Below are positions 1 through 64,000 of a DNA stretch of 64,000 bases, piece by piece (the stretch's first letter is position 1; each line of letters starts with the position of its first letter). A program made the position numbers and the translations under genes. Location of the stretch: the NCBI RefSeq assembly GCF_012222305.1, contig NZ_CP035730.1, positions 434,001-498,000 of the forward strand, given 5' to 3'. The notes under the pieces were generated by a model. The model ran no database searches, was not told where the DNA came from, and saw nothing but the letters and a program-made list of their open reading frames with translations. The DNA comes from Sulfolobus sp. S-194 (GTDB lineage: Archaea > Thermoproteota > Thermoprotei_A > Sulfolobales > Sulfolobaceae).

Positions 1-1005
1 TCTTTTTAATCTTATTTTTATATCACTTTTTGTATCAAAGAAAATTACTGGAATATTTGAAAATATATTAATTTTATAACCTAGACTTATCAAAAATTCT
101 GTTTTTCCAGCACCAGTTGGACCAATAAGTAGAACGTGGGGATTTAGCATAGTTTTATAGTTCCAAAAAACAGCCCTATTATTACCTATTTCTCGTCCTA
201 TGTAGATCCCATCTTCAAAAAACTCAAATTTTGGAGACTTAGGTAATGAAAATACGGACAAGAATGGTAATTGAGTTGGGAAACTTTGCTTCTTTAACTT
301 AATTTTATCTTGAAGTAATTTTATTATCTCATCTTTTGTAGCTAACCTAGCTTTTATTCCTAAACTTTCTAATCCTTTCCTTAGAAGTTGTATAGAAGCT
401 ATTACATTTTCTTCTGTTGTAGAATTAATTATAAAGAATATTAAGTATCTGAAAGGAGTTTCTCCTTCACTTATTTTCTTAATCATCGACTGAACAATTT
501 CTAGCTCATTTTTTGCTCTTTCATTAGATGGATCAGCCTCAGTAATAACTCTTAAATTTTGGGCTCGCAAAAATAAATTTTCTAAAAATTTATTTTTATC
601 TATGGATTGCTTCTTAAATACTATGTCTATATCCCCTAATACATCTAAAACTTTATGAAATGATATTATCTTATTTCTTAGACTTTCATCACTTAAATCC
701 CGATAATCAAAAGGAATATCGTCTACTACAAGAACACCTCTTATGCTTTCTCCGTCTCTTATTATTCCATCTTTTACAATTATCTCCGACTTTACTTCAT
801 TTTTGTTTATTTTACCCCGAATATATGTAGTAAAAAATTTACTGAAAAATCTATGATTTTCTTTTTTCGACATAATCAAAAAGAGAAAAAATAGCAATAT
901 ATCTAAAATAAAAAATATTAAATTTCTACTAATAACTCCTAAAATTAAAAGGATTACTACAAAGATTATGAGAACTTTATGATTTTCGCTTATATTATCA
1001 GCCAT
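1..1005 (-). CDS. cedB: Membrane-anchored HerA/VirB4-type ATPase, CedB-like (C-terminal part outside window)
   Basis: Read on the minus strand from the ATG at 1003-1005; the gene runs off the left edge, leaving 335 codons. The start gives a short polar head and then a long hydrophobic stretch (about residues 14-45, enough for two membrane segments), followed by a soluble region. A Walker A motif GPTGAGKTE lies near residue 300, after the phrase NPHVLLI. Two N-terminal membrane segments followed by a HerA/VirB4-like motor is the architecture of CedB, the ATPase of the crenarchaeal Ced DNA-import system. As I recall, cedB lies near the FEN-1 and heme genes in Sulfolobus acidocaldarius, which fits this window. 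The ATPase fold is firm from the sequence; the CedB name is inference, and another VirB4/HerA-like membrane ATPase is possible because Walker B and the C-terminus are not visible. Confidence 0.65.
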   Translation of the reverse strand, partial: MADNISENHKVLIIFVVILLILGVISRNLIFFILDILLFFLFLIMSKKENHRFFSKFFTTYIRGKINKNEVKSEIIVKDGIIRDGESIRGVLVVDDIPFDYRDLSDESLRNKIISFHKVLDVLGDIDIVFKKQSIDKNKFLENLFLRAQNLRVITEADPSNERAKNELEIVQSMIKKISEGETPFRYLIFFIINSTTEENVIASIQLLRKGLESLGIKARLATKDEIIKLLQDKIKLKKQSFPTQLPFLSVFSLPKSPKFEFFEDGIYIGREIGNNRAVFWNYKTMLNPHVLLIGPTGAGKTEFLISLGYKINIFSNIPVIFFDTKSDIKIRLKR

Positions 1006-1043
1006 ATGTTTATATATTTACTTAAAAATGAGAGAGATAATCG

Positions 1044-1676
1044 CTATAATTCAATATTAGCATGTATTACGCGTAAATCATCCTCGGTCTTTTTAAGCTT
1101 CATCATTAATTCAGCTACTACACCATCTAGAAATATTTGCGTAGTATCCTCAAATAGTGTACCTAATGGTGCTAACGGCTCAGTAATCCCTAAAATTTGC
1201 CTTGCAAAATAATCCTCATTTTGTGAATATTTTGTTCTGCCAGGGATTTCTACAACTACATCTGCTATTTTTGCAATAGGACTGTCCGAATAACTCGTTA
1301 TTGCTATTAATGTTGCTTTAGCTTCTTTTGCAGCCTCAGCAGCGGTTAATATTAACTTTGTTCTACCGGAACCTGATATTGCAATCGCAATATCTTTTTC
1401 ACCAATTGCTGGAACTATTGTCTCACCTAATACATATGCATTATAACCTAAATGAAGAAGACGCATTGCAAAAGCTCTTCCTACTAGTCCGCTTCTCCCA
1501 GCCCCCATTACCAATACCTTTCCATTTCTATTATTATAATAGAAATTAGTTAGAACTTCAACCATTTTATTTACTTGTTCGGGTTTTATCATTTGAGCGG
1601 CCCTTATAATGAACTCGGCAATATCAAACATAGTTTTTATACTAAGCGGGGCCTGGAGAAGTGAGGATGAAGACAA
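1044..1676 (-). CDS. hxlB: 6-phospho-3-hexuloisomerase (PHI)
   Basis: A 210-residue SIS-domain protein. PHI interconverts D-arabino-3-hexulose 6-phosphate and fructose 6-phosphate. In archaea that lack the oxidative pentose-phosphate pathway it works with HPS in reverse to make ribulose 5-phosphate for nucleotide synthesis. Visible SIS features are the phosphosugar-binding GAGRSG (about residues 58-63), the AISGSGRT segment (about residues 98-105) and a conserved C-terminal helix with [12 protein letters not shown]. Family members are usually about 180-210 residues; the N-terminal MSSSS stretch is not conserved in my memory of the family, so an internal ATG about 15 codons in is an alternative start. 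Its partner HPS lies 37 kb away at 39224. It is transcribed in the same direction as the ATPase downstream, 38 bp apart. Confidence 0.88.
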
Positions 1677-1744
1677 ATTATTTCTCCGATTAAATTATAT
1701 CATGATTACTTTAAAACATTATTGCTATAAAGTAGCAATTAAAG

Positions 1745-1755
1745 TTTAATATTTT
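1745..1755 (+). promoter_or_regulatory. TATA box for leaderless zinc-finger gene
   Basis: An AT-rich TATA-like element centred near 1750 lies 26 bp before the ATG at 1776, the spacing expected in Sulfolobales when transcription begins at the start codon. This decides the start of the following gene in favour of 1776 over 1758. Confidence 0.5.
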
Positions 1756-1775
1756 ACATGATAAATAACACTATT

Positions 1776-2084
1776 ATGTCGTCAACAACAAGATGGATTC
1801 CAAAATGGACCCTAGTAAGCATAGAATTAGAAGAGGGAAAGAAAATAGAAGCTTGCTACGATGAGATAACAAAACTCTACGCATGCCCTTACTGTACCCC
1901 AATATGTAAAAAAGGTGGCATCCCAGAACAGGGATCTTATTTCTTCAATAAAGAAGACTTAAAGGAACATATAAAAGCTCACAGTTTTAATTATTGGATA
2001 AAATCAAAGAAGGAAGAAGAGGAAGAAGAAGAGGAAGAAAAAATAAAAGGAACAGAGGAAGAAGAGGAAGAAGGGGAAGAGTAA
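1776..2084 (+). CDS. Small C2H2-type zinc-finger protein with acidic tail
   Basis: About 102 residues from the ATG at 1776. The middle holds a candidate zinc finger: CPYC, then about 25 residues including another Cys, then HIKAH, the C2H2 spacing pattern. The C-terminal third is almost pure Glu with a few Lys and Gly. No family function is recognised; it may bind nucleic acid or protein through the finger. The purine-rich DNA that encodes the Glu tail encodes an Arg/Gly-rich peptide in another frame, which makes the start of the next gene ambiguous. The stop TAA at 2082-2084 overlaps the apparent beginning of the kinase gene by one base (TAATA), so the two are probably translated as a coupled pair. 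Confidence 0.75.
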   Translation: MSSTTRWIPKWTLVSIELEEGKKIEACYDEITKLYACPYCTPICKKGGIPEQGSYFFNKEDLKEHIKAHSFNYWIKSKKEEEEEEEEEKIKGTEEEEEEGEE

Positions 2085-2863
2085 TAAAAATTCTTATTGT
2101 GGGGAATTTTACTATAGACTTGATTAGTGAGAAAGAGCAAATAGGAGGACCACCATTATATTCGGGTTTCGCAATTTACAAGCTTGGAGGAGAGGCTTAT
2201 ATACTTTCAGTTTTAGGTAAAGATTTCTCTCATCAAATTCCTAATTTTTTAAGGATATACAAAATAATAGACGATAATAATACGGTAAAATTTAAGCATT
2301 TGTTTCAAAATAATTCTAGAAAATTAATATTATTATCAAAAACAAATAATAAAATAAATTTCAAATCTCTGGTTATAAATAACTATTTTGATGGAATACT
2401 AATTAATCCCGTGTGCAACGAAGTAAACCTAGAAAATATAAACGTAAATGTACCAATAGCAGTTGACATACAAGGATTTATTAGAACGTGCAAAATAAAT
2501 GAAGAGATTAGCTACTCTTCTACTAGCTTGCCTCCTAATCCTTTATACACAGTATTTCATAGTAACATAGAAGAATTGAATAGCTCTGGACTTTCGGTTG
2601 AAGATTTATTTAAGTTAGGATTTAAGGAACTATTAATATCATATGACGAAGAAGGATTTGAACTATACACTATAAATAATAGAAAATATTTTAAACCAAC
2701 TCAAATTGGTGCTTATAGAACAGGCACTGGAGATATACTTCTTGCTTCGTATTTTTATTATAGATTAAACAATTTAGATCCTATAGGTTCTGCAATAAAA
2801 GCTAAAGAGTTAGTAGAATGGTTTAGCAATTTAGGCTATCAAGAATTGCTTCACATAATGTGA
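2084..2863 (+). CDS. PfkB-family carbohydrate/nucleoside kinase
   Basis: About 259 residues counted from the ATA codon at 2084. Ribokinase/PfkB-type proteins typically begin with a first beta strand reading like MKILIVGNFTIDLI, and that is what is encoded from 2084 (IKILIVGNFTIDLI), but the first codon is ATA. The upstream GTA is not a start; the first upstream ATG (1994) would add 30 basic residues encoded inside the neighbouring gene, and the GTG at 2096 would cut into the first strand. Other marks are GGPPLYSGFAIYKLGG near residue 20 and the C-terminal PfkB signature TGTGDILLASYF, where the Asp is the catalytic base. The length is short for the family and the substrate cannot be told. The 3' end overlaps the convergent flavoprotein gene by 41 bp. 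Confidence 0.8.
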   Translation: MKILIVGNFTIDLISEKEQIGGPPLYSGFAIYKLGGEAYILSVLGKDFSHQIPNFLRIYKIIDDNNTVKFKHLFQNNSRKLILLSKTNNKINFKSLVINNYFDGILINPVCNEVNLENINVNVPIAVDIQGFIRTCKINEEISYSSTSLPPNPLYTVFHSNIEELNSSGLSVEDLFKLGFKELLISYDEEGFELYTINNRKYFKPTQIGAYRTGTGDILLASYFYYRLNNLDPIGSAIKAKELVEWFSNLGYQELLHIM

Positions 2864-3683
2864 AATTCTTCCACTTTCCTAGTCTACCACAGAACTTGAT
2901 ATTTTCAGGGTAAATATTGTCGTCTTCTCCAATAAGGATTGCGTCTCTTATAATTCTTGATCTAAAAGCTAAAATTTCATCCTTTAGGAATATATTCTCT
3001 CTCTTTAAATCACTAAATACCTTATCCCATATAGGCGGTGAAGACGTAAATGGTATTAATACGTATAAGATATCATAATCATTACTAATCCAATAAGCAT
3101 TTATAATATGGGAGTACGATATACCATTATCACCATTAATATAAACATCCCAACCTCTATCCTTTTTTGGTACAATAACTATTAATTCTAGCATTGAGAT
3201 ACTACGTAACTTATCATTCTTAATTCCTAATAAATCTGCAATATATTTTCTAGATATAGTAACGAATATTTTATCTCCACTGAGTATATTATTTGTTGTA
3301 ATTATTTTATTGTTTTGAGTTATTTTCTTTATATTAGTATGTAATACCTTAACTTTCTTAGATAGATTATCTATAAGCTCAATTAAATTAGTTACATAAA
3401 GCATTTTGTCGTTAAAAACTAGCCATCTAGGCAGTTCATGAGTATAAATTTTTCTAAGTATATAATTTTCTTTTTTCATATATATTCTTAACTTAATTTC
3501 TGTTGTCTGAAAATACTCACATGAATAATTAACTAACGGAGGATGAAATGGGATATTAACGTTAAGAATTTCCTCGTAAGTAAAAACTCCGCCAAGTTTG
3601 GGTTGATTTTCAATAATAAGAGAATCTTTTTTATTAGAGGCAAGAAATAAACCAGATAGCCCTCCGCCTAAAACAATTTTCAC
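2823..3683 (-). CDS. FAD/NAD(P)-binding Rossmann-fold oxidoreductase
   Basis: A 286-residue protein starting with a dinucleotide-binding fold: MKIVLGGGLSGLFLAS, where the glycine pattern GGGLSG is the FAD/NAD(P) phosphate loop, followed by an acidic residue at the end of the second strand (IIENQ) and a GG pair typical of the amine-oxidase/protoporphyrinogen-oxidase superfamily. A second glycine-containing segment near the C-terminus (KFCGRLGKW) resembles the FAD-contacting GR.G motif of that group. It is shorter than classical amine oxidases (over 400 residues), so the substrate domain is reduced. The substrate is unknown. It is transcribed just after the 92-residue gene, 3 bp downstream, probably as one operon, and its 3' end overlaps that of the convergent kinase. 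Confidence 0.7.
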   Translation of the reverse strand: MKIVLGGGLSGLFLASNKKDSLIIENQPKLGGVFTYEEILNVNIPFHPPLVNYSCEYFQTTEIKLRIYMKKENYILRKIYTHELPRWLVFNDKMLYVTNLIELIDNLSKKVKVLHTNIKKITQNNKIITTNNILSGDKIFVTISRKYIADLLGIKNDKLRSISMLELIVIVPKKDRGWDVYINGDNGISYSHIINAYWISNDYDILYVLIPFTSSPPIWDKVFSDLKRENIFLKDEILAFRSRIIRDAILIGEDDNIYPENIKFCGRLGKWKNFTLCEAILDSLNC

Positions 3684-3686
3684 AAA

Positions 3687-3965
3687 CTAAACTAATAAAA
3701 GATCTGATAAAACATTATCTGATGTGTAAGCAAGGCTACCATTACTAGAATCATCACCTTTTCTATCATTCAAATTATCTAAAAATCTCATTAGATCGTT
3801 TTCAGATTGTAATACTATGATCTTATTATCTAGCTCGAGCTCGATATATGATTTACTTAACAAATCTAATTCCAATATAAATTCTATTTTTCTTTCCTTT
3901 AAAGCTTCGATAATTTTAGGGGTTATGTCAATATTACTATTAGCACCAATTATTATTCTAAGCAT
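3687..3965 (-). CDS. Small conserved-looking protein of unknown function
   Basis: 92 residues. The first half reads as an alternating beta/alpha/beta pattern (MLRIIIGANSN, then a helix with ALKERK, then a strand and a Leu-rich segment); the C-terminal third is polar, Ser/Asp/Asn-rich and probably disordered. No motif is recognised. It precedes the flavoprotein gene by 3 bp on the same strand, so the two are almost certainly co-transcribed and may act together. Confidence rests on the ATG start, tight spacing and normal composition rather than on homology. Confidence 0.6.
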   Translation of the reverse strand: MLRIIIGANSNIDITPKIIEALKERKIEFILELDLLSKSYIELELDNKIIVLQSENDLMRFLDNLNDRKGDDSSNGSLAYTSDNVLSDLLLV

Positions 3966-4023
3966 CCTATATGGGTAACTATAATTAGAATTACTTAAAA
4001 GAAAGACTATACAATAATATCAA

Positions 4024-4251
4024 GTGAAATCCTTTTTAGGTTCAACAATATTACAGGGAGGAGGAATATTTGCTTATACCACCAACTATGATGAAGCAAA
4101 AAAGATCTTTGATGAAGCAAAAAAGATCTTTACCGAGTTCTCAGTAAAAATATTAGATTTACGAGATATTAAACAAAAGCTTGAAGCAATAAATTTAGAT
4201 CCCGATATAGCTGATTTCAAAGAAGGGTATGTTATAGCTATAGGTGTATAA
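4024..4251 (+). CDS. Small hypothetical protein with internal tandem repeat
   Basis: 75 residues from a GTG at 4024. It begins with a Gly-rich segment (LQGGGIFAYTT), then DEAKKIF twice in tandem, then a beta-alpha-beta-like C-terminal half ending in GYVIAIGV. The duplication adds exactly two helix turns, so it can be tolerated in a helix. It is divergent from the 92-residue gene, with a shared 58-bp promoter region. No function is recognised. Confidence 0.55.
   Translation: MKSFLGSTILQGGGIFAYTTNYDEAKKIFDEAKKIFTEFSVKILDLRDIKQKLEAINLDPDIADFKEGYVIAIGV
4090..4131 (+). repeat. Perfect 21-bp tandem duplication inside a coding region
   Basis: Two identical adjacent 21-bp units, 4090-4110 and 4111-4131, each encoding DEAKKIF. 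Because 21 is a multiple of three the reading frame is kept. The perfect identity suggests a recent slippage event. Confidence 0.95.
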
Positions 4252-4396
4252 TGTGCTATTTGACAAAAGAAAAGACGATTTAAATACTGCTATTGTATGC
4301 TAAAGGAACAAGGAAACTTAAGTTGATCTTTTATTAACGTAGCCGAAAAACTTCGTAAAATCAGAAAATACCAGATGATGTATGGATTTACTATAT

Positions 4397-4472
<76 letters not shown>

Positions 4473-4537
4473 ACCATATTTTCCTTTTAGCCTTATATAG
4501 TTTCTTATAATCTGTTAAGCAAATCAAAAAGTAAAAA

Positions 4538-6163
4538 TTAGAACATTACAGATTTATAATCTGGTTCAATCTTTATATTTAGTACGTTTAATTTATTTTC
4601 ATCTAAGTTTTCTAATTCCATTTTTAGCTCATTAACACTCTGTATTGTTTTTGCATTCAGACTTTTCTCTAGAATTTCATCTTTAATATCAAGGTTTGAA
4701 GTAGTTCTACTTATAGTTGGAATATCAGATGAGATTGCGTCTATTGTTGTACTTCCATTATCATTTAATATTAGTAGAACTCCACGGCTCTTATTCAACC
4801 TATTTTGAATAATTGATAGGTTTTGCATTACCCCTTGTAAATCTGTAATTCCTAAAATCTTATTGTTTGGTGCTCTTACGATACCACTAACAGCTATATT
4901 TCTTTCTAGTAAGGATTCACTAGTTATCCAACTAAAAGGCTTCTCTATAGGTAATCTTACAAAATCTATTGTGGGAGCAGTTAGATCTATGAAAATCTTA
5001 TCAAATTTAAATTGCTGTATAACCCTTACTACATCATAAGGCCATAAACCTCCATGAGAATCTAAAATGTGTATTTTTCTATATATCTTTATCTTATCAG
5101 CGGAACCTCTCTTTACGGGTTCCTTAATTTTAGCCTTAAGTTGTGTTAGTAGCTCTTTTAAGAATAATCCCGTATCTGCTACTACTGGCATTTGCGGAAT
5201 AAAAACTTTGCCTATATCTTCACCATCAACATTATTATGAACAAGATAGCCTTTGAATTTCATTGACCAGCCTGCTGTAGACAGTTGTGTAAATCTTGTT
5301 CCTAGAGCTAGTATCAAATCGGCTTCATCAAGTAGTCTGCCTCCTTCTTCTGTAGCAAATAAACCTAATCCTTCACCAGCATAAAGTGGATGTGATGCTG
5401 GTAATACTCCTTTGCTTCTAAAAGTAGCTATGACTGGTGCATCTAATAATTCAGCAAGCTCTTTTAATTCAGTAAAAGAGTTAGAAGCTAAAACACCATA
5501 ACCAGCAATAATTACTAGTGACTTCGAATTTGATAATATTTCTGCAACCTTTGCTACTGTGGTCTTATCCGGAGTTTTCTTTTCTGGCTTCTGCTCAGCA
5601 GGAGATAAAGGATAGGCTTTCAACCTAAATAAATCTTCTGCTATTTCTATATAAACTGGTCTATTTCTATTACTTAATGCTTCCTTGTAACCTTTCTCTA
5701 TAGTTATTATAATTTCTTCTATACTAACAACTCTTTCACGCATCTTTGTTATAGGAGCTAATATATTCATTAAATCATCTTGGTTCTTTAACTCAGCGAT
5801 TCTACTTCTACCAGTGTCTCTATATGATCTTAGAGTTGAAACAAGCAGAAGTGGTACAGAGTCCATAAATGCTTGTGCTATTATATCAATAGCCTCTGTT
5901 AAATAAACACCAGGAGATTGTAAAACCACTCCAAGGGTATTATATTCCCTTGCAAAGGAATCGGCTAACATCACAGCCTCTCTAGCATTTGACGTATAAT
6001 TTATATTGATTTCGTATTGTTTAAGTCTTTCAGCCAAAAATGATGGAAGAGTATAAGACGAAAATATCTCTTTGATTTCTAACTCCTTAAAAGTATAAGC
6101 AATTGCTTCGTCTCCTTTTGTTTCTCTTCCTATTGTCTCCTCCTTTCTTTTGGGTTGACTCAC
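4538..6163 (-). CDS. Acetolactate-synthase-like ThDP-enzyme homologue lacking key catalytic motifs
   Basis: 541 residues from GTG at 6163. The three-domain layout of acetolactate synthase/pyruvate oxidase large subunits is recognisable: an N-terminal Pyr-like domain (about 1-180), a central nucleotide-binding-like domain with VIIAGYGVLAS and ALGTRFTQLSTAGW (about 200-360), and a C-terminal PP-like domain. The cofactor chemistry looks damaged. In the N-terminal domain the conserved Glu that activates thiamine diphosphate, about ten residues before the YAR-type motif, aligns with Ala in NAREAVMLADSFAR. The C-terminal GDG metal/diphosphate motif reads GITDLQG. It may be a regulatory or structural relative rather than an active synthase. 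The GTG start is supported by a TATA-like box centred near 6188, about 25 bp upstream; a TTG four codons earlier is the alternative. Confidence 0.8.
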   Translation of the reverse strand: MSQPKRKEETIGRETKGDEAIAYTFKELEIKEIFSSYTLPSFLAERLKQYEININYTSNAREAVMLADSFAREYNTLGVVLQSPGVYLTEAIDIIAQAFMDSVPLLLVSTLRSYRDTGRSRIAELKNQDDLMNILAPITKMRERVVSIEEIIITIEKGYKEALSNRNRPVYIEIAEDLFRLKAYPLSPAEQKPEKKTPDKTTVAKVAEILSNSKSLVIIAGYGVLASNSFTELKELAELLDAPVIATFRSKGVLPASHPLYAGEGLGLFATEEGGRLLDEADLILALGTRFTQLSTAGWSMKFKGYLVHNNVDGEDIGKVFIPQMPVVADTGLFLKELLTQLKAKIKEPVKRGSADKIKIYRKIHILDSHGGLWPYDVVRVIQQFKFDKIFIDLTAPTIDFVRLPIEKPFSWITSESLLERNIAVSGIVRAPNNKILGITDLQGVMQNLSIIQNRLNKSRGVLLILNDNGSTTIDAISSDIPTISRTTSNLDIKDEILEKSLNAKTIQSVNELKMELENLDENKLNVLNIKIEPDYKSVMF

Positions 6164-6204
6164 AAGATTATACAACCAAAGTAAAGTATAAATTTTTTAA
6201 ATAA

Positions 6205-6291
6205 GCCGGGGGCGGGATTCGAACCCGCGAAATAACGGGTATCTGCAATAAACTCTGCGGCCCGCCGCCTTAACCTCTCGGCCACCCCGGC
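6205..6291 (-). tRNA. tRNA-Cys (anticodon GCA) with a 14-nt intron
   Basis: 87 nt on the minus strand. The acceptor GCCGGGG pairs with CCCCGGC; the D arm is GCCG..AGGC; the anticodon stem is GCGGG/CCCGT; the T arm is GCGGG TTCGAAT CCCGC. Between the anticodon-stem strands lie 21 nt, which equals a 7-nt loop plus a 14-nt intron at the usual archaeal position 37/38 (intron about 6240-6253). The spliced loop is CCGCAGA with anticodon GCA, giving a 73-nt tRNA. Position 33 is C, not the near-universal U. The bulge-helix-bulge central helix expected between loop nt 32-35 and the intron GCAG has a mismatch at exactly that base. The identity as Cys follows from the only sensible anticodon. Confidence 0.87.
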
Positions 6292-6367
6292 ATATATCCA
6301 AATTATGTTTTACATTATCGAGCTAAAATATTTTAATGTTAACTTATGCATTTTAGAGCGTGAGAAA

Positions 6368-6928
6368 GTGATTCCTTTTTCAAAAATAGGAGATATATTG
6401 GCTGAAATAAAAGGATTAACAGATTTTGTAATAATCGGTGATACCATAGTAGATTTGAGTTTAGGTAGAAAGGGTACCGATAGTGATGTTGATCTCTTTA
6501 TGCTTGGCTTAAGTGTATTAGTTGATGAAGATAAAATACGTGAATTCGCTTTTGAGAGAGGTTGGGATTTCGGTAAAACACCTATAGATACACCTAGAAT
6601 TATAGCTTCAGTCGACGATGACCAGTTACAAATAGATATGTATGAAAATATTCAAGATTTTTTTGTCCCTGAAGAAATAATAAGCAGCGCCATTGAAATG
6701 AGAGTAGGCAAAGAGAAATTTAAGATAATAAGACTAGAAGATTACATTTTACTCAAAGCTAATGCTTTTAGAGAAGAAGATGAGGACGAATTGAAAACCA
6801 TAGTTTACTTAATAGGTGAAGGAAAACTTAATATAGATAAAAAATACTTAGAGTCTCATATAGATCTTTTTGAAGAAAATTCAAAAAGTATACGAGATAG
6901 ACTTGCCTTAATAGGAATAAAAATTTAG
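6368..6928 (+). CDS. Nucleotidyltransferase-fold protein
   Basis: About 187 residues from the GTG at 6368; an upstream ATG at 6305 would add 21 residues that do not look conserved. The signature is a minimal nucleotidyltransferase palm: [26 protein letters not shown], with the Gly-Asp start and the Asp-x-Asp pair (DSDVD), followed by a third acidic position in QLQIDMY. This resembles stand-alone DNA-polymerase-beta-type or MNT-like nucleotidyltransferases rather than tRNA CCA enzymes, which are longer. The C-terminal half is helical and highly charged ([11 protein letters not shown]). It stands alone, divergent from tRNA-Cys and convergent with the L40e gene, with stop codons 2 bp apart. The substrate is unknown. 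Confidence 0.7.
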
Positions 6929-6929
6929 G

Positions 6930-7100
6930 TTATCCTTTCTTAGCTGGCAGTTCTTTCTTCTTTGGTCTTAGATTTTTACTGTGACATCTTCTACATTTTG
7001 TAGCCCTTATGGAATTTAATGCTCCACAATCTCTGCAGACTTTCTTTAAAAATACACGCTGTTGAACTATTTGAAGCTTTACTGGATCGGTGAGTGGCAT
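6930..7100 (-). CDS. rpl40e: Ribosomal protein L40e (eL40)
   Basis: A 56-residue protein read from the ATG at 7098-7100. It begins [10 protein letters not shown], carries the zinc-ribbon pairs CRDC and CRRC (spacing C-x2-C-x10-C-x2-C) and ends in a Lys-rich tail. This is the whole-length archaeal L40e, a large-subunit ribosomal protein. It is divergently oriented to the NusA-like gene across 70 bp and lies in a neighbourhood rich in translation genes. Confidence 0.93.
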
Positions 7101-7170
7101 TTTTAACCCCGATTCAATAATATGAGTCAGTTCAAAAAAAGTATTGCGGTAAAAGCGGAGTTGAAAGAGG

Positions 7171-7677
7171 ATGAAGATACCGCTAGATTATATTTGTGTA
7201 AAAAGTGGACTTCTATGCAATCGTTGTCAATCTCTGATAGATAAGGGCGAAGTAGAACATTACGAAGTAGATGTGATGAAGATTTTATTAGATCTAGAAG
7301 AGACACAGTTTAGAGAACTGAAAGATGCAGTATATCATAAAGCATTTAAAGTAGATAATTTATTGATATTACTAGTAACTAGTCCACCTTCAATGTCTCA
7401 TCAAAAATGGATTAAGATAGCTAAAATACTTCAAGAGAAACTGGGCTTAAAAGTAAGAATCCTTGAAAAAAGTAACAATATTAAGTCCACTGCATCTCAA
7501 CTATTATCACCAGCAAGAGTATTAGGAGTAAATACAGTATGGTTGCCAGATGGTTCAGTACAATATGTTATAAGAATTTCTAGAAATGAAAAGAGATTCC
7601 TACCAGCAGATGAAAATTCATTAGAAACAGCACTATCAAAAATCCATGCGATTCCAATAAAAATTAGGGTGGAGTAA
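7171..7677 (+). CDS. NusA-like KH-domain protein with N-terminal cysteine motif
   Basis: 168 residues. The N-terminus has ICVKSG followed by CNRC, a likely metal-binding knuckle. The remainder carries KH-type RNA-binding segments, with [12 protein letters not shown] (about residues 91-102) and the region around [21 protein letters not shown]. Archaeal proteins of this type, annotated as NusA-like or KH-domain transcription factors, commonly sit directly upstream of aspS in Sulfolobales, as here (2 bp gap). The role is probably in transcription elongation or RNA binding; the precise role is not known. Confidence 0.75.
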
Positions 7678-7679
7678 AA

Positions 7680-8969
7680 ATGTATAGAAGTCATTTCATT
7701 GCTGATGTAACCCCAGAATATGATGGAAAAGAAGTAATATGGGCTGGATGGGTTCATCTTTTGCGTGACTTAGGCGGGAAGAAATTTATAATACTTAGAG
7801 ATAAGACCGGCTTAGGCCAAGTAGTAGTAGATAAAAGTTCTAGTGCTTTTATCATATCGCAAGAACTTACACAAGAAAGTGTTATCCAGGTAAGAGGTAT
7901 AGTAAAAGCTGATAAAAGAGCTCCTAGAGGAATTGAACTTCATGCAGAAGAGATAACTTTGCTAAGTAAAGCAAAAGCACCTTTACCTTTAGATGTTTCT
8001 GGTAAAGTAAAAGCTGATATAGACACTAGGCTAAGAGAGAGAGTATTAGATTTAAGAAGACAAGAAATGCAAGCAGTAATAAAAATCCAATCTTTAGCAT
8101 TAAAGGCTTTTAGAGAAACATTATATAAAGAAGGATTTATTGAAATTTTTACCCCAAAGATTATAGCATCAGCTACTGAGGGGGGTGCACAATTATTTCC
8201 CGTGATATACTTTGGTAAGGAAGCATTTTTAGCGCAAAGCCCACAGCTTTATAAAGAACTTATGGCTGGAGTAGTAGAAAGAGTTTTTGAAGTTGCTCCT
8301 GCATGGAGAGCTGAAGAATCTGATACACCATTTCATTTAGCAGAATTTATTAGTATGGATGTAGAAATGGCATTTGCTGATTATAACGATGTAATGCAAC
8401 TTTTAGAGAAAATATTGTACAATATTGTAAAGACCATAAAAGAAGAAGGAAAAGAAGAGCTAAAAATTCTAAGTTATGATCCACCAGAAGTAAAGATCCC
8501 TATTAAAAGATTAAAGTATATTGAGGCAATAGAAATCTTGAGAAGTAAAGGATACAATATTAAATTTGGAGATGATATAGGAACACCAGAATTAAGAATA
8601 CTTAATGAGGAACTAAAAGAGGATTTATATTTCATTATTGACTGGCCTTCGGACGCAAGACCATTCTATACCAAAAGTAAAAGTGAGAACCCAGAGCTAA
8701 GCGAAAGTTTTGATTTAATCTATAAATTCTTAGAAATAGTATCAGGAAGTACTAGAAATCATAAGAGAGAAATACTAGAAGAAACACTAAAGAAAAAAGG
8801 ATTGAAACCAGAGAGCTTCGAGTTTTTCCTAAAATGGTTTGATTATGGCATGCCACCTCACGCTGGATTTGGAATGGGACTAGCAAGACTAATGGTAATG
8901 TTAACGGGAATTCAGAGCGTTAAGGAAATAGTTCCCTTCCCAAGAGATAAGAAAAGACTAACACCCTAA
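7680..8969 (+). CDS. aspS: Aspartyl-tRNA synthetase, probably non-discriminating (Asp/Asn)
   Basis: 429 residues, the usual length for archaeal AspRS. An N-terminal OB-fold anticodon domain (about 1-110) is followed by a class II core: motif 2 around [12 protein letters not shown] and motif 3 as [15 protein letters not shown] at the C-terminus. The enzyme charges tRNA-Asp with aspartate. In the anticodon-binding region the sequence [11 protein letters not shown] has His where discriminating archaeal enzymes carry a conserved Trp, and RAPRGIEL has a Pro in the second specificity loop. Both point to a non-discriminating enzyme that also makes Asp-tRNA-Asn for the GatCAB amidotransferase; the S. 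tokodaii enzyme is known to be of this type. The 3' end overlaps convergent truD by 4 bp. Confidence 0.96.
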
Positions 8970-10057
8970 GTAAAAAGTCTTGGATCGGTTCTTGCAATCT
9001 CTCTTATAACAATAGTTGCATAAATTCCACGATCTAAAGCGAATGTAATTTTTTTATCTTTTATGGTTAAATTTCTAATTAGAGTGTATGCCTTTCTTAT
9101 AAGGTCCTTAACATTTAGTTTTAGTTCCTTAATCTTAAAATTAGTATTTACTAGGCCTTCTTCTCTAAATATTTCTTTACAAATAGTATCACAATTTTCA
9201 TATGATGTTGGAATTTTTATTATTAAATTCTCATCTATCTTAGTAGGATCTATTATCCTTGATAGATACTTATTAAATAAATATGATTGGTAAGCTTCTA
9301 TGTAAAATATAAGTGGAGTTTGTAAATTTCTTAATATATTAAAGTAATTCTCATTTCTAAGAAGAAGTTTAATAGCTATTCTTTCATCTCTAAACCTTTT
9401 AGGAAATAATTCTAGTGCTTCTTTAAGATCGCCTTTCATATAAGCGTATCTAGCTTTTTTTACAGGTTCACTTTCGCTTTCGAAAGGATATCCTATTAAA
9501 AAATCAATAGTATTTTGCCATTCTCTCAATACTAACATTTTACCTATAACGTGAGTTATGGGTCTTTTTGTGCCAAATCGTTGATAACCTATATAAGATG
9601 GCAAATATTTCATGCTTCTTAGTCTATTTACTCTTTTCTCAAGTTCTTTAATATCATCTGTTTCTATCTCTATCTCAAATATGTTCCCAGTATGATTAAA
9701 TTTAGAATTGCTATAACCTAAGAAGGTTAAAATAAACTTGTCATTTTCATACTTCTCAATAATATTTTTTACATTAGTTGTATAAACAATTTGTTCTGTA
9801 ATAGCATTTGTATCCTTAATTCCTATATAATGTATTTTGCTATGTAATATTTTTGATATTTCACTTATCACAGTAAAATGATCTATTCCTTGCTTTCTAA
9901 GTAAATATACAGCATATTTGCCTTGTATGGAACCTTTCCATTCAGAAGCAGGTTTATAAGAGATCTCCTCAATAACCTTAAAACCATAGGGTCTATTAAT
10001 AAAAACCTTCAGTGGACCCCAATCTTCATCTATAAAATACTTCTCCATCCCAAGCAT
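8966..10057 (-). CDS. truD: tRNA pseudouridine synthase TruD
   Basis: 363 residues. The TruD signature [11 protein letters not shown] (about residues 98-108) contains the catalytic Asp that attacks uridine; [12 protein letters not shown] and the C-terminal [12 protein letters not shown] segment are also typical of the family, which modifies U13 of tRNAs (and U35 in some archaeal tRNA-Tyr). Downstream of the catalytic domain is the TRUD insertion domain (roughly residues 150-280). Two start codons are close together (10057 and 10048). It is transcribed towards aspS, with the 3' ends overlapping. Confidence 0.92.
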
Positions 10058-10231
10058 TATATCTATTGGATGTGGTGTAGTTACCAGTTAACTTCGCCTA
10101 AAGTAGTGATAAAATATTCGCAGACTTAAAGTTTTTACTGAATATTCAACTTAATTTAAATATTATTACATAATTTCCAATTATAAGCAAACGGATTTCA
10201 TCTACTAATTAAAGATTTTAATTAATAAAAA

Positions 10232-10600
10232 TTAAAGAAGTTTTAGGTCCCCAGTTATCTTATCAACTAATTCTGCAGGGGCTGGCCCAATTCCTAGACA
10301 AGTTACTGTTCCAGGTTCTATCTGCGTTTTTCCAGCATCTTGTATTATAATTGTTGGTAAATTCAGTTCTATAGCTTTTTCATATCTTTTATTTAATTCA
10401 TCGAGGTTAGAAACTTTAACAACTATTTTAGGTTGCCCTTCTTCTAACCATGTATATAACCATTCTTTCCAAAGACTATTACTAGAATTTAAAATATCAA
10501 GAACTAATGAAACAGCTGCATGAGCGACTTGAGCAGCTATTTTACCTTTTCCCATATCTAAATCCGTCCTTACGACTATTACCATTTTAGTAGCCATCAA
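10232..10600 (-). CDS. pth2: Peptidyl-tRNA hydrolase, archaeal/eukaryotic type (Pth2)
   Basis: 122 residues, the full length of the family. It shows the N-terminal signature VVRTDLDMGKGKIAAQVAHAAV with the catalytic His/Lys region, and the C-terminal GPGTV-like stretch as EPGTVTCLGIGP. It releases tRNA from peptidyl-tRNA that drops off ribosomes. It is divergent from the zinc-ribbon/EF-1beta pair across 42 bp. A second Met three codons in is an alternative start. Confidence 0.95.
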   Translation of the reverse strand: MMATKMVIVVRTDLDMGKGKIAAQVAHAAVSLVLDILNSSNSLWKEWLYTWLEEGQPKIVVKVSNLDELNKRYEKAIELNLPTIIIQDAGKTQIEPGTVTCLGIGPAPAELVDKITGDLKLL

Positions 10601-10642
10601 AAAGAGAGAATTTATAAACCAAATTAAAAACTATGTAATACA

Positions 10643-10846
10643 ATGAGTCTAAATTTCAGATTAAGTTTAAGAGAAGAGATTGAACCACCAGTATGCTCCA
10701 GTTGCGGAAAACTGATACACCCTAGAGAGAAAGGAGTTGAATTCTACTGCCCTAATTGTGGAGAAATAATTATAAGAAGATGCTATTATTGCAGAAAACA
10801 CATAGTGTCTTATACTTGTCCAAAATGTGGTTTTGAAGGACCATAA
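10643..10846 (+). CDS. Small zinc-ribbon protein preceding EF-1beta
   Basis: 67 residues with four CxxC knuckles: CSSC, CPNC, CYYC and CPKC, enough for two zinc sites. Archaeal genomes commonly place such a double zinc-ribbon protein immediately upstream of the EF-1beta gene; here the gap is 9 bp. It is likely an RNA- or protein-binding accessory of translation. The function of the family is inferred from context only. Confidence 0.85.
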
Positions 10847-10855
10847 GGTGATTAT

Positions 10856-11131
10856 ATGGCAGACGTTCTTGTAGTAGTAAAAGTATTCCCAGAAAGTGAT
10901 GAAGTGAATCTTGATAATTTATATGAAGAAATTGGTAAGAAACTACCCGCAGGATATAAGTTAGTAAGAAAAGAAACAGAGCCAATAGCTTATGGTTTAA
11001 AGGCATTAATTGCATATGTGCAAATGCCTGAAAATGTTGAGGGAGGAACTGATACATTAGAAGAGATAATAAACGGTATTCAAGGAGTAAGTCATGCTGA
11101 GGTAGTTGGTATTACAAGACTAGGTTTTTAA
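10856..11131 (+). CDS. ef1b: Translation elongation factor 1-beta (aEF1B)
   Basis: 91 residues, the full size of the archaeal factor. It catalyses GDP/GTP exchange on EF-1alpha. The sequence shows the ferredoxin-like fold of the catalytic domain: a first strand VLVVVKVFPES, the conserved IAYGLKAL segment, and a final strand around VVGITRLGF. It is co-transcribed with the zinc-ribbon gene. Confidence 0.95.
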   Translation: MADVLVVVKVFPESDEVNLDNLYEEIGKKLPAGYKLVRKETEPIAYGLKALIAYVQMPENVEGGTDTLEEIINGIQGVSHAEVVGITRLGF

Positions 11132-11136
11132 ATTAA

Positions 11137-13500
<2,364 letters not shown>

Positions 13501-13506
13501 AAATAA

Positions 13507-13737
13507 ATGTGGAGAGAAATTCCATTACATTACATTATTCTTGAAATTCTTAAAAAGAGAAATGCGCCTATTACAGATGAGGATTTATATAACGAAGTTA
13601 AGAAAAGCGTAAATTATGAGATATCTTTTTCTGATTTTTTAAAAGCATTAATGAAACTAGAAATTAGGGGATTTATTACAGTAACGTTAATAAGAGAGAA
13701 TGTAAGAATGATTAATTATATAGGTGAGAAGGAATAG
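13507..13737 (+). CDS. Small winged-helix-like protein upstream of FEN-1
   Basis: 76 residues. The sequence fits a winged helix: a helix with YIILEILKKRNAPI, a second helix ITDEDLYNEV, a recognition-like helix FSDFLKALMKLEIRG and a beta hairpin FITVTLIRENVRMINYI. It starts 6 bp after cdc48 and its TAG stop overlaps the first codon of FEN-1, so it is translated from the same message. It could regulate or escort its neighbours, but no function is known to me. Confidence 0.7.
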   Translation: MWREIPLHYIILEILKKRNAPITDEDLYNEVKKSVNYEISFSDFLKALMKLEIRGFITVTLIRENVRMINYIGEKE

Positions 13738-14795
13738 GAGTAGATCTTGCTGAACTTGTTGAAGAGGTAAAAAAGGAACTGTCTTTTGCTGAACTTAAAG
13801 GAAAGAAAATAAGTATTGATGCATATAATGCTCTTTATCAATTTTTGGCTGCGATAAGGCAACCAGATGGAACGCCATTAATGGATAGTCAAGGAAGGGT
13901 GACTAGCCATCTTAATGGATTATTTTATAGGACTATAAGTATCTTAGAGGAGGGGATTATACCTATTTATGTTTTTGATGGAAAACCGCCTGAACAAAAA
14001 GCTCAAGAACTGGAACGGAGAAAAAAAGTAAAAGAAGAAGCTGAAAAAAAGTTAGAGCAAGCCAAAGCTGAAGGAAACATAAAGACTAGTGAGTTTAAAA
14101 AATATGCTCAAATGAGTATTAGGCTTAGTAACGAAATGGCTGAAGAAAGTAAGGAATTACTAAAAGCTATGGGAATACCAGTAGTTCAAGCACCTTCAGA
14201 AGGCGAAGCAGAAGCGGCATATATAAATATTTTAGGCTTAAGTTGGGCAACTGCAAGCCAGGACTATGACTCACTTTTATTTGGTGCTAAAAGGTTAGTA
14301 AGAAATCTCACTTTATCTGGTAAAAGGAAACTTCCAGGGAAAGATGTATATGTAGAGATTAAACCGGAACTAATAGAACTAGATACTTTATTAAAAAAAT
14401 TGGGTTTAACCAGAGAACAATTAATAGACATCGGCATTATAGTTGGAACAGATTATAACCCAGATGGTATTAAAGGTTATGGTGTTAAAACTGCGTATAG
14501 AATTATTAAAAAATATGGCAGTTTAGAAAAAGCAATAGAAAAAGGAGAAATACCAAAAATTAAAGTTAACTTTAATGTCGAAGAGATAAGAAGTCTATTC
14601 TTAAACCCCCAAGTAGTAGAGCCTAAGGAAAATCTTGAACTAGCAGATTGTGATGATAATAAAATTTTGGATATATTAGTTAAAACACATGATTTTAACG
14701 AGGAAAGAGTAAAAAACGGAATAGAGAGATTAGAAAAAGCAAAGAGAGAAGCAAAAGGAGCTTCCCGCCAGACTGGACTTGATCAATGGTTTTGA
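13734..14795 (+). CDS. fen: Flap endonuclease 1 (FEN-1), apparent ATA start
   Basis: 353 residues if read from ATA at 13734. FEN-1 removes 5' flaps during Okazaki-fragment maturation and repair. The conserved N-terminus of archaeal FEN-1 is MGVDLAxLV, and here the DNA encodes IGVDLAELV starting with ATA; an in-frame TGA lies two codons upstream, and no ATG, GTG or TTG occurs until 13845, which would delete the first catalytic aspartate region. Active-site acids are in DAYNALYQF, VFDGKPPE, EGEAEAAY, SQDYDSLL and GTDYNPDG. The C-terminus QTGLDQWF is the PCNA-interacting PIP box. A GGTGAG Shine-Dalgarno motif lies 5 nt before the ATA, and ATA overlaps the previous stop codon as ATAG. Confidence 0.93.
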   Translation: MGVDLAELVEEVKKELSFAELKGKKISIDAYNALYQFLAAIRQPDGTPLMDSQGRVTSHLNGLFYRTISILEEGIIPIYVFDGKPPEQKAQELERRKKVKEEAEKKLEQAKAEGNIKTSEFKKYAQMSIRLSNEMAEESKELLKAMGIPVVQAPSEGEAEAAYINILGLSWATASQDYDSLLFGAKRLVRNLTLSGKRKLPGKDVYVEIKPELIELDTLLKKLGLTREQLIDIGIIVGTDYNPDGIKGYGVKTAYRIIKKYGSLEKAIEKGEIPKIKVNFNVEEIRSLFLNPQVVEPKENLELADCDDNKILDILVKTHDFNEERVKNGIERLEKAKREAKGASRQTGLDQWF

Positions 14796-14842
14796 TTAAC
14801 TAAATTTTCATGTACATAGCTTTTAAATTAAATAATTTTATA

Positions 14843-15499
14843 ATGATATTTGTGAACACTCATACTTTCATTCCATTATACCTTAATCTCACTAACTTTA
14901 ATGTCTTAGTTATAGGAGGAGGAAAAGTAGGGACTAAAAGAGCTTTGAACTTTTATGAACATGGAGCTAAAGTTACTGTTGTAAGTTTAAATTTCTCAGA
15001 AGAATTATTAAACAATAAGGATAAAATTTCATTAATAAAAAAGAATGCAAATGATTTAGATTTAAACTTTTTGGCGAACTTTGATATCATTATTACCGCT
15101 ACAAATGATAAAAATATTAACAGTAAATTATGTCATGAAGCAAAAAAATTAAAAAAGTTATGCAATAATCCTACTAATATAGAAGAATCCAATTTTATAG
15201 TACCTATATACTATACAGATGATGAGATATCAGTGGCTGTTACGACTTTCGGTAAATCTAGCTTATCATCAAAATACATTATTGAGCTCATTCGTAAAAA
15301 TATTCTTAGTGATGAAATTTATGAACTAGTAAAAGTAATGGAAACAGTCAAAGGGTTACTTAAGTTAGAAATAAACGATCCTTCAAAAAGGTTTATATAT
15401 TATAGTAAAATTTTTAATGATGAAATTTTTAGAAATTATATAAAAGAAAAGAAATTAGATTTAGCAATAGACAGAGCAAAGGTGATTATAAATGAGTGA
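14843..15499 (+). CDS. Precorrin-2 dehydrogenase (siroheme synthase N-terminal domain type)
   Basis: About 218 residues from ATG 14843 (an ATG at 14810 would add 11). The NAD-binding fold VLVIGGGKVGTKRALNFYEHGAKVTVVS is that of CysG-N/Met8/SirC, and CNNPTNIEESNFIVPIYY with SVAVTTFGKSS matches the family's downstream motifs. It oxidises precorrin-2 to sirohydrochlorin with NAD, committing uroporphyrinogen III derivatives to siroheme and, in archaea, to the alternative heme route. The stop overlaps the start of hemA by 8 bp; it opens the tetrapyrrole operon. Confidence 0.9.
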   Translation: MIFVNTHTFIPLYLNLTNFNVLVIGGGKVGTKRALNFYEHGAKVTVVSLNFSEELLNNKDKISLIKKNANDLDLNFLANFDIIITATNDKNINSKLCHEAKKLKKLCNNPTNIEESNFIVPIYYTDDEISVAVTTFGKSSLSSKYIIELIRKNILSDEIYELVKVMETVKGLLKLEINDPSKRFIYYSKIFNDEIFRNYIKEKKLDLAIDRAKVIINE

Positions 15500-16730
15500 T
15501 GAATACATAGATATAAACAATTACATAGCAGTAGTATATACGTACAAAACAGTTGGAATAAGTAAGTTATATGAACATTATGTTAAAGATCAAGAATTGT
15601 TATTACTGAAGGGACTAGTAAAGGGAGAGGTTAGCGTAATACAAACATGTAACAGAGCAGAAACATACTTATATACATATAACAAAGAAGAATTTAAGGA
15701 TTTTTTGCAGAAATTAGATGAAATTCATGGAAAACAGATTAGTAAAGATGCTATGATCTTAAAAGGAGAAGATGCTGTAAGGCATTTGTTTGAGGTAGCA
15801 TCAGGTTTAGACTCACTTGCTATAGGCGAGTACGAAATACTTAGACAATTGAAAGAAAGTATTGAAAAAAGTAAAAAACTTGGATTGAGCAATGAAAAAC
15901 TAGAGTTTCTTTTTAAAAATGCTATAAAAGTTGGAAGAAAAATTAGACAACAAACAGAAATTTCAAAAGGGAAAACTGGTATATATGCGTTAGCTGTTGA
16001 ATATGCTAAACATGTATCAAATAATAACATGGACAGTGTCAAAATTGCTATAGTAGGAGCCGGAGAAATTGGAAATAAATTGGCTTTAATGTTGAAGAAT
16101 GAAGGAGCTCAAAATGTTACAATATTTAACAGAACATACGAAAAGGCTTTAGAAGTTGCCAATAGGTATGGTTTTAAAGCAGAACCATTAGATTTTGATA
16201 AAATAAATAATTATGATATTGTATTTGTTGCAATATACTATGATAAAAAGATAAATCTCCTAAATCCTAGACTAGTAATTGATCTTTCTGTTCCTCAGAT
16301 TGTTTTAGGTAACAATGTTATTACATTAGAAAATTTGAGATCTATCTCAGAGAAAATAATGGAGACAAAAATATCAAGTTTGCAAAAGGCCGAGGAACTA
16401 ATACAGATAGAAATAGAGAATTTTAAGAATGAAATTATTAAATATAATCAAAATAGACTTATTTCTAAATTTATGAAAAGAATAGAAGATATTAGAGAAG
16501 CTGAAATAAATAGAGCTTATGCAGAAATTTTAAAACATGCTGATGATAAAGAAGAGATAAAGAATATTATTGATAAAATGACTAATTCAATGCTTAAAAA
16601 GATCTTTTCACCGCTTTTTGAAACCGTTAGAAAAAATGAAGATATGGCAAATTACATTAATAACATCTTCGAAATATTAAGTAATGGTAACATTTCCAAC
16701 TCTAAGACCGAGGAGACTAAGGAAAAATAA
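15492..16730 (+). CDS. hemA: Glutamyl-tRNA reductase
   Basis: 412 residues. The catalytic cysteine is in QTCNRAETYLY (about residue 50) and the family signature is HLFEVASGLDSLAIGEYEILRQ. The NADPH-binding fold follows with IAIVGAGEIGNKLA (about 185-198), and the C-terminal part is a long helical dimerisation domain. It reduces the glutamate of Glu-tRNA to glutamate-1-semialdehyde, the first step of the C5 pathway to 5-aminolevulinate. It is third-last to none in the reaction order: its product is used by hemL two genes downstream. Its end overlaps hemB by 47 bp. Confidence 0.96.
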   Translation: MSDEYIDINNYIAVVYTYKTVGISKLYEHYVKDQELLLLKGLVKGEVSVIQTCNRAETYLYTYNKEEFKDFLQKLDEIHGKQISKDAMILKGEDAVRHLFEVASGLDSLAIGEYEILRQLKESIEKSKKLGLSNEKLEFLFKNAIKVGRKIRQQTEISKGKTGIYALAVEYAKHVSNNNMDSVKIAIVGAGEIGNKLALMLKNEGAQNVTIFNRTYEKALEVANRYGFKAEPLDFDKINNYDIVFVAIYYDKKINLLNPRLVIDLSVPQIVLGNNVITLENLRSISEKIMETKISSLQKAEELIQIEIENFKNEIIKYNQNRLISKFMKRIEDIREAEINRAYAEILKHADDKEEIKNIIDKMTNSMLKKIFSPLFETVRKNEDMANYINNIFEILSNGNISNSKTEETKEK

Positions 16731-17694
16731 GTTAATAAGAGATTTAGTAGCAGAAACAAATTTAACTACTTCTGGGTTAATACAGCCTATTTTCATAAAA
16801 GAAAATATAAATGAACCCGAAAAGATAGAGAGTATGCCTGGTGTTTATAGATATCCACCTAATGATCACTTAATAAAATTTATCGAAGAAGTTTATAGTT
16901 CTGGTGTAAGGAATTTTATCCTCTTCGGAATACCCTCATTTAAAGATGAATTTGCATCATCAGCATATGATAAAAATGGAATAATACAAAAATCACTAAG
17001 ACTGCTTAGACAAACTTTCGGAGAAAAAATATTACTAATTACTGATGAATGTACAGATGAATATACGTCTCACGGGCATTGTGGGATTATTACACAAAAA
17101 GATGGAAAACTTTGTGTGAACAATGACGAAAGCCTAAAAGTTCATGCGCTGATTGCAGTTAGTCAAGCCGAGGCAGGAGCTGATATTATAGCACCTTCAT
17201 CAATGATGGATGGTGTTGTTGGAGCTATTAGGAAGGCATTAGATGAAGCGGGTTTCACGGATACCGCAATAATGTCGTATAGTGTAAAATATGCATCAAC
17301 GTTTTATTCACCTTTTAGAGAGGCAGCATATTCTAAACCGTCTTTCGGCGATAGAAGAGGATACCAAATGGATCCAAGAAACGCCTTTGAAGCATTAAAG
17401 GAGGCTAGTTTAGATATAGAGGAAGGTGCTGATATTTTGATGGTTAAACCTGCCCATACATATTTAGATGTAATAAGATTAGTGAAAGACCACTTTCCAG
17501 AATATCCGCTAGCTGCATATCATGTTAGTGGTGAATATAGTATGATAAAGGCAGCTGCAATTAATGGATGGATAGACGAAAAGACTGCAGTCTTAGAAAT
17601 TACTACTGCAATAAAAAGGGCAGGGGCTGATTTAATCATTACTTATTATGCTAACGATATTGCTAGATGGATAAAGGAAGGTGTACCTTTTTGA
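16684..17694 (+). CDS. hemB: Delta-aminolevulinic acid dehydratase (porphobilinogen synthase)
   Basis: 336 residues. The start ATG at 16684 gives the expected N-terminus [13 protein letters not shown] cysteine-rich metal loop is seen as [16 protein letters not shown]; the two Schiff-base lysines lie in MSYSVKYAS and [22 protein letters not shown] is a family motif. It condenses two aminolevulinates to porphobilinogen. The 47-bp overlap with hemA is long but each protein is complete, so both frames are used there. The stop overlaps the TTG start of hemL. Confidence 0.96.
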
Positions 17695-18950
17695 GCGAAA
17701 ATTTTTGGAAGAAAGCCTTAGAAATATTTGCTGGAGGAGTAAATAGTCCAGTTAGAGCAGCAGTAAAGCCATTCCCCTTTTATGTAGAAAAGGGTGAAGG
17801 AGCATTTCTTTATACAGTAGATGGACAAAGGTTAATAGATTACGTTCTTGGATATGGTCCATTAATATTAGGCCATGCACACCCATATGTTAAAGAGAAG
17901 ATAATAGAACAAGTAGAAAAAGGCTGGTTATATGGAACTCCTAGTAAAAAGGAAATTGAATTAGCTGAAAAAATAAGATCTCATATACCCTCTGCTGAAA
18001 AGATTAGATTTGTTAACAGCGGTACTGAAGCAACAATGCTAGCAATACGTTTAGCTAGAGGATATACGAGAAGAGAAAAAATATTAAAATTTGACGGAAA
18101 TTATCACGGGGCTCATGATTATGCTTTAATAAATGCTGGTAGTGCTGTATCAGAGTTTAATGTTATAATATCGTCTGGCATTCCTACTTCGATAATTAAT
18201 ACTGTCATAGTATGCAAATACAATGATCTTGACTGCGTAGAAAAACATCTTAAAACTGAGGAAATAGCCGGAGTTATAGTTGAGCCGGTAATGGGGAATA
18301 TGGGAGTGATTTTACCAGAACAAGAGTTCCTCAATGGATTAAGAGAACTTACGAAAACATATAATACTGTACTTATATTTGATGAAGTAATAACTGGTTT
18401 CAGATTAGGACTTAGTGGTGCACAAGGATATTTTAAGGTAACTCCAGATTTAACTACTTTAGGAAAGATTATTGGTGGTGGCTTACCAATAGGTGCAGTT
18501 ACTGGAAAAAAAGAAATTATGAGCAATCTTACCCCAGAGGGAAAAGTATTTAACGCTGGTACATTTAATGCTAATCCTCTTACAATGGTTGCAGGAATAG
18601 CTACAATAGAAGTTTTAGAGAAGACAAAGGCATATGATATGGCTAATAAAGCTTCAAAGGAAATAGTAGAAGAACTTGATAATTCTTTGTCTAAAAAGAA
18701 TTTTAAGTATACTATAAATAGAATACAAAGTATGTTCCAATTCTTTATAGGTGTAAGTAAAGTAAGTAATGCTGATGATGCTAGGTTAGCTAATAAAGAT
18801 CTTTATGCAAAGATTCACGAAAAACTGCTAAAACTAGGCGTTTTCATTCCTCCTAGCCAATTTGAAACAATATTTACATCTAGTTCGCACTATGATGAAG
18901 TAGTAAATCTTACTATTGAAGCAATTCATAAGGTGGTTAGCGAAATATGA
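17691..18950 (+). CDS. hemL: Glutamate-1-semialdehyde 2,1-aminomutase
   Basis: 419 residues from TTG at 17691, which overlaps the hemB stop (TTTGA). The sequence is a fold-type I PLP enzyme: GGVNSPVRA near the start, [28 protein letters not shown], and the PLP lysine in [14 protein letters not shown]. It converts glutamate-1-semialdehyde to 5-aminolevulinate. An upstream in-frame ATG at 17667 would add 8 residues encoded inside hemB and is less likely. The end overlaps hemC by 4 bp. Confidence 0.96.
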
Positions 18951-19831
18951 GAATAAGAATAGCAGCTAGAGGTAGTAAACTAAGTAGAATTCAAGTGATG
19001 ATGGTTGAAAATTATTTACATAAATTAGGCATAGAAACTGAATTTGTAGAAGTTAAAACTAGAGCTGATTTATTCCAGAACGAACCTTTATCTAAACTAG
19101 GTAAAGGCGTATTCGAAAAAGAAGTAAATCAAGCAGTTTTAGATAATAAGGCCGATGTAGCTGTTCATAGTATGAAGGATATCTTAACTGAGATTTCAGA
19201 AAACTTGGAAATTTATGCTGTATTACCTAGAGATCCCCCTTTTGATATTTTAATCTCGAGAAAAAATTTATTTGATCTAGAACCAAATTCGATTATAGGG
19301 ACTAGCAGTATTAGAAGGAGAAATTTTCTGACTTTTTATAGAAATGATCTTAATATTAAGGATTTGAGAGGAAATATAGATACTAGATTAAAGAAATATT
19401 TTGAAGGTAAATATGACGGCATTATAATAGCTGAGGCTTCAATATATAGGTTAAAAGAGCAGGTTCAGTATTATAGGTTAGATCCTCATTTCTTTACTCC
19501 AGAAGCTAATCAAGGTATTATAGTAGTCTTAGGAAGAAAAAAAGATGAAACAATAAAGAAAATATTTAATGAAATAAATGATAAAGATACATTAGAAATT
19601 GCTATTGCTGAAAGAAAAGCATTAAGTATTGTAGGGGGTGGATGCCATTCACCAATTGGAGTTTATTTTGAAAAATATGATAAAGATTTCCATGGAATAA
19701 TCAGCTCTTCATTTGGTAAGAAAAAGATCACGATAGAAGAGTACTTTCATAATATGACTCCTTATGAAGCAGGTGAATTATTAGGTAAAAGATTCTTGGA
19801 GGAAATAAAAAATGAAGGTATTATTCCTTAG
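18947..19831 (+). CDS. hemC: Hydroxymethylbilane synthase (porphobilinogen deaminase)
   Basis: 294 residues. It starts ATGAG overlapping the hemL stop. Motifs are [12 protein letters not shown] at the N-terminus, [25 protein letters not shown] and GGGCHSPIG, where the Cys carries the dipyrromethane cofactor. It polymerises four porphobilinogens to hydroxymethylbilane. The family is about 300 residues, so it is complete. It overlaps hemD by 20 bp. Confidence 0.96.
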
Positions 19832-20447
19832 ACCTGAAGGATCTAATATTCCTTATAGTAAGAATTTTATTGAAATTAGTATTTTAAAACCTGAATGTAT
19901 AAATTATTCTGCTAATCTACATGAGATAGATGGCCTTGGGTTCACGAGTATTAATGCTGTAAGATGTTTTAAAGAGTTTGACAAAATTGAAAGAAAGACT
20001 ATATTCGCCGTAGGACCTAGTACATTGGAAGAGTTAACTAAGCGTAATATTAAAAAGGTGATTATACCAGAAGAATACACTGTAGAAAATCTAGTAAAAT
20101 TAATGAAACAGAATACTAAAAATCCACTTCTAGTTAGGAGTTTGATAGCAATAGATAACAGTTTAGACATTAAGCAAATTGCTGATTATAAGTTAAAAGT
20201 AGATTTACAAAAACTAGAAGAAGCTAAAGAATTAATTGAAAAATGTAAAGTTGATATAATAGTTTTAACTAGCTCTTATATAGCCAGTTTAGTGAAAGAT
20301 TTTATAAAAGATTGTGAAATAATAGTAAGTATAGGTCCGTCTACATCTAAAGCAGTTAAAGGTAAGAAAAACATATATGAAGCGAAAGAGCATGATATGA
20401 AAGGAATTTTAAAATTATTAAAAGAATTGGGTGCTTATGATGGATGA
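19812..20447 (+). CDS. hemD: Uroporphyrinogen-III synthase
   Basis: 211 residues. The family is poorly conserved, but position directly after hemC, two-domain size and the motifs [14 protein letters not shown] and [11 protein letters not shown], with a Gly-Pro-Ser-Thr turn IGPSTSKAV, fit HemD. It closes hydroxymethylbilane with inversion of ring D to make uroporphyrinogen III, the branch point that feeds the precorrin-2 dehydrogenase encoded first in this operon. It is slightly shorter than the usual 240-260 residues. Its end overlaps the next small gene. Confidence 0.88.
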
Positions 20448-20700
20448 AGAAATAAAATCAATAACAATTTCTACATTAAAGAAACTGATCGGAGATTTTG
20501 ACATAAATACACTGGAGATAAAGTTTTATCAGTCATTTAAGGACAGATATGATATCTACGGAAAATTTCAGAACAAAGATGGTGTGTATGAATTTGCAAT
20601 AAGCGTAGATAAAAAAGGTAATATAAAAAGAGATCACGTCAATTTAATAACGCCTAGAAAAGTCATAGATGAAATAGATAAGAAAGTCCACAGTGAGTAA
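20437..20700 (+). CDS. Small protein of unknown function in the heme operon
   Basis: About 87 residues from ATG 20437 (GTG 20431 and ATG 20440 are alternatives). It reads as one small alpha/beta domain: a helix ISTLKKLIGDF, two strands around LEIKFYQSFKDRYDIYGKF and YEFAISVDKKGNI, then a C-terminal helix VIDEIDKKV. No known motif is seen. It overlaps hemD and is followed 2 bp later by the phosphodiesterase gene, so it is embedded in the operon and may be a Sulfolobales-specific part of it. Confidence 0.65.
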   Translation: MMDEEIKSITISTLKKLIGDFDINTLEIKFYQSFKDRYDIYGKFQNKDGVYEFAISVDKKGNIKRDHVNLITPRKVIDEIDKKVHSE

Positions 20701-20702
20701 CA

Positions 20703-22343
20703 TTGAAAGTATTACTAATTATAATAGATGGTGCGTCATATAAAATAATTGAAAAAATTAAGGATAAATTACCTACTATAAATAAGTTGATAAATTTTGG
20801 TTTTTATGGAAAATTAGAATCAGTATTTCCTTCCCTTACTCCAATTGCTTTAGCCTCATTAATAACTGGAAACCTACCAGAACATAACGGAATTACAGCA
20901 CCTAAAATTTTTATAAAAGGACGATCACTATCTTCTCCGTTGTCAGCGTTTAGTAGCGAAGGTCTAAAATCTGATCCTATTTGGGCATATTTAGGTAAAC
21001 ATGGGTATAAAGTCACAGTAACTTCTAATCCTCAAGCATTACCAGACAAATGGAAAATTAAAGATGTAATATTATTTGACCCATATAAAAGTAAAATAAA
21101 GAAGTGTAGTGATGCTAAAGTTCTCTCAGAAGGAGAAAACAAAATTCTAAGTAATATATGGCTTGTAGAGAAACGCAATTCTAAGTATCTCATAGTCTAT
21201 ACAAGCCCTTATGGTGAAAAAGAAATTGAATTAGAAGAGGGAGAATGGAGTGAGCCTATCGAAATTTTAGGCAAGTGTGGCAAAGATGAATTGAAAGGAA
21301 CCGTATTTCTACATGCTAGACATGAGAACGTATATGTAAGTCCCGTTAGTTTCTTCAATTATAAATGGGGGAATAATACTGAATTACAAGAAAAAATATG
21401 GAATTTTATAGTAAGTAAACATGGAATGATTTTAGATGGAGATTATCATTCTTTATATAAAGGAATTATAACGTTAGATGAATATCTAAAAACTATTGAG
21501 CTCACACACTCATTTTTTCTTAATTATACGTTATTTATGCTAGAAAATACTAATTGGGATTTTGCGATTACATATCTACCAATAGTAGATAATCTACAGC
21601 ATTTACTTTATGGTATCAATGAGGAAAAGGCTTTTGAACATATCGTAAAAGGGTACGAAATGGCAGACGAATTTATTAGAGCACAACTTAATTATGCAGA
21701 CGTGTTTTTTGTGTGCTCTGACCATGGAATAGCTGAAGTTGAAAAGAAAATTTTTATAAATAAGTTTCTTGAAAAAATTAATGTATTGAAATTAAATGAT
21801 AATGAAGAAATAGACTGGAGTAAAACAAAAGCATATTACGGTGGAGGAGGCCAAATAAGAATTAATTTAAAAAATAGAGAAAAACGTGGTATAGTTTCAC
21901 ATAGAGAATTCCCAAAATTAGTAAGATATATAGTAAGAAACTTAGAAAATTTAGTTGATGAAGAAAAAAATGAAAGAATTTTCACATCTATTGTAGCAAG
22001 AGAAACTCCCGCTAATGATAGAGAAGGAGATATTTATATCACTGGTATTAGAGAGAAATACGGAATAAGTAGTTTAGTTAAAAAAGATATGAACATAATA
22101 GAAAAAATTGAATATTACAAAATGACATCAGGAGAACATGGCTATTTTAGAAAGGATGATCTTTACGGTATTATTATATTTTATGATAAGAAGAGCAATA
22201 CAAGGAGAAAATTTATTTCAAATGCAAAAATAATCGATGTAGCACCTACGATCTTGAAATTATTTAACGTAACAAATGTTAAAATGGATGGAAAGCCTAT
22301 TATTACATTAGTAGAAAAGTATGGAGATCTCAACAATTATTAG
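20703..22343 (+). CDS. Alkaline-phosphatase-superfamily phosphodiesterase/nucleotide pyrophosphatase
   Basis: 546 residues from TTG at 20703. The opening LLIIIDGASY supplies the first metal-binding Asp, and FPSLTPIALASLITGNLPEHNGI has the nucleophile Thr/Ser context of type I phosphodiesterases. YLPIVDNLQHLLYG and VCSDHGIAEV provide the remaining metal Asp/His ligands, and a late GEHGYF the last His. These metalloenzymes cleave phosphodiester or nucleotide pyrophosphate bonds; the substrate cannot be told. It overlaps the next gene by 23 bp and sits between the heme genes and a flavin dehydrogenase pair, all on one strand. Confidence 0.85.
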   Translation: MKVLLIIIDGASYKIIEKIKDKLPTINKLINFGFYGKLESVFPSLTPIALASLITGNLPEHNGITAPKIFIKGRSLSSPLSAFSSEGLKSDPIWAYLGKHGYKVTVTSNPQALPDKWKIKDVILFDPYKSKIKKCSDAKVLSEGENKILSNIWLVEKRNSKYLIVYTSPYGEKEIELEEGEWSEPIEILGKCGKDELKGTVFLHARHENVYVSPVSFFNYKWGNNTELQEKIWNFIVSKHGMILDGDYHSLYKGIITLDEYLKTIELTHSFFLNYTLFMLENTNWDFAITYLPIVDNLQHLLYGINEEKAFEHIVKGYEMADEFIRAQLNYADVFFVCSDHGIAEVEKKIFINKFLEKINVLKLNDNEEIDWSKTKAYYGGGGQIRINLKNREKRGIVSHREFPKLVRYIVRNLENLVDEEKNERIFTSIVARETPANDREGDIYITGIREKYGISSLVKKDMNIIEKIEYYKMTSGEHGYFRKDDLYGIIIFYDKKSNTRRKFISNAKIIDVAPTILKLFNVTNVKMDGKPIITLVEKYGDLNNY

Positions 22344-23682
22344 TAAAAGAAAAAGAAGGGTTATAGGAATTAGTTATTATGAAGAAGGATTACCTCATGT
22401 AGAAGTAAATCTTAAGGGAAAAAAAGTTAATCTTGCTGAAAATTTCTATAGAGAAACATCAAGAATTAGAATTCCTTTTAATATAGCTTTATTTCATAGA
22501 AACCCTATTATAAGAAAACTTTCACCTAAATTATCTTTATTCCAAAAACTTCCAACAAAGTACTTTCCTTCCACGATTAAAAACATTGAAAAAGTAACAG
22601 TAAAAAGAATCATTATAGGTGGAGGTACAGCTGGCATTACTGCATTGGATGATAAATCGTTATTAATAACGCATGAACTTATTGGAGACCTAGAATATGA
22701 TTATAGCCCAATACCAGAGATCGGGAGAGAAGAGTTATCAGAGAAAATAAAGGAAAAAATTAAGACATTTTATAATAGAATACTTATAGGTAAATTTCTT
22801 GGAAAATTTGATGAAGGATTACTATTCGAAACAAAAGATAAGTATTTGTTACTTACGTCTGAGGATATTATAATAGGTGTCGGAGGAAGAACGTTAAGAC
22901 CCATTTTTAACAGAAACTATATTGTAGGAATAGTTTCAAGAGAATTATATTTAAGGAAATTAAAGAATAAATACAAAAATATTGTTGTATTAGGTTTTAC
23001 AAATTTGACAGTAAGGACTGCATTAAATGCTGAAAAAGCTATAATAATCTATCCTAGAGGGATTAAACCATTATTTTCTAAGTTTTATAGAGAACAACTT
23101 GAAGAAAAAGGAGTTGAGATAATTGAAGATAATATTTCTGATATAAAAAATAAAAAAGATATTATAGTGATTTCTACGCGTAATGGTAACTTAGTGAAAA
23201 CTCAATTAATAGTATTTTCCGTGGTGAAACAACCAAGAATAGAAATAATAACTAATTTAGGAGTAGATTATAGGTTCAATCAGACATTACATATCTATCA
23301 ACCAACTGATAGTAGTAAAGTTATAGGTGGCGCATTGGGGATAATGGATGAGTATATAAGTTATTTAAGTGCGACAAACAGTTTGGATTATAAAAAAGTA
23401 AGTATGTATGAGCCAGGGCTATTCAATAATGATATCGTACAGAACAATTCTCCATACTTATATGGAGAGGATGGAATTATATGTGAGTGCGAAGACCTTG
23501 ATTTAAATGATGTAAATTTCGCTAAAAAATTAGGTTTTACTAATGTCGAGGATATAAAAAGAATTACTGGATTAGGTACGGGCCATTGTCAAGGTAAAGT
23601 ATGTGCAATAGTTTCTGGAAGTATTTTAAAAAGTCCTACTCTAATGACTTTCAGATCACCTATTTACCCGGTGAGCTTATGA
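22321..23682 (+). CDS. FAD/NAD(P)-dependent dehydrogenase subunit with BFD-like iron-sulfur domain
   Basis: 453 residues. A dinucleotide-binding fold starts at about residue 98 with IIIGGGTAGITALDD, and IIIGVGGRTLRP is the second conserved strand of such flavoproteins. The C-terminus has CECEDLDLNDV and, 30 residues on, GLGTGHCQGKVC, the four-cysteine pattern of a BFD-like [2Fe-2S] domain. This is the layout of the alpha subunit of heterodimeric sarcosine oxidase, dye-linked proline dehydrogenase and HcnB-type enzymes. Its stop overlaps the start of a D-amino-acid-oxidase-like gene (ATGA), so the two form an alpha/beta pair. The N-terminal 95 residues are basic and unusual. Confidence 0.85.
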   Translation: MEISTIISKRKRRVIGISYYEEGLPHVEVNLKGKKVNLAENFYRETSRIRIPFNIALFHRNPIIRKLSPKLSLFQKLPTKYFPSTIKNIEKVTVKRIIIGGGTAGITALDDKSLLITHELIGDLEYDYSPIPEIGREELSEKIKEKIKTFYNRILIGKFLGKFDEGLLFETKDKYLLLTSEDIIIGVGGRTLRPIFNRNYIVGIVSRELYLRKLKNKYKNIVVLGFTNLTVRTALNAEKAIIIYPRGIKPLFSKFYREQLEEKGVEIIEDNISDIKNKKDIIVISTRNGNLVKTQLIVFSVVKQPRIEIITNLGVDYRFNQTLHIYQPTDSSKVIGGALGIMDEYISYLSATNSLDYKKVSMYEPGLFNNDIVQNNSPYLYGEDGIICECEDLDLNDVNFAKKLGFTNVEDIKRITGLGTGHCQGKVCAIVSGSILKSPTLMTFRSPIYPVSL

Positions 23683-24782
23683 TAATAATAGTTGGAGCCG
23701 GAGCACATGGTCTTAGCTTAGCCTATCATTTAAAAAAGAAGGGTGTTAAAGACGTACTAATAATCGAAATGAAAAGAATAGGATATGGTTCTAGTAGTAG
23801 AAATGCGAGTAGGTATCGCTATCATTTTTACAGTGAAGAGAATATTGAGTATGCATTAAAAGCAATACCTTATCTTATATCTCACAGTAAAGAACTTTTC
23901 TTAAATTCTGCAATTTATAAAACAGGGTATTTGTGGATTCTTAGAAGTGAAGAACACATATCAATTTTCAAAAAATTAGACTCTTTATGGAAAAGTAAGA
24001 ATATAGGAGGAAAATTTATTAATTGTAAAGAATTCGATTATCTTTCCTTTGATGGAGTATGTTATTACGCACCGCAAAATGGTGCATTTCATCATGATTA
24101 CATACTTTATAGTTATTATATTTCAGTAAAAGATTCGTATAAAATAGTTTTTGATAAAGTCAGTGAAATTGTAACAGGAAGTGGCAAAGTTAAAGGTGTA
24201 AAAACAGAATCCGGAAAACTCTTTGAAGCTGACAAAGTTGTTTTAACAACTGGAGCTTGGAGCGGTGAACTACTACAAAAAATAAACATACCACCATATA
24301 TTGAGCCAGAAAGAAAAGAAATCTTCATTACTGAGCCTATAAAATATTTTATTAAGCCACTTATCATAGATAAAGATATATATTTTTCTCAGACACTAAA
24401 AGGAGAGATTATAGGAGGAACAGAAACTAAAACAGAAAGAGGATTTTTATCATTCACCATCTCGATTAAAGAGATGGGTAAATTCTTACAAGGATTAAAA
24501 CAATTAGTAAAAAACATATATGGCATAGGTATTTTACGTGGGTGGAGTGGATATTATGAGATGACCCCCGATAATTCTCATATTATGGGATATGGGGAAG
24601 AATGGCCAGAAAACTTGTATATTGATGCTGGATATAGCGGACATGGTATGATGTTTGCCCCATATTCGGGTAAATTGATGGCTGATTTAATTGCCGATAA
24701 TAAGAAGGATCCAGCATTTTCAATTTTCACACCAGATAGATTTGCAAAAAACAAATTGCTAAAAGAAAACCTAGTAATATAA
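23679..24782 (+). CDS. DAO-family FAD oxidoreductase (sarcosine oxidase/proline dehydrogenase beta-like)
   Basis: 367 residues from ATG at 23679, which overlaps the preceding stop as ATGA. The N-terminus IIIVGAGAHGLSLAYHLKKKG is the FAD-binding loop, followed by the acidic strand end (IIEM) and SSSRNASRYR, the DAO family's flavin-contacting stretch. The C-terminal DAGYSGHGMMFAP is the second DAO FAD motif. It likely oxidises an amino acid or N-methyl amine and passes electrons to the iron-sulfur partner. The true substrate is uncertain: sarcosine, proline or another imino acid. Confidence 0.88.
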   Translation: MIIIVGAGAHGLSLAYHLKKKGVKDVLIIEMKRIGYGSSSRNASRYRYHFYSEENIEYALKAIPYLISHSKELFLNSAIYKTGYLWILRSEEHISIFKKLDSLWKSKNIGGKFINCKEFDYLSFDGVCYYAPQNGAFHHDYILYSYYISVKDSYKIVFDKVSEIVTGSGKVKGVKTESGKLFEADKVVLTTGAWSGELLQKINIPPYIEPERKEIFITEPIKYFIKPLIIDKDIYFSQTLKGEIIGGTETKTERGFLSFTISIKEMGKFLQGLKQLVKNIYGIGILRGWSGYYEMTPDNSHIMGYGEEWPENLYIDAGYSGHGMMFAPYSGKLMADLIADNKKDPAFSIFTPDRFAKNKLLKENLVI

Positions 24783-24789
24783 ACTTCAT

Positions 24790-25776
24790 TTATAACTTAG
24801 GTAATATAATAAAATCCTTTTTAGGGATATTTTTTCTTGCATATTCTACCAGATCTTTAGCATATTTACTTCTACTTCCATCAACTACAATAATATCCGA
24901 AGTAGTATTTTCAATATAATACATTGTATCCTGAAAGTCAGCATGACTACTTAGACCTATAATAAAGGATTTTTGATCAACTCTTCTTATAAAGTCCTTC
25001 AATATCCAACCATCTAGAAGAAAATTCGTTGCTGTATTATTTCTGTTTTTAAATTCTGTAGCATGTTTAAAGCTTATGTACCAACCGTCCTTCATTATTT
25101 CTTTACCTTCTTTACTCTTCTCATCAAATACATCATTTATCTTTATACCATGTTTTATTGCAACATTTGTAAGATCCTTTACCTTCCCAGATACAATAAA
25201 AGGAGCATCTACATCATATTGTCTCAAAATTCTCATAGCTTCTTGAATCTTACCATAATAACCAAATATTCTAACCGGACCTTGAATCAAAGCATCACGA
25301 ATATAATCAGAAAATAATATCTCGGCTTCATGCTTATAAGGCCTTTTATGAGCTGGATTACCGTAAGTTGCATCAATAATTAGTACATCTGGATTTAATA
25401 TAGGCGTGCCTTTCCCTGGGTTCTTAAAATCTCCAGTATATGCCAATTCAATATTATCAGTCTTTATAACCACTTGAGATGCACCCATTATATGATCGGC
25501 TTTTTCAAGCCTAATTTTCTCATCTAATACATCTAGTGTAATACCATAATCTAGGTCTATTCTTTTATGTTTAGGAATAGTATAACCTAACACTAATGCC
25601 GCATCCAAAGTTATAGGAGTAGCTATAATGCTAGAGCATTCTTTTATACTTTTATCTAGTTCTAATAGGTGATCGGAATGAAAATGAGTTATCACCCTAA
25701 ATAACCTTCTGTAATGTCCATCGATAGTAAAATTATTGCCTAATAAAATTGCACCATTATCTAGTATATCGAACAC
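24790..25776 (-). CDS. Metallo-beta-lactamase-fold exonuclease
   Basis: 328 residues. Motif HFHSDH (about residues 31-36) is the zinc-binding HxHxDH, with later ligands in KADHIMGAS, YTGDFKN and LSSHADF, the beta-CASP-associated His motif. Proteins of this group are annotated as exonucleases of the beta-lactamase fold (related to Pso2/Artemis/ligase-associated exonucleases). It is encoded 48 bp downstream of DNA ligase on the same strand, which fits a ligase-associated DNA-repair nuclease. The 3' end converges with the DAO gene, 7 bp apart. Confidence 0.85.
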   Translation of the reverse strand: MFDILDNGAILLGNNFTIDGHYRRLFRVITHFHSDHLLELDKSIKECSSIIATPITLDAALVLGYTIPKHKRIDLDYGITLDVLDEKIRLEKADHIMGASQVVIKTDNIELAYTGDFKNPGKGTPILNPDVLIIDATYGNPAHKRPYKHEAEILFSDYIRDALIQGPVRIFGYYGKIQEAMRILRQYDVDAPFIVSGKVKDLTNVAIKHGIKINDVFDEKSKEGKEIMKDGWYISFKHATEFKNRNNTATNFLLDGWILKDFIRRVDQKSFIIGLSSHADFQDTMYYIENTTSDIIVVDGSRSKYAKDLVEYARKNIPKKDFIILPKL

Positions 25777-25824
25777 TATCTATTTTAGGAAAAAGAAGTA
25801 TTTGAAGTTTAGTTTTATAATCCA

Positions 25825-27627
25825 TTATGTTTCATCAATACGCTGTTCTTCTTCCTTCTTTCTTAATTTCATTTTGTACATTTCATAAATTTCTTTAGGA
25901 GTTGTAGCATCCTCTATGCTTTTATCATCCCTCCATCTTATAAATCGAGGAAATCTTACCGACAATCCTGCACCTTTAGACACCATATCTTTACAGCACG
26001 TGTGTTCTGGTGATAGTGTTATTTCCGCACCTATAATCTCAGCCACATATTTAGGTTCTACCCATATGTCAGGTTCTAATTGTGAATCGACTCTTGGATC
26101 TTTTTTATCTAACTTAATCTCCATTAATTTCTTTTGCAATTCATCTAATTCAGCATCACTAAAGCCAGATGCTACTTTACATACAGTTTTGAATGTATCT
26201 GTTTCTGGGTCATATGCAGCCATTAATAATGAACTCAACTTACCTCCTCTTTTTCCTCTCCCATAAAATGCTCCTACCACTACTAAGTCAACTGTATCAG
26301 CCATCTCGCTTTGATAATCCCTCTTTAGTTTAATCCATAAGAAACCTCTAGAACCTGCTTGATATATAGAATCTTTAGCAACCGATTTTACCATTACACC
26401 TTCTGCACCATTGCTTATAGCATCATAAAAGAATTCCATCAACTTATCTACATTATTTGTATAAATATGATGGGCTATATGTAATTTATCATTTGGTTTA
26501 ATAACTTCTTCTAATTTCTTCCTTCTTTCTGGCAAAGGCTTCATAGTATAATCTACATCTTCATAATACATTAAATCGAAAAGATAAACGTTTACGGGGT
26601 ATTCCTTTATAGCTTCATTTATATCATTCTTTCTTTTCCTATGCATTAACTCTTGGAACGGTCTGATCTCGTTACTTTCTGGGTCTACAGCTACTATCTC
26701 CCCTTCAATTATAACTTCATTAGCGTTTATGTATTCTTTCACATATTCCACAACATCAGGATACATTCTAGTAATATTCTCTAATCTCCTTGAAAATATA
26801 AATACTTCTCTATCTTTTTTATGTATTTGAGCACGTTCCCCGTCATATTTGTAATCTACTAAAGCTTCACCGCCTACTTTAGCTAAAATTTCTGCAGCAT
26901 CGTTCATTCTTTCAGCTAACATCGGCCTTATAGGAATTCCTACTTGAGGTTTAATGTCCTTTAAAGCTTCCACACCTTGTTGCGCAATAATTTTTGCGAT
27001 ATTACCTAAGTCAGCGCGTAAGTTATACGCTCTTTCTATTAATGGTCTAAATGAGGTACTCCCAGTAAATGCTGTTGATAGTGCATCCATTATTGTGGCA
27101 TCGCCGATTCCGACTCTTAATCTTCCATCTACGAACCTAACTATATATTTTGCTTCTAAAGGAGAAGCCTTCTTTAGTAACCCAGCTAAAGATCTAATTT
27201 TAATATCCCTACTACCCTCGCCTGAAGCTAGTGCTATTTTAGTCAAAGAATCATAAGTTTCTTCAACAGTTAAACCCTCATTTGCCTGAGCACCTAAAAA
27301 GCTTAAAATTGAGGCAGACTGAGGAGTTTTCTTAAGTCTCATTGCAACTTCTCCTAAGTCACCAACTACTTTTAATTGCTCTTCTACTACTTCCTCTTTA
27401 ACGTTCACAGCAATTGAAATTGCTTTAATAAGTAATTTTTCACCAACTCCTAGCTCTGGATAGCCTAAAAAGTCTGGCCATAATTTACCCTGAATTAAAT
27501 AAACTACCTTGTCAATGACATTTTTATCAGCTTTTTTAAACAGATCAGTTAATAATGCGGTAAGTTGAAGCCTTGAAGATATCTTCTCAAGTTTATCAAA
27601 GTATTCAGCTATGAGTTTAAACTCCAT
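25825..27627 (-). CDS. lig: ATP-dependent DNA ligase
   Basis: 600 residues, the normal size of crenarchaeal ligase I. An N-terminal helical DNA-binding domain (about 1-210) precedes the nucleotidyltransferase motif [11 protein letters not shown] near residue 260, whose Lys is adenylylated, then [10 protein letters not shown] (motif III), [10 protein letters not shown] (motif IV) and LWIKLKRDY (motif V), with the OB domain at the end. It seals Okazaki fragments together with FEN-1, encoded 12 kb away, and PCNA. Its promoter shares an AT-rich box with the divergent guide-RNA gene. Confidence 0.96.
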
Positions 27628-27651
27628 ACTTTAAAATATTTTAGCTTAACT

Positions 27652-27663
27652 TTTATATTTATA
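27652..27663 (+). promoter_or_regulatory. Shared AT-rich TATA box between ligase and guide RNA
   Basis: The run TTTATATTTATA is centred about 26 bp before the C box of the guide RNA (27683) and about 30 bp before the ligase start (27627) on the other strand, so it could serve both directions. Confidence 0.5.
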
Positions 27664-27680
27664 GCTTTGACGATATAATA

Positions 27681-27735
27681 CAGTGATGAAAACCCGGCAT
27701 TCCAGATAGGTGAAGACTCAGAGTTACTCTGACTT
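27681..27735 (+). ncRNA. C/D box guide sRNA (2'-O-methylation)
   Basis: A perfect C box GTGATGA (27683-27689) and D box CTGA (27729-27732), with an internal D'-like CAGA (27703-27706) and a C'-like GTGAAGA (27710-27716, one mismatch). Spacers of 13 nt (C to D') and 12 nt (C' to D) are the size of archaeal guide regions. The total, about 50 nt, is standard for Sulfolobus sRNAs. A TATA box stands 26 bp before the C box. By the N+5 rule the D guide would direct methylation of an A in a target reading AGTAACTCTG, and the D' guide of a G in a target reading GAATGCCGGG. The targets were not located. Confidence 0.75.
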
Positions 27736-27739
27736 TTGC

Positions 27740-27749
27740 TTTATAAATA
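27740..27749 (+). promoter_or_regulatory. TATA box for dcd
   Basis: TTTATAAATA is centred 30 bp before the ATG at 27776, just after the guide RNA. It supports a leaderless or near-leaderless dcd transcript and the start at 27776 rather than 27710. Confidence 0.55.
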
Positions 27750-27775
27750 TATTCCGTCAAAATATAATATACAAA

Positions 27776-28327
27776 ATGATTCTCGGTGACCGTGATTTAA
27801 AATATTATCTAGAGAAAGGATGGATAAAAATAGACCCATTGAGAGAAGATACAGTTAGGGAAAACGGAGTTGACCTTAGAGTTGGGGGAGAAATTGCTAG
27901 GTTTACAAAAACGGATAAAGTATTTGACCCTGATAATCCTGATCCGGCATTTTTCAAAATCGAAAAAATTGAGGAGTTTGTTATTCAGCCATATGAACAT
28001 GTGCTTTTAACCACAGAAGAATACATTGAACTTCCAAATGATGTTATGGCTTTTGTTAATCTTCGCTCATCCTTTGCACGACTCGGTTTGTTTATTCCAC
28101 CTACTATAGTAGATGCTGGATTTAAAGGGCAAATAACAATTGAGGTTGTAGGTTCATCGTTTCCCGTATTATTAAGGAGAGGTACACGTTTCATACACTT
28201 AATATTTGCAAGAACATTATCACCCGTAGAACATCCGTATCAAGGAAAATATCAAGGCCAAAAAGGCGTCACTTTGCCAAAATTTAGAACAGAGGCTTCC
28301 AAGTTTTTGTCTCCCCATCAAAAATAA
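27776..28327 (+). CDS. dcd: dCTP deaminase
   Basis: 183 residues from ATG 27776 ([15 protein letters not shown]); the open frame extends 22 codons upstream, but that part overlaps the guide RNA and is not conserved. It is a trimeric dUTPase-fold enzyme: [11 protein letters not shown] is the phosphate-binding motif, [12 protein letters not shown] holds the catalytic Glu, and a C-terminal TLPKFR segment closes over the nucleotide. It deaminates dCTP to dUTP for dTMP synthesis. The last 44 bp overlap the convergent coiled-coil gene. Confidence 0.95.
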
Positions 28328-28979
28328 TTAGACCTTCACTAACTAACCTTTTAAAAAGTTTAGCCTCTTTTGGATCTAATTTAGATTCAGCTTCTGCAGG
28401 ATCTGGACTCTTTATTTCCTTTAATTTATCTATAAATTTATTAAAAAACTCTTGAGATAATGCGATTCTCTCCTTCTCAGTATATATTATCCTTGCTCCT
28501 TCTCTTTCTAGCTTAGAAAAATAAGCATCAGCATTTTTTAACTTCAATTCGGATTCAAAGACTACTCCTTGCTCATTAAGAATATCTATAGCAGTCTTTC
28601 TCTCCCCCTCCTTTTTCGTAGATTCAAAAGATTTTCTTTGTGAAGGTTGAGGTAGTCTCTCTTCCTTAGTTGCTGGTTTACTTTCTATTTTTGATTCTAA
28701 TTCATCTATTCTTTCCACAATTTCAGCTATCCTTTTTTTTAGATCTTCAAACTGCGATGTAAAAGGATTTATAAGATCTTGGACTTTTCTCTCTAACCTT
28801 GAAGTAATTTGTGAAACTAGATCATTAACATTCTGAGGTAAACTATATGCCTCTGATGAATGAGGAGAAAATAAAATAGCTTTTATATAATCTGTCATTA
28901 ACACATAGCCTTCTTTCCTTGCTTTTTCCTCTAGTTCTTTGTACTCCTCATCAGTTAACTTAATATAAATAATCCTCAT
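28284..28979 (-). CDS. Ribbon-helix-helix-like protein with central coiled coil
   Basis: 231 residues from ATG 28979 (two codons upstream another ATG). The first 45 residues, [23 protein letters not shown], have the beta strand plus helix pattern of a ribbon-helix-helix DNA-binding domain. Then comes a long heptad-patterned coiled coil (about 65-110), a Lys/Glu/Pro-rich linker and a C-terminal helical domain (about 140-231) repeating a winged-helix-like pattern. This could be a chromosome- or transcription-associated protein; no function is known to me. Its 3' end overlaps dcd by 44 bp. It lies upstream of nothing on its strand and 36 bp after the PDO gene, so it may be the last gene of that unit. 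Confidence 0.7.
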
Positions 28980-29021
28980 TAACACATAATTAGAAATAAT
29001 ACGATAAAAAATTAGCCTATA

Positions 29022-29723
29022 TTATAACTTTTGTTTCTCCAGTAGTGAATTAATGAAGTTTTCTTCGTAAGGAACACCAATAAATTCAACAGACTCATTT
29101 ATAGCTACAGTAGGTACACTCATTACTTGATATTTTTCAGCAATATCCTGGTTCTCATAGGCTTCAACCACATCAGATTCAATATTACACTTTCCAACTT
29201 TACATGCTTCATAAGCAACCATGTGAGCCATTAATGCGGCATATGGACAATATGGGCATGATGGAGTAACCACAGTCTCGATTTTTACATATCCGTTCAA
29301 TTTATTTTTAATCGCATTTATTGTTTCTGCGCTTAGTCCGCTTTCTCCGAGAGATAATCTCACTACCGTTTCTACTAGGGCTCTTATTTCTTCACCTAGA
29401 GGCGCTCCCGTCCATCTTAGGTAGCCTTTCATAAAGGCAACTGTGGGAACCCTCTCTACACGAAATTCTTTAAATATCTCAGCAGAATTAGGATCAGCCC
29501 TATCAATTATATGTACAACAGCTAAGCTTTTTCCTTCAGAGTCCCTAGGAGCAGCATCGCTCATAAATTGTAGGAACCTCTTTGTTACCTCACAATAATG
29601 ACAGTGAGGATCATTAGAATCTATGAAAACATATATATCTACAGGGTTCTTCATATCTTTAAGTGCATCAACAAGGGCTTGCTTTACTTCATCTGTAAAG
29701 AGTTCCGCGAATTCTTCTTCCAT
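29022..29723 (-). CDS. pdo: Protein disulfide oxidoreductase (PDO, double thioredoxin fold)
   Basis: 233 residues, the usual PDO size. Two thioredoxin/glutaredoxin units are fused: the N-terminal unit has CHYC (residues 41-44) and the C-terminal unit has CPYC near residue 155, both followed by the cis-Pro loops (RVPTVAF and SVPTVAI). PDO makes and rearranges intracellular disulfides, which are common in hyperthermophilic crenarchaea, and is reduced by thioredoxin reductase. The C-terminal CPYC is normally the dominant active site. Confidence 0.94.
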   Translation of the reverse strand: MEEEFAELFTDEVKQALVDALKDMKNPVDIYVFIDSNDPHCHYCEVTKRFLQFMSDAAPRDSEGKSLAVVHIIDRADPNSAEIFKEFRVERVPTVAFMKGYLRWTGAPLGEEIRALVETVVRLSLGESGLSAETINAIKNKLNGYVKIETVVTPSCPYCPYAALMAHMVAYEACKVGKCNIESDVVEAYENQDIAEKYQVMSVPTVAINESVEFIGVPYEENFINSLLEKQKL

Positions 29724-29773
29724 GCTTTCACGCTAATAATGATAATTAACACGGTTAAATAAAAATGTATCTA

Positions 29774-30466
29774 TCATAATAAGGATATCTCTTCTTTCTT
29801 ACATTTAACTTCACTAGGTTTGATAACCAAGATTTTTTCAGATTTTGGCTTTTCTTCTCTAAATATTATACCTTGGAATTTCTTTATTTTAACTTTATTA
29901 TTTAACCAGCAATCGGGGTCAAGGCCGGCTTTAATACAAGTCTCGGCTAAAAAAGTCTCCTCATCCCAACAATATTCCATTGGTACTTGAGGTAATAAAA
30001 GACCACTATAAAGAATACCGTATTCAACTATTAACCCATCTTCCCCCACCTTAATCTTCTTAGGCAATTCCCATCTATTTTCAACATCAATTTCTTGAGG
30101 CTTTGTTAATACTGTAACTTCAATAATAATATTATCAAATTCTCCTTTAGAAAGAGGAGGAAATCTAGGATCAGAAAAAGCTGCAGCAATAGCAGCCTTT
30201 GAAACTATTTCTTTAAGAGGGGCTACAGCTTCTACATAACCTATACATCCCCTCAATGAAGTAGAATTACCATAATATGTCTCAAGTGTAACAAATGCGA
30301 GACCTTTTTTATTAAGTATAGGGTCATTAAGGGAAGACAAATAATCTTCTAAATTAAACTTTAGTATACCTAATCTATTTGCGATAGAATCCCTAGCTAT
30401 CTTAATGAGAACCTTACCTAAATTCTCGTTTAATTCATTAACTGCTACTAATTGCTCTTGACTCAT
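29774..30466 (-). CDS. AMMECR1-domain protein
   Basis: 230 residues. The family hallmark LRGCIGY is present as [13 protein letters not shown] (about residue 73), together with [22 protein letters not shown] and the late [22 protein letters not shown], all signatures of the AMMECR1 fold. These proteins are universal in archaea and eukaryotes; their biochemical role is unresolved, though links to the MEMO1 and radical-SAM neighbours have been proposed. It overlaps the 3' end of the Mut7-C gene by 29 bp in the same direction, so the two are co-translated. Confidence 0.93.
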
Positions 30467-30902
30467 TATTTTTAATTTTACTCCTTGCCTTAATAAGGGT
30501 ATTCTCTATAGTTCTCCAATGAGAACCTTTCCAATATTCTTTTCCACATTTAGTACACTTCCACTTGTTATCGTCTATTTTTTCTAACACACCATTGCAT
30601 TCTGTGCATCTACTAAAATTAGGATCCGCATTTAGATCAATTTTGTATTTTTTTGAAAGCTTAGCTAATATATCAATTAGATCTTCTGATGAATAAACAA
30701 GAAAGCATTCTAAGTTTTTCTTTCTTGCCCTAATGCATAATCCTCTATCTCTAGTTATTATAACTCTTTGAGTCTCTTCTGCTATTTTTAATATTTTCCA
30801 ATCTTCGTAATTGTTGCTATAGAGAGTATCATATCCTAAAATTCTTAGCCATCTAGCAAGTTTGCCTAACATAGCATCGACAATGAACTTTTGTGATTGC
30901 AT
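30438..30902 (-). CDS. Mut7-C PIN-like RNase domain protein with zinc ribbon
   Basis: 154 residues. [21 protein letters not shown] is the Mut7-C signature with the first catalytic Asp; [10 protein letters not shown] supplies a further acidic site. A C-terminal zinc ribbon has CTECNG and [14 protein letters not shown]. Such proteins (DUF82/Mut7-C) are predicted PIN-fold ribonucleases. The start ATG overlaps the stop of the membrane-protein gene upstream (TGATG), so three genes (membrane protein, Mut7-C, AMMECR1) form one operon. Confidence 0.9.
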
Positions 30903-31150
30903 CACACATTATATAGTATTAAAAATATTAAAATCCAAGCTGAAAAAAGAATTAATACGCCCCTACCATATATGTCCCATTTACCAAACTGGTCAAATTT
31001 ATAAATTAAGAATAAAAATATCGAAATAATGTAAGCTATCAGTGGCATTAAAAATGCTATAATTTCGTTATTTAAAAAAAGAAAAGATAGAACACCTGCA
31101 ATAACTCCAATTATGCCCCTAATAACAACTATTTTATCTTCCTTTTGCAC
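30902..31150 (-). CDS. Small membrane protein, three predicted transmembrane segments
   Basis: 82 residues. Hydrophobic segments at about 7-26, 28-47 and 60-80, connected by a charged loop (YKFDQFGKWDIYGRG), give three membrane helices. No family is recognised. It heads the Mut7-C/AMMECR1 operon, is divergent from the RqcH gene across 29 bp, and its stop is shared with the start of the RNase gene. Confidence 0.7.
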   Translation of the reverse strand: MQKEDKIVVIRGIIGVIAGVLSFLFLNNEIIAFLMPLIAYIISIFLFLIYKFDQFGKWDIYGRGVLILFSAWILIFLILYNV

Positions 31151-31179
31151 AAGTAGATATTCAGTGAGGGGTTAATAAA

Positions 31180-32967
31180 GTGAATAAAAAGAATTCTATG
31201 TCATATCTTGATCTTCTTGCATGGATAACTGAAAATAAAAATGAAATAATCTCTTGTAGGGTTGATAATGTCTATAAAATATCTGGTACTCAAGCGTATT
31301 TTTTAAAACTTCATTGCAAAAATGGCGATAAAAACTTAGTAATCGAACCTGGGAAAAGAATACATTTTACAAAATATGATAGACAGAAAGAAATATCTAG
31401 TGAAGTATCATTAATTAGAGCTCATATCAAAGATAAAATTATAAATAACATAGAACTTCTAGGGAAAGAAAGAATCCTAAAGTTAACCTTCATGGATCGA
31501 CTTATGTACATAGAGTTATTACCCAGAGGTCTTTTAGTTATAACTGATTTAGAAAATAGAATCTTATTTGCTACTGAATATAAGGAATTTAAAGATAGAG
31601 TAATAAAACCAAACGTAATATACGCTCCACCACCCCCTCCTCCGCCTTTAACAGATGAAGAAATTGATAAATTATTAAAAAAAGGTAACTTATCTAGGAT
31701 TTTAGGAGTACCTCAAGAGATAATTGAAGCATTAGAAATCTCGGTTTTAAACAAACAAGAATTAGATAATGCAATTCTAAAAATTAAGAAATTAGAAGAG
31801 GACATAGAAAAAGGAAACTTTAACAAATGTCTAATCCCTAATTTGACTGTATTACCCTTAAAATTCGATTCTTGCATAGAAAAAGATAACTATAATGACG
31901 CATTAGACGAGTTCTTTACTAATGAGGAAAAAACAATTATAAAAAGTGAAACAGATAAAAAATTAGAGGAAGAAAAGAAAAAGTTAGTTAAAACAATTGA
32001 GGAAATAGAAAATGAAATAGAAACATATAAGAAAGAAGAATATAAATATAGAAATATTGCCAATATTTTAATAGCAAACTACCAGAATATAGAAAATGAG
32101 ATAAATAAAAATCTTGGTAAAAATATTATCAAAATAAAGCTTAATGAGTACGAGATTGAATTAGATCCGAAGTTATCGGTATACAAAAATGCTTCAAAGT
32201 ATTTTGATATTGCTAAAGAATACGCAGAAAAAATAAAGAAGGCTGAAGAGACTTTAAATAATCTTAAACAAAAACTAAAGGAACTTGATAAGCAAATAGA
32301 AGAAAGAACTGAAGAAATAAGAATTTCACTAAGAAAAAGAGAATGGTATGAAAAATATAGGTGGAGTTTCACAAGAAATGGTTATCTGGTGATAGCAGGA
32401 AGAGACATAGATCAAAATGAAAGTTTAGTTAGAAAGCTATTAGAACCTAAAGATATTTTTCTTCATGCAGATATTCAAGGAGCCCCTGCTACTATAATAA
32501 AGACTCAAGGAAATAACGTAACAGAAGATGATATTAGAGATGCGGCTGTGATTGCAGCATGTTATTCGAAAGCATGGAAAGTCGGAATGGGGGCTATAGA
32601 TGTATTCTGGGTAAATGGAGATCAAGTAAGCAAATCTCCGCCCAGCGGAGAATACCTTAAGAAAGGGTCTTTTATGATTTATGGTAAGAAGAACTTTATA
32701 AATAACGTTAAGATGCAACTATTTCTTGGTTTAACCGAAGATTTTAAGGTAATCGTAGGTAGTGAAGAAGTAGTTAAGAAGTATAGCGGTTTTAATATTT
32801 TTATTCTCCTTGAACCTGGCGATGAGGATCCTAGTAAATTGTCTGCAAAAATAATTAAAATTTTACAAGAAAAATTAAAATTAAAAGGTTTACGAACATT
32901 ACAAGATGATATAATAAGATCCCTTCCCGGTAAAAGCAAAATAGTAGCAATAAAGAATAAAACTTAG
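31180..32967 (+). CDS. rqcH: NEMF/Rqc2/RqcH-family ribosome quality control factor
   Basis: 595 residues from GTG at 31180. An NFACT-N domain (about 1-190) is followed by helix-hairpin-helix and long charged coiled-coil segments (about 255-385), then an NFACT-R domain with DIFLHADIQGAPATIIKT, the family signature, and IAACYSKAWK. RqcH/Rqc2 binds obstructed 60S/50S subunits carrying peptidyl-tRNA and marks the nascent chain. A run of seven prolines (31629-31649) is followed by LTDEEIDKLL. The gene is followed 24 bp later by Rio2, another ribosome-maturation gene. Confidence 0.93.
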   Translation: MNKKNSMSYLDLLAWITENKNEIISCRVDNVYKISGTQAYFLKLHCKNGDKNLVIEPGKRIHFTKYDRQKEISSEVSLIRAHIKDKIINNIELLGKERILKLTFMDRLMYIELLPRGLLVITDLENRILFATEYKEFKDRVIKPNVIYAPPPPPPPLTDEEIDKLLKKGNLSRILGVPQEIIEALEISVLNKQELDNAILKIKKLEEDIEKGNFNKCLIPNLTVLPLKFDSCIEKDNYNDALDEFFTNEEKTIIKSETDKKLEEEKKKLVKTIEEIENEIETYKKEEYKYRNIANILIANYQNIENEINKNLGKNIIKIKLNEYEIELDPKLSVYKNASKYFDIAKEYAEKIKKAEETLNNLKQKLKELDKQIEERTEEIRISLRKREWYEKYRWSFTRNGYLVIAGRDIDQNESLVRKLLEPKDIFLHADIQGAPATIIKTQGNNVTEDDIRDAAVIAACYSKAWKVGMGAIDVFWVNGDQVSKSPPSGEYLKKGSFMIYGKKNFINNVKMQLFLGLTEDFKVIVGSEEVVKKYSGFNIFILLEPGDEDPSKLSAKIIKILQEKLKLKGLRTLQDDIIRSLPGKSKIVAIKNKT

Positions 32968-32991
32968 GATTTGTAATATTAAGTAAATATT

Positions 32992-33858
32992 ATGGCTGTT
33001 TTAACATTAGCAGAAAGAGCCTCTCTAGTAGGATCTCTTGATTATAAAGTTTTGAGAACTATTTACGAATTGAATTCTAGTTATGAATATGTTCCATATT
33101 CGATAATAATAAACAAACTAGGATTACTAGAAAGAGAACTTAAAGAGGTTCTTCTAAAATTATACAATCTAAAGCTCGTATCTAAAGAAAGAGTATTGAA
33201 AGAAATAGGATACAGAATTACTTTCACCGGTTTAGATACCTTGGCAATTAAAAAATTATATGCTAGTAAAGTACTAAATAAATTAGGAATAATAATAGGT
33301 GAAGGAAAAGAAAGTAATGTTTACTTCGGATATGATTTCTCAGATGAAACAATAATAGTAAAATTCCATAGAGTAGGCAGAACTAGTTACAAAAATATAA
33401 GAAAAATACGCGGAATAAAATATAAAGAAGATTGGATAAAATTAACAATAGAAAATGCTGAAAGAGAATTTAGTGCACTAAGTTGCCTTATTAATAACTA
33501 TGCCAATGTTCCTAAACCACTAGGTCAAGCTTACAATGCTGTTGTTATGGAATATATTCAAGGTAACGAATTATATAGAACCAATTTGAATAATCCAGAG
33601 GAAGTGTTAGAAGAAATAATCTCTAATGTCAGAATTGCATACCAATACTGCGGCAAATTAGTACACGGGGATTTAAGTGAATATAATATATTAATAAGAG
33701 AGGATGGTAAGCCATATATTATAGATTGGCCCCAATGGAAAAAAGATGATGAAGACTTATTATTTAGAGATCTAACAAACATATTATATTACTTTAATAA
33801 AAAATACGAAATATATAAAGATATTGATCAAGTAATAAATTATATAAAGGGGGAATAA
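32992..33858 (+). CDS. rio2: RIO2 protein kinase
   Basis: 288 residues. An N-terminal winged helix (about 1-90) precedes a RIO kinase domain: P-loop GEGKESNVYFG, catalytic loop LVHGDLSEYNIL and metal-binding YIIDWPQW (the DFG equivalent). Rio2 acts in late 40S/30S subunit maturation, functioning as an ATPase on pre-ribosomes. It overlaps the next gene by one base (TAATG), so the two are translationally coupled. Confidence 0.95.
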   Translation: MAVLTLAERASLVGSLDYKVLRTIYELNSSYEYVPYSIIINKLGLLERELKEVLLKLYNLKLVSKERVLKEIGYRITFTGLDTLAIKKLYASKVLNKLGIIIGEGKESNVYFGYDFSDETIIVKFHRVGRTSYKNIRKIRGIKYKEDWIKLTIENAEREFSALSCLINNYANVPKPLGQAYNAVVMEYIQGNELYRTNLNNPEEVLEEIISNVRIAYQYCGKLVHGDLSEYNILIREDGKPYIIDWPQWKKDDEDLLFRDLTNILYYFNKKYEIYKDIDQVINYIKGE

Positions 33859-35681
33859 TGCGGGTATTAGGTGTAGATATAGAACCTGGAAAAAGCCCTA
33901 ATTCCTCTCAACCACCTTCTTATGCAGTAGTAATTATCAATGAAAAAGGCGAAATTGAAGAAAAATATGAAAATATAGGCATTGGTAAACTTATACGAAT
34001 CATATGGGAAAAGAGACCAGAAGCTATAGCAACTGATAATATATATGAACTAGCATCTAATGAAAAACAATTAATTAAATTATTTTCTTTATTACCGGAT
34101 AATTTACAAATAATACAGACTACGTATATAAATGGACAATTTAAAGATATAAGAGAAGTAGCTAGGGAGAATGGCATAGATATTCAAGGAAAAACTAACC
34201 CACTAAAAACAGCATACTTAGCAGCGCTTTTGGCCTTAAAAGGTCTCGGTACACCGATTAAAGCAATAGAAAATAAAACAAAGATTATTGTAAGTAGAGG
34301 TAGAGCTCTTGGCCCTGGAGGAATGAGTAGTAATAGGTATAAACGACATATTAGGGGACTAGTATTAAGAGTTATGAAAGAAATCAAAGAAAAATTAGAT
34401 AAAAATGGTTTTGATTATGATTATACTATAAAGAGAACGAAGGCTGGCATAGAAAAAGCTGTATTTATTGTATATGCTCCTCGTCAAAGCTTAAATGGAA
34501 TAATTAAAAAAATGAAAGGACACGACTTAGTAGTTGATATAAAACCGATATTCAAAAGTAAGATTGAATTTGTAGATAAGGAAAAATTCTCAAGAAAACC
34601 AGTTATAGTCGGAATAGACCCTGGTATTGAAGTAGGAATATCTATAATTGACCTTTATGCTAATCCGGTATATCTCGATAGCAAAAGAAATATTGACAGA
34701 GAAGAAATTATTAATATAATAAGACAAAACGGGAAACCAGTATTAATAGCTACTGATGTAAACCCAGTGCCAGACACAGTGAGAAAAATAGCTGCACAGC
34801 TTAGATGCAAAATCTATGAGCCAGAAAGACCTTTGTATATAGATGAAAAAATGGAGTTAGTTAGTAAGTTTTCCGAAATACACAAAATTAAAATTGATGA
34901 TCCTCACATAAGAGATTCGCTATCTGCAGCATTAAAAGCATATTATGATTTTTCCCATAAATTGAGGCAGATTGAAGGTTTTCTTGGAAGATTAGATTTA
35001 GATATAGAAGAAGATAAGATAATTGAATGTGTAATTAACGGAAATACGATAAATGAGTGTATTGAGAAAGAAATTGAAAAAGAAGTTACAGTTACAACAC
35101 GAATAGAACAGCCTAAAGCCACAGAAAATAAGCAAACAACTAATTTTCCTCACTCACATAATAATGAACTGCTTGAATATAAGAAAGAAAATGAGAGATT
35201 AAAAAGATATATAAAACAACTGTTACAATACAAAGAATATCTAGAGCATAGAATAGACGAAATAAAAGCCTCAATAAACATAGAAGTAGAGAAAGATAGA
35301 AGAGTATATGAACTTCATACTATAATAAGTACTTATTTAAAGCAGATTGAGTCATTCAAAGTTCAAATAGAAAATAAAGAAAAAGAAATATCAAAATTAA
35401 AAGAGATAATAAGAGGTCTAATCTATGGAGATAAGGTCGCATTACATAAATCGCAATTGCCACCCTACTTTAAAATAGAGAAAAACAAGATTATATTTAT
35501 AGACCAAGAAATTAGCATTGAGGTATTAGATTTAATCATAGATGATTATGTAATATTAGAAAAAACTTTGTTAAGAGACTTAGAACTGTTAAATAAAGAG
35601 AGACTGATGAATATAGATACAAACATAGATCTTAAAAGAATTATTGATGAATATAGGAAACAACGTTTTAGAACAACATAA
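33858..35681 (+). CDS. DUF460-family RNase H-fold protein with coiled coil
   Basis: 607 residues. Two RNase H-like segments are visible: [12 protein letters not shown] at the N-terminus and [20 protein letters not shown] near residue 255, each with the first-strand Asp, plus later acids ([11 protein letters not shown] and [15 protein letters not shown]). The second half (about 430-530) is a long coiled coil and the end a small DUF460 domain. Archaeal DUF460 proteins are predicted nucleases or Holliday-junction-like RNase H folds without an assigned role. It is coupled to Rio2, which argues for an RNA or ribosome task. It overlaps convergent mat by 14 bp. Confidence 0.85.
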
Positions 35682-36885
35682 CTTTATTTTCTAATATTAG
35701 ATCTGATATTTTAGTTATAGAGCCCAATATCTCATCAGATATTCCTTCAATTTCTCTTTTCATTTCAGCAGTCAAACTACCACTTTCTGTGGTCACCTGG
35801 ACATTTGCTATTAAAGGATCATCTATAGGCCTACCAATTTGGCCTAATACCTCAACCTGGACATTCTTAACTCCTTTAACTTCAGTAGAAACTTTTTGAG
35901 CAATTAGATTAGCGACTATATTGTATATTTTTCCTACATGATTAACGGGATTCTTTCCAGCAGTAGCTTCTAATGACATAGGCCTCATTGGTGTTATTAA
36001 ACCAGTAGCCCTATTACCTCTTCCAGTCATACCATCGTCTCCATGTTCAGCTGATGTCCCTGTTACAGTCAAATACACAATTCCTTTATCTATTTTATCT
36101 CCAGTATTTATGTTGACTTTTACATCATAATTTGGTACAAGCTTACTCGCTAGATTTAAGATAGCTTGTTTTGCCTCTTCTTTTATAGCAATATAATGAT
36201 TTAAATCGCTTACTAATTGACTTATAACAGCCATTGCAATAGTTAATTCAATTGTTTTACCTTTTCTTAATCCCATAACTTTTATATCTTCCCCTATTTC
36301 GGGTATTTTTGCTTTCATTTCCTTAGAGTTAAGATATCTTTCTGTTTGATAGACTAGATTTTCTAATTTTGAATATGGTGCAAAACCTACTCCAAAACTA
36401 GTATCATTCGATAAGGGAACTGATTTCTTAGCTACCTCAAATATTCCCACTAAATCACTTGAACCTTTGCCTATCTTATAGTCAACTATAACATGTTTTT
36501 CTGGGTCTAAATATCTAAAATGTTCTTTAATCCATTCCTTAACACTTTCAATAATAATAGTTCCAACCGGTATGCTTTCAATTCCAGACTCGGTCTTTAC
36601 TTCAGTCGTAGCTCTTCCAGCTACAATAATATAAATCGGTTGTAAAACTTCTCCTCCTTTAAATCTAGGTGATGCTTGTCCTCCAACCACCAATGTCTTA
36701 TCTAAATTATGATGAAGTATTGTACCATATCTTTTCAGATAATAGAGAGATAATTTTCTACTTGCTTCTTCTGAGGCGGAATCTGCTATGTAGTCTGGAT
36801 GACCAGTACCTTTGCGCTCTACAAGCTCTACTTCTAACGAATCTATATCAACCCAATGGCTTAACTGCACGTTTATGTTTCTCAT
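35668..36885 (-). CDS. mat: Archaeal S-adenosylmethionine synthetase
   Basis: 405 residues, the archaeal type that is unrelated in detail to bacterial MetK. It has [24 protein letters not shown] at the N-terminus, [38 protein letters not shown] with acidic and glycine-rich phosphate loops, and [13 protein letters not shown]. It joins ATP and methionine to AdoMet. It lies 32 bp downstream of the SmAP gene on the same strand. Confidence 0.96.
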
Positions 36886-36917
36886 TAGAATACACTCACC
36901 GATGTATTCTTATAAAA

Positions 36918-37190
36918 TTATTTTCCCATTAAGGCTTCGTAATCAACACTTATGAAAAGTATATTGCTACCTCTTATTAGAACTCTTCCGTATTTTGCAA
37001 CAGGTTCAGCTGTACCTTCTCTTGTCTCAATACAGTCTCTCAGTACTAAATTCATCGTACCGTCACTTTGTTCTAATCTTCCAACGTATTCTGATCCATC
37101 TTTAAGTTTCACTAATACAATTTTATTTGTTGCAGTTTTTAAACTCTTTAATGGATTTTCTATCTTTGCTTGCACTATAGTCATCCTCAT
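36918..37190 (-). CDS. Sm-like archaeal protein (SmAP/LSm)
   Basis: 90 residues. The Sm1 motif is [29 protein letters not shown] and the Sm2 motif is [16 protein letters not shown], the heptamer-forming RNA-binding fold that binds U-rich RNA. It is upstream of mat and probably shares its transcript. The divergent ArsR-like regulator starts 89 bp away. Confidence 0.94.
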
Positions 37191-37278
37191 TTTCTTTTCT
37201 GTTACTGACTAATATAAAAGGGTTCTTGTCTCTTAGCCACATCCTTTTTAAAGGGAAAAATTTATAATTTATAAAAAC

Positions 37279-37590
37279 GTGGAACTAACAATATCAGACC
37301 CAGAAGATATATTAAAGATTTCTAGAGCTTTATCAGTAATATCAAGAATAAATATATTAAAACTAGTAGCTGAAAATGAAATGAGTATTACTGAATTAAG
37401 TGAAGTATTACACATGACAAAAGCTAACATTAGTATGCATATTAATGAGCTAGAAAACTCTGGATTAATTGAAATAACTTATAAAAACGGAATAAAAGGT
37501 ATAAAAAAGATTATAAAAGCTAAATATGATAAAATTATTATTAATTTAAACTCCGGCAGCAGCTCTAAGGAAACCTATAAAGACGGGTGA
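37279..37590 (+). CDS. ArsR-like winged-helix transcriptional regulator
   Basis: 103 residues from GTG 37279. [46 protein letters not shown] is a classical ArsR winged helix, with the recognition helix around [12 protein letters not shown]. No metal-binding cysteine motif is present, so the signal sensed is unknown. Its last 45 bp overlap the 3' end of pyrG on the other strand. Its target could be the divergent SmAP/mat operon, but this is only a positional guess. Confidence 0.85.
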
Positions 37591-39141
37591 AGGAGCTAAA
37601 GGTCTACTTTTATATTCTGGATGACCTTGCAAGCCTAGGAAGAATTTATGATTCTTAAGCTCAATCATTTCTACTAGATCATTCTCACTTACACCAGATA
37701 TTACAAGACCACCTTTCTGTAAAAGATCTGCATATTCTGGGTTTACTTCATATCTATGCCTATGCCTTTCATATACTTCTGTATTTCCATAAATTCTATA
37801 AGCCAAAGTTCCTTCTTTAATGATTACCTTTTGAGAGCCCAACCTCATTGTGCCTCCAATTTGTACAACTTTCTTTTGCTCGTCTAATAATGTGATTACT
37901 GGATGAGGTGTATTAGGATCAACCTCAGTAGTATGAGCTTTTTCTAGTCCTAACACATTTCTTGCAAATTCTACTACCGCTAGTTGCATACCATAGCAGA
38001 TACCAAGGAACGGTACATTATTTTCTCTCGCATATTTAATTGCAAGAATTTTCCCCTCTACTCCTCGTGAACCGAATCCGGGTAGAACTATTATTCCATC
38101 AACAGATCTCAATTTATCAATGGCTTCTTTTGAATTCTCTATATCAGTAGATTCTATCCAAACTAGAACAGGCTTAATATGAAGCTTAGCAGCTGCGTGA
38201 TAAATCGCTTCCTTAATACTGATGTAGCTATCTTTAAGCTTTGTATACTTCCCCACAAGAGCAATTTTTACTTCTTTATCCGCTGTCTTTAAATTATCTA
38301 TGAATTGAATCCATTCAGATAGATTAGGCTGATTATCTGGCAAGTTAAGTTTATTTAAAATCTTACTTGCTAAGCCTTGTTTTTCTAGAATTAGAGGAAC
38401 TTCATAAGTCATATTAACATCATAGTTAGAAAAGATATATTCTGGTTTCACATTCGTAAACAATGCAATCTTCTTCTTTGTCTCTTCATCTAATGGAACT
38501 ACAGATCTAGCAACTATAATATCTGGCTGTATTCCTATTCTTCTTAATTCTTGTACACTATGTTGTAAAGGTTTAGTTTTTATTTCTTCAGTTACTTTAA
38601 GGAATTCGACTAAGGCAACATGAACAAAAACTACATTTCCTTCTTCCTCTTCTAGTTTTAATTGTCTTACTGCTTCTAAGAATGGTAAACCTTCTATATC
38701 TCCAACAGTTCCACCTATCTCCACGATAGTAATGTCAGCATTTGCCATATTAGAAGCATATCTTATCATACTCTTTATTTGATCCGTAACATGAGGTATG
38801 ATTTGAACTGTTTGACCTAAATATTTTCCTTGTCTCTCATTCTTTATAACTTCAAAGTAAACCTTACCAGCAGTAATATTATTGTAACTATACATATTAA
38901 TACCAACAAATCTCTCATAATGACCTAAATCTAAATCTGTCTCTGCACCGTCCTCAGTTACAAATACTTCACCATGCATATAAGGATTCATTGTACCCGC
39001 ATCAACATTAATATATGGATCTACCTTAACCATAGTTACCTTATATCCTCTATTTTTTAAAAGTAATCCTATAGAAGCAGCTAACGTACCTTTACCAACA
39101 CTTGATAATACTCCTCCAGTAATTATAATATATTTCGTCAA
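37546..39141 (-). CDS. pyrG: CTP synthase
   Basis: 531 residues. The N-terminal amidoligase begins [21 protein letters not shown], the ATP-binding loop, with [38 protein letters not shown] following. The C-terminal glutamine amidotransferase has the Cys nucleophile in [12 protein letters not shown] and the His-Glu pair in [12 protein letters not shown]. It makes CTP from UTP and glutamine. The 3' end overlaps the convergent ArsR-like gene by 45 bp. Confidence 0.97.
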
Positions 39142-39223
39142 TCGGAAATCACAGCTAAAAATATCACACAGTGAGTTTTAAAAATCATTTGTTAACTTTT
39201 ATGTAGAAATACCTATTGGTGGA

Positions 39224-39895
39224 ATGATGGAATTACTGGAAAAATTATTAAAAAGTAAAAATTTACAAGTAGCATTGGATTTTATTGATTTAAAAAACGC
39301 AGAAGAAATTGCAAAACAATCTATCGAAGCTGGAGCAGATATATTAGAAGTTGGGACACCTTTAGTTAAGTCTTATGGCATACAAGGAATAAGAAGAATA
39401 AGGGAAATTGCAAAAGAAAGAATTGTTTTAGCTGACACTAAAACTGCAGATGCTGGTGATGTAGAGGCTGAAATAGTTCATCTAGGAGAAGGTAATATTA
39501 TGACAGTCCTTGGAATTATGGATGATGCTACAATAGAAAGTGCAGTAAAGAAAGCACATGAATATGGAATTCTAGTCCAAGCAGATCTCATAAACGTGAA
39601 AGATATTCTAAAGAGAGCAGAAGAAATTAAACAATTAGGAGTAGATATAATAGGGTTGCATGTAGGATTAGATGTGCAGAAAAAAAGAGGTATTACTATA
39701 AGAGATTTAAAGAACGAAATAAGAAAAGTTAGCGAACTGGGAGTAATAGTATCAGTTGCTGGTGGTTTAAATAAGAATAATATTGTTGACCTTATAGATT
39801 TGCCTATAAATATTTATGTTGTTGGTGGAGCAATAACAAGAGCGAAGAATCCGTTAGAAGAAGCTAAGCAAATCGTTAAAATAATTAAGGGGTAA
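39224..39895 (+). CDS. hxlA: 3-hexulose-6-phosphate synthase (HPS)
   Basis: 223 residues, an OMP-decarboxylase-superfamily TIM barrel. [19 protein letters not shown] gives the first strand Asp; [14 protein letters not shown] is the D-x-K-x-x-D active-site motif with the A-G-D variation typical of [12 protein letters not shown] and [12 protein letters not shown] follow. With PHI (1044-1676) it forms the reversed ribulose-monophosphate route that supplies ribulose 5-phosphate. Many archaea encode the two as a fusion or as neighbours; here they are 37 kb apart. Confidence 0.9.
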
Positions 39896-39921
39896 AATAA
39901 GAATTATAAAGGAGTGATTAA

Positions 39922-40371
39922 ATGTCTCAACCGGGACAGTCTAAATCAAAAGAGCTTAAACTCACATCTAAGCAAGTATTTACTCCAGATTCTTTAAAAG
40001 ATGATAAAAGAAAAATTAAATTACTGTATCTAATAAAAACCTTAAATGGAGCCTCAGAAAAAGCACTAACTATTGGTTTATATGAGCTAAAACAGAAAGG
40101 ATTGGATTTAGGATATCAATTTAATGTAATTGGAAATAATGTTTTTAGCCCAATGATAAAAGAAGATATCACAGCACTATTATATGTTGGATATATAGAA
40201 AACGATCCGCAAAGTAAAAAATTGAAATTAACTTCTAGTGGTCAAGAATTCCTAGATAAACAACAGATTGAAGACGACTTCAAAAATAATTTAGCACAGC
40301 TTTTAAGCGATATTAAAATGAAGATAAATGCAATAGACGAAGAAAATAGGCTTAAAAATAAAAGAAGATAA
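39922..40371 (+). CDS. Winged-helix-like protein of unknown function
   Basis: 149 residues. After a polar N-terminus the segment KIKLLYLIKTLNGASEKALTIGLYELKQKG is a helix-turn-helix-like region, followed by a wing-like hairpin and the segment LKLTSSGQEFLDKQQ common to winged helices. The C-terminal third is a charged helix. It starts 26 bp after HPS on the same strand, with GGAG before the ATG. It may be a regulator of unknown target. Confidence 0.7.
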   Translation: MSQPGQSKSKELKLTSKQVFTPDSLKDDKRKIKLLYLIKTLNGASEKALTIGLYELKQKGLDLGYQFNVIGNNVFSPMIKEDITALLYVGYIENDPQSKKLKLTSSGQEFLDKQQIEDDFKNNLAQLLSDIKMKINAIDEENRLKNKRR

Positions 40372-40380
40372 TACTTTATT

Positions 40381-40803
40381 TCACATTGTCATGAACGTTC
40401 CTCTTCTATTTTGAGTAGTTTGTTGTTCTTCATTCAGAGGTCTATTCCATATTAATGGATCTAGTTTTCCTTCTTTGCTTAATTTAACTACTAATTCTCT
40501 AAATTGACTTGTATGTCTTATGTCTAGTTCTAATAAAGTTTCCAATATATTCCATGTAGTTCTCATAACATCTTCTAACATCTCCTTAGGCATATGTTTT
40601 ATAATTTGAGGATCTTGCAACCACTGATCAAAAGCTTTAACTGTTCTCATGATATGCTGAAAAGCAACTCTAGTCGCTAGGATTAAATCTAATCTATCTG
40701 TATCTCCAGCTTCATATTTTTTCTCCAACTCTTTTAACGTCTCTAACAAATTTTTCTGCATCTTAATCCATTCGTCAAGATTAGATAGATATCCACTTTC
40801 CAA
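40381..40803 (-). CDS. DUF2153-like helical protein
   Basis: 140 residues, predicted all-helical: [53 protein letters not shown], and a helix with [28 protein letters not shown]. Length and pattern agree with the Sulfolobales DUF2153 family, whose function is unknown. The 3' end converges with the winged-helix gene, 9 bp apart. Confidence 0.78.
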
Positions 40804-40850
40804 TAGTTACACCAGATAATATTATCTTAATTCAAACTAATAAAGATATG

Positions 40851-41249
40851 TCAACTTTGTTCAGACTTTAAGTTGAAAGGAACTCCTTCTTCCAGGATCT
40901 CTTTAGGAATGTTATTCTTATACTTCTTCATAAAACTCAAGTCTTCATCTTTTCTTCTTAATTTATCTGGTAACATCCTAGGAATCTCATCAATAATTGG
41001 ATACCATCTTTTACAATTTGGGCAGTATAATAAACCGTCAACAATCTCATACTTAATACATTCTTCACAAGGAGTAGGTTCTTTCATATCTTTTATAAAT
41101 TGATTCTTATAACTACAATAAAGTTCACATAATGGTTTCTTTTCATCTCCTATACTTCGTTCTACTGTTCTTGTTGAAAAAACGTAATACTTTAACGGAA
41201 AATGCTTACATATAGGGCACGCTAAAAGATCGAGCAACCTGTATTTCAT
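40851..41249 (-). CDS. Trm112-like zinc-binding protein
   Basis: 132 residues. It begins [19 protein letters not shown] and later has [23 protein letters not shown], the two halves of a Trm112-type zinc ribbon, separated by an insertion with PCEEC. Trm112 proteins are activating partners of RNA and protein methyltransferases. The start overlaps the stop of the phosphohexomutase gene by 4 bp. Insertion and C-terminal tail are longer than in bacterial Trm112 (about 60 residues). Confidence 0.87.
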
Positions 41250-42613
41250 TTGCCCTCTACAATCTTTTTTAATTCATTAACTAAATTATTTGCTACGTTT
41301 TCATCTTTAGCTTCAGCCATTATTCTTATTATAGGTTCAGTTCCACTTTTCCTTACAAGAAACCAAAAATCTTTACCTATGATTTTGACTCCGTCTATAG
41401 TTATTGCTTTAACAGTAGAAGCAGAATATACTTCTAATATTTTCTTATAAATTCCCTCAACTACCATCCCTGGCTTTAGGTCAACCTTAGTTTTTACAAG
41501 ATAATATTTAGGAAGTCTATCAAATAACTCTGCTGACGAAACGTTTTCATTAGCTATCAATTCTAACATTAAAGCAAAACTCATTGCACCATCCCTTACA
41601 TACTGATGAGGAGGATACATAAATCCACCATTTTCCTCAAACCCAGCTAACGCATTTTCATCCGCTACCTTATGCGCTATATCAACACTTCCTACTTTTG
41701 TCCATTCAACTTGAATATTGTATTTACTTAAATATTCCTCTACTAAACTTGAACTTGAAACGGCAGTAACAATCTTCTTTATAACTCTAGGATTTTTAAC
41801 AGATGCCCAATATGATAATAAAGTACCACTCCTATCACCCCATTGTACTCTTCCTTCAGAATCAATAAAAATAGCTCTGTCAGCATCGCCATCATGTGCT
41901 ACACCTAAGTCCACTTTTAAGGTCTTTACAACTTCTGCAGTTTCTTTCAAGCTATCAAAAGTAGGCTCTGGTTGTCTAGCTGAAAATAAAGGATCAAGAT
42001 TTCCATTAATCGTGTAAATCTTACAGCCTAAAGCTCTAGCAACTAATGGGGTAGATAAAGCACCTACACTATTAGCTGGATCAATTAATACCTTATAGTT
42101 TTTCTTTTTAATTTTCTCTACATCTACATGACTTAGAATTCCGTTTACATAGGTAGAAATAACTCTATCTTCCCTCTTAACTTCTATCGTTAGAGAACTC
42201 CATTCTACGGTATTAAATCTTTCAGTAAAAAATAAGTCCTCAATTTGATTTTCTTTCTCTCTTCTTATTTCAATACCATCTTTATCAACAACTTTTATTC
42301 CATTATATGGTGCGGGGTTATGACTAGCGGTTATTATAATACCACCGTCATATCCTAAAGTTTTCACAGCATATTGCAACGCAGGTGTAGGAGCCATACC
42401 ACCATCATAAACCTCAGCACCTACGCTTAGTAAACCTCCTTCAACAATTTTAAGTAACATATCTCCTCCAGCTCTTACATCCCTGCCTACAAGAATTTTA
42501 CTATTCTTTCCAAAAAATGTCCCTATGGCTTTAGAAAGCTTTAATACTAATTCTGGAGTTAACTCTTTATTAACTACCCCTCTTACTCCATCAGTACCAA
42601 AAAGCTTACCCAT
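41246..42613 (-). CDS. glmM: Phosphohexomutase (phosphoglucosamine/phosphomannomutase family)
   Basis: 455 residues. [21 protein letters not shown] opens the family; the phosphoserine loop is [14 protein letters not shown] (about residue 97), the metal loop is DGDADRA, and the C-terminal sugar-phosphate loop is [11 protein letters not shown]. The enzyme interconverts hexose 1- and 6-phosphates for glycan precursors. An archaeal member of this length is known from S. tokodaii. Sugar preference (glucosamine, mannose or glucose) cannot be decided from sequence. It is in an operon with the upstream coiled-coil gene (13 bp) and the downstream Trm112-like gene. Confidence 0.94.
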
Positions 42614-42626
42614 ATATTAAGATTGT

Positions 42627-42929
42627 CTAACTCGATTTTAATTTCTTTAGTAGTTCTAAAGCTTCCAAACCTCTCTTATCCACAACAAATTTGATATTTC
42701 TAATACTCTGATCTTGTTTATTTTCCTTTATTTTCTTTAAAGAATATAATATTTTTTCTATTTCCTTTTCCATCTCATTTACATTTTTATTTGCCTTTTT
42801 AGCTCTGCTTACCTCACTTTTTATTTGATTATGAATCTCTGTTATAAGTAAATTTAAATCTTTTATTAATTCTTTTTTACTTCCATATTTTTTCTTTCTA
42901 ATCTGAGAAACAAGCTTTTCGAGTTCCAT
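42627..42929 (-). CDS. Small basic coiled-coil protein
   Basis: 100 residues, nearly all helical, rich in Lys and Glu with a heptad-like pattern (LVSQIRKKKYGSKKELI, then NEMEKEIEKILYSLKKIKENK). No motif is recognised. It starts the operon with the phosphohexomutase 13 bp downstream. Confidence 0.65.
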   Translation of the reverse strand: MELEKLVSQIRKKKYGSKKELIKDLNLLITEIHNQIKSEVSRAKKANKNVNEMEKEIEKILYSLKKIKENKQDQSIRNIKFVVDKRGLEALELLKKLKSS

Positions 42930-43377
42930 ATAGATAAAAAAATATAATGGATTTTAAAACTAATTTAGCTATAATATGCAGAAAGCCTTTTATGGAGATA
43001 ATAAATAGTAAGACCCGTAGCTAGGTTTTTCTATCAGATGAGATTCTTAGTTAGAGATAGTCGCTTTGGGAATTAACACTTACTGACCTATTTAATGTGT
43101 ATAATTGCCATAAAGGCACATTAAGTTAACAAATTTTATCTTAATGACCAAACTATAGAAAGATAGTAGAAAATCAATCTTTTTAAAACTCATTATCAAT
43201 GTAAATAAATTAGATGATCAGCACAAGAAATAACTTTCTTTAGTGTCAGAGTAAACTATAAATCAATCGATTAACTTACTATATCATTATCGATCTCTAT
43301 ATAATGAAGAAATACTATTAACGTATATAATATGTTGGCAAAAACATAATAGCTAGAAAAGCATTTTAGAATATCTG
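42930..43377. other. Long intergenic region, no gene seen
   Basis: 448 bp between the coiled-coil gene and the ACT gene. It is AT-rich, with short palindromes and no open frame with gene-like composition on either strand. A C/D-like pair of motifs around 43035-43086 was examined and judged too weak. The last 60 bp contain TATA-like stretches (near 43350) that may serve the ACT gene. Its unusual length in an otherwise compact region leaves room for a small RNA. Confidence 0.5.
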
Positions 43378-43650
43378 ATGGAAAACGCTATAATTATAGT
43401 AGTAGGAGCTGATAAACCTGGAATCGTAGCTGGAATAGCGTCAAAACTAGCTGAAAATAACGCAAATATAATCGACATCTCGCAAACTGTTATAAGGGGA
43501 ATTTTTGCCATGATCATGGTGGTTGATATTTCTAGATGTAAAGTACCATTAGATGAATTAAGAAAACAACTACAAGAGAAAGGTAAAGAGCTAGGGGTTG
43601 AAGTACACACATATCACGAAAAAGTATTTAGATACATGGAGAGGATATAA
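43378..43650 (+). CDS. ACT-domain protein (UPF0237 type)
   Basis: 90 residues forming one ACT domain: AIIIVVGADKPGIVAGIASKLAENNANIIDISQTV, then FAMIMVVDIS and a final helix. ACT domains of this type bind small ligands, usually amino acids. In many archaea and bacteria it is encoded directly before a UPF0210 gene, as here, with stop and start adjacent (43650/43651), so the two proteins probably act together. Confidence 0.92.
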   Translation: MENAIIIVVGADKPGIVAGIASKLAENNANIIDISQTVIRGIFAMIMVVDISRCKVPLDELRKQLQEKGKELGVEVHTYHEKVFRYMERI

Positions 43651-44988
43651 ATGAAGTATAGTGCTGAAGAAATAATCGAAGTATATCAAATGCTTAACGA
43701 AGAAGATCTAGATATTCGTTCAGTAACTCTAAGTATTAACACACTCTTTGCAGTATCAGCTGATTTAGATAAATCATTAAAGAAGTTAGAAGAGATTAAT
43801 AATTTTATAGAGAAATTTTCAAAAGTTGTGGATGAAGTAGGGAGTAAATACGGAATCAGAATTGTTACTAAAAGAGTATCTGTGTCTCCAATTCAATTCT
43901 TCCTAGAAGTACTAGATGAAAAAGACGGAATAGAACTAGCTAAATATCTTGATAGAATGGCTGAAAGAAATAATATCGATTATATAAGTGGTTATTCAGC
44001 TTTTGCAGATAAAGGATTTACGAGAGGATCTTTAAGAGTTCTTAAAACCTTAACAGAATCACTAAACAATACTAAAAGATTAACCGGAATGGTCAACGCT
44101 GCCTCTACGATGTCGGGAATGAATATTGATGCAATAAAAATTTTTGTAGACAGAATATTTGAAATGCCACCAGAGTCCTCATCAAGGACAGCTATAATGT
44201 CTAACGTTCCTCCAGATTCGCCTTTTGTCCCTTCAGCTCACCACGGTCTAGGAATGCCAGAAGCTACAATAAATGTAGCTGTAAGCGGACCTGGAGTAAT
44301 TAAAGCTTCTATTGAAAGAAGTAAACCTAAGACTTTACAAGAACTCCATGACATAATAAAGAGGGCAGCATTTAAGATAACTAGACTTGGTGAACTAATA
44401 GGAAAAACTGTAGCTGAAAGTATGGGAATAAATTTTACAACGGTTGATTTATCGTTGGCTCCCTCACCTAAAGTAGGAGATAGCGTTGCGGAGATAATAG
44501 AGACGATGGGGATAGAAAAGATAGGCGGACATGGTTCATTGGCTGCATTAGCCATTTTAATGGACGCTGTAAAGAAGGGAGGAGCTATGGCCACATCCTC
44601 AGTTGGTGGTCTCAGTAGTGCGTTTATCCCAGTAAGTGAAGATGCTGTAATGTCTGAGAGATCCTTAGAAGGATATGTAGATTTTTACACCCTTATAGCA
44701 CTATCCTCTGTATGTAATAGTGGTATAGATATGGTAGGAGTAAGCAAGTCCCAAGGGAAGGATAAGGTAATAGGACTAATTTCAGATATCTTAGCATTAG
44801 GAATATCTTTAAACAAAATCCTTGGAGCTAGAATAATACCCATTGACTCACCACCAGGGAGCTATATAGATCTTGGAGGGCTTCTGGGTAAGATAGTGGT
44901 TATGAAGCTAAAGGATGTAGATGTATCAAAGTTTACTTCATATAAAGGTTTCATACCCAGTACTGTAAAAAGACTGGAATTAGGCTAA
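43651..44988 (+). CDS. UPF0210 (DUF711) family protein
   Basis: 445 residues. The family resembles the glycyl-radical/PFL-like fold: motifs include [68 protein letters not shown] and [24 protein letters not shown]. The biochemical role is unknown, despite wide conservation. It is the second gene of the ACT/UPF0210 pair and the last core gene before the accessory region. Confidence 0.93.
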
Positions 44989-45552
44989 TCTAAGTTTCTT
45001 TATTTTCAGGAATAATCATATGTATCATTGCTTTAAACTTTGTTACTCATCATAAGGAATTTTTATATTCTACTTTTAAACTTACAAATAAACACTAGCT
45101 TAAACACCTCAATTTAAAGTTTTCATAAAGAAAAGACACTTTATTTAGATACGGTTTTACAAGATACACTGAGTCCTAAAACACAGGATAGTCAGAGAGA
45201 ATACTATGAGTTGTACAAAACAGAAAAAGATAAATGTTATAAGGAGTGCGGACATAGTGTCGTCATTAAGCTATTTATATTTCTATATTAAAATAAGGAG
45301 AACAATAACTATATCTTAGTATCTTCTCTTCCTAGAGATTAACCTCAATCAATGAAATTATATACAAATGACGACATTATCTACACACTCATGTTAACTT
45401 AAAAAGCGTTTTCTTATTTCATGTGAAACTTATACGGAAGAAAAGCATCTAGTAAGCCCTATATTTCTCTAATCAAAGATTAGAATAAACATAGAAGAAA
45501 GTAGAATACACTGAATAGAATGTAAACATATATATACTTGGAATTAGATAGA
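44989..45552. other. Intergenic region carrying a MITE-like insert
   Basis: 564 bp without a credible gene. The part 45255-45379 is a MITE-like element (listed separately). The rest is AT-rich and shows no recognised structure; the last 25 bp hold a TATA-like ATATATAC before the glycine-rich gene. Confidence 0.55.
45255..45379. mobile_element. MITE-like element, copy 1 (125 bp)
   Basis: A short noncoding element with imperfect 13-bp inverted ends: TAGTGTCGTCATT on the left and its complement, with one mismatch, on the right. It is about 80 percent identical by eye to copy 2 at 46336-46459 and in the same orientation. The internal part contains conserved stretches such as CTATATCTTAGTATCTTCTC. 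Size and ends fit the non-autonomous elements known from Sulfolobus. No clear target duplication was found. Confidence 0.75.
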
Positions 45553-46146
45553 ATGAGTATGGGATTTCCATTCTTTGGACAGCAGCCTTCATTTGGCTCA
45601 ACACTATGTGGAAGTTCTGTAGGACTAGGTGGAAAGACAATAACAGTACCAGTTTCATATTCAATAAATATGCAATATGTGGGTGAGCAAGTAGTATCAT
45701 ACTTAAATGGAATGGGATTCCAAGTAAATCCTATGATAAGCCAAAATATGGTCGTTATACAAGCTAGGCATTTGAGCTTGCTTGGATTTTTAACTGATGC
45801 AAATAAGGCCTATACAATAAGGATATGTCAAGGACCAGGGATGGTGACTATTGAAACTGGTGTAGCAAATTGGATCCAGGATTTAATTCCATTAGCTATG
45901 AGTGGAGGATTTTCATTCTTTAGTGATGAAATTTTACATAATAAATTACTAACAATCTTAGGAATAGGTGGAACAGCCTTTGATGCATATCATGTTTATC
46001 AACAATATACTGGTGAGGATCAGTTACTTAATTACATTGCCCAGATAGTAGCGAATGCACCACCAGCACAGGGCGGTATGTTTGGTGGAGGATCATATGG
46101 AAATCCTAGCGGAGGGTTTGGTGGTGGTTATCAGCCACCATATTAA
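45553..46146 (+). CDS. Protein of unknown function with glycine-rich tail
   Basis: About 197 residues from ATG 45553 (a TTG five codons upstream is less likely). The body alternates beta strands (KTITVPVSYSINMQYV, NMVVIQARH, YTIRICQG, MVTIETGV) with helices (GEQVVSYLNGMGFQV, and LLTILGIGGTAFDAYHVYQQY). The tail is Gly/Pro/Tyr-rich (GGMFGGGSYGNPSGGFGGG), as in flexible or RNA/surface-interacting tails. It is not recognised as a known family by me. It is bracketed by two MITE copies in direct orientation. Confidence 0.7.
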   Translation: MSMGFPFFGQQPSFGSTLCGSSVGLGGKTITVPVSYSINMQYVGEQVVSYLNGMGFQVNPMISQNMVVIQARHLSLLGFLTDANKAYTIRICQGPGMVTIETGVANWIQDLIPLAMSGGFSFFSDEILHNKLLTILGIGGTAFDAYHVYQQYTGEDQLLNYIAQIVANAPPAQGGMFGGGSYGNPSGGFGGGYQPPY

Positions 46147-46335
46147 AATTCTATAAAGATATGCTAATAAAACCAATGTAAAAATTCTTTTTATTATAGT
46201 AAAGATAATGAAATTTCTTAGTGATAGACTTAGATTAACTAGTGTATTAAAAAGATTTAGTATGCAGTTAGTCTACTTGGCGAGTTTTATGTGTCTGTAT
46301 TAATATACATCTAATATATATGACGAGTGTAGACA
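46147..46335. other. Intergenic region, nothing recognised
   Basis: About 190 bp after the glycine-rich gene, AT-rich, with T-rich stretches (CTTTTTATTATAG near 46187) that could terminate transcription. No open frame of note. Confidence 0.4.
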
Positions 46336-46459
46336 TAGTGTCGTCATTAACCTATTTATATTTCTATACTAAAACAATGTATACAAGAACTATATCTTAG
46401 TATCTTCTCTTTATAGAGATTAGCTTAGTTATTTAATTTATATACAAATGACGACACTA
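46336..46459. mobile_element. MITE-like element, copy 2 (124 bp)
   Basis: The same element as copy 1, with perfect 13-bp inverted ends (TAGTGTCGTCATT and its complement). Its right end lies inside the open frame of the integrase-N fragment at 46425-46649: the final 11 or so codons of that frame are element sequence. This shows that the element inserted into, or just past, a former integrase gene. Confidence 0.8.
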
Positions 46460-46649
46460 CGAGTATGTAGTTATCGTCCAGATCCTTCAGATATCCATAA
46501 TTAATATAAAAATTCACGACCTTATCTAAAGATCCTACGTAACGGTCTCTTCTCTGATCGCCTTCATCCTTCTCTATGACGTAAACATAATACTTCCCAT
46601 TAACCTCACGAATTCTGATATCACCAAATGTGTAATCTTTATTATCCAT
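46425..46649 (-). pseudogene. SSV-type integrase N-terminal fragment truncated by MITE
   Basis: A 74-codon frame whose first 63 codons match, in pattern, the N-terminal domain of SSV-type tyrosine integrases: IRIREVNGKYYVYVIEKDEG, then RYVGSLDKVVNFYINYG. The second fragment at 49523 has the same series (KYYVYSIEKD, YIGPLDKIVKFY). The last codons come from the MITE. No catalytic R..HxxR..Y region exists nearby, so the protein is not functional as a recombinase. It is a relic of an integrated virus or plasmid. Confidence 0.75.
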
Positions 46650-46881
46650 TCTCTTTTTATACTTTATCCTTGTTGCTAAGGCTATTTAAAGACTGTTAAT
46701 TATTATATCTTATGTGAAACTGAAAGAAGGCGATAACAATTCACGGCTCTTCAAAAGACTTAATTCCAAGGAGCGAGATATTTTCTAAACTTATAGCCAA
46801 CATTGTTAGTTAGTTTCTTTTATATATAGTGATAGTAAAATATGCTATAAAATTTAAATATTGCAATTAGAACTGTATTTG
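46650..46881. other. Intergenic region, nothing recognised
   Basis: 232 bp. It contains the promoter side of the integrase fragment (TATA-like stretches near 46680-46720 on the minus strand) and the 3' flank of the transporter gene. No gene is seen. Confidence 0.4.
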
Positions 46882-48045
46882 TTATATCAAATTTTCTAAT
46901 GAAGTATAAACAACTCTATTTACAATAAGACCTATTATACCTATTAAAGAAAGTAGAGTAAAGCTTACCTCATAGTCATGAATAGAAAACAGATAAGCTG
47001 TAACTGAAGTAGAAAAGGCTCTTCCAAGTCCTTCTGCCATCCTAGTAAATCCCATTGCCATACCTATTTCTTTACTATGATATTTATATGATACTATATA
47101 AGAAATTGATAAAATTATTGGATTTAAAATAATTTCACCTAATGATATAAATATTATAAATAGTGTCAATCCAATTATATTTCCAAGATAGAAAATACTT
47201 AAATACGACATAGAAAAGACAAATGAACCTAAAACGTATAAATACTTCAAATGACTCAAGTTTAATTTCGCCATATATCTTCCTATGGGTTCTTGAAATA
47301 AAGCACTTAATAAACTATTTAAGGAAATAAAATAACCTATTAATAAACTAGGAATTTTAAGAATATTAGTAGAATAAACCGTAAAGCCAAAGAGTATTTG
47401 TGAAGCTACAAACGCAAATATGAATTGAACTAGAATAATCTCCATTAAATATTTAGATGGTTTAATAAAATACTCTCTATGTGAGCCATTATTAGTATTT
47501 TCTTTGATATTTAATTTATAAACTATAGGTATAGAAATTAAATTTCCTAAACTACCTAAAAGAAGAATAAAATTCCATCCAAGATAGTAATATAATAAAC
47601 CACCTATTATAGGTCCGATGACCCAACCTAAATTTATCCCTGCTCTAAATCTAGAAAAAGATAATAAAAGATCTTTTACAGAGGGAGAACTCAAATTACC
47701 AGTAGCTGTAGAAGATGAAGTAATGTATAGCGAATTAAGAAATGCCTGAATACTTAATATTATTATTCCGCATACACCATTAGTTAAAAAGAAGCCTAAA
47801 AATAATACTATAGACGTTAAAAATAATGAGACTACAATAGTATTTTTTGTTCCTATACTGTCAGCTAGATAACCAGCTAAAATATAGGATATTACTAATA
47901 TAGGATAACCAAGAGAATAATATATAATGACTAATAATGATGATAAGTGATAAAAATCATAAAGAGCTATACCAGTATAAGTCCATATTGCGGTTAATGA
48001 TGAAAATCTTATAATATTTACAGAAAAAATAATTTTATCTTTCAG
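46882..48045 (-). CDS. Major facilitator superfamily transporter, apparent CTG start
   Basis: 387 residues if read from CTG at 48043-48045. The frame is open for the full length of an MFS protein with about 12 hydrophobic segments, including the loop 2-3 motif GYLADSIGTKNT (an MFS signature A variant) near residue 65. It has no ATG, GTG or TTG before codon 118 (a TTG), and an in-frame TGA precedes the CTG by three codons. The CTG overlaps the stop of the upstream gene as CTGA, and a GGTGA Shine-Dalgarno motif lies 6 nt upstream. It likely exports or imports a small molecule linked to the two upstream genes. If CTG is not used, this would be an N-terminally broken gene. Confidence 0.8.
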   Translation of the reverse strand: MKDKIIFSVNIIRFSSLTAIWTYTGIALYDFYHLSSLLVIIYYSLGYPILVISYILAGYLADSIGTKNTIVVSLFLTSIVLFLGFFLTNGVCGIIILSIQAFLNSLYITSSSTATGNLSSPSVKDLLLSFSRFRAGINLGWVIGPIIGGLLYYYLGWNFILLLGSLGNLISIPIVYKLNIKENTNNGSHREYFIKPSKYLMEIILVQFIFAFVASQILFGFTVYSTNILKIPSLLIGYFISLNSLLSALFQEPIGRYMAKLNLSHLKYLYVLGSFVFSMSYLSIFYLGNIIGLTLFIIFISLGEIILNPIILSISYIVSYKYHSKEIGMAMGFTRMAEGLGRAFSTSVTAYLFSIHDYEVSFTLLSLIGIIGLIVNRVVYTSLENLI

Positions 48046-48884
48046 AAAAGTTCACCCAATGGATGATGTATGAATTTTCCAAAAAATATTTCGCAAAACT
48101 GTTTATATAATATAGTATGAAGAATAAACAGATGGAAATACATGTCTACTACACCACTTGGTGCTGCATAATTCAATTCCTTTCCACCATATGCTATATT
48201 TAGAGCCATCCATTTTTTAAATTCTAACTCTATTCTTTTTACTATATTATTATCTAGTTTACCAAAATGTGCTATTAATGGAAATCTTTGTTCCGGCACA
48301 AATTTAAACTCATCAATAGTATGAAGTAAATTTTCTGATATAGGTGATAGGTCTAATCTTTCAAGCATGAGTACTCGATCTAAAGTCTTATCATCCAACG
48401 ATTCTAAAGCCTTTTTAGGTAATATAGTTATTTCATTAATATTGCTAGGATTTAAATTAAATCTTAATCTGAAACTATTATCATCATTATTTAATAATTT
48501 CTTTAATAAAACATTATCATATCTAGGTATTCCCCAAACACTTTTGCTAAATTTTTCGTATTCCTTTGTATGAAGAATAAGAAAGTGCCAATATAGATCC
48601 ACAGCGCCACTTGCAGTAAATAACCTTTTAGGGAAAACAATCGTTAATGCTACAAATCGCCTAAATTCTTTTTCAATCTTTTCAGCTAATTCTCTATCCG
48701 CTTTCCCATAATAAATTTTTATAGGCCAAACTTGTTCTGGAGAAAATCTGCGTCCTTTCCATATGAAATTTGATGTAATATATGATAGATCATATGTGTC
48801 TAAAATTTCTAGCCTCTCTTTTACTTTATCTAATCTTTCTTCTGGAACATATTTACGTAATTTCTCATCATTAATAATACTCAC
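48042..48884 (-). CDS. GRDP/DUF1399-like protein with two internal repeats
   Basis: 280 residues built of two similar halves (about 1-135 and 140-280). Each half has a helix with RLEILDTYDLS or RLDLSPI, FxPEQxxP, EFRRFVALTIVF or EFKKWMALNIAY, and the most conserved block ASGAVDLYWHFLILHTKEYEKF or PSGVVDMYFHLFILHTILYKQF. A V-D-x-x-W-H-x-x-x-L-H-T-x-x-Y block is the hallmark of the glycine-rich-domain-protein (DUF1399) family. The conserved His and Asp could bind a metal. Function unknown; it is coupled to the MFS gene. Confidence 0.7.
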   Translation of the reverse strand: MSIINDEKLRKYVPEERLDKVKERLEILDTYDLSYITSNFIWKGRRFSPEQVWPIKIYYGKADRELAEKIEKEFRRFVALTIVFPKRLFTASGAVDLYWHFLILHTKEYEKFSKSVWGIPRYDNVLLKKLLNNDDNSFRLRFNLNPSNINEITILPKKALESLDDKTLDRVLMLERLDLSPISENLLHTIDEFKFVPEQRFPLIAHFGKLDNNIVKRIELEFKKWMALNIAYGGKELNYAAPSGVVDMYFHLFILHTILYKQFCEIFFGKFIHHPLGELF

Positions 48885-48919
48885 AAAATCACCTCTAGAA
48901 AAAAATATTTCTCTAAAAA

Positions 48920-49159
48920 TTATTCAAATGGATCTTTATACTCTTCTTCTGGATATTTCTTTTCGTCATAATCCACAAATGCACCGCTATACGAATCCCC
49001 ACATGTCATTGGAGTTTCTGGCCATATGCTAGTATCAATATTTCCAAAAATCTTTATATATAGTTCCCTAGTCTCTTTATATGCATCCCTAGCTATTGAT
49101 CTTGTTCTACTATTTGCCGGTATGTGTTCTATTATTTTATATTCTTCAGGCTTATCCAT
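48920..49159 (-). CDS. Small acidic protein upstream of the GRDP-like gene
   Basis: 79 residues: an N-terminal helical part (EYKIIEHIPANSRTRSIARDAYKETREL), then WPETPMTCGDSYSGAFVDYDEKKY and an acidic end. One Cys, Ser/Gly-rich core. It starts the three-gene unit; 35 bp separate it from the GRDP-like gene. It could be a small structural partner or a substrate peptide of the downstream proteins; there is no direct evidence for either. Confidence 0.6.
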   Translation of the reverse strand: MDKPEEYKIIEHIPANSRTRSIARDAYKETRELYIKIFGNIDTSIWPETPMTCGDSYSGAFVDYDEKKYPEEEYKDPFE

Positions 49160-49522
49160 TTTTCCTCTAAATCTAAACTTTGCTAGAACGTTTTTTATAA
49201 CTATCGTAATACATTAAAAGATTTTAATTAAGAGTGAATTGCATTTTATCCTTTAAACAATTTTCTTATCTTTATAGATGTTTTAGTAAATAGTTTTTAA
49301 AGATTTGATAATTCTCTAGGTTAGTTAAGCATTATGTAACGATTTAAAAATAAGAGCTGAAGAAAACTACGAAATAATCCTTAATTATTATCCTTCAATT
49401 TATTTACGTTAAATTTGTTTTAATGTCAAATAATATCTTTCACATTAGTTTAACTTTATAATTACACATTGTAAAAATCAATGCTTAAAAGTTATATAAA
49501 AATAAATTGGCATAGTTTAAAT
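49160..49522. other. Intergenic region, nothing recognised
   Basis: 363 bp, AT-rich. The left part holds the promoter of the minus-strand unit; the right part contains TATA-like stretches (near 49455) before the integrase fragment. No gene, repeat or RNA structure was seen. Confidence 0.4.
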
Positions 49523-49726
49523 ATGGGTTATAGGGTTTTCTCAGCCGGGCAATATAAGATTCGTCAGAGAGATAAGAAGTATTATGTTTACTCCATAGAG
49601 AAGGACTCAAATGGTAACGTGAAGGAAACTTACATAGGTCCTTTAGACAAGATCGTAAAGTTTTACTGTGAGAAAGGGCTCGGGCCGGGATTTGAACCCG
49701 GGACTTCCGGGTCCACAGACCTCTAA
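49523..49726 (+). pseudogene. SSV-type integrase N-terminal fragment (int-N) running into tRNA-His att copy
   Basis: 67 codons from ATG 49523. The sequence KYYVYSIEKD, YIGPLDKIVKFY is the SSV integrase N-terminal domain. The end GPGFEPGTSGS is encoded by the tRNA-His 3' half on the complementary strand, as in SSV1 integrase, where the phrase GFEPGTSGS also comes from the attachment site. The fragment stops three codons after the att copy (TDL then TAA). This is the classical N-terminal piece left when an SSV-type element integrates; the matching C-terminal piece was not found in the window. Confidence 0.85.
49676..49718. repeat. att copy (left), 43 bp identical to tRNA-His 3' half
   Basis: Identical to 62431-62473, covering tRNA-His from the anticodon loop to the base after the discriminator. 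Identity ends abruptly at 49719, where the sequence continues ACCTCTAAAAGT instead of the tRNA 5' half. Marks the left border of the 12.8-kb insertion and the right border of an older element to its left. Confidence 0.93.
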
Positions 49727-49820
49727 AAGTCAGTATGGGAATCTCATTTATTGCAAGATAAATTAAAACTTAGAATAAATTGAATTTAACACAGTAATTT
49801 ACGATAAAATATTATATATT

Positions 49821-50516
49821 TCAGCCTATTATAACTAATAAATAATATTTTCTCTTGAATATACTAGAGATATACAATTTATTCAACGCCGACAGAAGAG
49901 GAAGCATAGAATCAGCCGGACTTAAGGGAAAAACACTTCCTTGATAACACCCTTGCCCTACCCCTTTTACCTCTTGAACTACGCGATAACTCAAGCCTTT
50001 CAATTCGCAAAACTTCCGCAACTTAACCCTTCTCCAAGAACTAACAAAAAACCAAACATTCAAGAGAAAATAAGAAAGAAGAACGAGAACCAATTCCTTC
50101 CTAACATCACAACTCCTACTCCTAATCCTAAACTCCTCCAAAGAACGAAAAGCAGTCTCAACACCCCACCTACACCTATACATCTCAGCCAAAACAACAG
50201 CCCCTTGAACATCAACCTCACCCCTAATCAAAAACCCCACAACCTTACCATCCCCCCTCTTAAGCACAATTAAATAAGCACCAGAATCATGCCTCACACA
50301 CAAGAAACCAACATACCTCACCCCGGCGTAATTAACATCAACTTGCTTAAGCCTCTTCTCATACTTCCTATACATTTGAACCTTAGCAGCTATAACAAAG
50401 TCCACACCCAACTCCAAGAGAAACTTGATCACATCATTTACAGCAAACTCCCTATCTGCAAAGACCATGACAAGTCTAAGTCCCTCTTTATCCAGTTCTT
50501 CCTTAAGGACTTGCAT
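49821..50516 (-). CDS. Transposase of IS-A copy 1, C-terminal frame
   Basis: 231 residues. It contains VFADREFAVNDVI, the second Asp of the DDE triad, and AEMYRCRWGVETAFRSLEEF, the YREK-type region (Y-x2-R-x3-E) of IS4-superfamily transposases carrying the catalytic Glu. It begins at ATG 50516, which overlaps the stop of the N-terminal frame (TAATG). A single extra A in the A5 run near 50520 would join both frames into one protein of about 377 residues, so the split is either a frameshift mutation or a programmed -1 shift. Confidence 0.85.
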   Translation of the reverse strand: MQVLKEELDKEGLRLVMVFADREFAVNDVIKFLLELGVDFVIAAKVQMYRKYEKRLKQVDVNYAGVRYVGFLCVRHDSGAYLIVLKRGDGKVVGFLIRGEVDVQGAVVLAEMYRCRWGVETAFRSLEEFRIRSRSCDVRKELVLVLLSYFLLNVWFFVSSWRRVKLRKFCELKGLSYRVVQEVKGVGQGCYQGSVFPLSPADSMLPLLSALNKLYISSIFKRKYYLLVIIG

Positions 50517-50953
50517 TACTTTTTGAAGTCCTCGGCTATTCTCTTTATTGTTATTGGTAGGACTTCTAGGAAGGCTTTTTTTCTTCCTAGTAGGAAGATT
50601 GCTGCTTGGGCTAGTCCCCAGCTAGTCCCCTTATTTGGTCTACTTAATAGTGTTTTATCCTTGTGGTATTGTGGTATTGAGTGTAGGTCTATTGTTACTC
50701 TTCTATCCCTAGTTTCTCTTAATGCTTTCTTTCCCAATTCCTTGATTGCTTTTCTCACGTCTTCAACATTGATGTGGTTCAAGGCTCTTCTTCCCTCGTT
50801 TCCTAGTCTTGTCAAGTATGTTCCCCTAGCTTTAAGTAAGGCCTTGAGGAGTTGTTTAGGGAAAAGTATTATAGGGAGAGTTGAGTAAATTATCTTGAGG
50901 GCGGACCTGGCGAAGTCCCTATTGGTTTGCTTGACCCATTTTGTCTTAGGCAT
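50516..50953 (-). CDS. Transposase of IS-A copy 1, N-terminal frame
   Basis: About 145 residues from ATG 50953 (MPKTKWVKQTNRDFA). It contains RRVTIDLHSIPQYHKDKTL, with the first catalytic Asp. It ends in DFKK followed by TAA; the A-run just before the stop (AAAAAG) is where continuity with the downstream frame is lost. An upstream extension of this frame to 51118 leaves the element and is not part of it. Confidence 0.82.
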   Translation of the reverse strand: MPKTKWVKQTNRDFARSALKIIYSTLPIILFPKQLLKALLKARGTYLTRLGNEGRRALNHINVEDVRKAIKELGKKALRETRDRRVTIDLHSIPQYHKDKTLLSRPNKGTSWGLAQAAIFLLGRKKAFLEVLPITIKRIAEDFKK

Positions 50954-51208
50954 ATGATTAGGTCCACCCTCACTTATACAAACTTTTCTACAAAAATTAG
51001 CATAAATTAGATTTTTCTGAAATTTATTCATCTCGTTTTTTACGCAAAAAATGAGATTCCCATACTGAAGTTGCAAAGCAACGAGAAGGAGGAAAGTAAA
51101 AAGTTGCACGTTGAACAATTTAAAGCATAATACGTATAGCAGTTATTGGAAAATCCTTGTAGACTGAGGGAGGCTTGAAAACTTTTTAAAAATTAACCAA
51201 ACAAAATA

Positions 51209-52376
51209 CCCTAGACCCCAAATTCATCACCCCGAAAATAATTCAAGTGAATTAAAAAGTGGATAAAATATTTTAACTAAATATTCTTGAATAGTTGTAA
51301 TATTATCCTGTAAAAACAAGGCGATTAGGAGTAAGCGAAAATCTTCCTTGCTCGTCGTCCCCTTGAGGAGCAAGTATAGTGTATAGATTAACATTGCTAG
51401 GACGAAGATAAACAAGCGGAATAAGCGACTCCTTGATGACGTGAAGATTAGGAAAGATTTGATCAACTTGTATGATGTTTCTATTGGTGTTCTAACCTTG
51501 TTATACCACTTTACAACCATACTCCTATTTACGTCTAGGTTTGTCCCTTTAGCCAGGTACTCCTTTTCCCTACCATGGTGTATTATTAGTCTGAATTTTG
51601 CTTTTTTGCCTCTTGATTTTGCAGTGTAATCGCCGTCGAAGTTTCGATGTATTCCAACCTTTTCCACGGGTACTCCGATGATGAAGTTAAACCTTGATAA
51701 GTAGTTGATTACATCTACTGAGTAAAATCCGGCATCTAGTGCTATTAGTTCTATTTCTAGGCCCAATGCTAGTATTTGTTTTACTAGGTTTTCAACTATC
51801 TCTAGTCTGGTCATTCCTTTTTCTACGCGTGTGAATGCTAGTATTAGTGTTTTTCCCTTTACTCTTGTTGTTGCTGTCGCGTAGTTCCATGAGTAACCTT
51901 GTTTTGATCCGCTTGTTCCTTCTACGGGTTTTCCTTTGTATTTTATTGATGTCCAGTCTATTGAAATTTTTACGCGTTTTCTTTCGCTTAGTTGCTTGAT
52001 GGAGATTGTTTTGATCACGTTTAGTATTTGTTCTATTACTTGTGGTTGTTCTTCCACGTAGTTTCTTACTGTTTGTGGTGATATGTCAAATTCTTTTGCC
52101 TTGTTTTCCACGGAATCTTTTGTTAGTGCTGCTGTTACAAGTGTTTTCTTGACTTCTTCTGCCTTTCTTCCCTTGAAGTTTATGATGGAAAATATTTTTT
52201 CCTCGATTTGTACACGTATTTTAGGGTAGATGTAGTCTGGTGTTTTCAAGTGTTTCTCCCCTAAAGTAATACCAAACTACATCTACCCTAAACTTTTTCT
52301 CTAATTACAAAATTTTCAAGATAATAGATAATTATTCCCTGTAATTATTTTTGTAAAATGAATTTGGAGTCTAGGG
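51209..52376. mobile_element. IS-C (1168 bp) nested in IS-B copy 1
   Basis: Imperfect inverted ends of about 19 bp: CCCTAGACCCCAAATTCAT on the left and the complement of CCCTAGACTCCAAATTCAT on the right. A 4-bp duplication AATA flanks it (51205-51208 and 52377-52380). Virtual excision restores a leader aligned base for base with that of IS-B copy 2, just upstream of the transposase start. This gives the order of insertion: IS-B first, IS-C later. Confidence 0.9.
51227..52249 (-). CDS. DDE transposase of IS-C
   Basis: 340 residues. An N-terminal helix-turn-helix region (SVENKAKEFDISPQTVRNYV) precedes a DDE core: KISIDWTSIKYKGKP with the first Asp, LIALDAGFYSVDVINYL with the second, and RTPIETSYKLIKSF with the catalytic Glu and the IS4/ISH3-like spacing to Lys. 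The C-terminal end is hydrophobic. The gene fills the IS and appears intact. Confidence 0.9.
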   Translation of the reverse strand: MKTPDYIYPKIRVQIEEKIFSIINFKGRKAEEVKKTLVTAALTKDSVENKAKEFDISPQTVRNYVEEQPQVIEQILNVIKTISIKQLSERKRVKISIDWTSIKYKGKPVEGTSGSKQGYSWNYATATTRVKGKTLILAFTRVEKGMTRLEIVENLVKQILALGLEIELIALDAGFYSVDVINYLSRFNFIIGVPVEKVGIHRNFDGDYTAKSRGKKAKFRLIIHHGREKEYLAKGTNLDVNRSMVVKWYNKVRTPIETSYKLIKSFLIFTSSRSRLFRLFIFVLAMLIYTLYLLLKGTTSKEDFRLLLIALFLQDNITTIQEYLVKIFYPLFNSLELFSG

Positions 52377-52384
52377 AATATCGT

Positions 52385-53452
52385 GTGAATAAAAACCTCA
52401 GCAACGATACGTATTACCAAGCTTTAAACGATGCAATACATGCTGCACTAGCCCCACTAGAAAACATAAGAAAAGATACTGCAGTAAGACTACTACTAGG
52501 AGGAATAATAGGCAAGGGAGCATACGAAATATCACAAGAGATAAACATGGACTACATGACACTACTCAAAAACCTAGACAAGATAGCAAACGCAAACCTA
52601 GTAAAAGCAGTAAAAAACATAGTAAAAGACCACCCGGTACTACTAATAATAGACGACACACACGACCACAAAGAATACGCGAGAGCGATACCGGTATCAA
52701 GAAACGGAGCACAAGTATACTACTGCAAAACACACAAGAGATACGAACCAACAATACAACTCCTCATAATAACAATAAAGGACTTGAAAACAAACGAAAC
52801 TTATACGGTCTCAATAATACCGTATATACCACAAAAGGTTGTTGAGGTGTTAAGGGAGAGGGGAGAGGAAGTTGAGTTCAAGACCAAAATACAAGAATAC
52901 TTGGAAATATTACCGGGACTTGAAAAGGAGTTCAACATTGTGGGCAAGGTCTTCGACTCTTGGTATGTTAATTCTAAGACTCTTCTTGATGATACCGTCG
53001 GGGAACTCAAGTCCAACGCGCGGGTCGTCGAGGGTGGCAGATCCGTACCCGTTGGCGAGTTCCCCCAAGGGGAGTACTTAGTAGAATACTTGGGTACTCC
53101 CATAAAGTTACTTGTTATAGATGATTATAAGGGTTACGGGAGGAGGTATTTCTTCTCAACGAACGTCAACGATTCTCCCGAGGACATCTTAACCACTTGG
53201 GAGAACCGTTGGGACATCGAGGTGTTAATCAGGGAGTTGAAGGCTCTAGGTTTGGAGAAGGGTTCCTTCCTCACCTGGTTGAGGAACACCGGTTTCATTA
53301 TCTTAAAGACCTTTTCTTTGCTTGTAGTCTTGGTCTTCAAGTATTCCTTAGGTTTAAATCTAGGAGCTAAAAGGCTCTCTAGGTTGATAAAAAGAATTTA
53401 TCAAGGAGGCGGAGGAATCAAAAAATTATTTAAACGTAAGAGAAATCCGTAA
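52385..53452 (+). CDS. DDE transposase of IS-B copy 1
   Basis: About 355 residues from GTG 52385, which aligns with ATG 53541 of copy 2 (VNKNLSNDTYYQA against MDKNSEKQAYYKA). LLIIDDTHDHKEYARAIPV carries the first Asp pair, VFDSWYVNSKTLL the second, and ENRWDIEVLIRELKALG the R-x3-E-x6-K motif with the catalytic Glu. The open frame extends 9 codons upstream into IS-C, an artefact of the nested insertion. IS-C lies only 8 bp upstream of the GTG and probably cuts the gene from its own promoter. Confidence 0.88.
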   Translation: MNKNLSNDTYYQALNDAIHAALAPLENIRKDTAVRLLLGGIIGKGAYEISQEINMDYMTLLKNLDKIANANLVKAVKNIVKDHPVLLIIDDTHDHKEYARAIPVSRNGAQVYYCKTHKRYEPTIQLLIITIKDLKTNETYTVSIIPYIPQKVVEVLRERGEEVEFKTKIQEYLEILPGLEKEFNIVGKVFDSWYVNSKTLLDDTVGELKSNARVVEGGRSVPVGEFPQGEYLVEYLGTPIKLLVIDDYKGYGRRYFFSTNVNDSPEDILTTWENRWDIEVLIRELKALGLEKGSFLTWLRNTGFIILKTFSLLVVLVFKYSLGLNLGAKRLSRLIKRIYQGGGGIKKLFKRKRNP

Positions 53453-53459
53453 ACTGCTA

Positions 53460-53465
53460 TACGTA
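53460..53465. repeat. Shared 6-bp palindrome TACGTA between tandem IS-B copies
   Basis: TACGTA occurs at 51131, 53460 and 54617, that is, on both sides of each IS-B copy, and one copy is shared by the two elements. It is most simply a palindromic 6-bp target duplicated on insertion. Confidence 0.8.
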
Positions 53466-54616
53466 TAGCACTTGTCGGAAAATCCGTGCAGACCAAGGAG
53501 ACCTTGAAAACTTTTTAAAATTAACCCGGATGAAATATGCATGGATAAAAACTCAGAAAAACAAGCGTATTACAAAGCGTTGGAGAATGCAATAATCATA
53601 ACACTTACCCCACTAGAGGGCTTAAGAAAAAGCACAGCAGCAAAACTAATACTAGGGGGAGTAATAGGTTGCACAGCATCAGAAATAGCACAAGAAATAA
53701 ACATGGACTATGAGACAACACTAAAAAACTTGGACAAGATAGCAAACACTAGCTTAATAAAAGCAGTAAAGGAAATAGTAAAAGACCACCCGGTACTACT
53801 AATAATAGACGACACACATGACCATAAACAATACGCAAGAGCAATACCAGTATCGAGAAACTGCACACAAGTATACTACTGCAGAGAACACAAGAGATAC
53901 GAGCCGGCAATACAACTACTAATAATAGTATTAAAGGACTTGAGAACAAACGAGACTTACATAGTAGCAATAACACCCTACATACCGCAAAAGGTTGCAG
54001 AAATACTCAAAGAAAGGGGTGAAGAGGCAGAGTTCAAGACAAAAATCCAGTTATACCTAGAGTTACTACCGATACTCTTAAGTGAGTTCAATGTTGTTAT
54101 TATCTCCTTCGACTCTTGGTATGTTAATTCTAAGACTCTTTTACCTAATACTGTGGGGGAACTCAAGTCCAACGCGCGGGTCAACGAGGGTGGTAGATCC
54201 GTGCCCGTTGGCGAGTTCCCCCAAGGGGAATACCTAGTTGAGTATCTAGGTGTTCCCATAAAGTTACTTGTAGTAGATGATTATAAGGGTTTGGGTAAGA
54301 GGTACTTCTTCTCTACTAATGTAAATGATACTTCAGAGGACATAATAACTTCATGGGAGAGTCGTTGAGGATATTGGGGTTTTGATTAGGGAGTTAAAGG
54401 CGTTGGGGTTGGATAAGGGTTCTTTCCTCACTTGGGTTAGGAATAAGGGTTTCATAACCCTTAAAGCCCTCTCCCTCCTCTTCGTTCTCTCATTCAAATA
54501 CTCCCTTGGTTTACACCTCGGTGCCAAGAGAATTGCTAGATTGATAAAAACTGTTTATCAAGAATCTGGAGGGATAAAGAAATTGTTTAAGTGGAGGAGA
54601 AAAACATAAACTGCTA
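53466..54616. mobile_element. IS-B copy 2 (1151 bp)
   Basis: Ends TAGCACTT and AAACTGCTA, flanked by TACGTA at 53460-53465 and 54617-54622. It is in the same orientation as copy 1 and directly adjacent. The left leader is nearly identical to that of copy 1; the transposase is broken. Confidence 0.9.
53541..54609 (+). pseudogene. Frameshifted transposase of IS-B copy 2
   Basis: The first frame runs 53541-54368 (275 residues) with the Asp motifs IIDDTHDHKQYARA and SFDSWYVNSKTLL. It stops after SWESR because of one extra A in CGTTGAGG near 54373; removing it restores WDIGVLIRELKALG, continuous with the rest of the gene to 54609. Even in the restored frame the catalytic Glu of WDIEVLIRELK is Gly, so this copy is doubly inactive. 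Confidence 0.88.
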
Positions 54617-54622
54617 TACGTA

Positions 54623-54792
54623 AAATAGAATTGAGTATAAAATATAGCTTAGTAACGTTAGACATTGCTTTCTAAAATGATATCTATCTTTTGATAAAGG
54701 TACTTATCCCAAATATATTTGAGATTCGGAGGCAATGTAATGATAAACTTATTCCCCTTCTTTGAAATCTTTCTAGGTTTAAACTTGGAAAA
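54623..54792. other. Intergenic region between IS-B and kinase module
   Basis: 170 bp with no gene. It is the 3' flank of the kinase module on the minus strand; T/C-rich stretches near 54765 could serve as a terminator when read on the minus strand. Confidence 0.35.
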
Positions 54793-55560
54793 TCAATCTA
54801 CCCTGAAATAAACTATCAATACTCTATCACCAGGTTTCGCTACTCCATTTAAACGTAAGGGTACGTACGTATGTAAATCAGAGTCTTTAACGTAATCCGC
54901 TTCCCAGTATACAGAGTTTGAAACTGGTATATCGACACCGTAATTATCTACGCTATATTCCTTGTTTTCAACAGTAATTTTAGCTTCTGTATTTCTAGGT
55001 AGACCAATAACATCAAACATGATATGGTTTCGTTTAGCTTGTTTTCCATAGAGAAGCAATAACACTATACCGATAGGTGCTAAAATACCGCTCAGGATTA
55101 CTAAGGAGCCGAACCTAGCCAAATTCGATCCCTCACTGGTCATGAATAGACTCAGGGAAAGTATAATATTTTGAATAAAATACGGAACCAATATATAAAT
55201 TATTTTGGGCACTGTGCTCGGTACATTAGGGTAACCGAATAACAATGCAAAGAAAATAAGTATTAGAGACAAGAAAATCAAACCGTCAGGGCTATCGTCG
55301 TCTGTTCTCATTCCTCTTGAAAGAATGCTATTTACTGTTTTAAAAAATGATCTAGTTAAATAAGCAGTTTTAGGACTAGTTGCGAATAGAATAGTTGCTA
55401 TAACTATAGACATCACAAAGGAGATGTAAACTAATACCGCGTCTATACCCTCTAAAATTCCAATTTGAACCTTTAAGAGAAATATTAATGCTAATGCTTC
55501 AAATATCAGAAAGGGTGAAAGGTAGAAGACCCCATCTCTCAAATCGCTCAGGTAACTCAT
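54793..55560 (-). CDS. Kinase-less membrane paralogue of the kinase module
   Basis: 255 residues from ATG 55560, which overlaps the stop of the 577-residue kinase gene as ATGA; an upstream extension of the frame overlaps that gene and has no coding character. It has five or six hydrophobic segments (about 12-175) and then a beta-rich domain: VIGLPRNTEAKITVENKEYSVD, then VAKPGDRVLIVYFRVD. The same GLP..A..V..K.Y and PGD blocks stand between membrane part and kinase in the three neighbours. Here the protein ends after this domain. It could be a sensor or partner that forms mixed complexes with the kinases. Confidence 0.75.
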   Translation of the reverse strand: MSYLSDLRDGVFYLSPFLIFEALALIFLLKVQIGILEGIDAVLVYISFVMSIVIATILFATSPKTAYLTRSFFKTVNSILSRGMRTDDDSPDGLIFLSLILIFFALLFGYPNVPSTVPKIIYILVPYFIQNIILSLSLFMTSEGSNLARFGSLVILSGILAPIGIVLLLLYGKQAKRNHIMFDVIGLPRNTEAKITVENKEYSVDNYGVDIPVSNSVYWEADYVKDSDLHTYVPLRLNGVAKPGDRVLIVYFRVD

Positions 55561-57290
55561 GATCCCACCAACCTTGAAAAGTAATTGAAAACTTCTTCTG
55601 CTGTTGGTCTTGTTGAGGGGTCTGGTGATAGCATTCTTTTGACGAAGTTTTCTATCTCGTCTGGTAGGTTTGGTTGCCAAGATGATAGTTTTGTTTTTGC
55701 TTCGGAAATTTTGAGGGAGACGCAGTTTAGGTCGTGTTTTACATAACAATCGAATGCTTCGTTCATTTCCACTAGGTCGGGTCTGTCAGCTTTTCTGTTC
55801 AGTAAAACGTAGATTGTCATACCGAGTGCGAATATGTCTAATAGTGGTTTAGCTATACCTTCAAATACTTCCGGTGGGGAATATTCCAACGTTAATTGAT
55901 TTATTTTACTGCTAACCCTGAGAGCACTCCCCAAATCCCCCAACTTAAAGCCAACATTAAGTAGATAACGAGGACTGTTAGGCTTATCTTTTGCCAAGAA
56001 GATGTTTGATGGCTTAACATCCATGTAAACGTAACCGTGACCGTGGAGGTATTTTAAAGCTAAAGATACATCGGCCACAGCCTTATAAACTACTTTTTCC
56101 CAAATATGACTGTAATAGAAATTGTCATCTTTTAATAAGTCTTGTAAATTATCCTTCATCAATTCCATTACCATTATCGGAGGATTTATGAGGTATTGGG
56201 ATACATCGCCGTTAATTATTTTGTTTAGAGCAACACTGTCGACATAGAACCCGTATATCTTGATAATATTAGGGTGGTCTGATAGGTTTACAAGGCTCAT
56301 AGCTTCCTCACCCAACTTGGCAAAGAATTCCGTTAAGTTCTCGCTGAAAAGTTTGAATATCCTTATCGCCACCAGTTCGTCATTACTACTCTTTGCACTT
56401 AACACGTAACCGTAACCTCCTTCTCCTAAATACTTCAGAACAGTGTATGTGCCAATTTTTTTATTTAACCACACTTTGGTATCCCAAGTCGTGAGCAAAG
56501 GCTTTGATATCGATCTTGATCTAGGACTCAAAAAAGTTTCAGAATTTTTCACGAGCGTGTATTTTAACGTAATTACATCACCCGGTGTTACATAACCCCA
56601 TGAAAGGTCCGGCTTATAGACTCCGTAAGGCGAATTAATGTCTAACGCGTGCCAACTCTCGGTATAGCTATAAAGCGGTATGTGGAGAGTTTCGTTAAAC
56701 TCATAAGTTTTACCACCTATAATAACAATAGCATTTACTCCGGCTGGCAACCCCTCAACTTTAAAAGCGGCATGTTTAGAGGCTTGCTCAGAGGATCTCA
56801 ACATGGTTTTCATCCCCGAATAAGCCATGATCACCCCTATCGGGGAAAGAAACTGAGTGGCGATTAAATAACTTGCAAACTTTAGCCTTTTAGTACCGTG
56901 AATTTCTCCCATTTTATTAAACATGAATGAAATCGATGTCATGTGCATTAAATACATAAGAGCTGGGAACCAAAAATAAAAGTTAACATAGACAAAATCA
57001 GAAGCTACCACTAACCCCATGGTGGTGTAGGCTGGTAGTGCAACAAAACCAACGATCAAGTATCTGGTAATGTATTTAGAAAATATATCAATATCATCTA
57101 TAGAGAAAAAAGTTAAGAAACCATTAATTGCCATAAAGAACGCAAAAGCCACTTTTATGTTTTGTAAGGTTTGATCCACGAGGTTGACATCTAACGGAAA
57201 TAATTGTAAATTCATATAAACTAAAAAGTCGAACATTAATCCTTCTAATGTGAGGAGTATAAAGACGATTTTAAAGAATCGTTCTCGCAT
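55557..57290 (-). CDS. Membrane-anchored Hanks-type kinase with beta-3 Lys replaced by Arg
   Basis: 577 residues. About five hydrophobic segments (1-155), a beta-rich domain (about 170-265; VEGLPAGVNAIVIIGGKTY, GYVTPGDVITLKY) and a protein kinase domain (about 283-577). The P-loop is GEGGYGYVL; the usual VAIK reads VAIRIFK, so the ATP-anchoring Lys is Arg. The catalytic loop is YMDVKPSNIF (Asp, Lys and Asn kept) and the DFG motif is GDLGSA; EYSPPEVFEG is the APE region. Activity may be weak, or the Lys two residues on may compensate. The 3' 375 bp of coding sequence are identical to those of the next kinase gene upstream. It is coupled to the kinase-less gene. Confidence 0.85.
   Translation of the reverse strand: MRERFFKIVFILLTLEGLMFDFLVYMNLQLFPLDVNLVDQTLQNIKVAFAFFMAINGFLTFFSIDDIDIFSKYITRYLIVGFVALPAYTTMGLVVASDFVYVNFYFWFPALMYLMHMTSISFMFNKMGEIHGTKRLKFASYLIATQFLSPIGVIMAYSGMKTMLRSSEQASKHAAFKVEGLPAGVNAIVIIGGKTYEFNETLHIPLYSYTESWHALDINSPYGVYKPDLSWGYVTPGDVITLKYTLVKNSETFLSPRSRSISKPLLTTWDTKVWLNKKIGTYTVLKYLGEGGYGYVLSAKSSNDELVAIRIFKLFSENLTEFFAKLGEEAMSLVNLSDHPNIIKIYGFYVDSVALNKIINGDVSQYLINPPIMVMELMKDNLQDLLKDDNFYYSHIWEKVVYKAVADVSLALKYLHGHGYVYMDVKPSNIFLAKDKPNSPRYLLNVGFKLGDLGSALRVSSKINQLTLEYSPPEVFEGIAKPLLDIFALGMTIYVLLNRKADRPDLVEMNEAFDCYVKHDLNCVSLKISEAKTKLSSWQPNLPDEIENFVKRMLSPDPSTRPTAEEVFNYFSRLVGS
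55590..55964. repeat. 375-bp sequence identical to 57562-57936 (copy 1)
   Basis: Encodes the kinase C-lobe from just before the DFG-like motif to near the C-terminus. Compared base by base with copy 2, no difference was found. Flanking sequence diverges at once on both sides, which is the mark of gene conversion or recent recombination. Confidence 0.95.
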
Positions 57291-57534
57291 ACATATTAAT
57301 TTAGAAAATCATGTTATTAATTTTTCACCTTAATATTCAAAGTACGTCCCAGAGCTTAAAATATGTCTAAGCTTGGTCGGTTCACGGATCTATTGCGAAT
57401 TATAATAATTCACATCAATCATGTAATATTAACTATAGCCATCACTTTATGTAACCTAATCTGAGATTAAAATATATTTATTTAGGCTAAGAAAGACTGA
57501 ACCACCCCATACTTATCTTTTATTTGGCGTGAAT
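57291..57534. other. Intergenic region between two kinase genes
   Basis: 244 bp. On the minus strand, TATA-like stretches near 57470 and 57310 could drive the 577-residue gene separately. No gene or repeat was seen. Confidence 0.4.
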
Positions 57535-59226
57535 TTAGGGAAGAGAGTTAAAGTACATTACAACTTCTTCTGCTGTTGGTCTTGTTGAGGGGTCTGGTGA
57601 TAGCATTCTTTTGACGAAGTTTTCTATCTCGTCTGGTAGGTTTGGTTGCCAAGATGATAGTTTTGTTTTTGCTTCGGAAATTTTGAGGGAGACGCAGTTT
57701 AGGTCGTGTTTTACATAACAATCGAATGCTTCGTTCATTTCCACTAGGTCGGGTCTGTCAGCTTTTCTGTTCAGTAAAACGTAGATTGTCATACCGAGTG
57801 CGAATATGTCTAATAGTGGTTTAGCTATACCTTCAAATACTTCCGGTGGGGAATATTCCAACGTTAATTGATTTATTTTACTGCTAACCCTGAGAGCACT
57901 CCCCAAATCCCCCAACTTAAAGCCAACATTAAGTAGGTCCTGAGGGCTCATCGGTTTTTTAGTTATGAATATATTTGAGGGTTTAATGTCCATGTGTACA
58001 TATCCGTTTTCATGAATATACTTCAAAGCTAACGCTACTTCCTTTATGGCCTTATAAACGGCTTTCTTCCAATTTACACTTAAGTAGAATCTGTCATCTA
58101 ATAATAGATCATTTAATGTACCTGCCATAAGCTCCATTACGATCATCGGGGGGTCGGTAAGGTATAGAGCGTTGTCACCGTTAATTATCTTATTTATAGC
58201 TAAACTGTCGAGGTTGAATGCATAGACCTTAACGATATTAGGGTGGTCTGAAACCGTTACAAGGTTTAAAGCTTCTTGGCTTAACTCCTTGAAGAACTCC
58301 ATAGGTTTACCACCTAACAGTTTAAGTATTTTTATAGCAACTTCTTTACTATCACCGTATTTAGCCTTTAGAACATAACCGTTACCGCCTTCACCTATAT
58401 ACTTCTCAATAAAGTAGTTCGAAACATATCTCCCTTGCCAGATTTTAGGATCCCAATTGGTAAGCGGAGGTATAGTTGAAGGCGTTGTTATAGTGCTAGG
58501 CAACATATTCTTAGGCTTGGCTAAACTATACTCTATCGTAAACACATCTCCCGGATATGCGACACCCCAATTTTGTCTCGGTTCATAGATCCCTTCCCTC
58601 GTCTTCACTTCACATGTTTTCCAAAACTCACCGTCCTTATGTACTTTTACGTTAATTGTGTCTTTGAACTTGTAAGTTTTACCTCCCACGTTTATTATTG
58701 CCTTAGCTCTACACGGTAAGCCTCTAGCGTAAAACGTAGCGATTCCTAACTCCTCATCTTTTTTCTTCGTCGTTATTTTATTTAATGTTGTGTAAGCTAG
58801 AGCTGCCCCTAAAGGAGAAAGGAACTGAGTCATAATGAAGCACGAGGCTAACCTCAGCCTCCTTGAAGGTATAACAATGAGCATATCATAGAACGTCATG
58901 GCTAATGGGATCGTGTAGTTAACTAACGCTGTTATGGCAAACAAAAAGACGGAGGAGAAGTGGATGTATCCATACGCTATAAGAGCGTAAATTGTCGGAC
59001 TAACGATTAGTGAGACTAGCAAAAACACGAGGCCTAAAAATATCGTGAACTCGTCATACCAATCCTTGTTAATACCACGCAAAAGGAAAATAGTGAGAAC
59101 AATGCTAGATGGTGAAAGGGCTAGTAAAATTACGCTAACATACGGTAAGTGCATGAAGACCCGTAGGTCGAAGAGGAACCCCTCTACTGCAAGAAGTGCG
59201 AAAACAGTTTTAAGAAGTGATTCCAT
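57535..59226 (-). CDS. Membrane-anchored Hanks-type protein kinase, catalytically intact
   Basis: 563 residues. Five or so hydrophobic segments (about 1-150), a beta-rich domain (about 165-265; GLPCRAKAIINVGGKTYKF, VAYPGDVFTIEY) and a kinase domain (about 280-563). All expected motifs are present: GEGGNGYVLKA, VAIKILK with Lys, an alpha-C Glu in FFKELSQEALN, catalytic loop HMDIKPSNIF, GDLGSA for DFG, EYSPPE for APE, the helix F Asp in LLDIFALG and the helix I Arg in STRPTAEE. It is the likely active Ser/Thr kinase of the module, phosphorylating its paralogues or cell proteins at the membrane. Confidence 0.88.
   Translation of the reverse strand: MESLLKTVFALLAVEGFLFDLRVFMHLPYVSVILLALSPSSIVLTIFLLRGINKDWYDEFTIFLGLVFLLVSLIVSPTIYALIAYGYIHFSSVFLFAITALVNYTIPLAMTFYDMLIVIPSRRLRLASCFIMTQFLSPLGAALAYTTLNKITTKKKDEELGIATFYARGLPCRAKAIINVGGKTYKFKDTINVKVHKDGEFWKTCEVKTREGIYEPRQNWGVAYPGDVFTIEYSLAKPKNMLPSTITTPSTIPPLTNWDPKIWQGRYVSNYFIEKYIGEGGNGYVLKAKYGDSKEVAIKILKLLGGKPMEFFKELSQEALNLVTVSDHPNIVKVYAFNLDSLAINKIINGDNALYLTDPPMIVMELMAGTLNDLLLDDRFYLSVNWKKAVYKAIKEVALALKYIHENGYVHMDIKPSNIFITKKPMSPQDLLNVGFKLGDLGSALRVSSKINQLTLEYSPPEVFEGIAKPLLDIFALGMTIYVLLNRKADRPDLVEMNEAFDCYVKHDLNCVSLKISEAKTKLSSWQPNLPDEIENFVKRMLSPDPSTRPTAEEVVMYFNSLP
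57562..57936. repeat. 375-bp sequence identical to 55590-55964 (copy 2)
   Basis: The counterpart of copy 1, in the same orientation and same reading frame, within the intact kinase gene. Confidence 0.95.
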
Positions 59227-59287
59227 GATTAACCTTTAAACTACGCCGTAATTAGTTTTTCTTCCTATCCGGATCGTGGTGTGGTTA

Positions 59288-61015
59288 TTAAAGTGATGTA
59301 AAATACTTCACGACCTCTTTAGCGGTGGGTCTCTTCGAAGGGTCTGGTGAGACCATCCTTTCTACAAAGCCGTTTATCTCCTTCGGTAAATTAGGTTTCC
59401 AATCTTGCAATTTCGCTTTACCCTTCTTTACTATATCGGAAACAGATCTAGTGTCTCCATTTAGATAGCACTCCCGTAATTTTCTCAAGTCTTCCAAGTC
59501 CGGTCTTGTATTCTTACCTTCAAACAACTCGCAGATAGTAATACCTAAAGAGAATATGTCGAGTAAGGGAGTGATTACTCCTTCAAAAACCTCTTCCGGT
59601 AAATAGTCCACGTTCAATTCTCTGATCCGCCAGGAAGTGATTTTCACCGCATTTTCCAACCCTCCTAGCTTAAACTCGCCGTTACTTAAGAAGATGCTTG
59701 AAGGGCTGACAGCAGTGTGAATATAGCCTTGTGAATGTAAGTAATCTAATGCCGAAGCGATTTCCGCAACCGCCTTATAAATCATCCTCTTATCTAACTT
59801 AATGCTTTTCAAATTACCGTCAGTAGGATATTCACTAACAATGGTTAGTGGGTTCTCAAGATACGTTGAGTAATTACCTTTTAAGAAGTCCTTGATCACC
59901 AGTTCATCAACACTCATAGCATAAAGTTTGATGAGGTTAGGGTGATTTAAAAGCGCGATTAAGTTCGATACCTCCTCACCGAGTTCACGAAAGTACTTTT
60001 CAGGGTTCTCCTGTTTAACCTTTATCACCTTAACTAAGACCGCATTATTCCCGTTGGTTCCTTTAAACAGATAACCGTCAGAAGTCTCCCCTAAATAGGT
60101 CTCTAATTTGTAGGCTGAAACTGTTTTACCGATAAACGTTTCTGGTGCCACTTCGATGTACTTCTCCCTCATCTTTATTTTTACATATTCTATGTCTACA
60201 CGATCACCATAAAACGCGACACCGGATTTTTTTAGAGGCTCGTACACCTCACCCTTGTGAGATACTCTCTCAGACTGCCAAACCACAAATGGGTATTTTA
60301 TTTTCTTCTCGTACTTGATCTTACTCATCTTTCCGTTAATTCTTACCTTCGCCTTAACACCATCCGATAAATTATAAACCCTGAAGGTAACAATTTTTTT
60401 GTCTGTCGGATATTGCCTATAATAATTTTCTAACTCGCTTATCTCCTTACTGTATTTGTTTTTAAATTCATTTACAATCTTAGGTAATTCGTTCAAGGCA
60501 GATAATATTGCTGGTAATATTACGGGATACAAGACTATTGTAGCTGTCAATCTACTATACTTTATTAAGCGTTCTGAATTTAACACAAATCCGATAGAGT
60601 CTAACACGTACCATACGAGTAGATCGTGGGCCGTGAAATTCAGGATAAAGAAGGCTACAAATGCAGGGATCGGACTTACGGGAATGAGTTGAGCTGGAAA
60701 AGAAATACTTGCACCGATGCCGATTAATACACTCCCTATAACGAGCAAGATTAACGTTTGTATTTGACCTGAATCAATGATAGAAACGTGTATGGGTAAC
60801 GGGTTTACAGAATCAAGAACATTGTTTGACATTTGATATTCAAAAGAAAATAAGAGTACACTAAAGAAGATATAAGGAATACTAATAAACTCTAACAGAT
60901 CTTTGACTACCGTTTGGGGCAGGAAAAGTATTATAGGGATAGAGAAGAAAGCAACAATGTACTCGACCAGTAAGACGCGAGTTAAGCCTTGGAAAGCCCT
61001 TATCTCCTCAAGCAT
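59288..61015 (-). CDS. Membrane-anchored pseudokinase of the kinase module
   Basis: 575 residues. Hydrophobic segments at about 12-175, a beta-rich domain (about 210-290; VYNLSDGVKAKVRINGKM, VAFYGDRVDIEY) and a kinase-like domain (about 300-575). The glycine loop is GETSDGYLF (middle Gly missing). Lys is kept in LVKVIK. The catalytic loop reads HTAVSPSSIF instead of HRDxKPxN, so the base Asp, Lys and Asn are all lost, and the DFG motif reads GGLEN. The fold-supporting parts are kept (PEEVFEG, LLDIFSLG, KRPTAKEV). It is therefore expected to be inactive but folded, perhaps an allosteric partner of the intact kinase. It is the first gene of the module. Confidence 0.87.
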   Translation of the reverse strand: MLEEIRAFQGLTRVLLVEYIVAFFSIPIILFLPQTVVKDLLEFISIPYIFFSVLLFSFEYQMSNNVLDSVNPLPIHVSIIDSGQIQTLILLVIGSVLIGIGASISFPAQLIPVSPIPAFVAFFILNFTAHDLLVWYVLDSIGFVLNSERLIKYSRLTATIVLYPVILPAILSALNELPKIVNEFKNKYSKEISELENYYRQYPTDKKIVTFRVYNLSDGVKAKVRINGKMSKIKYEKKIKYPFVVWQSERVSHKGEVYEPLKKSGVAFYGDRVDIEYVKIKMREKYIEVAPETFIGKTVSAYKLETYLGETSDGYLFKGTNGNNAVLVKVIKVKQENPEKYFRELGEEVSNLIALLNHPNLIKLYAMSVDELVIKDFLKGNYSTYLENPLTIVSEYPTDGNLKSIKLDKRMIYKAVAEIASALDYLHSQGYIHTAVSPSSIFLSNGEFKLGGLENAVKITSWRIRELNVDYLPEEVFEGVITPLLDIFSLGITICELFEGKNTRPDLEDLRKLRECYLNGDTRSVSDIVKKGKAKLQDWKPNLPKEINGFVERMVSPDPSKRPTAKEVVKYFTSL

Positions 61016-61164
61016 TTACTTATAATTTTCATCAACTCTATATTAAACTTTATCAGGATACTATTATAGATGTTTTTTGGTAGTCTTCTAATCCGATATT
61101 TCGCTTTAGAACTGATGAGACTTTATACGACGAGAAAAGATTTACCTTATCTCCTCCCACACGT

Positions 61165-62360
61165 CAGTATGGGAATCTCTTTTATTGCAAGATAAATTAA
61201 AACTTATAGTAAACTGAATTTAACACAGTAATTTACGATAAAATATCATATATTTCGGCCTATTATAACTAATAAATAATATTTTCCTTGAATATACTAG
61301 AGATATACAATTTATTCAACGCTAACAGAAGATGAAGCATAGAATCAACTGGACTTAAGGGAAAAACACTTCCTTGATAACACCCTACCCCTTTTACCTC
61401 TTGAACTACGCGATAACTCAAGCCTTTCAATTCACAAAACTCCCACAACCTCATCCAAGAAAGAACCAAAACATTCATAAGAACGAGAACCAACTCCTTC
61501 CTAACATCACAAGTCCTACTCCTAATCCTAAACTCCTCCAAAGAACGAAAAGCAGTCTCAACACCCTACACCTATTCAGCCAAAACAACAGCCTCTTGAA
61601 CACCTCTTTCACCCCTAACCAAAAACCCCACCATCTCCCCCTCTTATAAATAAGCACCAGAATTACACACAAGAAACATACCCAGCGTAATTAACATCAA
61701 CTTGCTTTAGCCTCTTCACATACTTCCTATACATTTGAACCTTAGGAGCTATGACAAAGTCCAAGAGAAACTTGATCATTTACAGTAAACTCCCTATCTG
61801 CAAAGACGAGTCTAAGCCCCTTTTTATCCAACTTAAGGACTTGTATTACTTTTTTTTAGTCCTCGGCTATTCTCTTTATTGTTATTGGTAGGACTTCTAG
61901 GAAGGCTTTTTTTCTTCCTAATATTGTTGCTTGGGCTAGTTCCCTTATTTGGTCTACTTAATAGTGTTTTATCCTTGTGGTATTTAGTGTAGGTCTATTG
62001 TTACTCTTCTATCCCTAGTTTCTCTTGATGCTTTTTCCCGATTCCTTGGTTGCTTTTCTCATGTCTTCAACATTGATGTGGTTCAAGGTTCTTCTTCCCT
62101 CGTTTCCTAGTCTTGTCAAGTATGTTCCCCTAGCCTTAAGCTTGAGGAGTTGTTTAGGTATTATAGGGAGAGTTGAGTAAATTATCTTGAGGGCGGACCT
62201 GGCGAAGTCTCTATTGGTTTGCTTGACTCACTTTGTCTTAGGCATATGATTAGGTCCGCCCTCGCTTATACAAACTTTTCTACAAAAAATTAGCAAAAAT
62301 TAGATTTTTCTGTATTTCATTCATCTCGTTTTTTACGCAAAAAATGAGATTCCCATACTG
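61165..62360. mobile_element. IS-A copy 2, eroded by small deletions (1196 bp)
   Basis: The same element as 49731-51067: the inverted ends are kept (CAGTATGGGAATCTC and its complement) and a 4-bp duplication ACGT (61161-61164 and 62361-62364) flanks it. The interior is 141 bp shorter through many small deletions of a few to about twenty bases spread over the transposase, while the remaining sequence stays very similar. Confidence 0.92.
61269..62243 (-). pseudogene. Decayed transposase of IS-A copy 2
   Basis: The region aligns with the transposase of copy 1. Recognisable fragments remain (EEFRIRSRTCDVRKELVLVL near the C-terminal end), but frameshifting deletions break the frame many times, and the DREFA and YREK blocks are damaged. 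It cannot make a transposase. Confidence 0.88.
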
Positions 62361-62428
62361 ACGTAGTTGCAAATTTAACGCTCACAGTTGCATGAAGGTA
62401 AAATTTCTCTAAAAGAAGAACGTAAAAT

Positions 62429-62506
<78 letters not shown>

Positions 62507-62543
62507 AATCCCATTATTATTTCTCACTTCCAATTTTTTAAGC

Positions 62544-63782
62544 TTACCCATGTTTCTGAACCTTATACTCTTGCTTAACTATGTCAAGTATTTCTCTAGC
62601 TATAACTGTTTTATAGTTTTTATTTATTTTCTTTATAAAATTGTTTCCAATTACTATAACTTCATTATATTCAGATGAAAATCCTATATCATTTCTAGAA
62701 GCATTATTTGCTATTAATAAATCAAAGCCATGTCTCTCCTTCTTTATTTTGCCTTTTTCTATTAATTCATTGTCATCTTTTACGGTCTCTGCAGCAAAAC
62801 CTACTAAGAAAACACTATATTTCCTTATTATACTTGAGATCTTTACTGTTTTTTCAAGTTCTACTGAAGGAGTTTCTGTATGACTATCAATCTTTGAAGA
62901 AGCCGTGTTTTTAAACTTATAATCTGCTGGAGCCCCAGCTAAAATCACAATATTATATCCGCTTTCTACAAATTTCTTTACTTCATTAGCCATTTCATCA
63001 GTTGTTTCTACTTGAACTTTCTTTTTAACATAAGGCTTTATATGAGTACTTAAAGGACCATGAACTAAAACTACATCAGCACCTCTAAAATATGCCTCGT
63101 TTGCTATTGCAACCCCCATAGTCCCACTACTAGGATTTGAAATAAATCTCACGGGGTCTAAATGCTCTCTTGTAGGACCAGCTGTAACGACAATTTTCAA
63201 TCCTTCTAAATCCTTACCCCTAAGAAGTATGGTCGAAATATAATTTGATAAATATTCTATATCTGGATAGTGAGCCACATCTCTTACAAGAAAAGGTTCT
63301 ATAACAATAACTCCCATTTCTTTCAGTTTATTTATATTATTTATCATTTGAGGGGAAAAATACATTGGTAAATGCATCGCTGGAACTAAGATTAGAGGTT
63401 TTTTTAGACCAATGAAATTAAGAGCAGTAACTGTTATTGGAGTATCTGCAATTCCATTAGCAATTTTGCTTATAGTATTTGCTGTAGCTGGTGCAATAAC
63501 GTATGCGTCATAATCTTCAGCTAATGTAACATGTTCTATTCCGCCAGAAATTTTTGTTATGACTGGATTACCGGTTGCCCACTCAAACATTGTAGGAGAA
63601 ACTAATTTCGAAGCGTCTCTACTCATAATAACCTGAACTTCTGCACTTAACCTCATTAAGCTTCTTACTAAGTCGATAGTCTTATAAATAGACACACTAC
63701 CTGTAACTCCGACTAAAATTTTTTTATTCAAAAGTTCTGAGGAGATCTCACCTATGATTTTCTTTGAGGGATGAATAACCAT
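62544..63782 (-). CDS. coaBC: Bifunctional phosphopantothenoylcysteine decarboxylase/synthetase (CoaBC)
   Basis: 412 residues. The N-terminal flavoprotein decarboxylase half has KKILVGVTGSVSIYK, the His motif GIEHVTLAEDYDAYVIAPATANTISKIANGIAD, and VPAMHLPMY. The C-terminal ligase half begins LKIVVTAGPTREHLDPVRFISNPSSGTMG, the CoaB nucleotide-binding signature, and has KKERHGFDLLIANNASR. It converts phosphopantothenate and cysteine to phosphopantetheine for CoA. It lies 37 bp beyond the tRNA-His. Confidence 0.95.
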   Translation of the reverse strand: MVIHPSKKIIGEISSELLNKKILVGVTGSVSIYKTIDLVRSLMRLSAEVQVIMSRDASKLVSPTMFEWATGNPVITKISGGIEHVTLAEDYDAYVIAPATANTISKIANGIADTPITVTALNFIGLKKPLILVPAMHLPMYFSPQMINNINKLKEMGVIVIEPFLVRDVAHYPDIEYLSNYISTILLRGKDLEGLKIVVTAGPTREHLDPVRFISNPSSGTMGVAIANEAYFRGADVVLVHGPLSTHIKPYVKKKVQVETTDEMANEVKKFVESGYNIVILAGAPADYKFKNTASSKIDSHTETPSVELEKTVKISSIIRKYSVFLVGFAAETVKDDNELIEKGKIKKERHGFDLLIANNASRNDIGFSSEYNEVIVIGNNFIKKINKNYKTVIAREILDIVKQEYKVQKHG

Positions 63783-63820
63783 CAGACATAAATTTAAACT
63801 TCGAATAAAAACCTTATATT

Positions 63821-64000
63821 ATGGAGTTTGCTGAAGCAAAAAAGGGAAAAGAATATAGAATAAGAAATGCGAGGTTAACAGATGTAGATCAAATAATAAA
63901 AATTAATAGATTAGCTTTGCCCGAAAATTATCCCTATTATTTCTTTGTAGAACACCTAAAGGAGTATGAGGCAGCATTTTTTGTTGCGGAAAGTGATGAC
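63821..64000 (+). CDS. N-terminal acetyltransferase, Ard1/RimI-like (3' end outside window)
   Basis: The first 60 codons from ATG 63821; the gene runs off the right edge. YRIRNARLTDVDQIIKINRLALPENYPYYFFVEHL is characteristic of the Sulfolobus Ard1 N-alpha-acetyltransferase, a GNAT enzyme that acetylates protein N-termini. The acetyl-CoA loop lies beyond the window. It is divergent from coaBC across 38 bp, with a TATA-like stretch before the start. Confidence 0.9.
   Translation, partial: MEFAEAKKGKEYRIRNARLTDVDQIIKINRLALPENYPYYFFVEHLKEYEAAFFVAESDD

Follow-up and report, generated by a model that had tools for sequence, protein, structure and literature searches.

A conserved AUA, AUC or AUU as the probable start codon of fen1 in the Sulfolobaceae

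The fen1 locus

The DNA analysed (the window) was a stretch of 64,000 nt from Sulfolobus sp. S-194, positions 434,001 to 498,000 of contig NZ_CP035730.1. The gene fen1, for flap endonuclease 1 (FEN-1), lies at positions 13734 to 14795 of the window (+) and consists of 353 codons plus a stop codon. Its product was assigned to FEN-1 (XPG/RAD2 nucleases) by a Pfam search, in which the XPG_N and XPG_I domains were both present above the cut-off (PF00752, 74.7 bits with a cut-off of 22; PF00867, 95 bits with a cut-off of 24.9). The best match in the PDB was 2izo, which we take to be the FEN-1 of S. solfataricus. Upstream on the same strand are ORF76 (13507 to 13737), a gene for a small winged-helix-like protein of 76 aa whose winged-helix matches were weak and below the cut-off, and a gene with a TTG start (11179 to 13500) that, from its protein sequence, presumably encodes a cdc48/VAT-like AAA ATPase. 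The order cdc48-ORF76-fen1 (11137 to 14795 in the window, +) is kept in the family. It recurs in several further families of the same order and in one Thermofilaceae genome, and a functional link between the ORF76 protein and FEN-1 is possible.

The codon at the fen1 start position is ATA (13734-13736, +), and from position 13725 the fen1 frame reads TGA GAA GGA ATA GGA GTA GAT, with the TGA (13725-13727) closing the frame upstream. The sequence GGTGAG (13723-13728) ends 5 nt before the ATA, and the Shine-Dalgarno (SD) core GGTGA (13723-13727) stands 6 nt ahead of it. The stop codon of ORF76, TAG (13735-13737), overlaps the ATA, and the junction is therefore ATAG. The in-frame TGA two codons upstream, the GGTGAG and the ATAG overlap had all been described in an earlier, sequence-only reading of this DNA and were confirmed in the window. 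It had also been argued that starting at the first downstream ATG, GTG or TTG codon (NTG below) would remove active-site residues, and this holds: the codon is TTG 13845, at residue 38, and the Asp of IDAYNA is residue 29. The ORF76 frame contains another TAG at 13741-13743 (+), formed by the GTA GAT of fen1. Of the 29 family members, 27 have retained it, GC-rich ones included, and it is perhaps a back-up stop.

The start codon column in the family and other starts in the window

The fen1 gene was found in 29 of the 31 Sulfolobaceae genomes searched (loci L013-L041), the two genomes with no match being 79% and 71% complete. The aligned start column held ATA in 25 loci, ATC in three (L029, L034 and L036) and ATT in one (L030), collectively AUH below, and ATG, GTG or TTG in none of the 29. 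Outside the family, the same column held NTG in 48 of the 48 fen1 genes examined (ATG 24, TTG 13, GTG 11), which were handled in two batches of 28 genes (ATG 14, TTG 9, GTG 5) and 20 genes (ATG 10, GTG 6, TTG 4). This outside sample was made up of 40 of 165 order-level matches and 8 other loci, and covered 8 of the order's 10 other families (all except f6 and f11) and genomes beyond the order. L009, which begins inside the gene, and L012, which is bacterial and 26% identical, were left out of the outgroup, and L001 and L002, which seem to be the same as the G001 and G011 contigs, were counted once. A sequencing or assembly error as the source of the ATA is refuted by the agreement of 29 independent genomes, and its probability is practically nil.

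A maximum-likelihood tree built from 57 proteins placed the 29 AUH genes in one clade with a support of 100/100. The start codon labels over the whole tree require 14 changes, of which three, as read by eye, fall within the AUH clade and are all from one AUH codon to another; no reversion from AUH to NTG was seen in any sampled lineage of that clade. Outside the family, starts often switched among ATG, GTG and TTG. A single fully supported clade with only AUH-to-AUH changes inside it means that AUH arose once, and the AUH start of fen1 is a family-wide trait of single origin. The sequence-only reading had placed the start at ATA and named the codon in related strains as a check; AUH in 29/29 genes of the family against NTG in 48/48 outside argues for that start, and the reading had, if anything, understated a trait that is shared by the whole family and arose once. 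The absence of G from the start codon is weak evidence of selection on its own, since in third position G is likewise missing from codon 3 and uncommon at codon 2.

It had further been suggested that, in this organism generally, non-standard start codons are tolerated when ribosomes reinitiate at strong SD sites, with positions 2084 and 48045 as additional cases. For this, 56 conserved ORFs of the window were compared with up to three congeners, a permissive comparison because the NTG that two ORFs share is not necessarily their start codon. A shared NTG was found automatically in 45 of the 56, and the 11 flagged ORFs were inspected by eye: five had a shared NTG, two were on cut pieces, one had an unconserved N-terminus, one overlapped tRNA-Val, and two were without a shared NTG. 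These counts leave out an automatic scan of start columns (19 genes), which picked internal columns for some. These last two were fen1 and the kinase ORF of position 2084, and tolerance across the organism is not supported.

The kinase ORF (1991-2863, +), which we take to encode a PfkB-like sugar kinase, has no nearby ATG, GTG or TTG in 4/4 genomes of the genus: G028 is without a usable NTG near the start, and the other three genomes have only a far-upstream TTG. All four have GTA ATA at the place of 2084, and the upstream gene, with its Glu-rich tail, extends into the 5' part of the ORF. Elsewhere in the family, the overlapping N-terminal stretch contains NTG, mostly ATG or GTG. Within the genus the kinase is retained as a candidate for a second AUA start, a status that does not extend to the rest of the family. 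The ORF with a CTG near its start at position 48045 (46882-48051, −), presumably for an MFS-type transporter, lends no support. Its close relatives were found only in G015, of another genus (96% identical), and in G029 (77% identical), each with one in-frame TAG, and the CTG is common only to the window copy and the 96% identical copy. The window's genome contains another, decayed copy, and the gene is sporadic and decaying.

The ORF76 junction and signals upstream of the start

Within the family, ORF76 stops at −4 nt relative to the fen1 start in 23 genomes, at −10 in three, at +6 in two and at −1 in one, so that the upstream stop overlaps the start or lies a few nucleotides from it in 29/29. 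This is the arrangement of ATGA-type coupling, from which fen1 differs in its AUH start and in the varying form of the overlap (−10, −4, −1, +6). For the 16 outside genes with ORF76 upstream, the distance ranged from 0 to 115 nt and was at most 10 nt in two. A new gene neighbour was considered as the cause of AUH and rejected, as the same order occurs outside the family and only the distance differs. The nearer ORF76 stop in the family suggests that close coupling came first and that a weak start was then tolerated or profitable. The overlap alone does not explain AUH, because six genomes (L025, L026, L029, L030, L034 and L036) keep AUH without ATAG; in L077 and L078, outside the family, the ORF76 stop is at most 5 nt away, yet the starts are TTG and ATG.

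The SD core was GGTGA in 26 family loci, GGGGA in two and GGTGG in one, always with a spacing of 6 nt, and the spacer between core and AUH came in eight versions among the 29 loci. A strong SD at fixed spacing, as in conserved near-cognate AUH starts, is thus present in 29/29. We assume an anti-SD that matches GGTGA; two 16S tail sequences were searched in the window's genome and gave no match. A GGTGA-to-ATG spacing of 6 nt was found in 3 of 21 cases near neighbouring ORFs, which is too sparse to serve as a standard. No leader structure stable at 75 °C was found when the region from −35 to +35 was folded (mean −0.5 kcal/mol).

Stops in the fen1 frame and downstream NTG codons were scanned in 26 rows, leaving out L033-L035 (codons ATA, ATC and ATA). 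A fen1-frame stop lies 1-3 codons upstream in 26/26 of these rows, the other three family rows having been seen by eye, and in L036 a TGA directly adjoins the ATC. It counts against the start reading that every AUH codon encodes isoleucine, as expected also of an internal residue. If FEN-1 were made as an extension of ORF76, through −1 frameshifting or stop readthrough, AUH would encode an internal Ile; the ORF76 and fen1 frames do abut, and S. solfataricus is known to use −1 frameshifting, according to the extracts of one paper (PMC8211752). No slippery heptamer was present in the ORF76 frame in any of the 29 rows, however, and the relation of the two frames is not constant, ORF76 ending in the fen1 frame in L025 and L026 and differently in the other 27 loci. 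With the fen1 frame closed just upstream, immediately so in L036, and with outside genes starting by NTG at the same codon, a recoded fusion is very improbable.

A shorter FEN-1, initiated at a downstream NTG, would agree with the crystallised protein of 2izo, whose chain has one residue only before Asp7 and is without the residues of codons 1-5 (13734-13748). They are probably absent because the start codon went unrecognised. The first NTG downstream of AUH occurs at scattered places between residues 8 and 56, beyond the metal-ligand Asp29 in 18 of the 26 rows. The GVDL residues remain conserved, and a shorter enzyme is hardly credible.

Proposed initiation of fen1 and known systems

The explanation that we favour, at a probability of about 0.7 for the whole, is that AUH, a rare and weak kind of start, is the true start of fen1, guided by the SD, coupled to ORF76 and of low output. 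Either ribosomes at the end of ORF76 translation or 30S subunits positioned by GGUGA would initiate with Met-tRNAi on AUA, and likewise on AUC or AUU in some relatives, on a message that fen1 presumably shares with ORF76. The initiator Met would presumably be removed, exposing Gly2. The change from NTG to AUH would have been fixed once, on the stem of the Sulfolobaceae and together with the move of the ORF76 stop up to the start of fen1, which would have stayed free of strong starts ever since, presumably to some benefit. The likely effect is a low synthesis of FEN-1 that depends on translation of ORF76, and the AUH start probably limits FEN-1 output, judging by the bacterial cases discussed below.

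Alternatively, AUH could be the true start without any regulatory role: little FEN-1 would be needed, the SD would compensate for the weak codon, and going back to AUG would seldom occur or would carry a slight cost, as the change of ATAG to ATGG destroys the ORF76 stop. The ATAG form is indeed present in 23/29, where reversion lengthens ORF76, and no structure or other control element was detected in the fen1 leader. Against this, the six AUH genomes without ATAG are likewise unreverted, the cost to ORF76 is just two extra codons in most genomes (second TAG, 27/29), and starts outside the family switch frequently; such a frozen accident is unlikely, though by no means negligible.

A stronger form of the favoured explanation, in which the FEN-1 level is set by start codon stringency, with AUH read mainly by reinitiation after ORF76 or under relaxed aIF1 discrimination, is tentative and on the doubtful side. 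If it is true, the flap endonuclease level would be tied to translation of the upstream gene, and infC/pcnB control would have a family-wide counterpart in archaea, acting on a DNA replication gene. Autoregulation through aIF1, as for infC, was rejected: aIF1 was found in 30 of the 31 Sulfolobaceae genomes with an in-frame ATG in its N-terminal part at 30/30 loci, and the product of the AUH gene is FEN-1.

That all the species examined in the family have AUA, AUC or AUU implies that archaeal ribosomes naturally use near-cognate starts that differ at the third position, and makes fen1 a natural substrate for studies of reinitiation and of discrimination by aIF1 in tractable members of Sulfolobus. 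Gene callers limited to NTG must truncate FEN-1 here, and 2izo is without the first conserved residues. A search of the open-licence literature gave no paper recognisable as describing an AUH start of fen1; database curators may already have extended fen1 entries. In the extracts of one source (PMC7531240), archaeal starts are described as AUG, GUG and UUG, with AUA and AUU going unmentioned there, and extracts of two others credit the aIF1 of S. solfataricus with promoting discrimination against start codons that are non-canonical (PMC8211752, PMC6237735).

Extracts of the bacterial literature describe infC (IF3) as having a conserved AUH start with a strong SD, AUU in E. coli and AUA in S. 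aureus (PMC13009471, PMC9410913). The fen1 gene is alike in both features, but the infC product discriminates against its own start, whereas the fen1 product is a nuclease. The pcnB gene of E. coli reportedly has an AUU start and is translationally limited, going by the title of a paper of Binns and Masters from 2002; it is, like fen1, a gene for a nucleic-acid enzyme with an AUH-type start, but it is bacterial and has its limitation in the title, whereas for fen1 limitation is what we infer. Starts at AUA or AUU with an extended SD gave about 10% of the AUG output in S. aureus according to extracts of PMC13009471, where ccpN (AUA) and cvfC1 (AUU) share with fen1 a near-cognate start that is conserved in the lineage, theirs with an extended SD. 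The lower output was measured there and would be expected for fen1, and no stop-start overlap is mentioned in those extracts. Near-cognate starts were thus already known from bacterial infC, pcnB and ccpN, and what appears to be new here is conserved near-cognate initiation in archaea, in a replication gene and with stop-start coupling.

Follow-up and report, generated by a model that had tools for sequence, protein, structure and literature searches.

A tandem series of membrane kinase paralogues with graded catalytic motifs in a tRNA-His island of Sulfolobus sp. S-194

The window analysed here is a 64,000-nucleotide stretch of the complete 2.79-Mb chromosome of the thermoacidophilic archaeon Sulfolobus sp. 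S-194 (G000), and coordinates below are positions within it unless another locus is named. At 54793-61015 it carries four consecutive minus-strand genes of one kinase family, in the order PK, K1, K2r and KL. The first gene, PK (59288..61015), encodes a membrane pseudokinase of 575 residues that consists of helices (residues 1 to ~200), a GLP-like beta domain (207-280) and a dead kinase domain (~295-575). It is followed by K1 (57535..59226), a membrane Hanks kinase of 563 residues with all catalytic residues, by K2r (55557..57290), a membrane kinase in which the VAIK Lys is replaced by Arg and the HxD His by Tyr, and by KL (54793..55560), a kinase-less paralogue of 255 residues with about six helices and a GLP beta domain (residues 179-254). 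PK and K1 are separated by 61 nt and K1 and K2r by 244 nt. A KL start at TTG 55749, which lies inside K2r (ORF 54793-55749), was rejected; the likelier start is the ATG at 55560, which gives the 255-residue product and overlaps the K2r stop by 4 nt (ATGA). Judged by eye, a weak candidate TATA box (TTTAATAT, 61040..61047, minus strand) lies 25-32 nt upstream of the PK start and a weaker AT-rich box precedes K2r; no comparable TATA-like box was seen at 25-32 nt ahead of K1. An operon-like arrangement of the four genes is supported. Directly after KL, a short minus-strand reading frame (54660-54792) is apparently interrupted by an ISC1217 copy, and a fifth cluster gene may have been lost at this point.

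PK, K1 and K2r share one plan, in which membrane helices are followed by a GLP beta domain and a C-terminal kinase, and KL consists of the first two parts only. KL, which has no kinase domain, is a homologue of the N-terminal half of K1 (25% identity, BLASTP E = 1e-6). All four proteins match the GLP profile, of which they are themselves members, at E < 1e-22. The models of KL and PK predict an eight-stranded GLP domain bearing the GLP and P-G-D blocks; it is modelled with high confidence in both proteins and their helix parts with low confidence, as in KL, where pLDDT is 93-98 for residues 179-254 and ~50-66 for the helices. K1, K2r and KL have exact GLP and PGD blocks, whereas those of PK are degenerate (NLS and YGD). 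This layout is normal rather than special: helices, GLP domain and kinase are common to many Sulfolobales kinases, and GLP profile matches occur in 27 of 31 Sulfolobaceae genomes, with the strong matches sitting in kinases. In the kinases of L029 and L030 residue 21 already marks the start of the GLP domain, too close to the N terminus for several helices to precede it, which suggests that the domain is likely cytoplasmic, between membrane and kinase.

Comparison of the GLP domain with the PDB gave no weighty sequence or fold match, and Foldseek gave no clear fold. The last helix and GLP region of K2r resemble DUF973 (PF06157) below threshold (E = 9e-4, 18.9 bits versus a cut-off of 26.4). A link of KL to DUF973 was not confirmed, KL itself giving no DUF973 match in Pfam. 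A true DUF973 gene adjoins a membrane kinase in G020, a genome of a higher-GC genus. The same genome encodes, at L058:16222-17646, a protein that is probably secreted and whose repeats resemble the GLP domain linked to kinases (E = 8e-5), which suggests that a GLP-like domain may be used both outside and inside the cell.

The catalytic motifs of the kinase domains differ from copy to copy. K1 carries GEGGNG, VAIK, HMDIKPSN, DLG and SPPEV, so that the set of Lys (VAIK), Asp and Asn (HRDxxxxN) and Asp (DFG) is complete. K2r keeps the activation segment and reads VAIR, YMDVKPSN and DLG; it is without the VAIK Lys (K299R in K1 numbering), and a second, neighbouring conserved N-lobe Lys (K287 of K1) is Ser, which makes a WNK-like rescue by another N-lobe Lys unlikely. 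PK has an altered glycine loop (GETSDG), VLVK with the Lys kept, HTAVSPSS and GGL; the HRD Asp, the HRD Asn and the DFG Asp are gone, and the beta3 Lys and alphaC Glu are retained. Under a definition of pseudokinases as the kinase fold without the VAIK Lys, HRD Asp or DFG Asp, both PK (through the two Asp) and K2r (through the Lys) would be classed as such by sequence. All three domains are nonetheless recognised by Pfam Pkinase (E = 1e-24 to 1e-36), scoring 126.7 (K1), 124.4 (K2r) and 86.5 bits (PK) against a cut-off of 31.7 bits. Eight active relatives share 88 invariant kinase positions; K2r keeps 80 of these and PK 51, and the HRD Asp, the HRD Asn and the DFG Asp are among those lost from PK.

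These data reproduced much of the initial annotation, namely the four adjacent minus-strand genes with their motifs, a Hanks kinase at 57535 with every catalytic motif intact, the Lys-to-Arg change at 55557 and the pseudokinase at 59288 with HTAVSPSS for HRDxKPxN and GGL for DFG. It had missed the His-to-Tyr change in the HxD of K2r. The layout that it described is common to the four proteins but the GLP and PGD blocks are not exact in PK, and the gene without a kinase domain is indeed kinase-less but had been given the wrong start.

To place these losses within the family, about 125 distinct full-length kinase ORFs (350 aa or longer) were taken from the 31 Sulfolobaceae genomes, with some orthologues of one conserved kinase left out, and aligned to a family profile. 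Among them PK alone is without the catalytic residues and K2r alone is without the VAIK Lys; the remaining deviations come from truncated copies, from gene fragments or from a split gene. All 11 Sulfolobus kinases studied previously keep Asp or Glu at HRD, and no pseudokinase was among them (PMC5682000). The known transmembrane kinases of Sulfolobales, including SiRe_2056/Sso3182 and SiRe_0101/Sso2291, likewise combine an N-terminal membrane part with a Hanks kinase (PMC5682000). K1, K2r and PK branch inside the Sulfolobaceae kinase tree and belong with these membrane kinases bearing a GLP domain, from which KL departs in having no kinase; the described kinases, however, are not arranged in tandem as active, defective and kinase-less paralogues. 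Two TPR-repeat kinases, at L027:652-2421 (G030) and L057:5379-7166 (G020), are closely related across genera, which by sequence suggests transfer. In both, DLGG replaces DLGS, and in the G020 copy Gln stands in place of the HRD His.

When 53 kinase domains were placed in a tree, the cluster copies grouped as (PK,(K1,K2r)) at 100/96, the pairing of K1 with K2r being partly inflated by conversion, and they fell, with a long branch for PK, in a patchy clade made up mostly of G020 sequences. GC3 is 0.40-0.42 in PK, K1 and K2r and 0.32 in KL, compared with 0.20-0.21 in the four flanking housekeeping genes taken as reference. The cluster genes are foreign by GC3 and locally duplicated, and they were most likely acquired from a GC-richer relative. 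A 375-bp tract of K1, running from the DFG region and activation segment to the end of the C-lobe (57562..57936, minus strand), is 100% identical to its counterpart in K2r (55590..55964, minus strand). Outside this tract the two genes are 40-80% identical with saturated synonymous sites; the tract is a recent gene conversion between old paralogues. The same genome encodes a further membrane kinase, 235 kb away (L001:118-2373). Its GC3 is 0.52, its closest relatives occur in G029 and the GC-richer G020, and it is probably a separate horizontal transfer.

The cluster lies in an island bounded by an intact tRNA-His (GTG) gene (62431..62505, minus strand) and a 47-bp copy of its 3' part (49675..49721), an att-like repeat with one mismatch for which no match is expected by chance. 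The space between them is taken up by the kinase cluster, the sole non-IS cargo, and by five IS copies or remnants, with no other sizeable gene. The IS copies comprise a DDE_Tnp_1 element with a broken transposase frame (49729..51071), a degraded second copy of it in the same orientation (61163..62366), an IS with a DUF4322/DDE transposase (51130..52300, minus strand, outer limits approximate) and two tandem ISC1217-type copies (DDE_Tnp_2; 52358..54616, plus strand). The island has no integrase, nor room for one between the IS copies and the kinase genes. Thus, although the direct repeats of a tRNA 3' end expected of an SSV-type element are present, int(C) and int(N) parts were not found inside them. 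Only an N-terminal remnant of an SSV-type integrase, int(N), runs into the left repeat from outside (49466..49722, plus strand; six-frame reading, by eye), pointing to serial integrations at tRNA-His, an older element having entered on the left and the one that carries the kinases on the right. A second such remnant lies at 46530-46650 on the minus strand. DNA like the first remnant recurs beside tRNA-like sites in several congeners, and congeners carry other DNA at the same tRNA-His, as in G028, where a 16.4-kb stretch between tRNA-His repeats (L082:972-17430) has quite different genes. By these sequence comparisons tRNA-His appears to be an integration hotspot in the genus. The view of the cluster as cargo of an integrated element is therefore supported as to a foreign, decayed island between tRNA-His repeats, but not as to a working element.

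A location at such a hotspot would suit a defence or competition system on a mobile element, as had also been proposed, and the kinase domains do show weak similarity to the MADS and PD-T4-6 kinases. This similarity is generic to Hanks kinases, however, and lies far below the NCBIfam cut-offs (65-73 bits versus 460 for MAD6, 10-14 versus 990 for PglW of BREX); PD-T4-6 was matched in PADLOC, whose output gives no curated cut-off. Moreover, no nuclease, toxin or other effector adjoins the cluster, and viral contigs, phages and plasmids gave nothing beyond generic kinase-domain matches, with no relatives outside that domain. We therefore rejected a defence assignment and regard such a function as very improbable. 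The viral and genome-contig scans used short back-translated peptides, which reach close relatives only, and returned one unrelated bacterial kinase.

The recurrence as a unit, which the initial annotation had named as its test of the module, did not emerge. Searches with KL and PK across 31 Sulfolobaceae and 229 Thermoproteia genomes returned no second set, and the four genes are absent together from all 228 Thermoproteia genomes other than that of S-194. In the three congeners the genes are missing, not broken. This confinement to one genome, in an island packed with IS copies and empty of other cargo, fits a history in which an acquired kinase was amplified, the extra copies became inactive without any joint function and only K1 matters. 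The long branch of PK agrees with such degeneration, as does the relaxed N-lobe of K2r, where second-position change (0.26) is as in PK. Broken kinases also occur elsewhere in the family: a GLP-kinase gene at L060:4564-5883 (G027) has an in-frame TGA between its GLP and kinase parts, and L164 and L134 contain split kinase ORFs and a fragment.

All four reading frames of the cluster are nevertheless intact after saturating synonymous divergence. Synonymous sites between K1 and PK are near or at saturation, which makes dN/dS unreliable, and the PK frame is open through 575 codons. When neutral change of the PK kinase domain was simulated, open frames fell to 2.4% at 0.1 and to <0.3% at 0.2 substitutions per site, and were abolished at 0.2-0.5. 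An open frame at this divergence argues that PK has not been released to decay. At sites conserved in active relatives, PK is changed at 21% of first, 25% of second and 57% of third codon positions (positions 1 and 2 versus 3, Fisher p = 0.0003-0.001), and its kinase domain is predicted to retain the fold, with pLDDT mostly 90-98 and matches to solved kinases. Some of this constraint may be older than the loss of catalysis; maintenance of PK as a pseudokinase is therefore likely, though unproved. Taken together, we hold duplication followed by degeneration to be a serious but doubtful account of the cluster.

It is also conceivable that K1, K2r, PK and KL are separate signalling proteins, each with its own input and output (PK, for example, as a substrate-docking scaffold), and that they are adjacent merely as tandem duplicates. 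Their membrane halves are indeed strongly divergent (dN 0.70 for K1/K2r and 0.87 for K1/PK), the 244-bp gap ahead of K2r has its own AT-rich box, and Sulfolobus kinases cross-phosphorylate in a network, a single kinase acting on many (PMC5682000). On the other hand, catalysis was lost only in copies beside K1, K2r and KL overlap at ATGA, and G020 has an independent kinase-less neighbour of a kinase, which together leave this account rather improbable. That neighbour, a 254-aa protein of helices and GLP domain adjoining a membrane kinase, is the sole kinase-less strong GLP match besides KL among the 31 Sulfolobaceae genomes. It is 37% identical to the neighbouring kinase and not close to KL, which indicates that a kinase-less partner beside a membrane kinase has two independent origins. 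Its gene lies ~425 bp from the kinase gene, with no obvious operon.

The best single reading, to which we assign a probability of about 0.4, is that the four genes are an acquired, locally duplicated membrane-kinase family that makes up a heteromeric regulatory module with a division of labour, the non-catalytic copies regulating K1. The observation that PK and K2r, the only deviants among the full-length Sulfolobaceae kinases compared, both lie beside K1 argues for this module. K1 would be its catalytic subunit, and the shared membrane and GLP half might serve as the assembly surface of the four proteins. Given its likely cytoplasmic position, we propose that the GLP beta-sandwich serves in coupling or assembly and not as an external sensor. 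PK, and probably K2r too, could act as non-catalytic partners that position or switch K1 through kinase-domain contacts, in the manner of HER3 towards EGFR or of KSR towards RAF, and KL would be a subunit that dilutes or separates kinase pairs as a built-in damper. Because the helix parts are divergent and modelled with low confidence, a shared assembly surface there is unproven. The module is plausible, unproven, and stays below even odds against its rivals combined, since the set is known from a single genome.

Regulation of kinases by pseudokinases has received much study in eukaryotes but little in prokaryotes, and to our knowledge archaeal pseudokinases are mostly survey entries. The cluster, with active, Lys-to-Arg, dead and kinase-less copies of one membrane receptor, would offer a single small test system for asking whether local duplication gave rise to pseudokinase regulation in archaea. 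It could also reveal what the GLP domain linked to kinases does, a domain found in most Sulfolobaceae genomes. We tentatively suggest a self-contained membrane complex of four paralogues (active, Lys-less, dead and kinase-less), movable between species, in which the non-catalytic members regulate the active one; as part of the same reading, and just as tentatively, it might be an archaeal counterpart of receptor kinase-pseudokinase heteromers. HER3/EGFR and KSR/RAF (PMC8141879) offer a functional analogy of a dead paralogue with an active kinase, membrane-based in HER3, but homology is limited to the kinase fold and the pairing proposed here is by analogy. MviN/PknB of Mycobacterium (PMC12599244) is alike in that an active Ser/Thr kinase regulates a membrane pseudokinase in a prokaryote, but involves no tandem paralogues, and MviN is without the VAIK Lys and binds no ATP, whereas PK keeps the beta3 Lys. 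A survey summarised in PMC10211241 reports pseudokinases in ~2% of archaeal proteomes, so that an archaeal pseudokinase alone is not new. PK resembles the pseudokinases described there in losing HRD and DFG residues within a kinase fold, but differs in its tandem placement with active, Lys-to-Arg and kinase-less paralogues. We found no publication on a tandem archaeal set of this kind in the open-licence literature. In G020, genes for a beta-propeller (NHL-type) protein, the kinase-less protein of helices and GLP domain and a membrane kinase follow one another on one strand (L054:11956-16708), a possible receptor arrangement.
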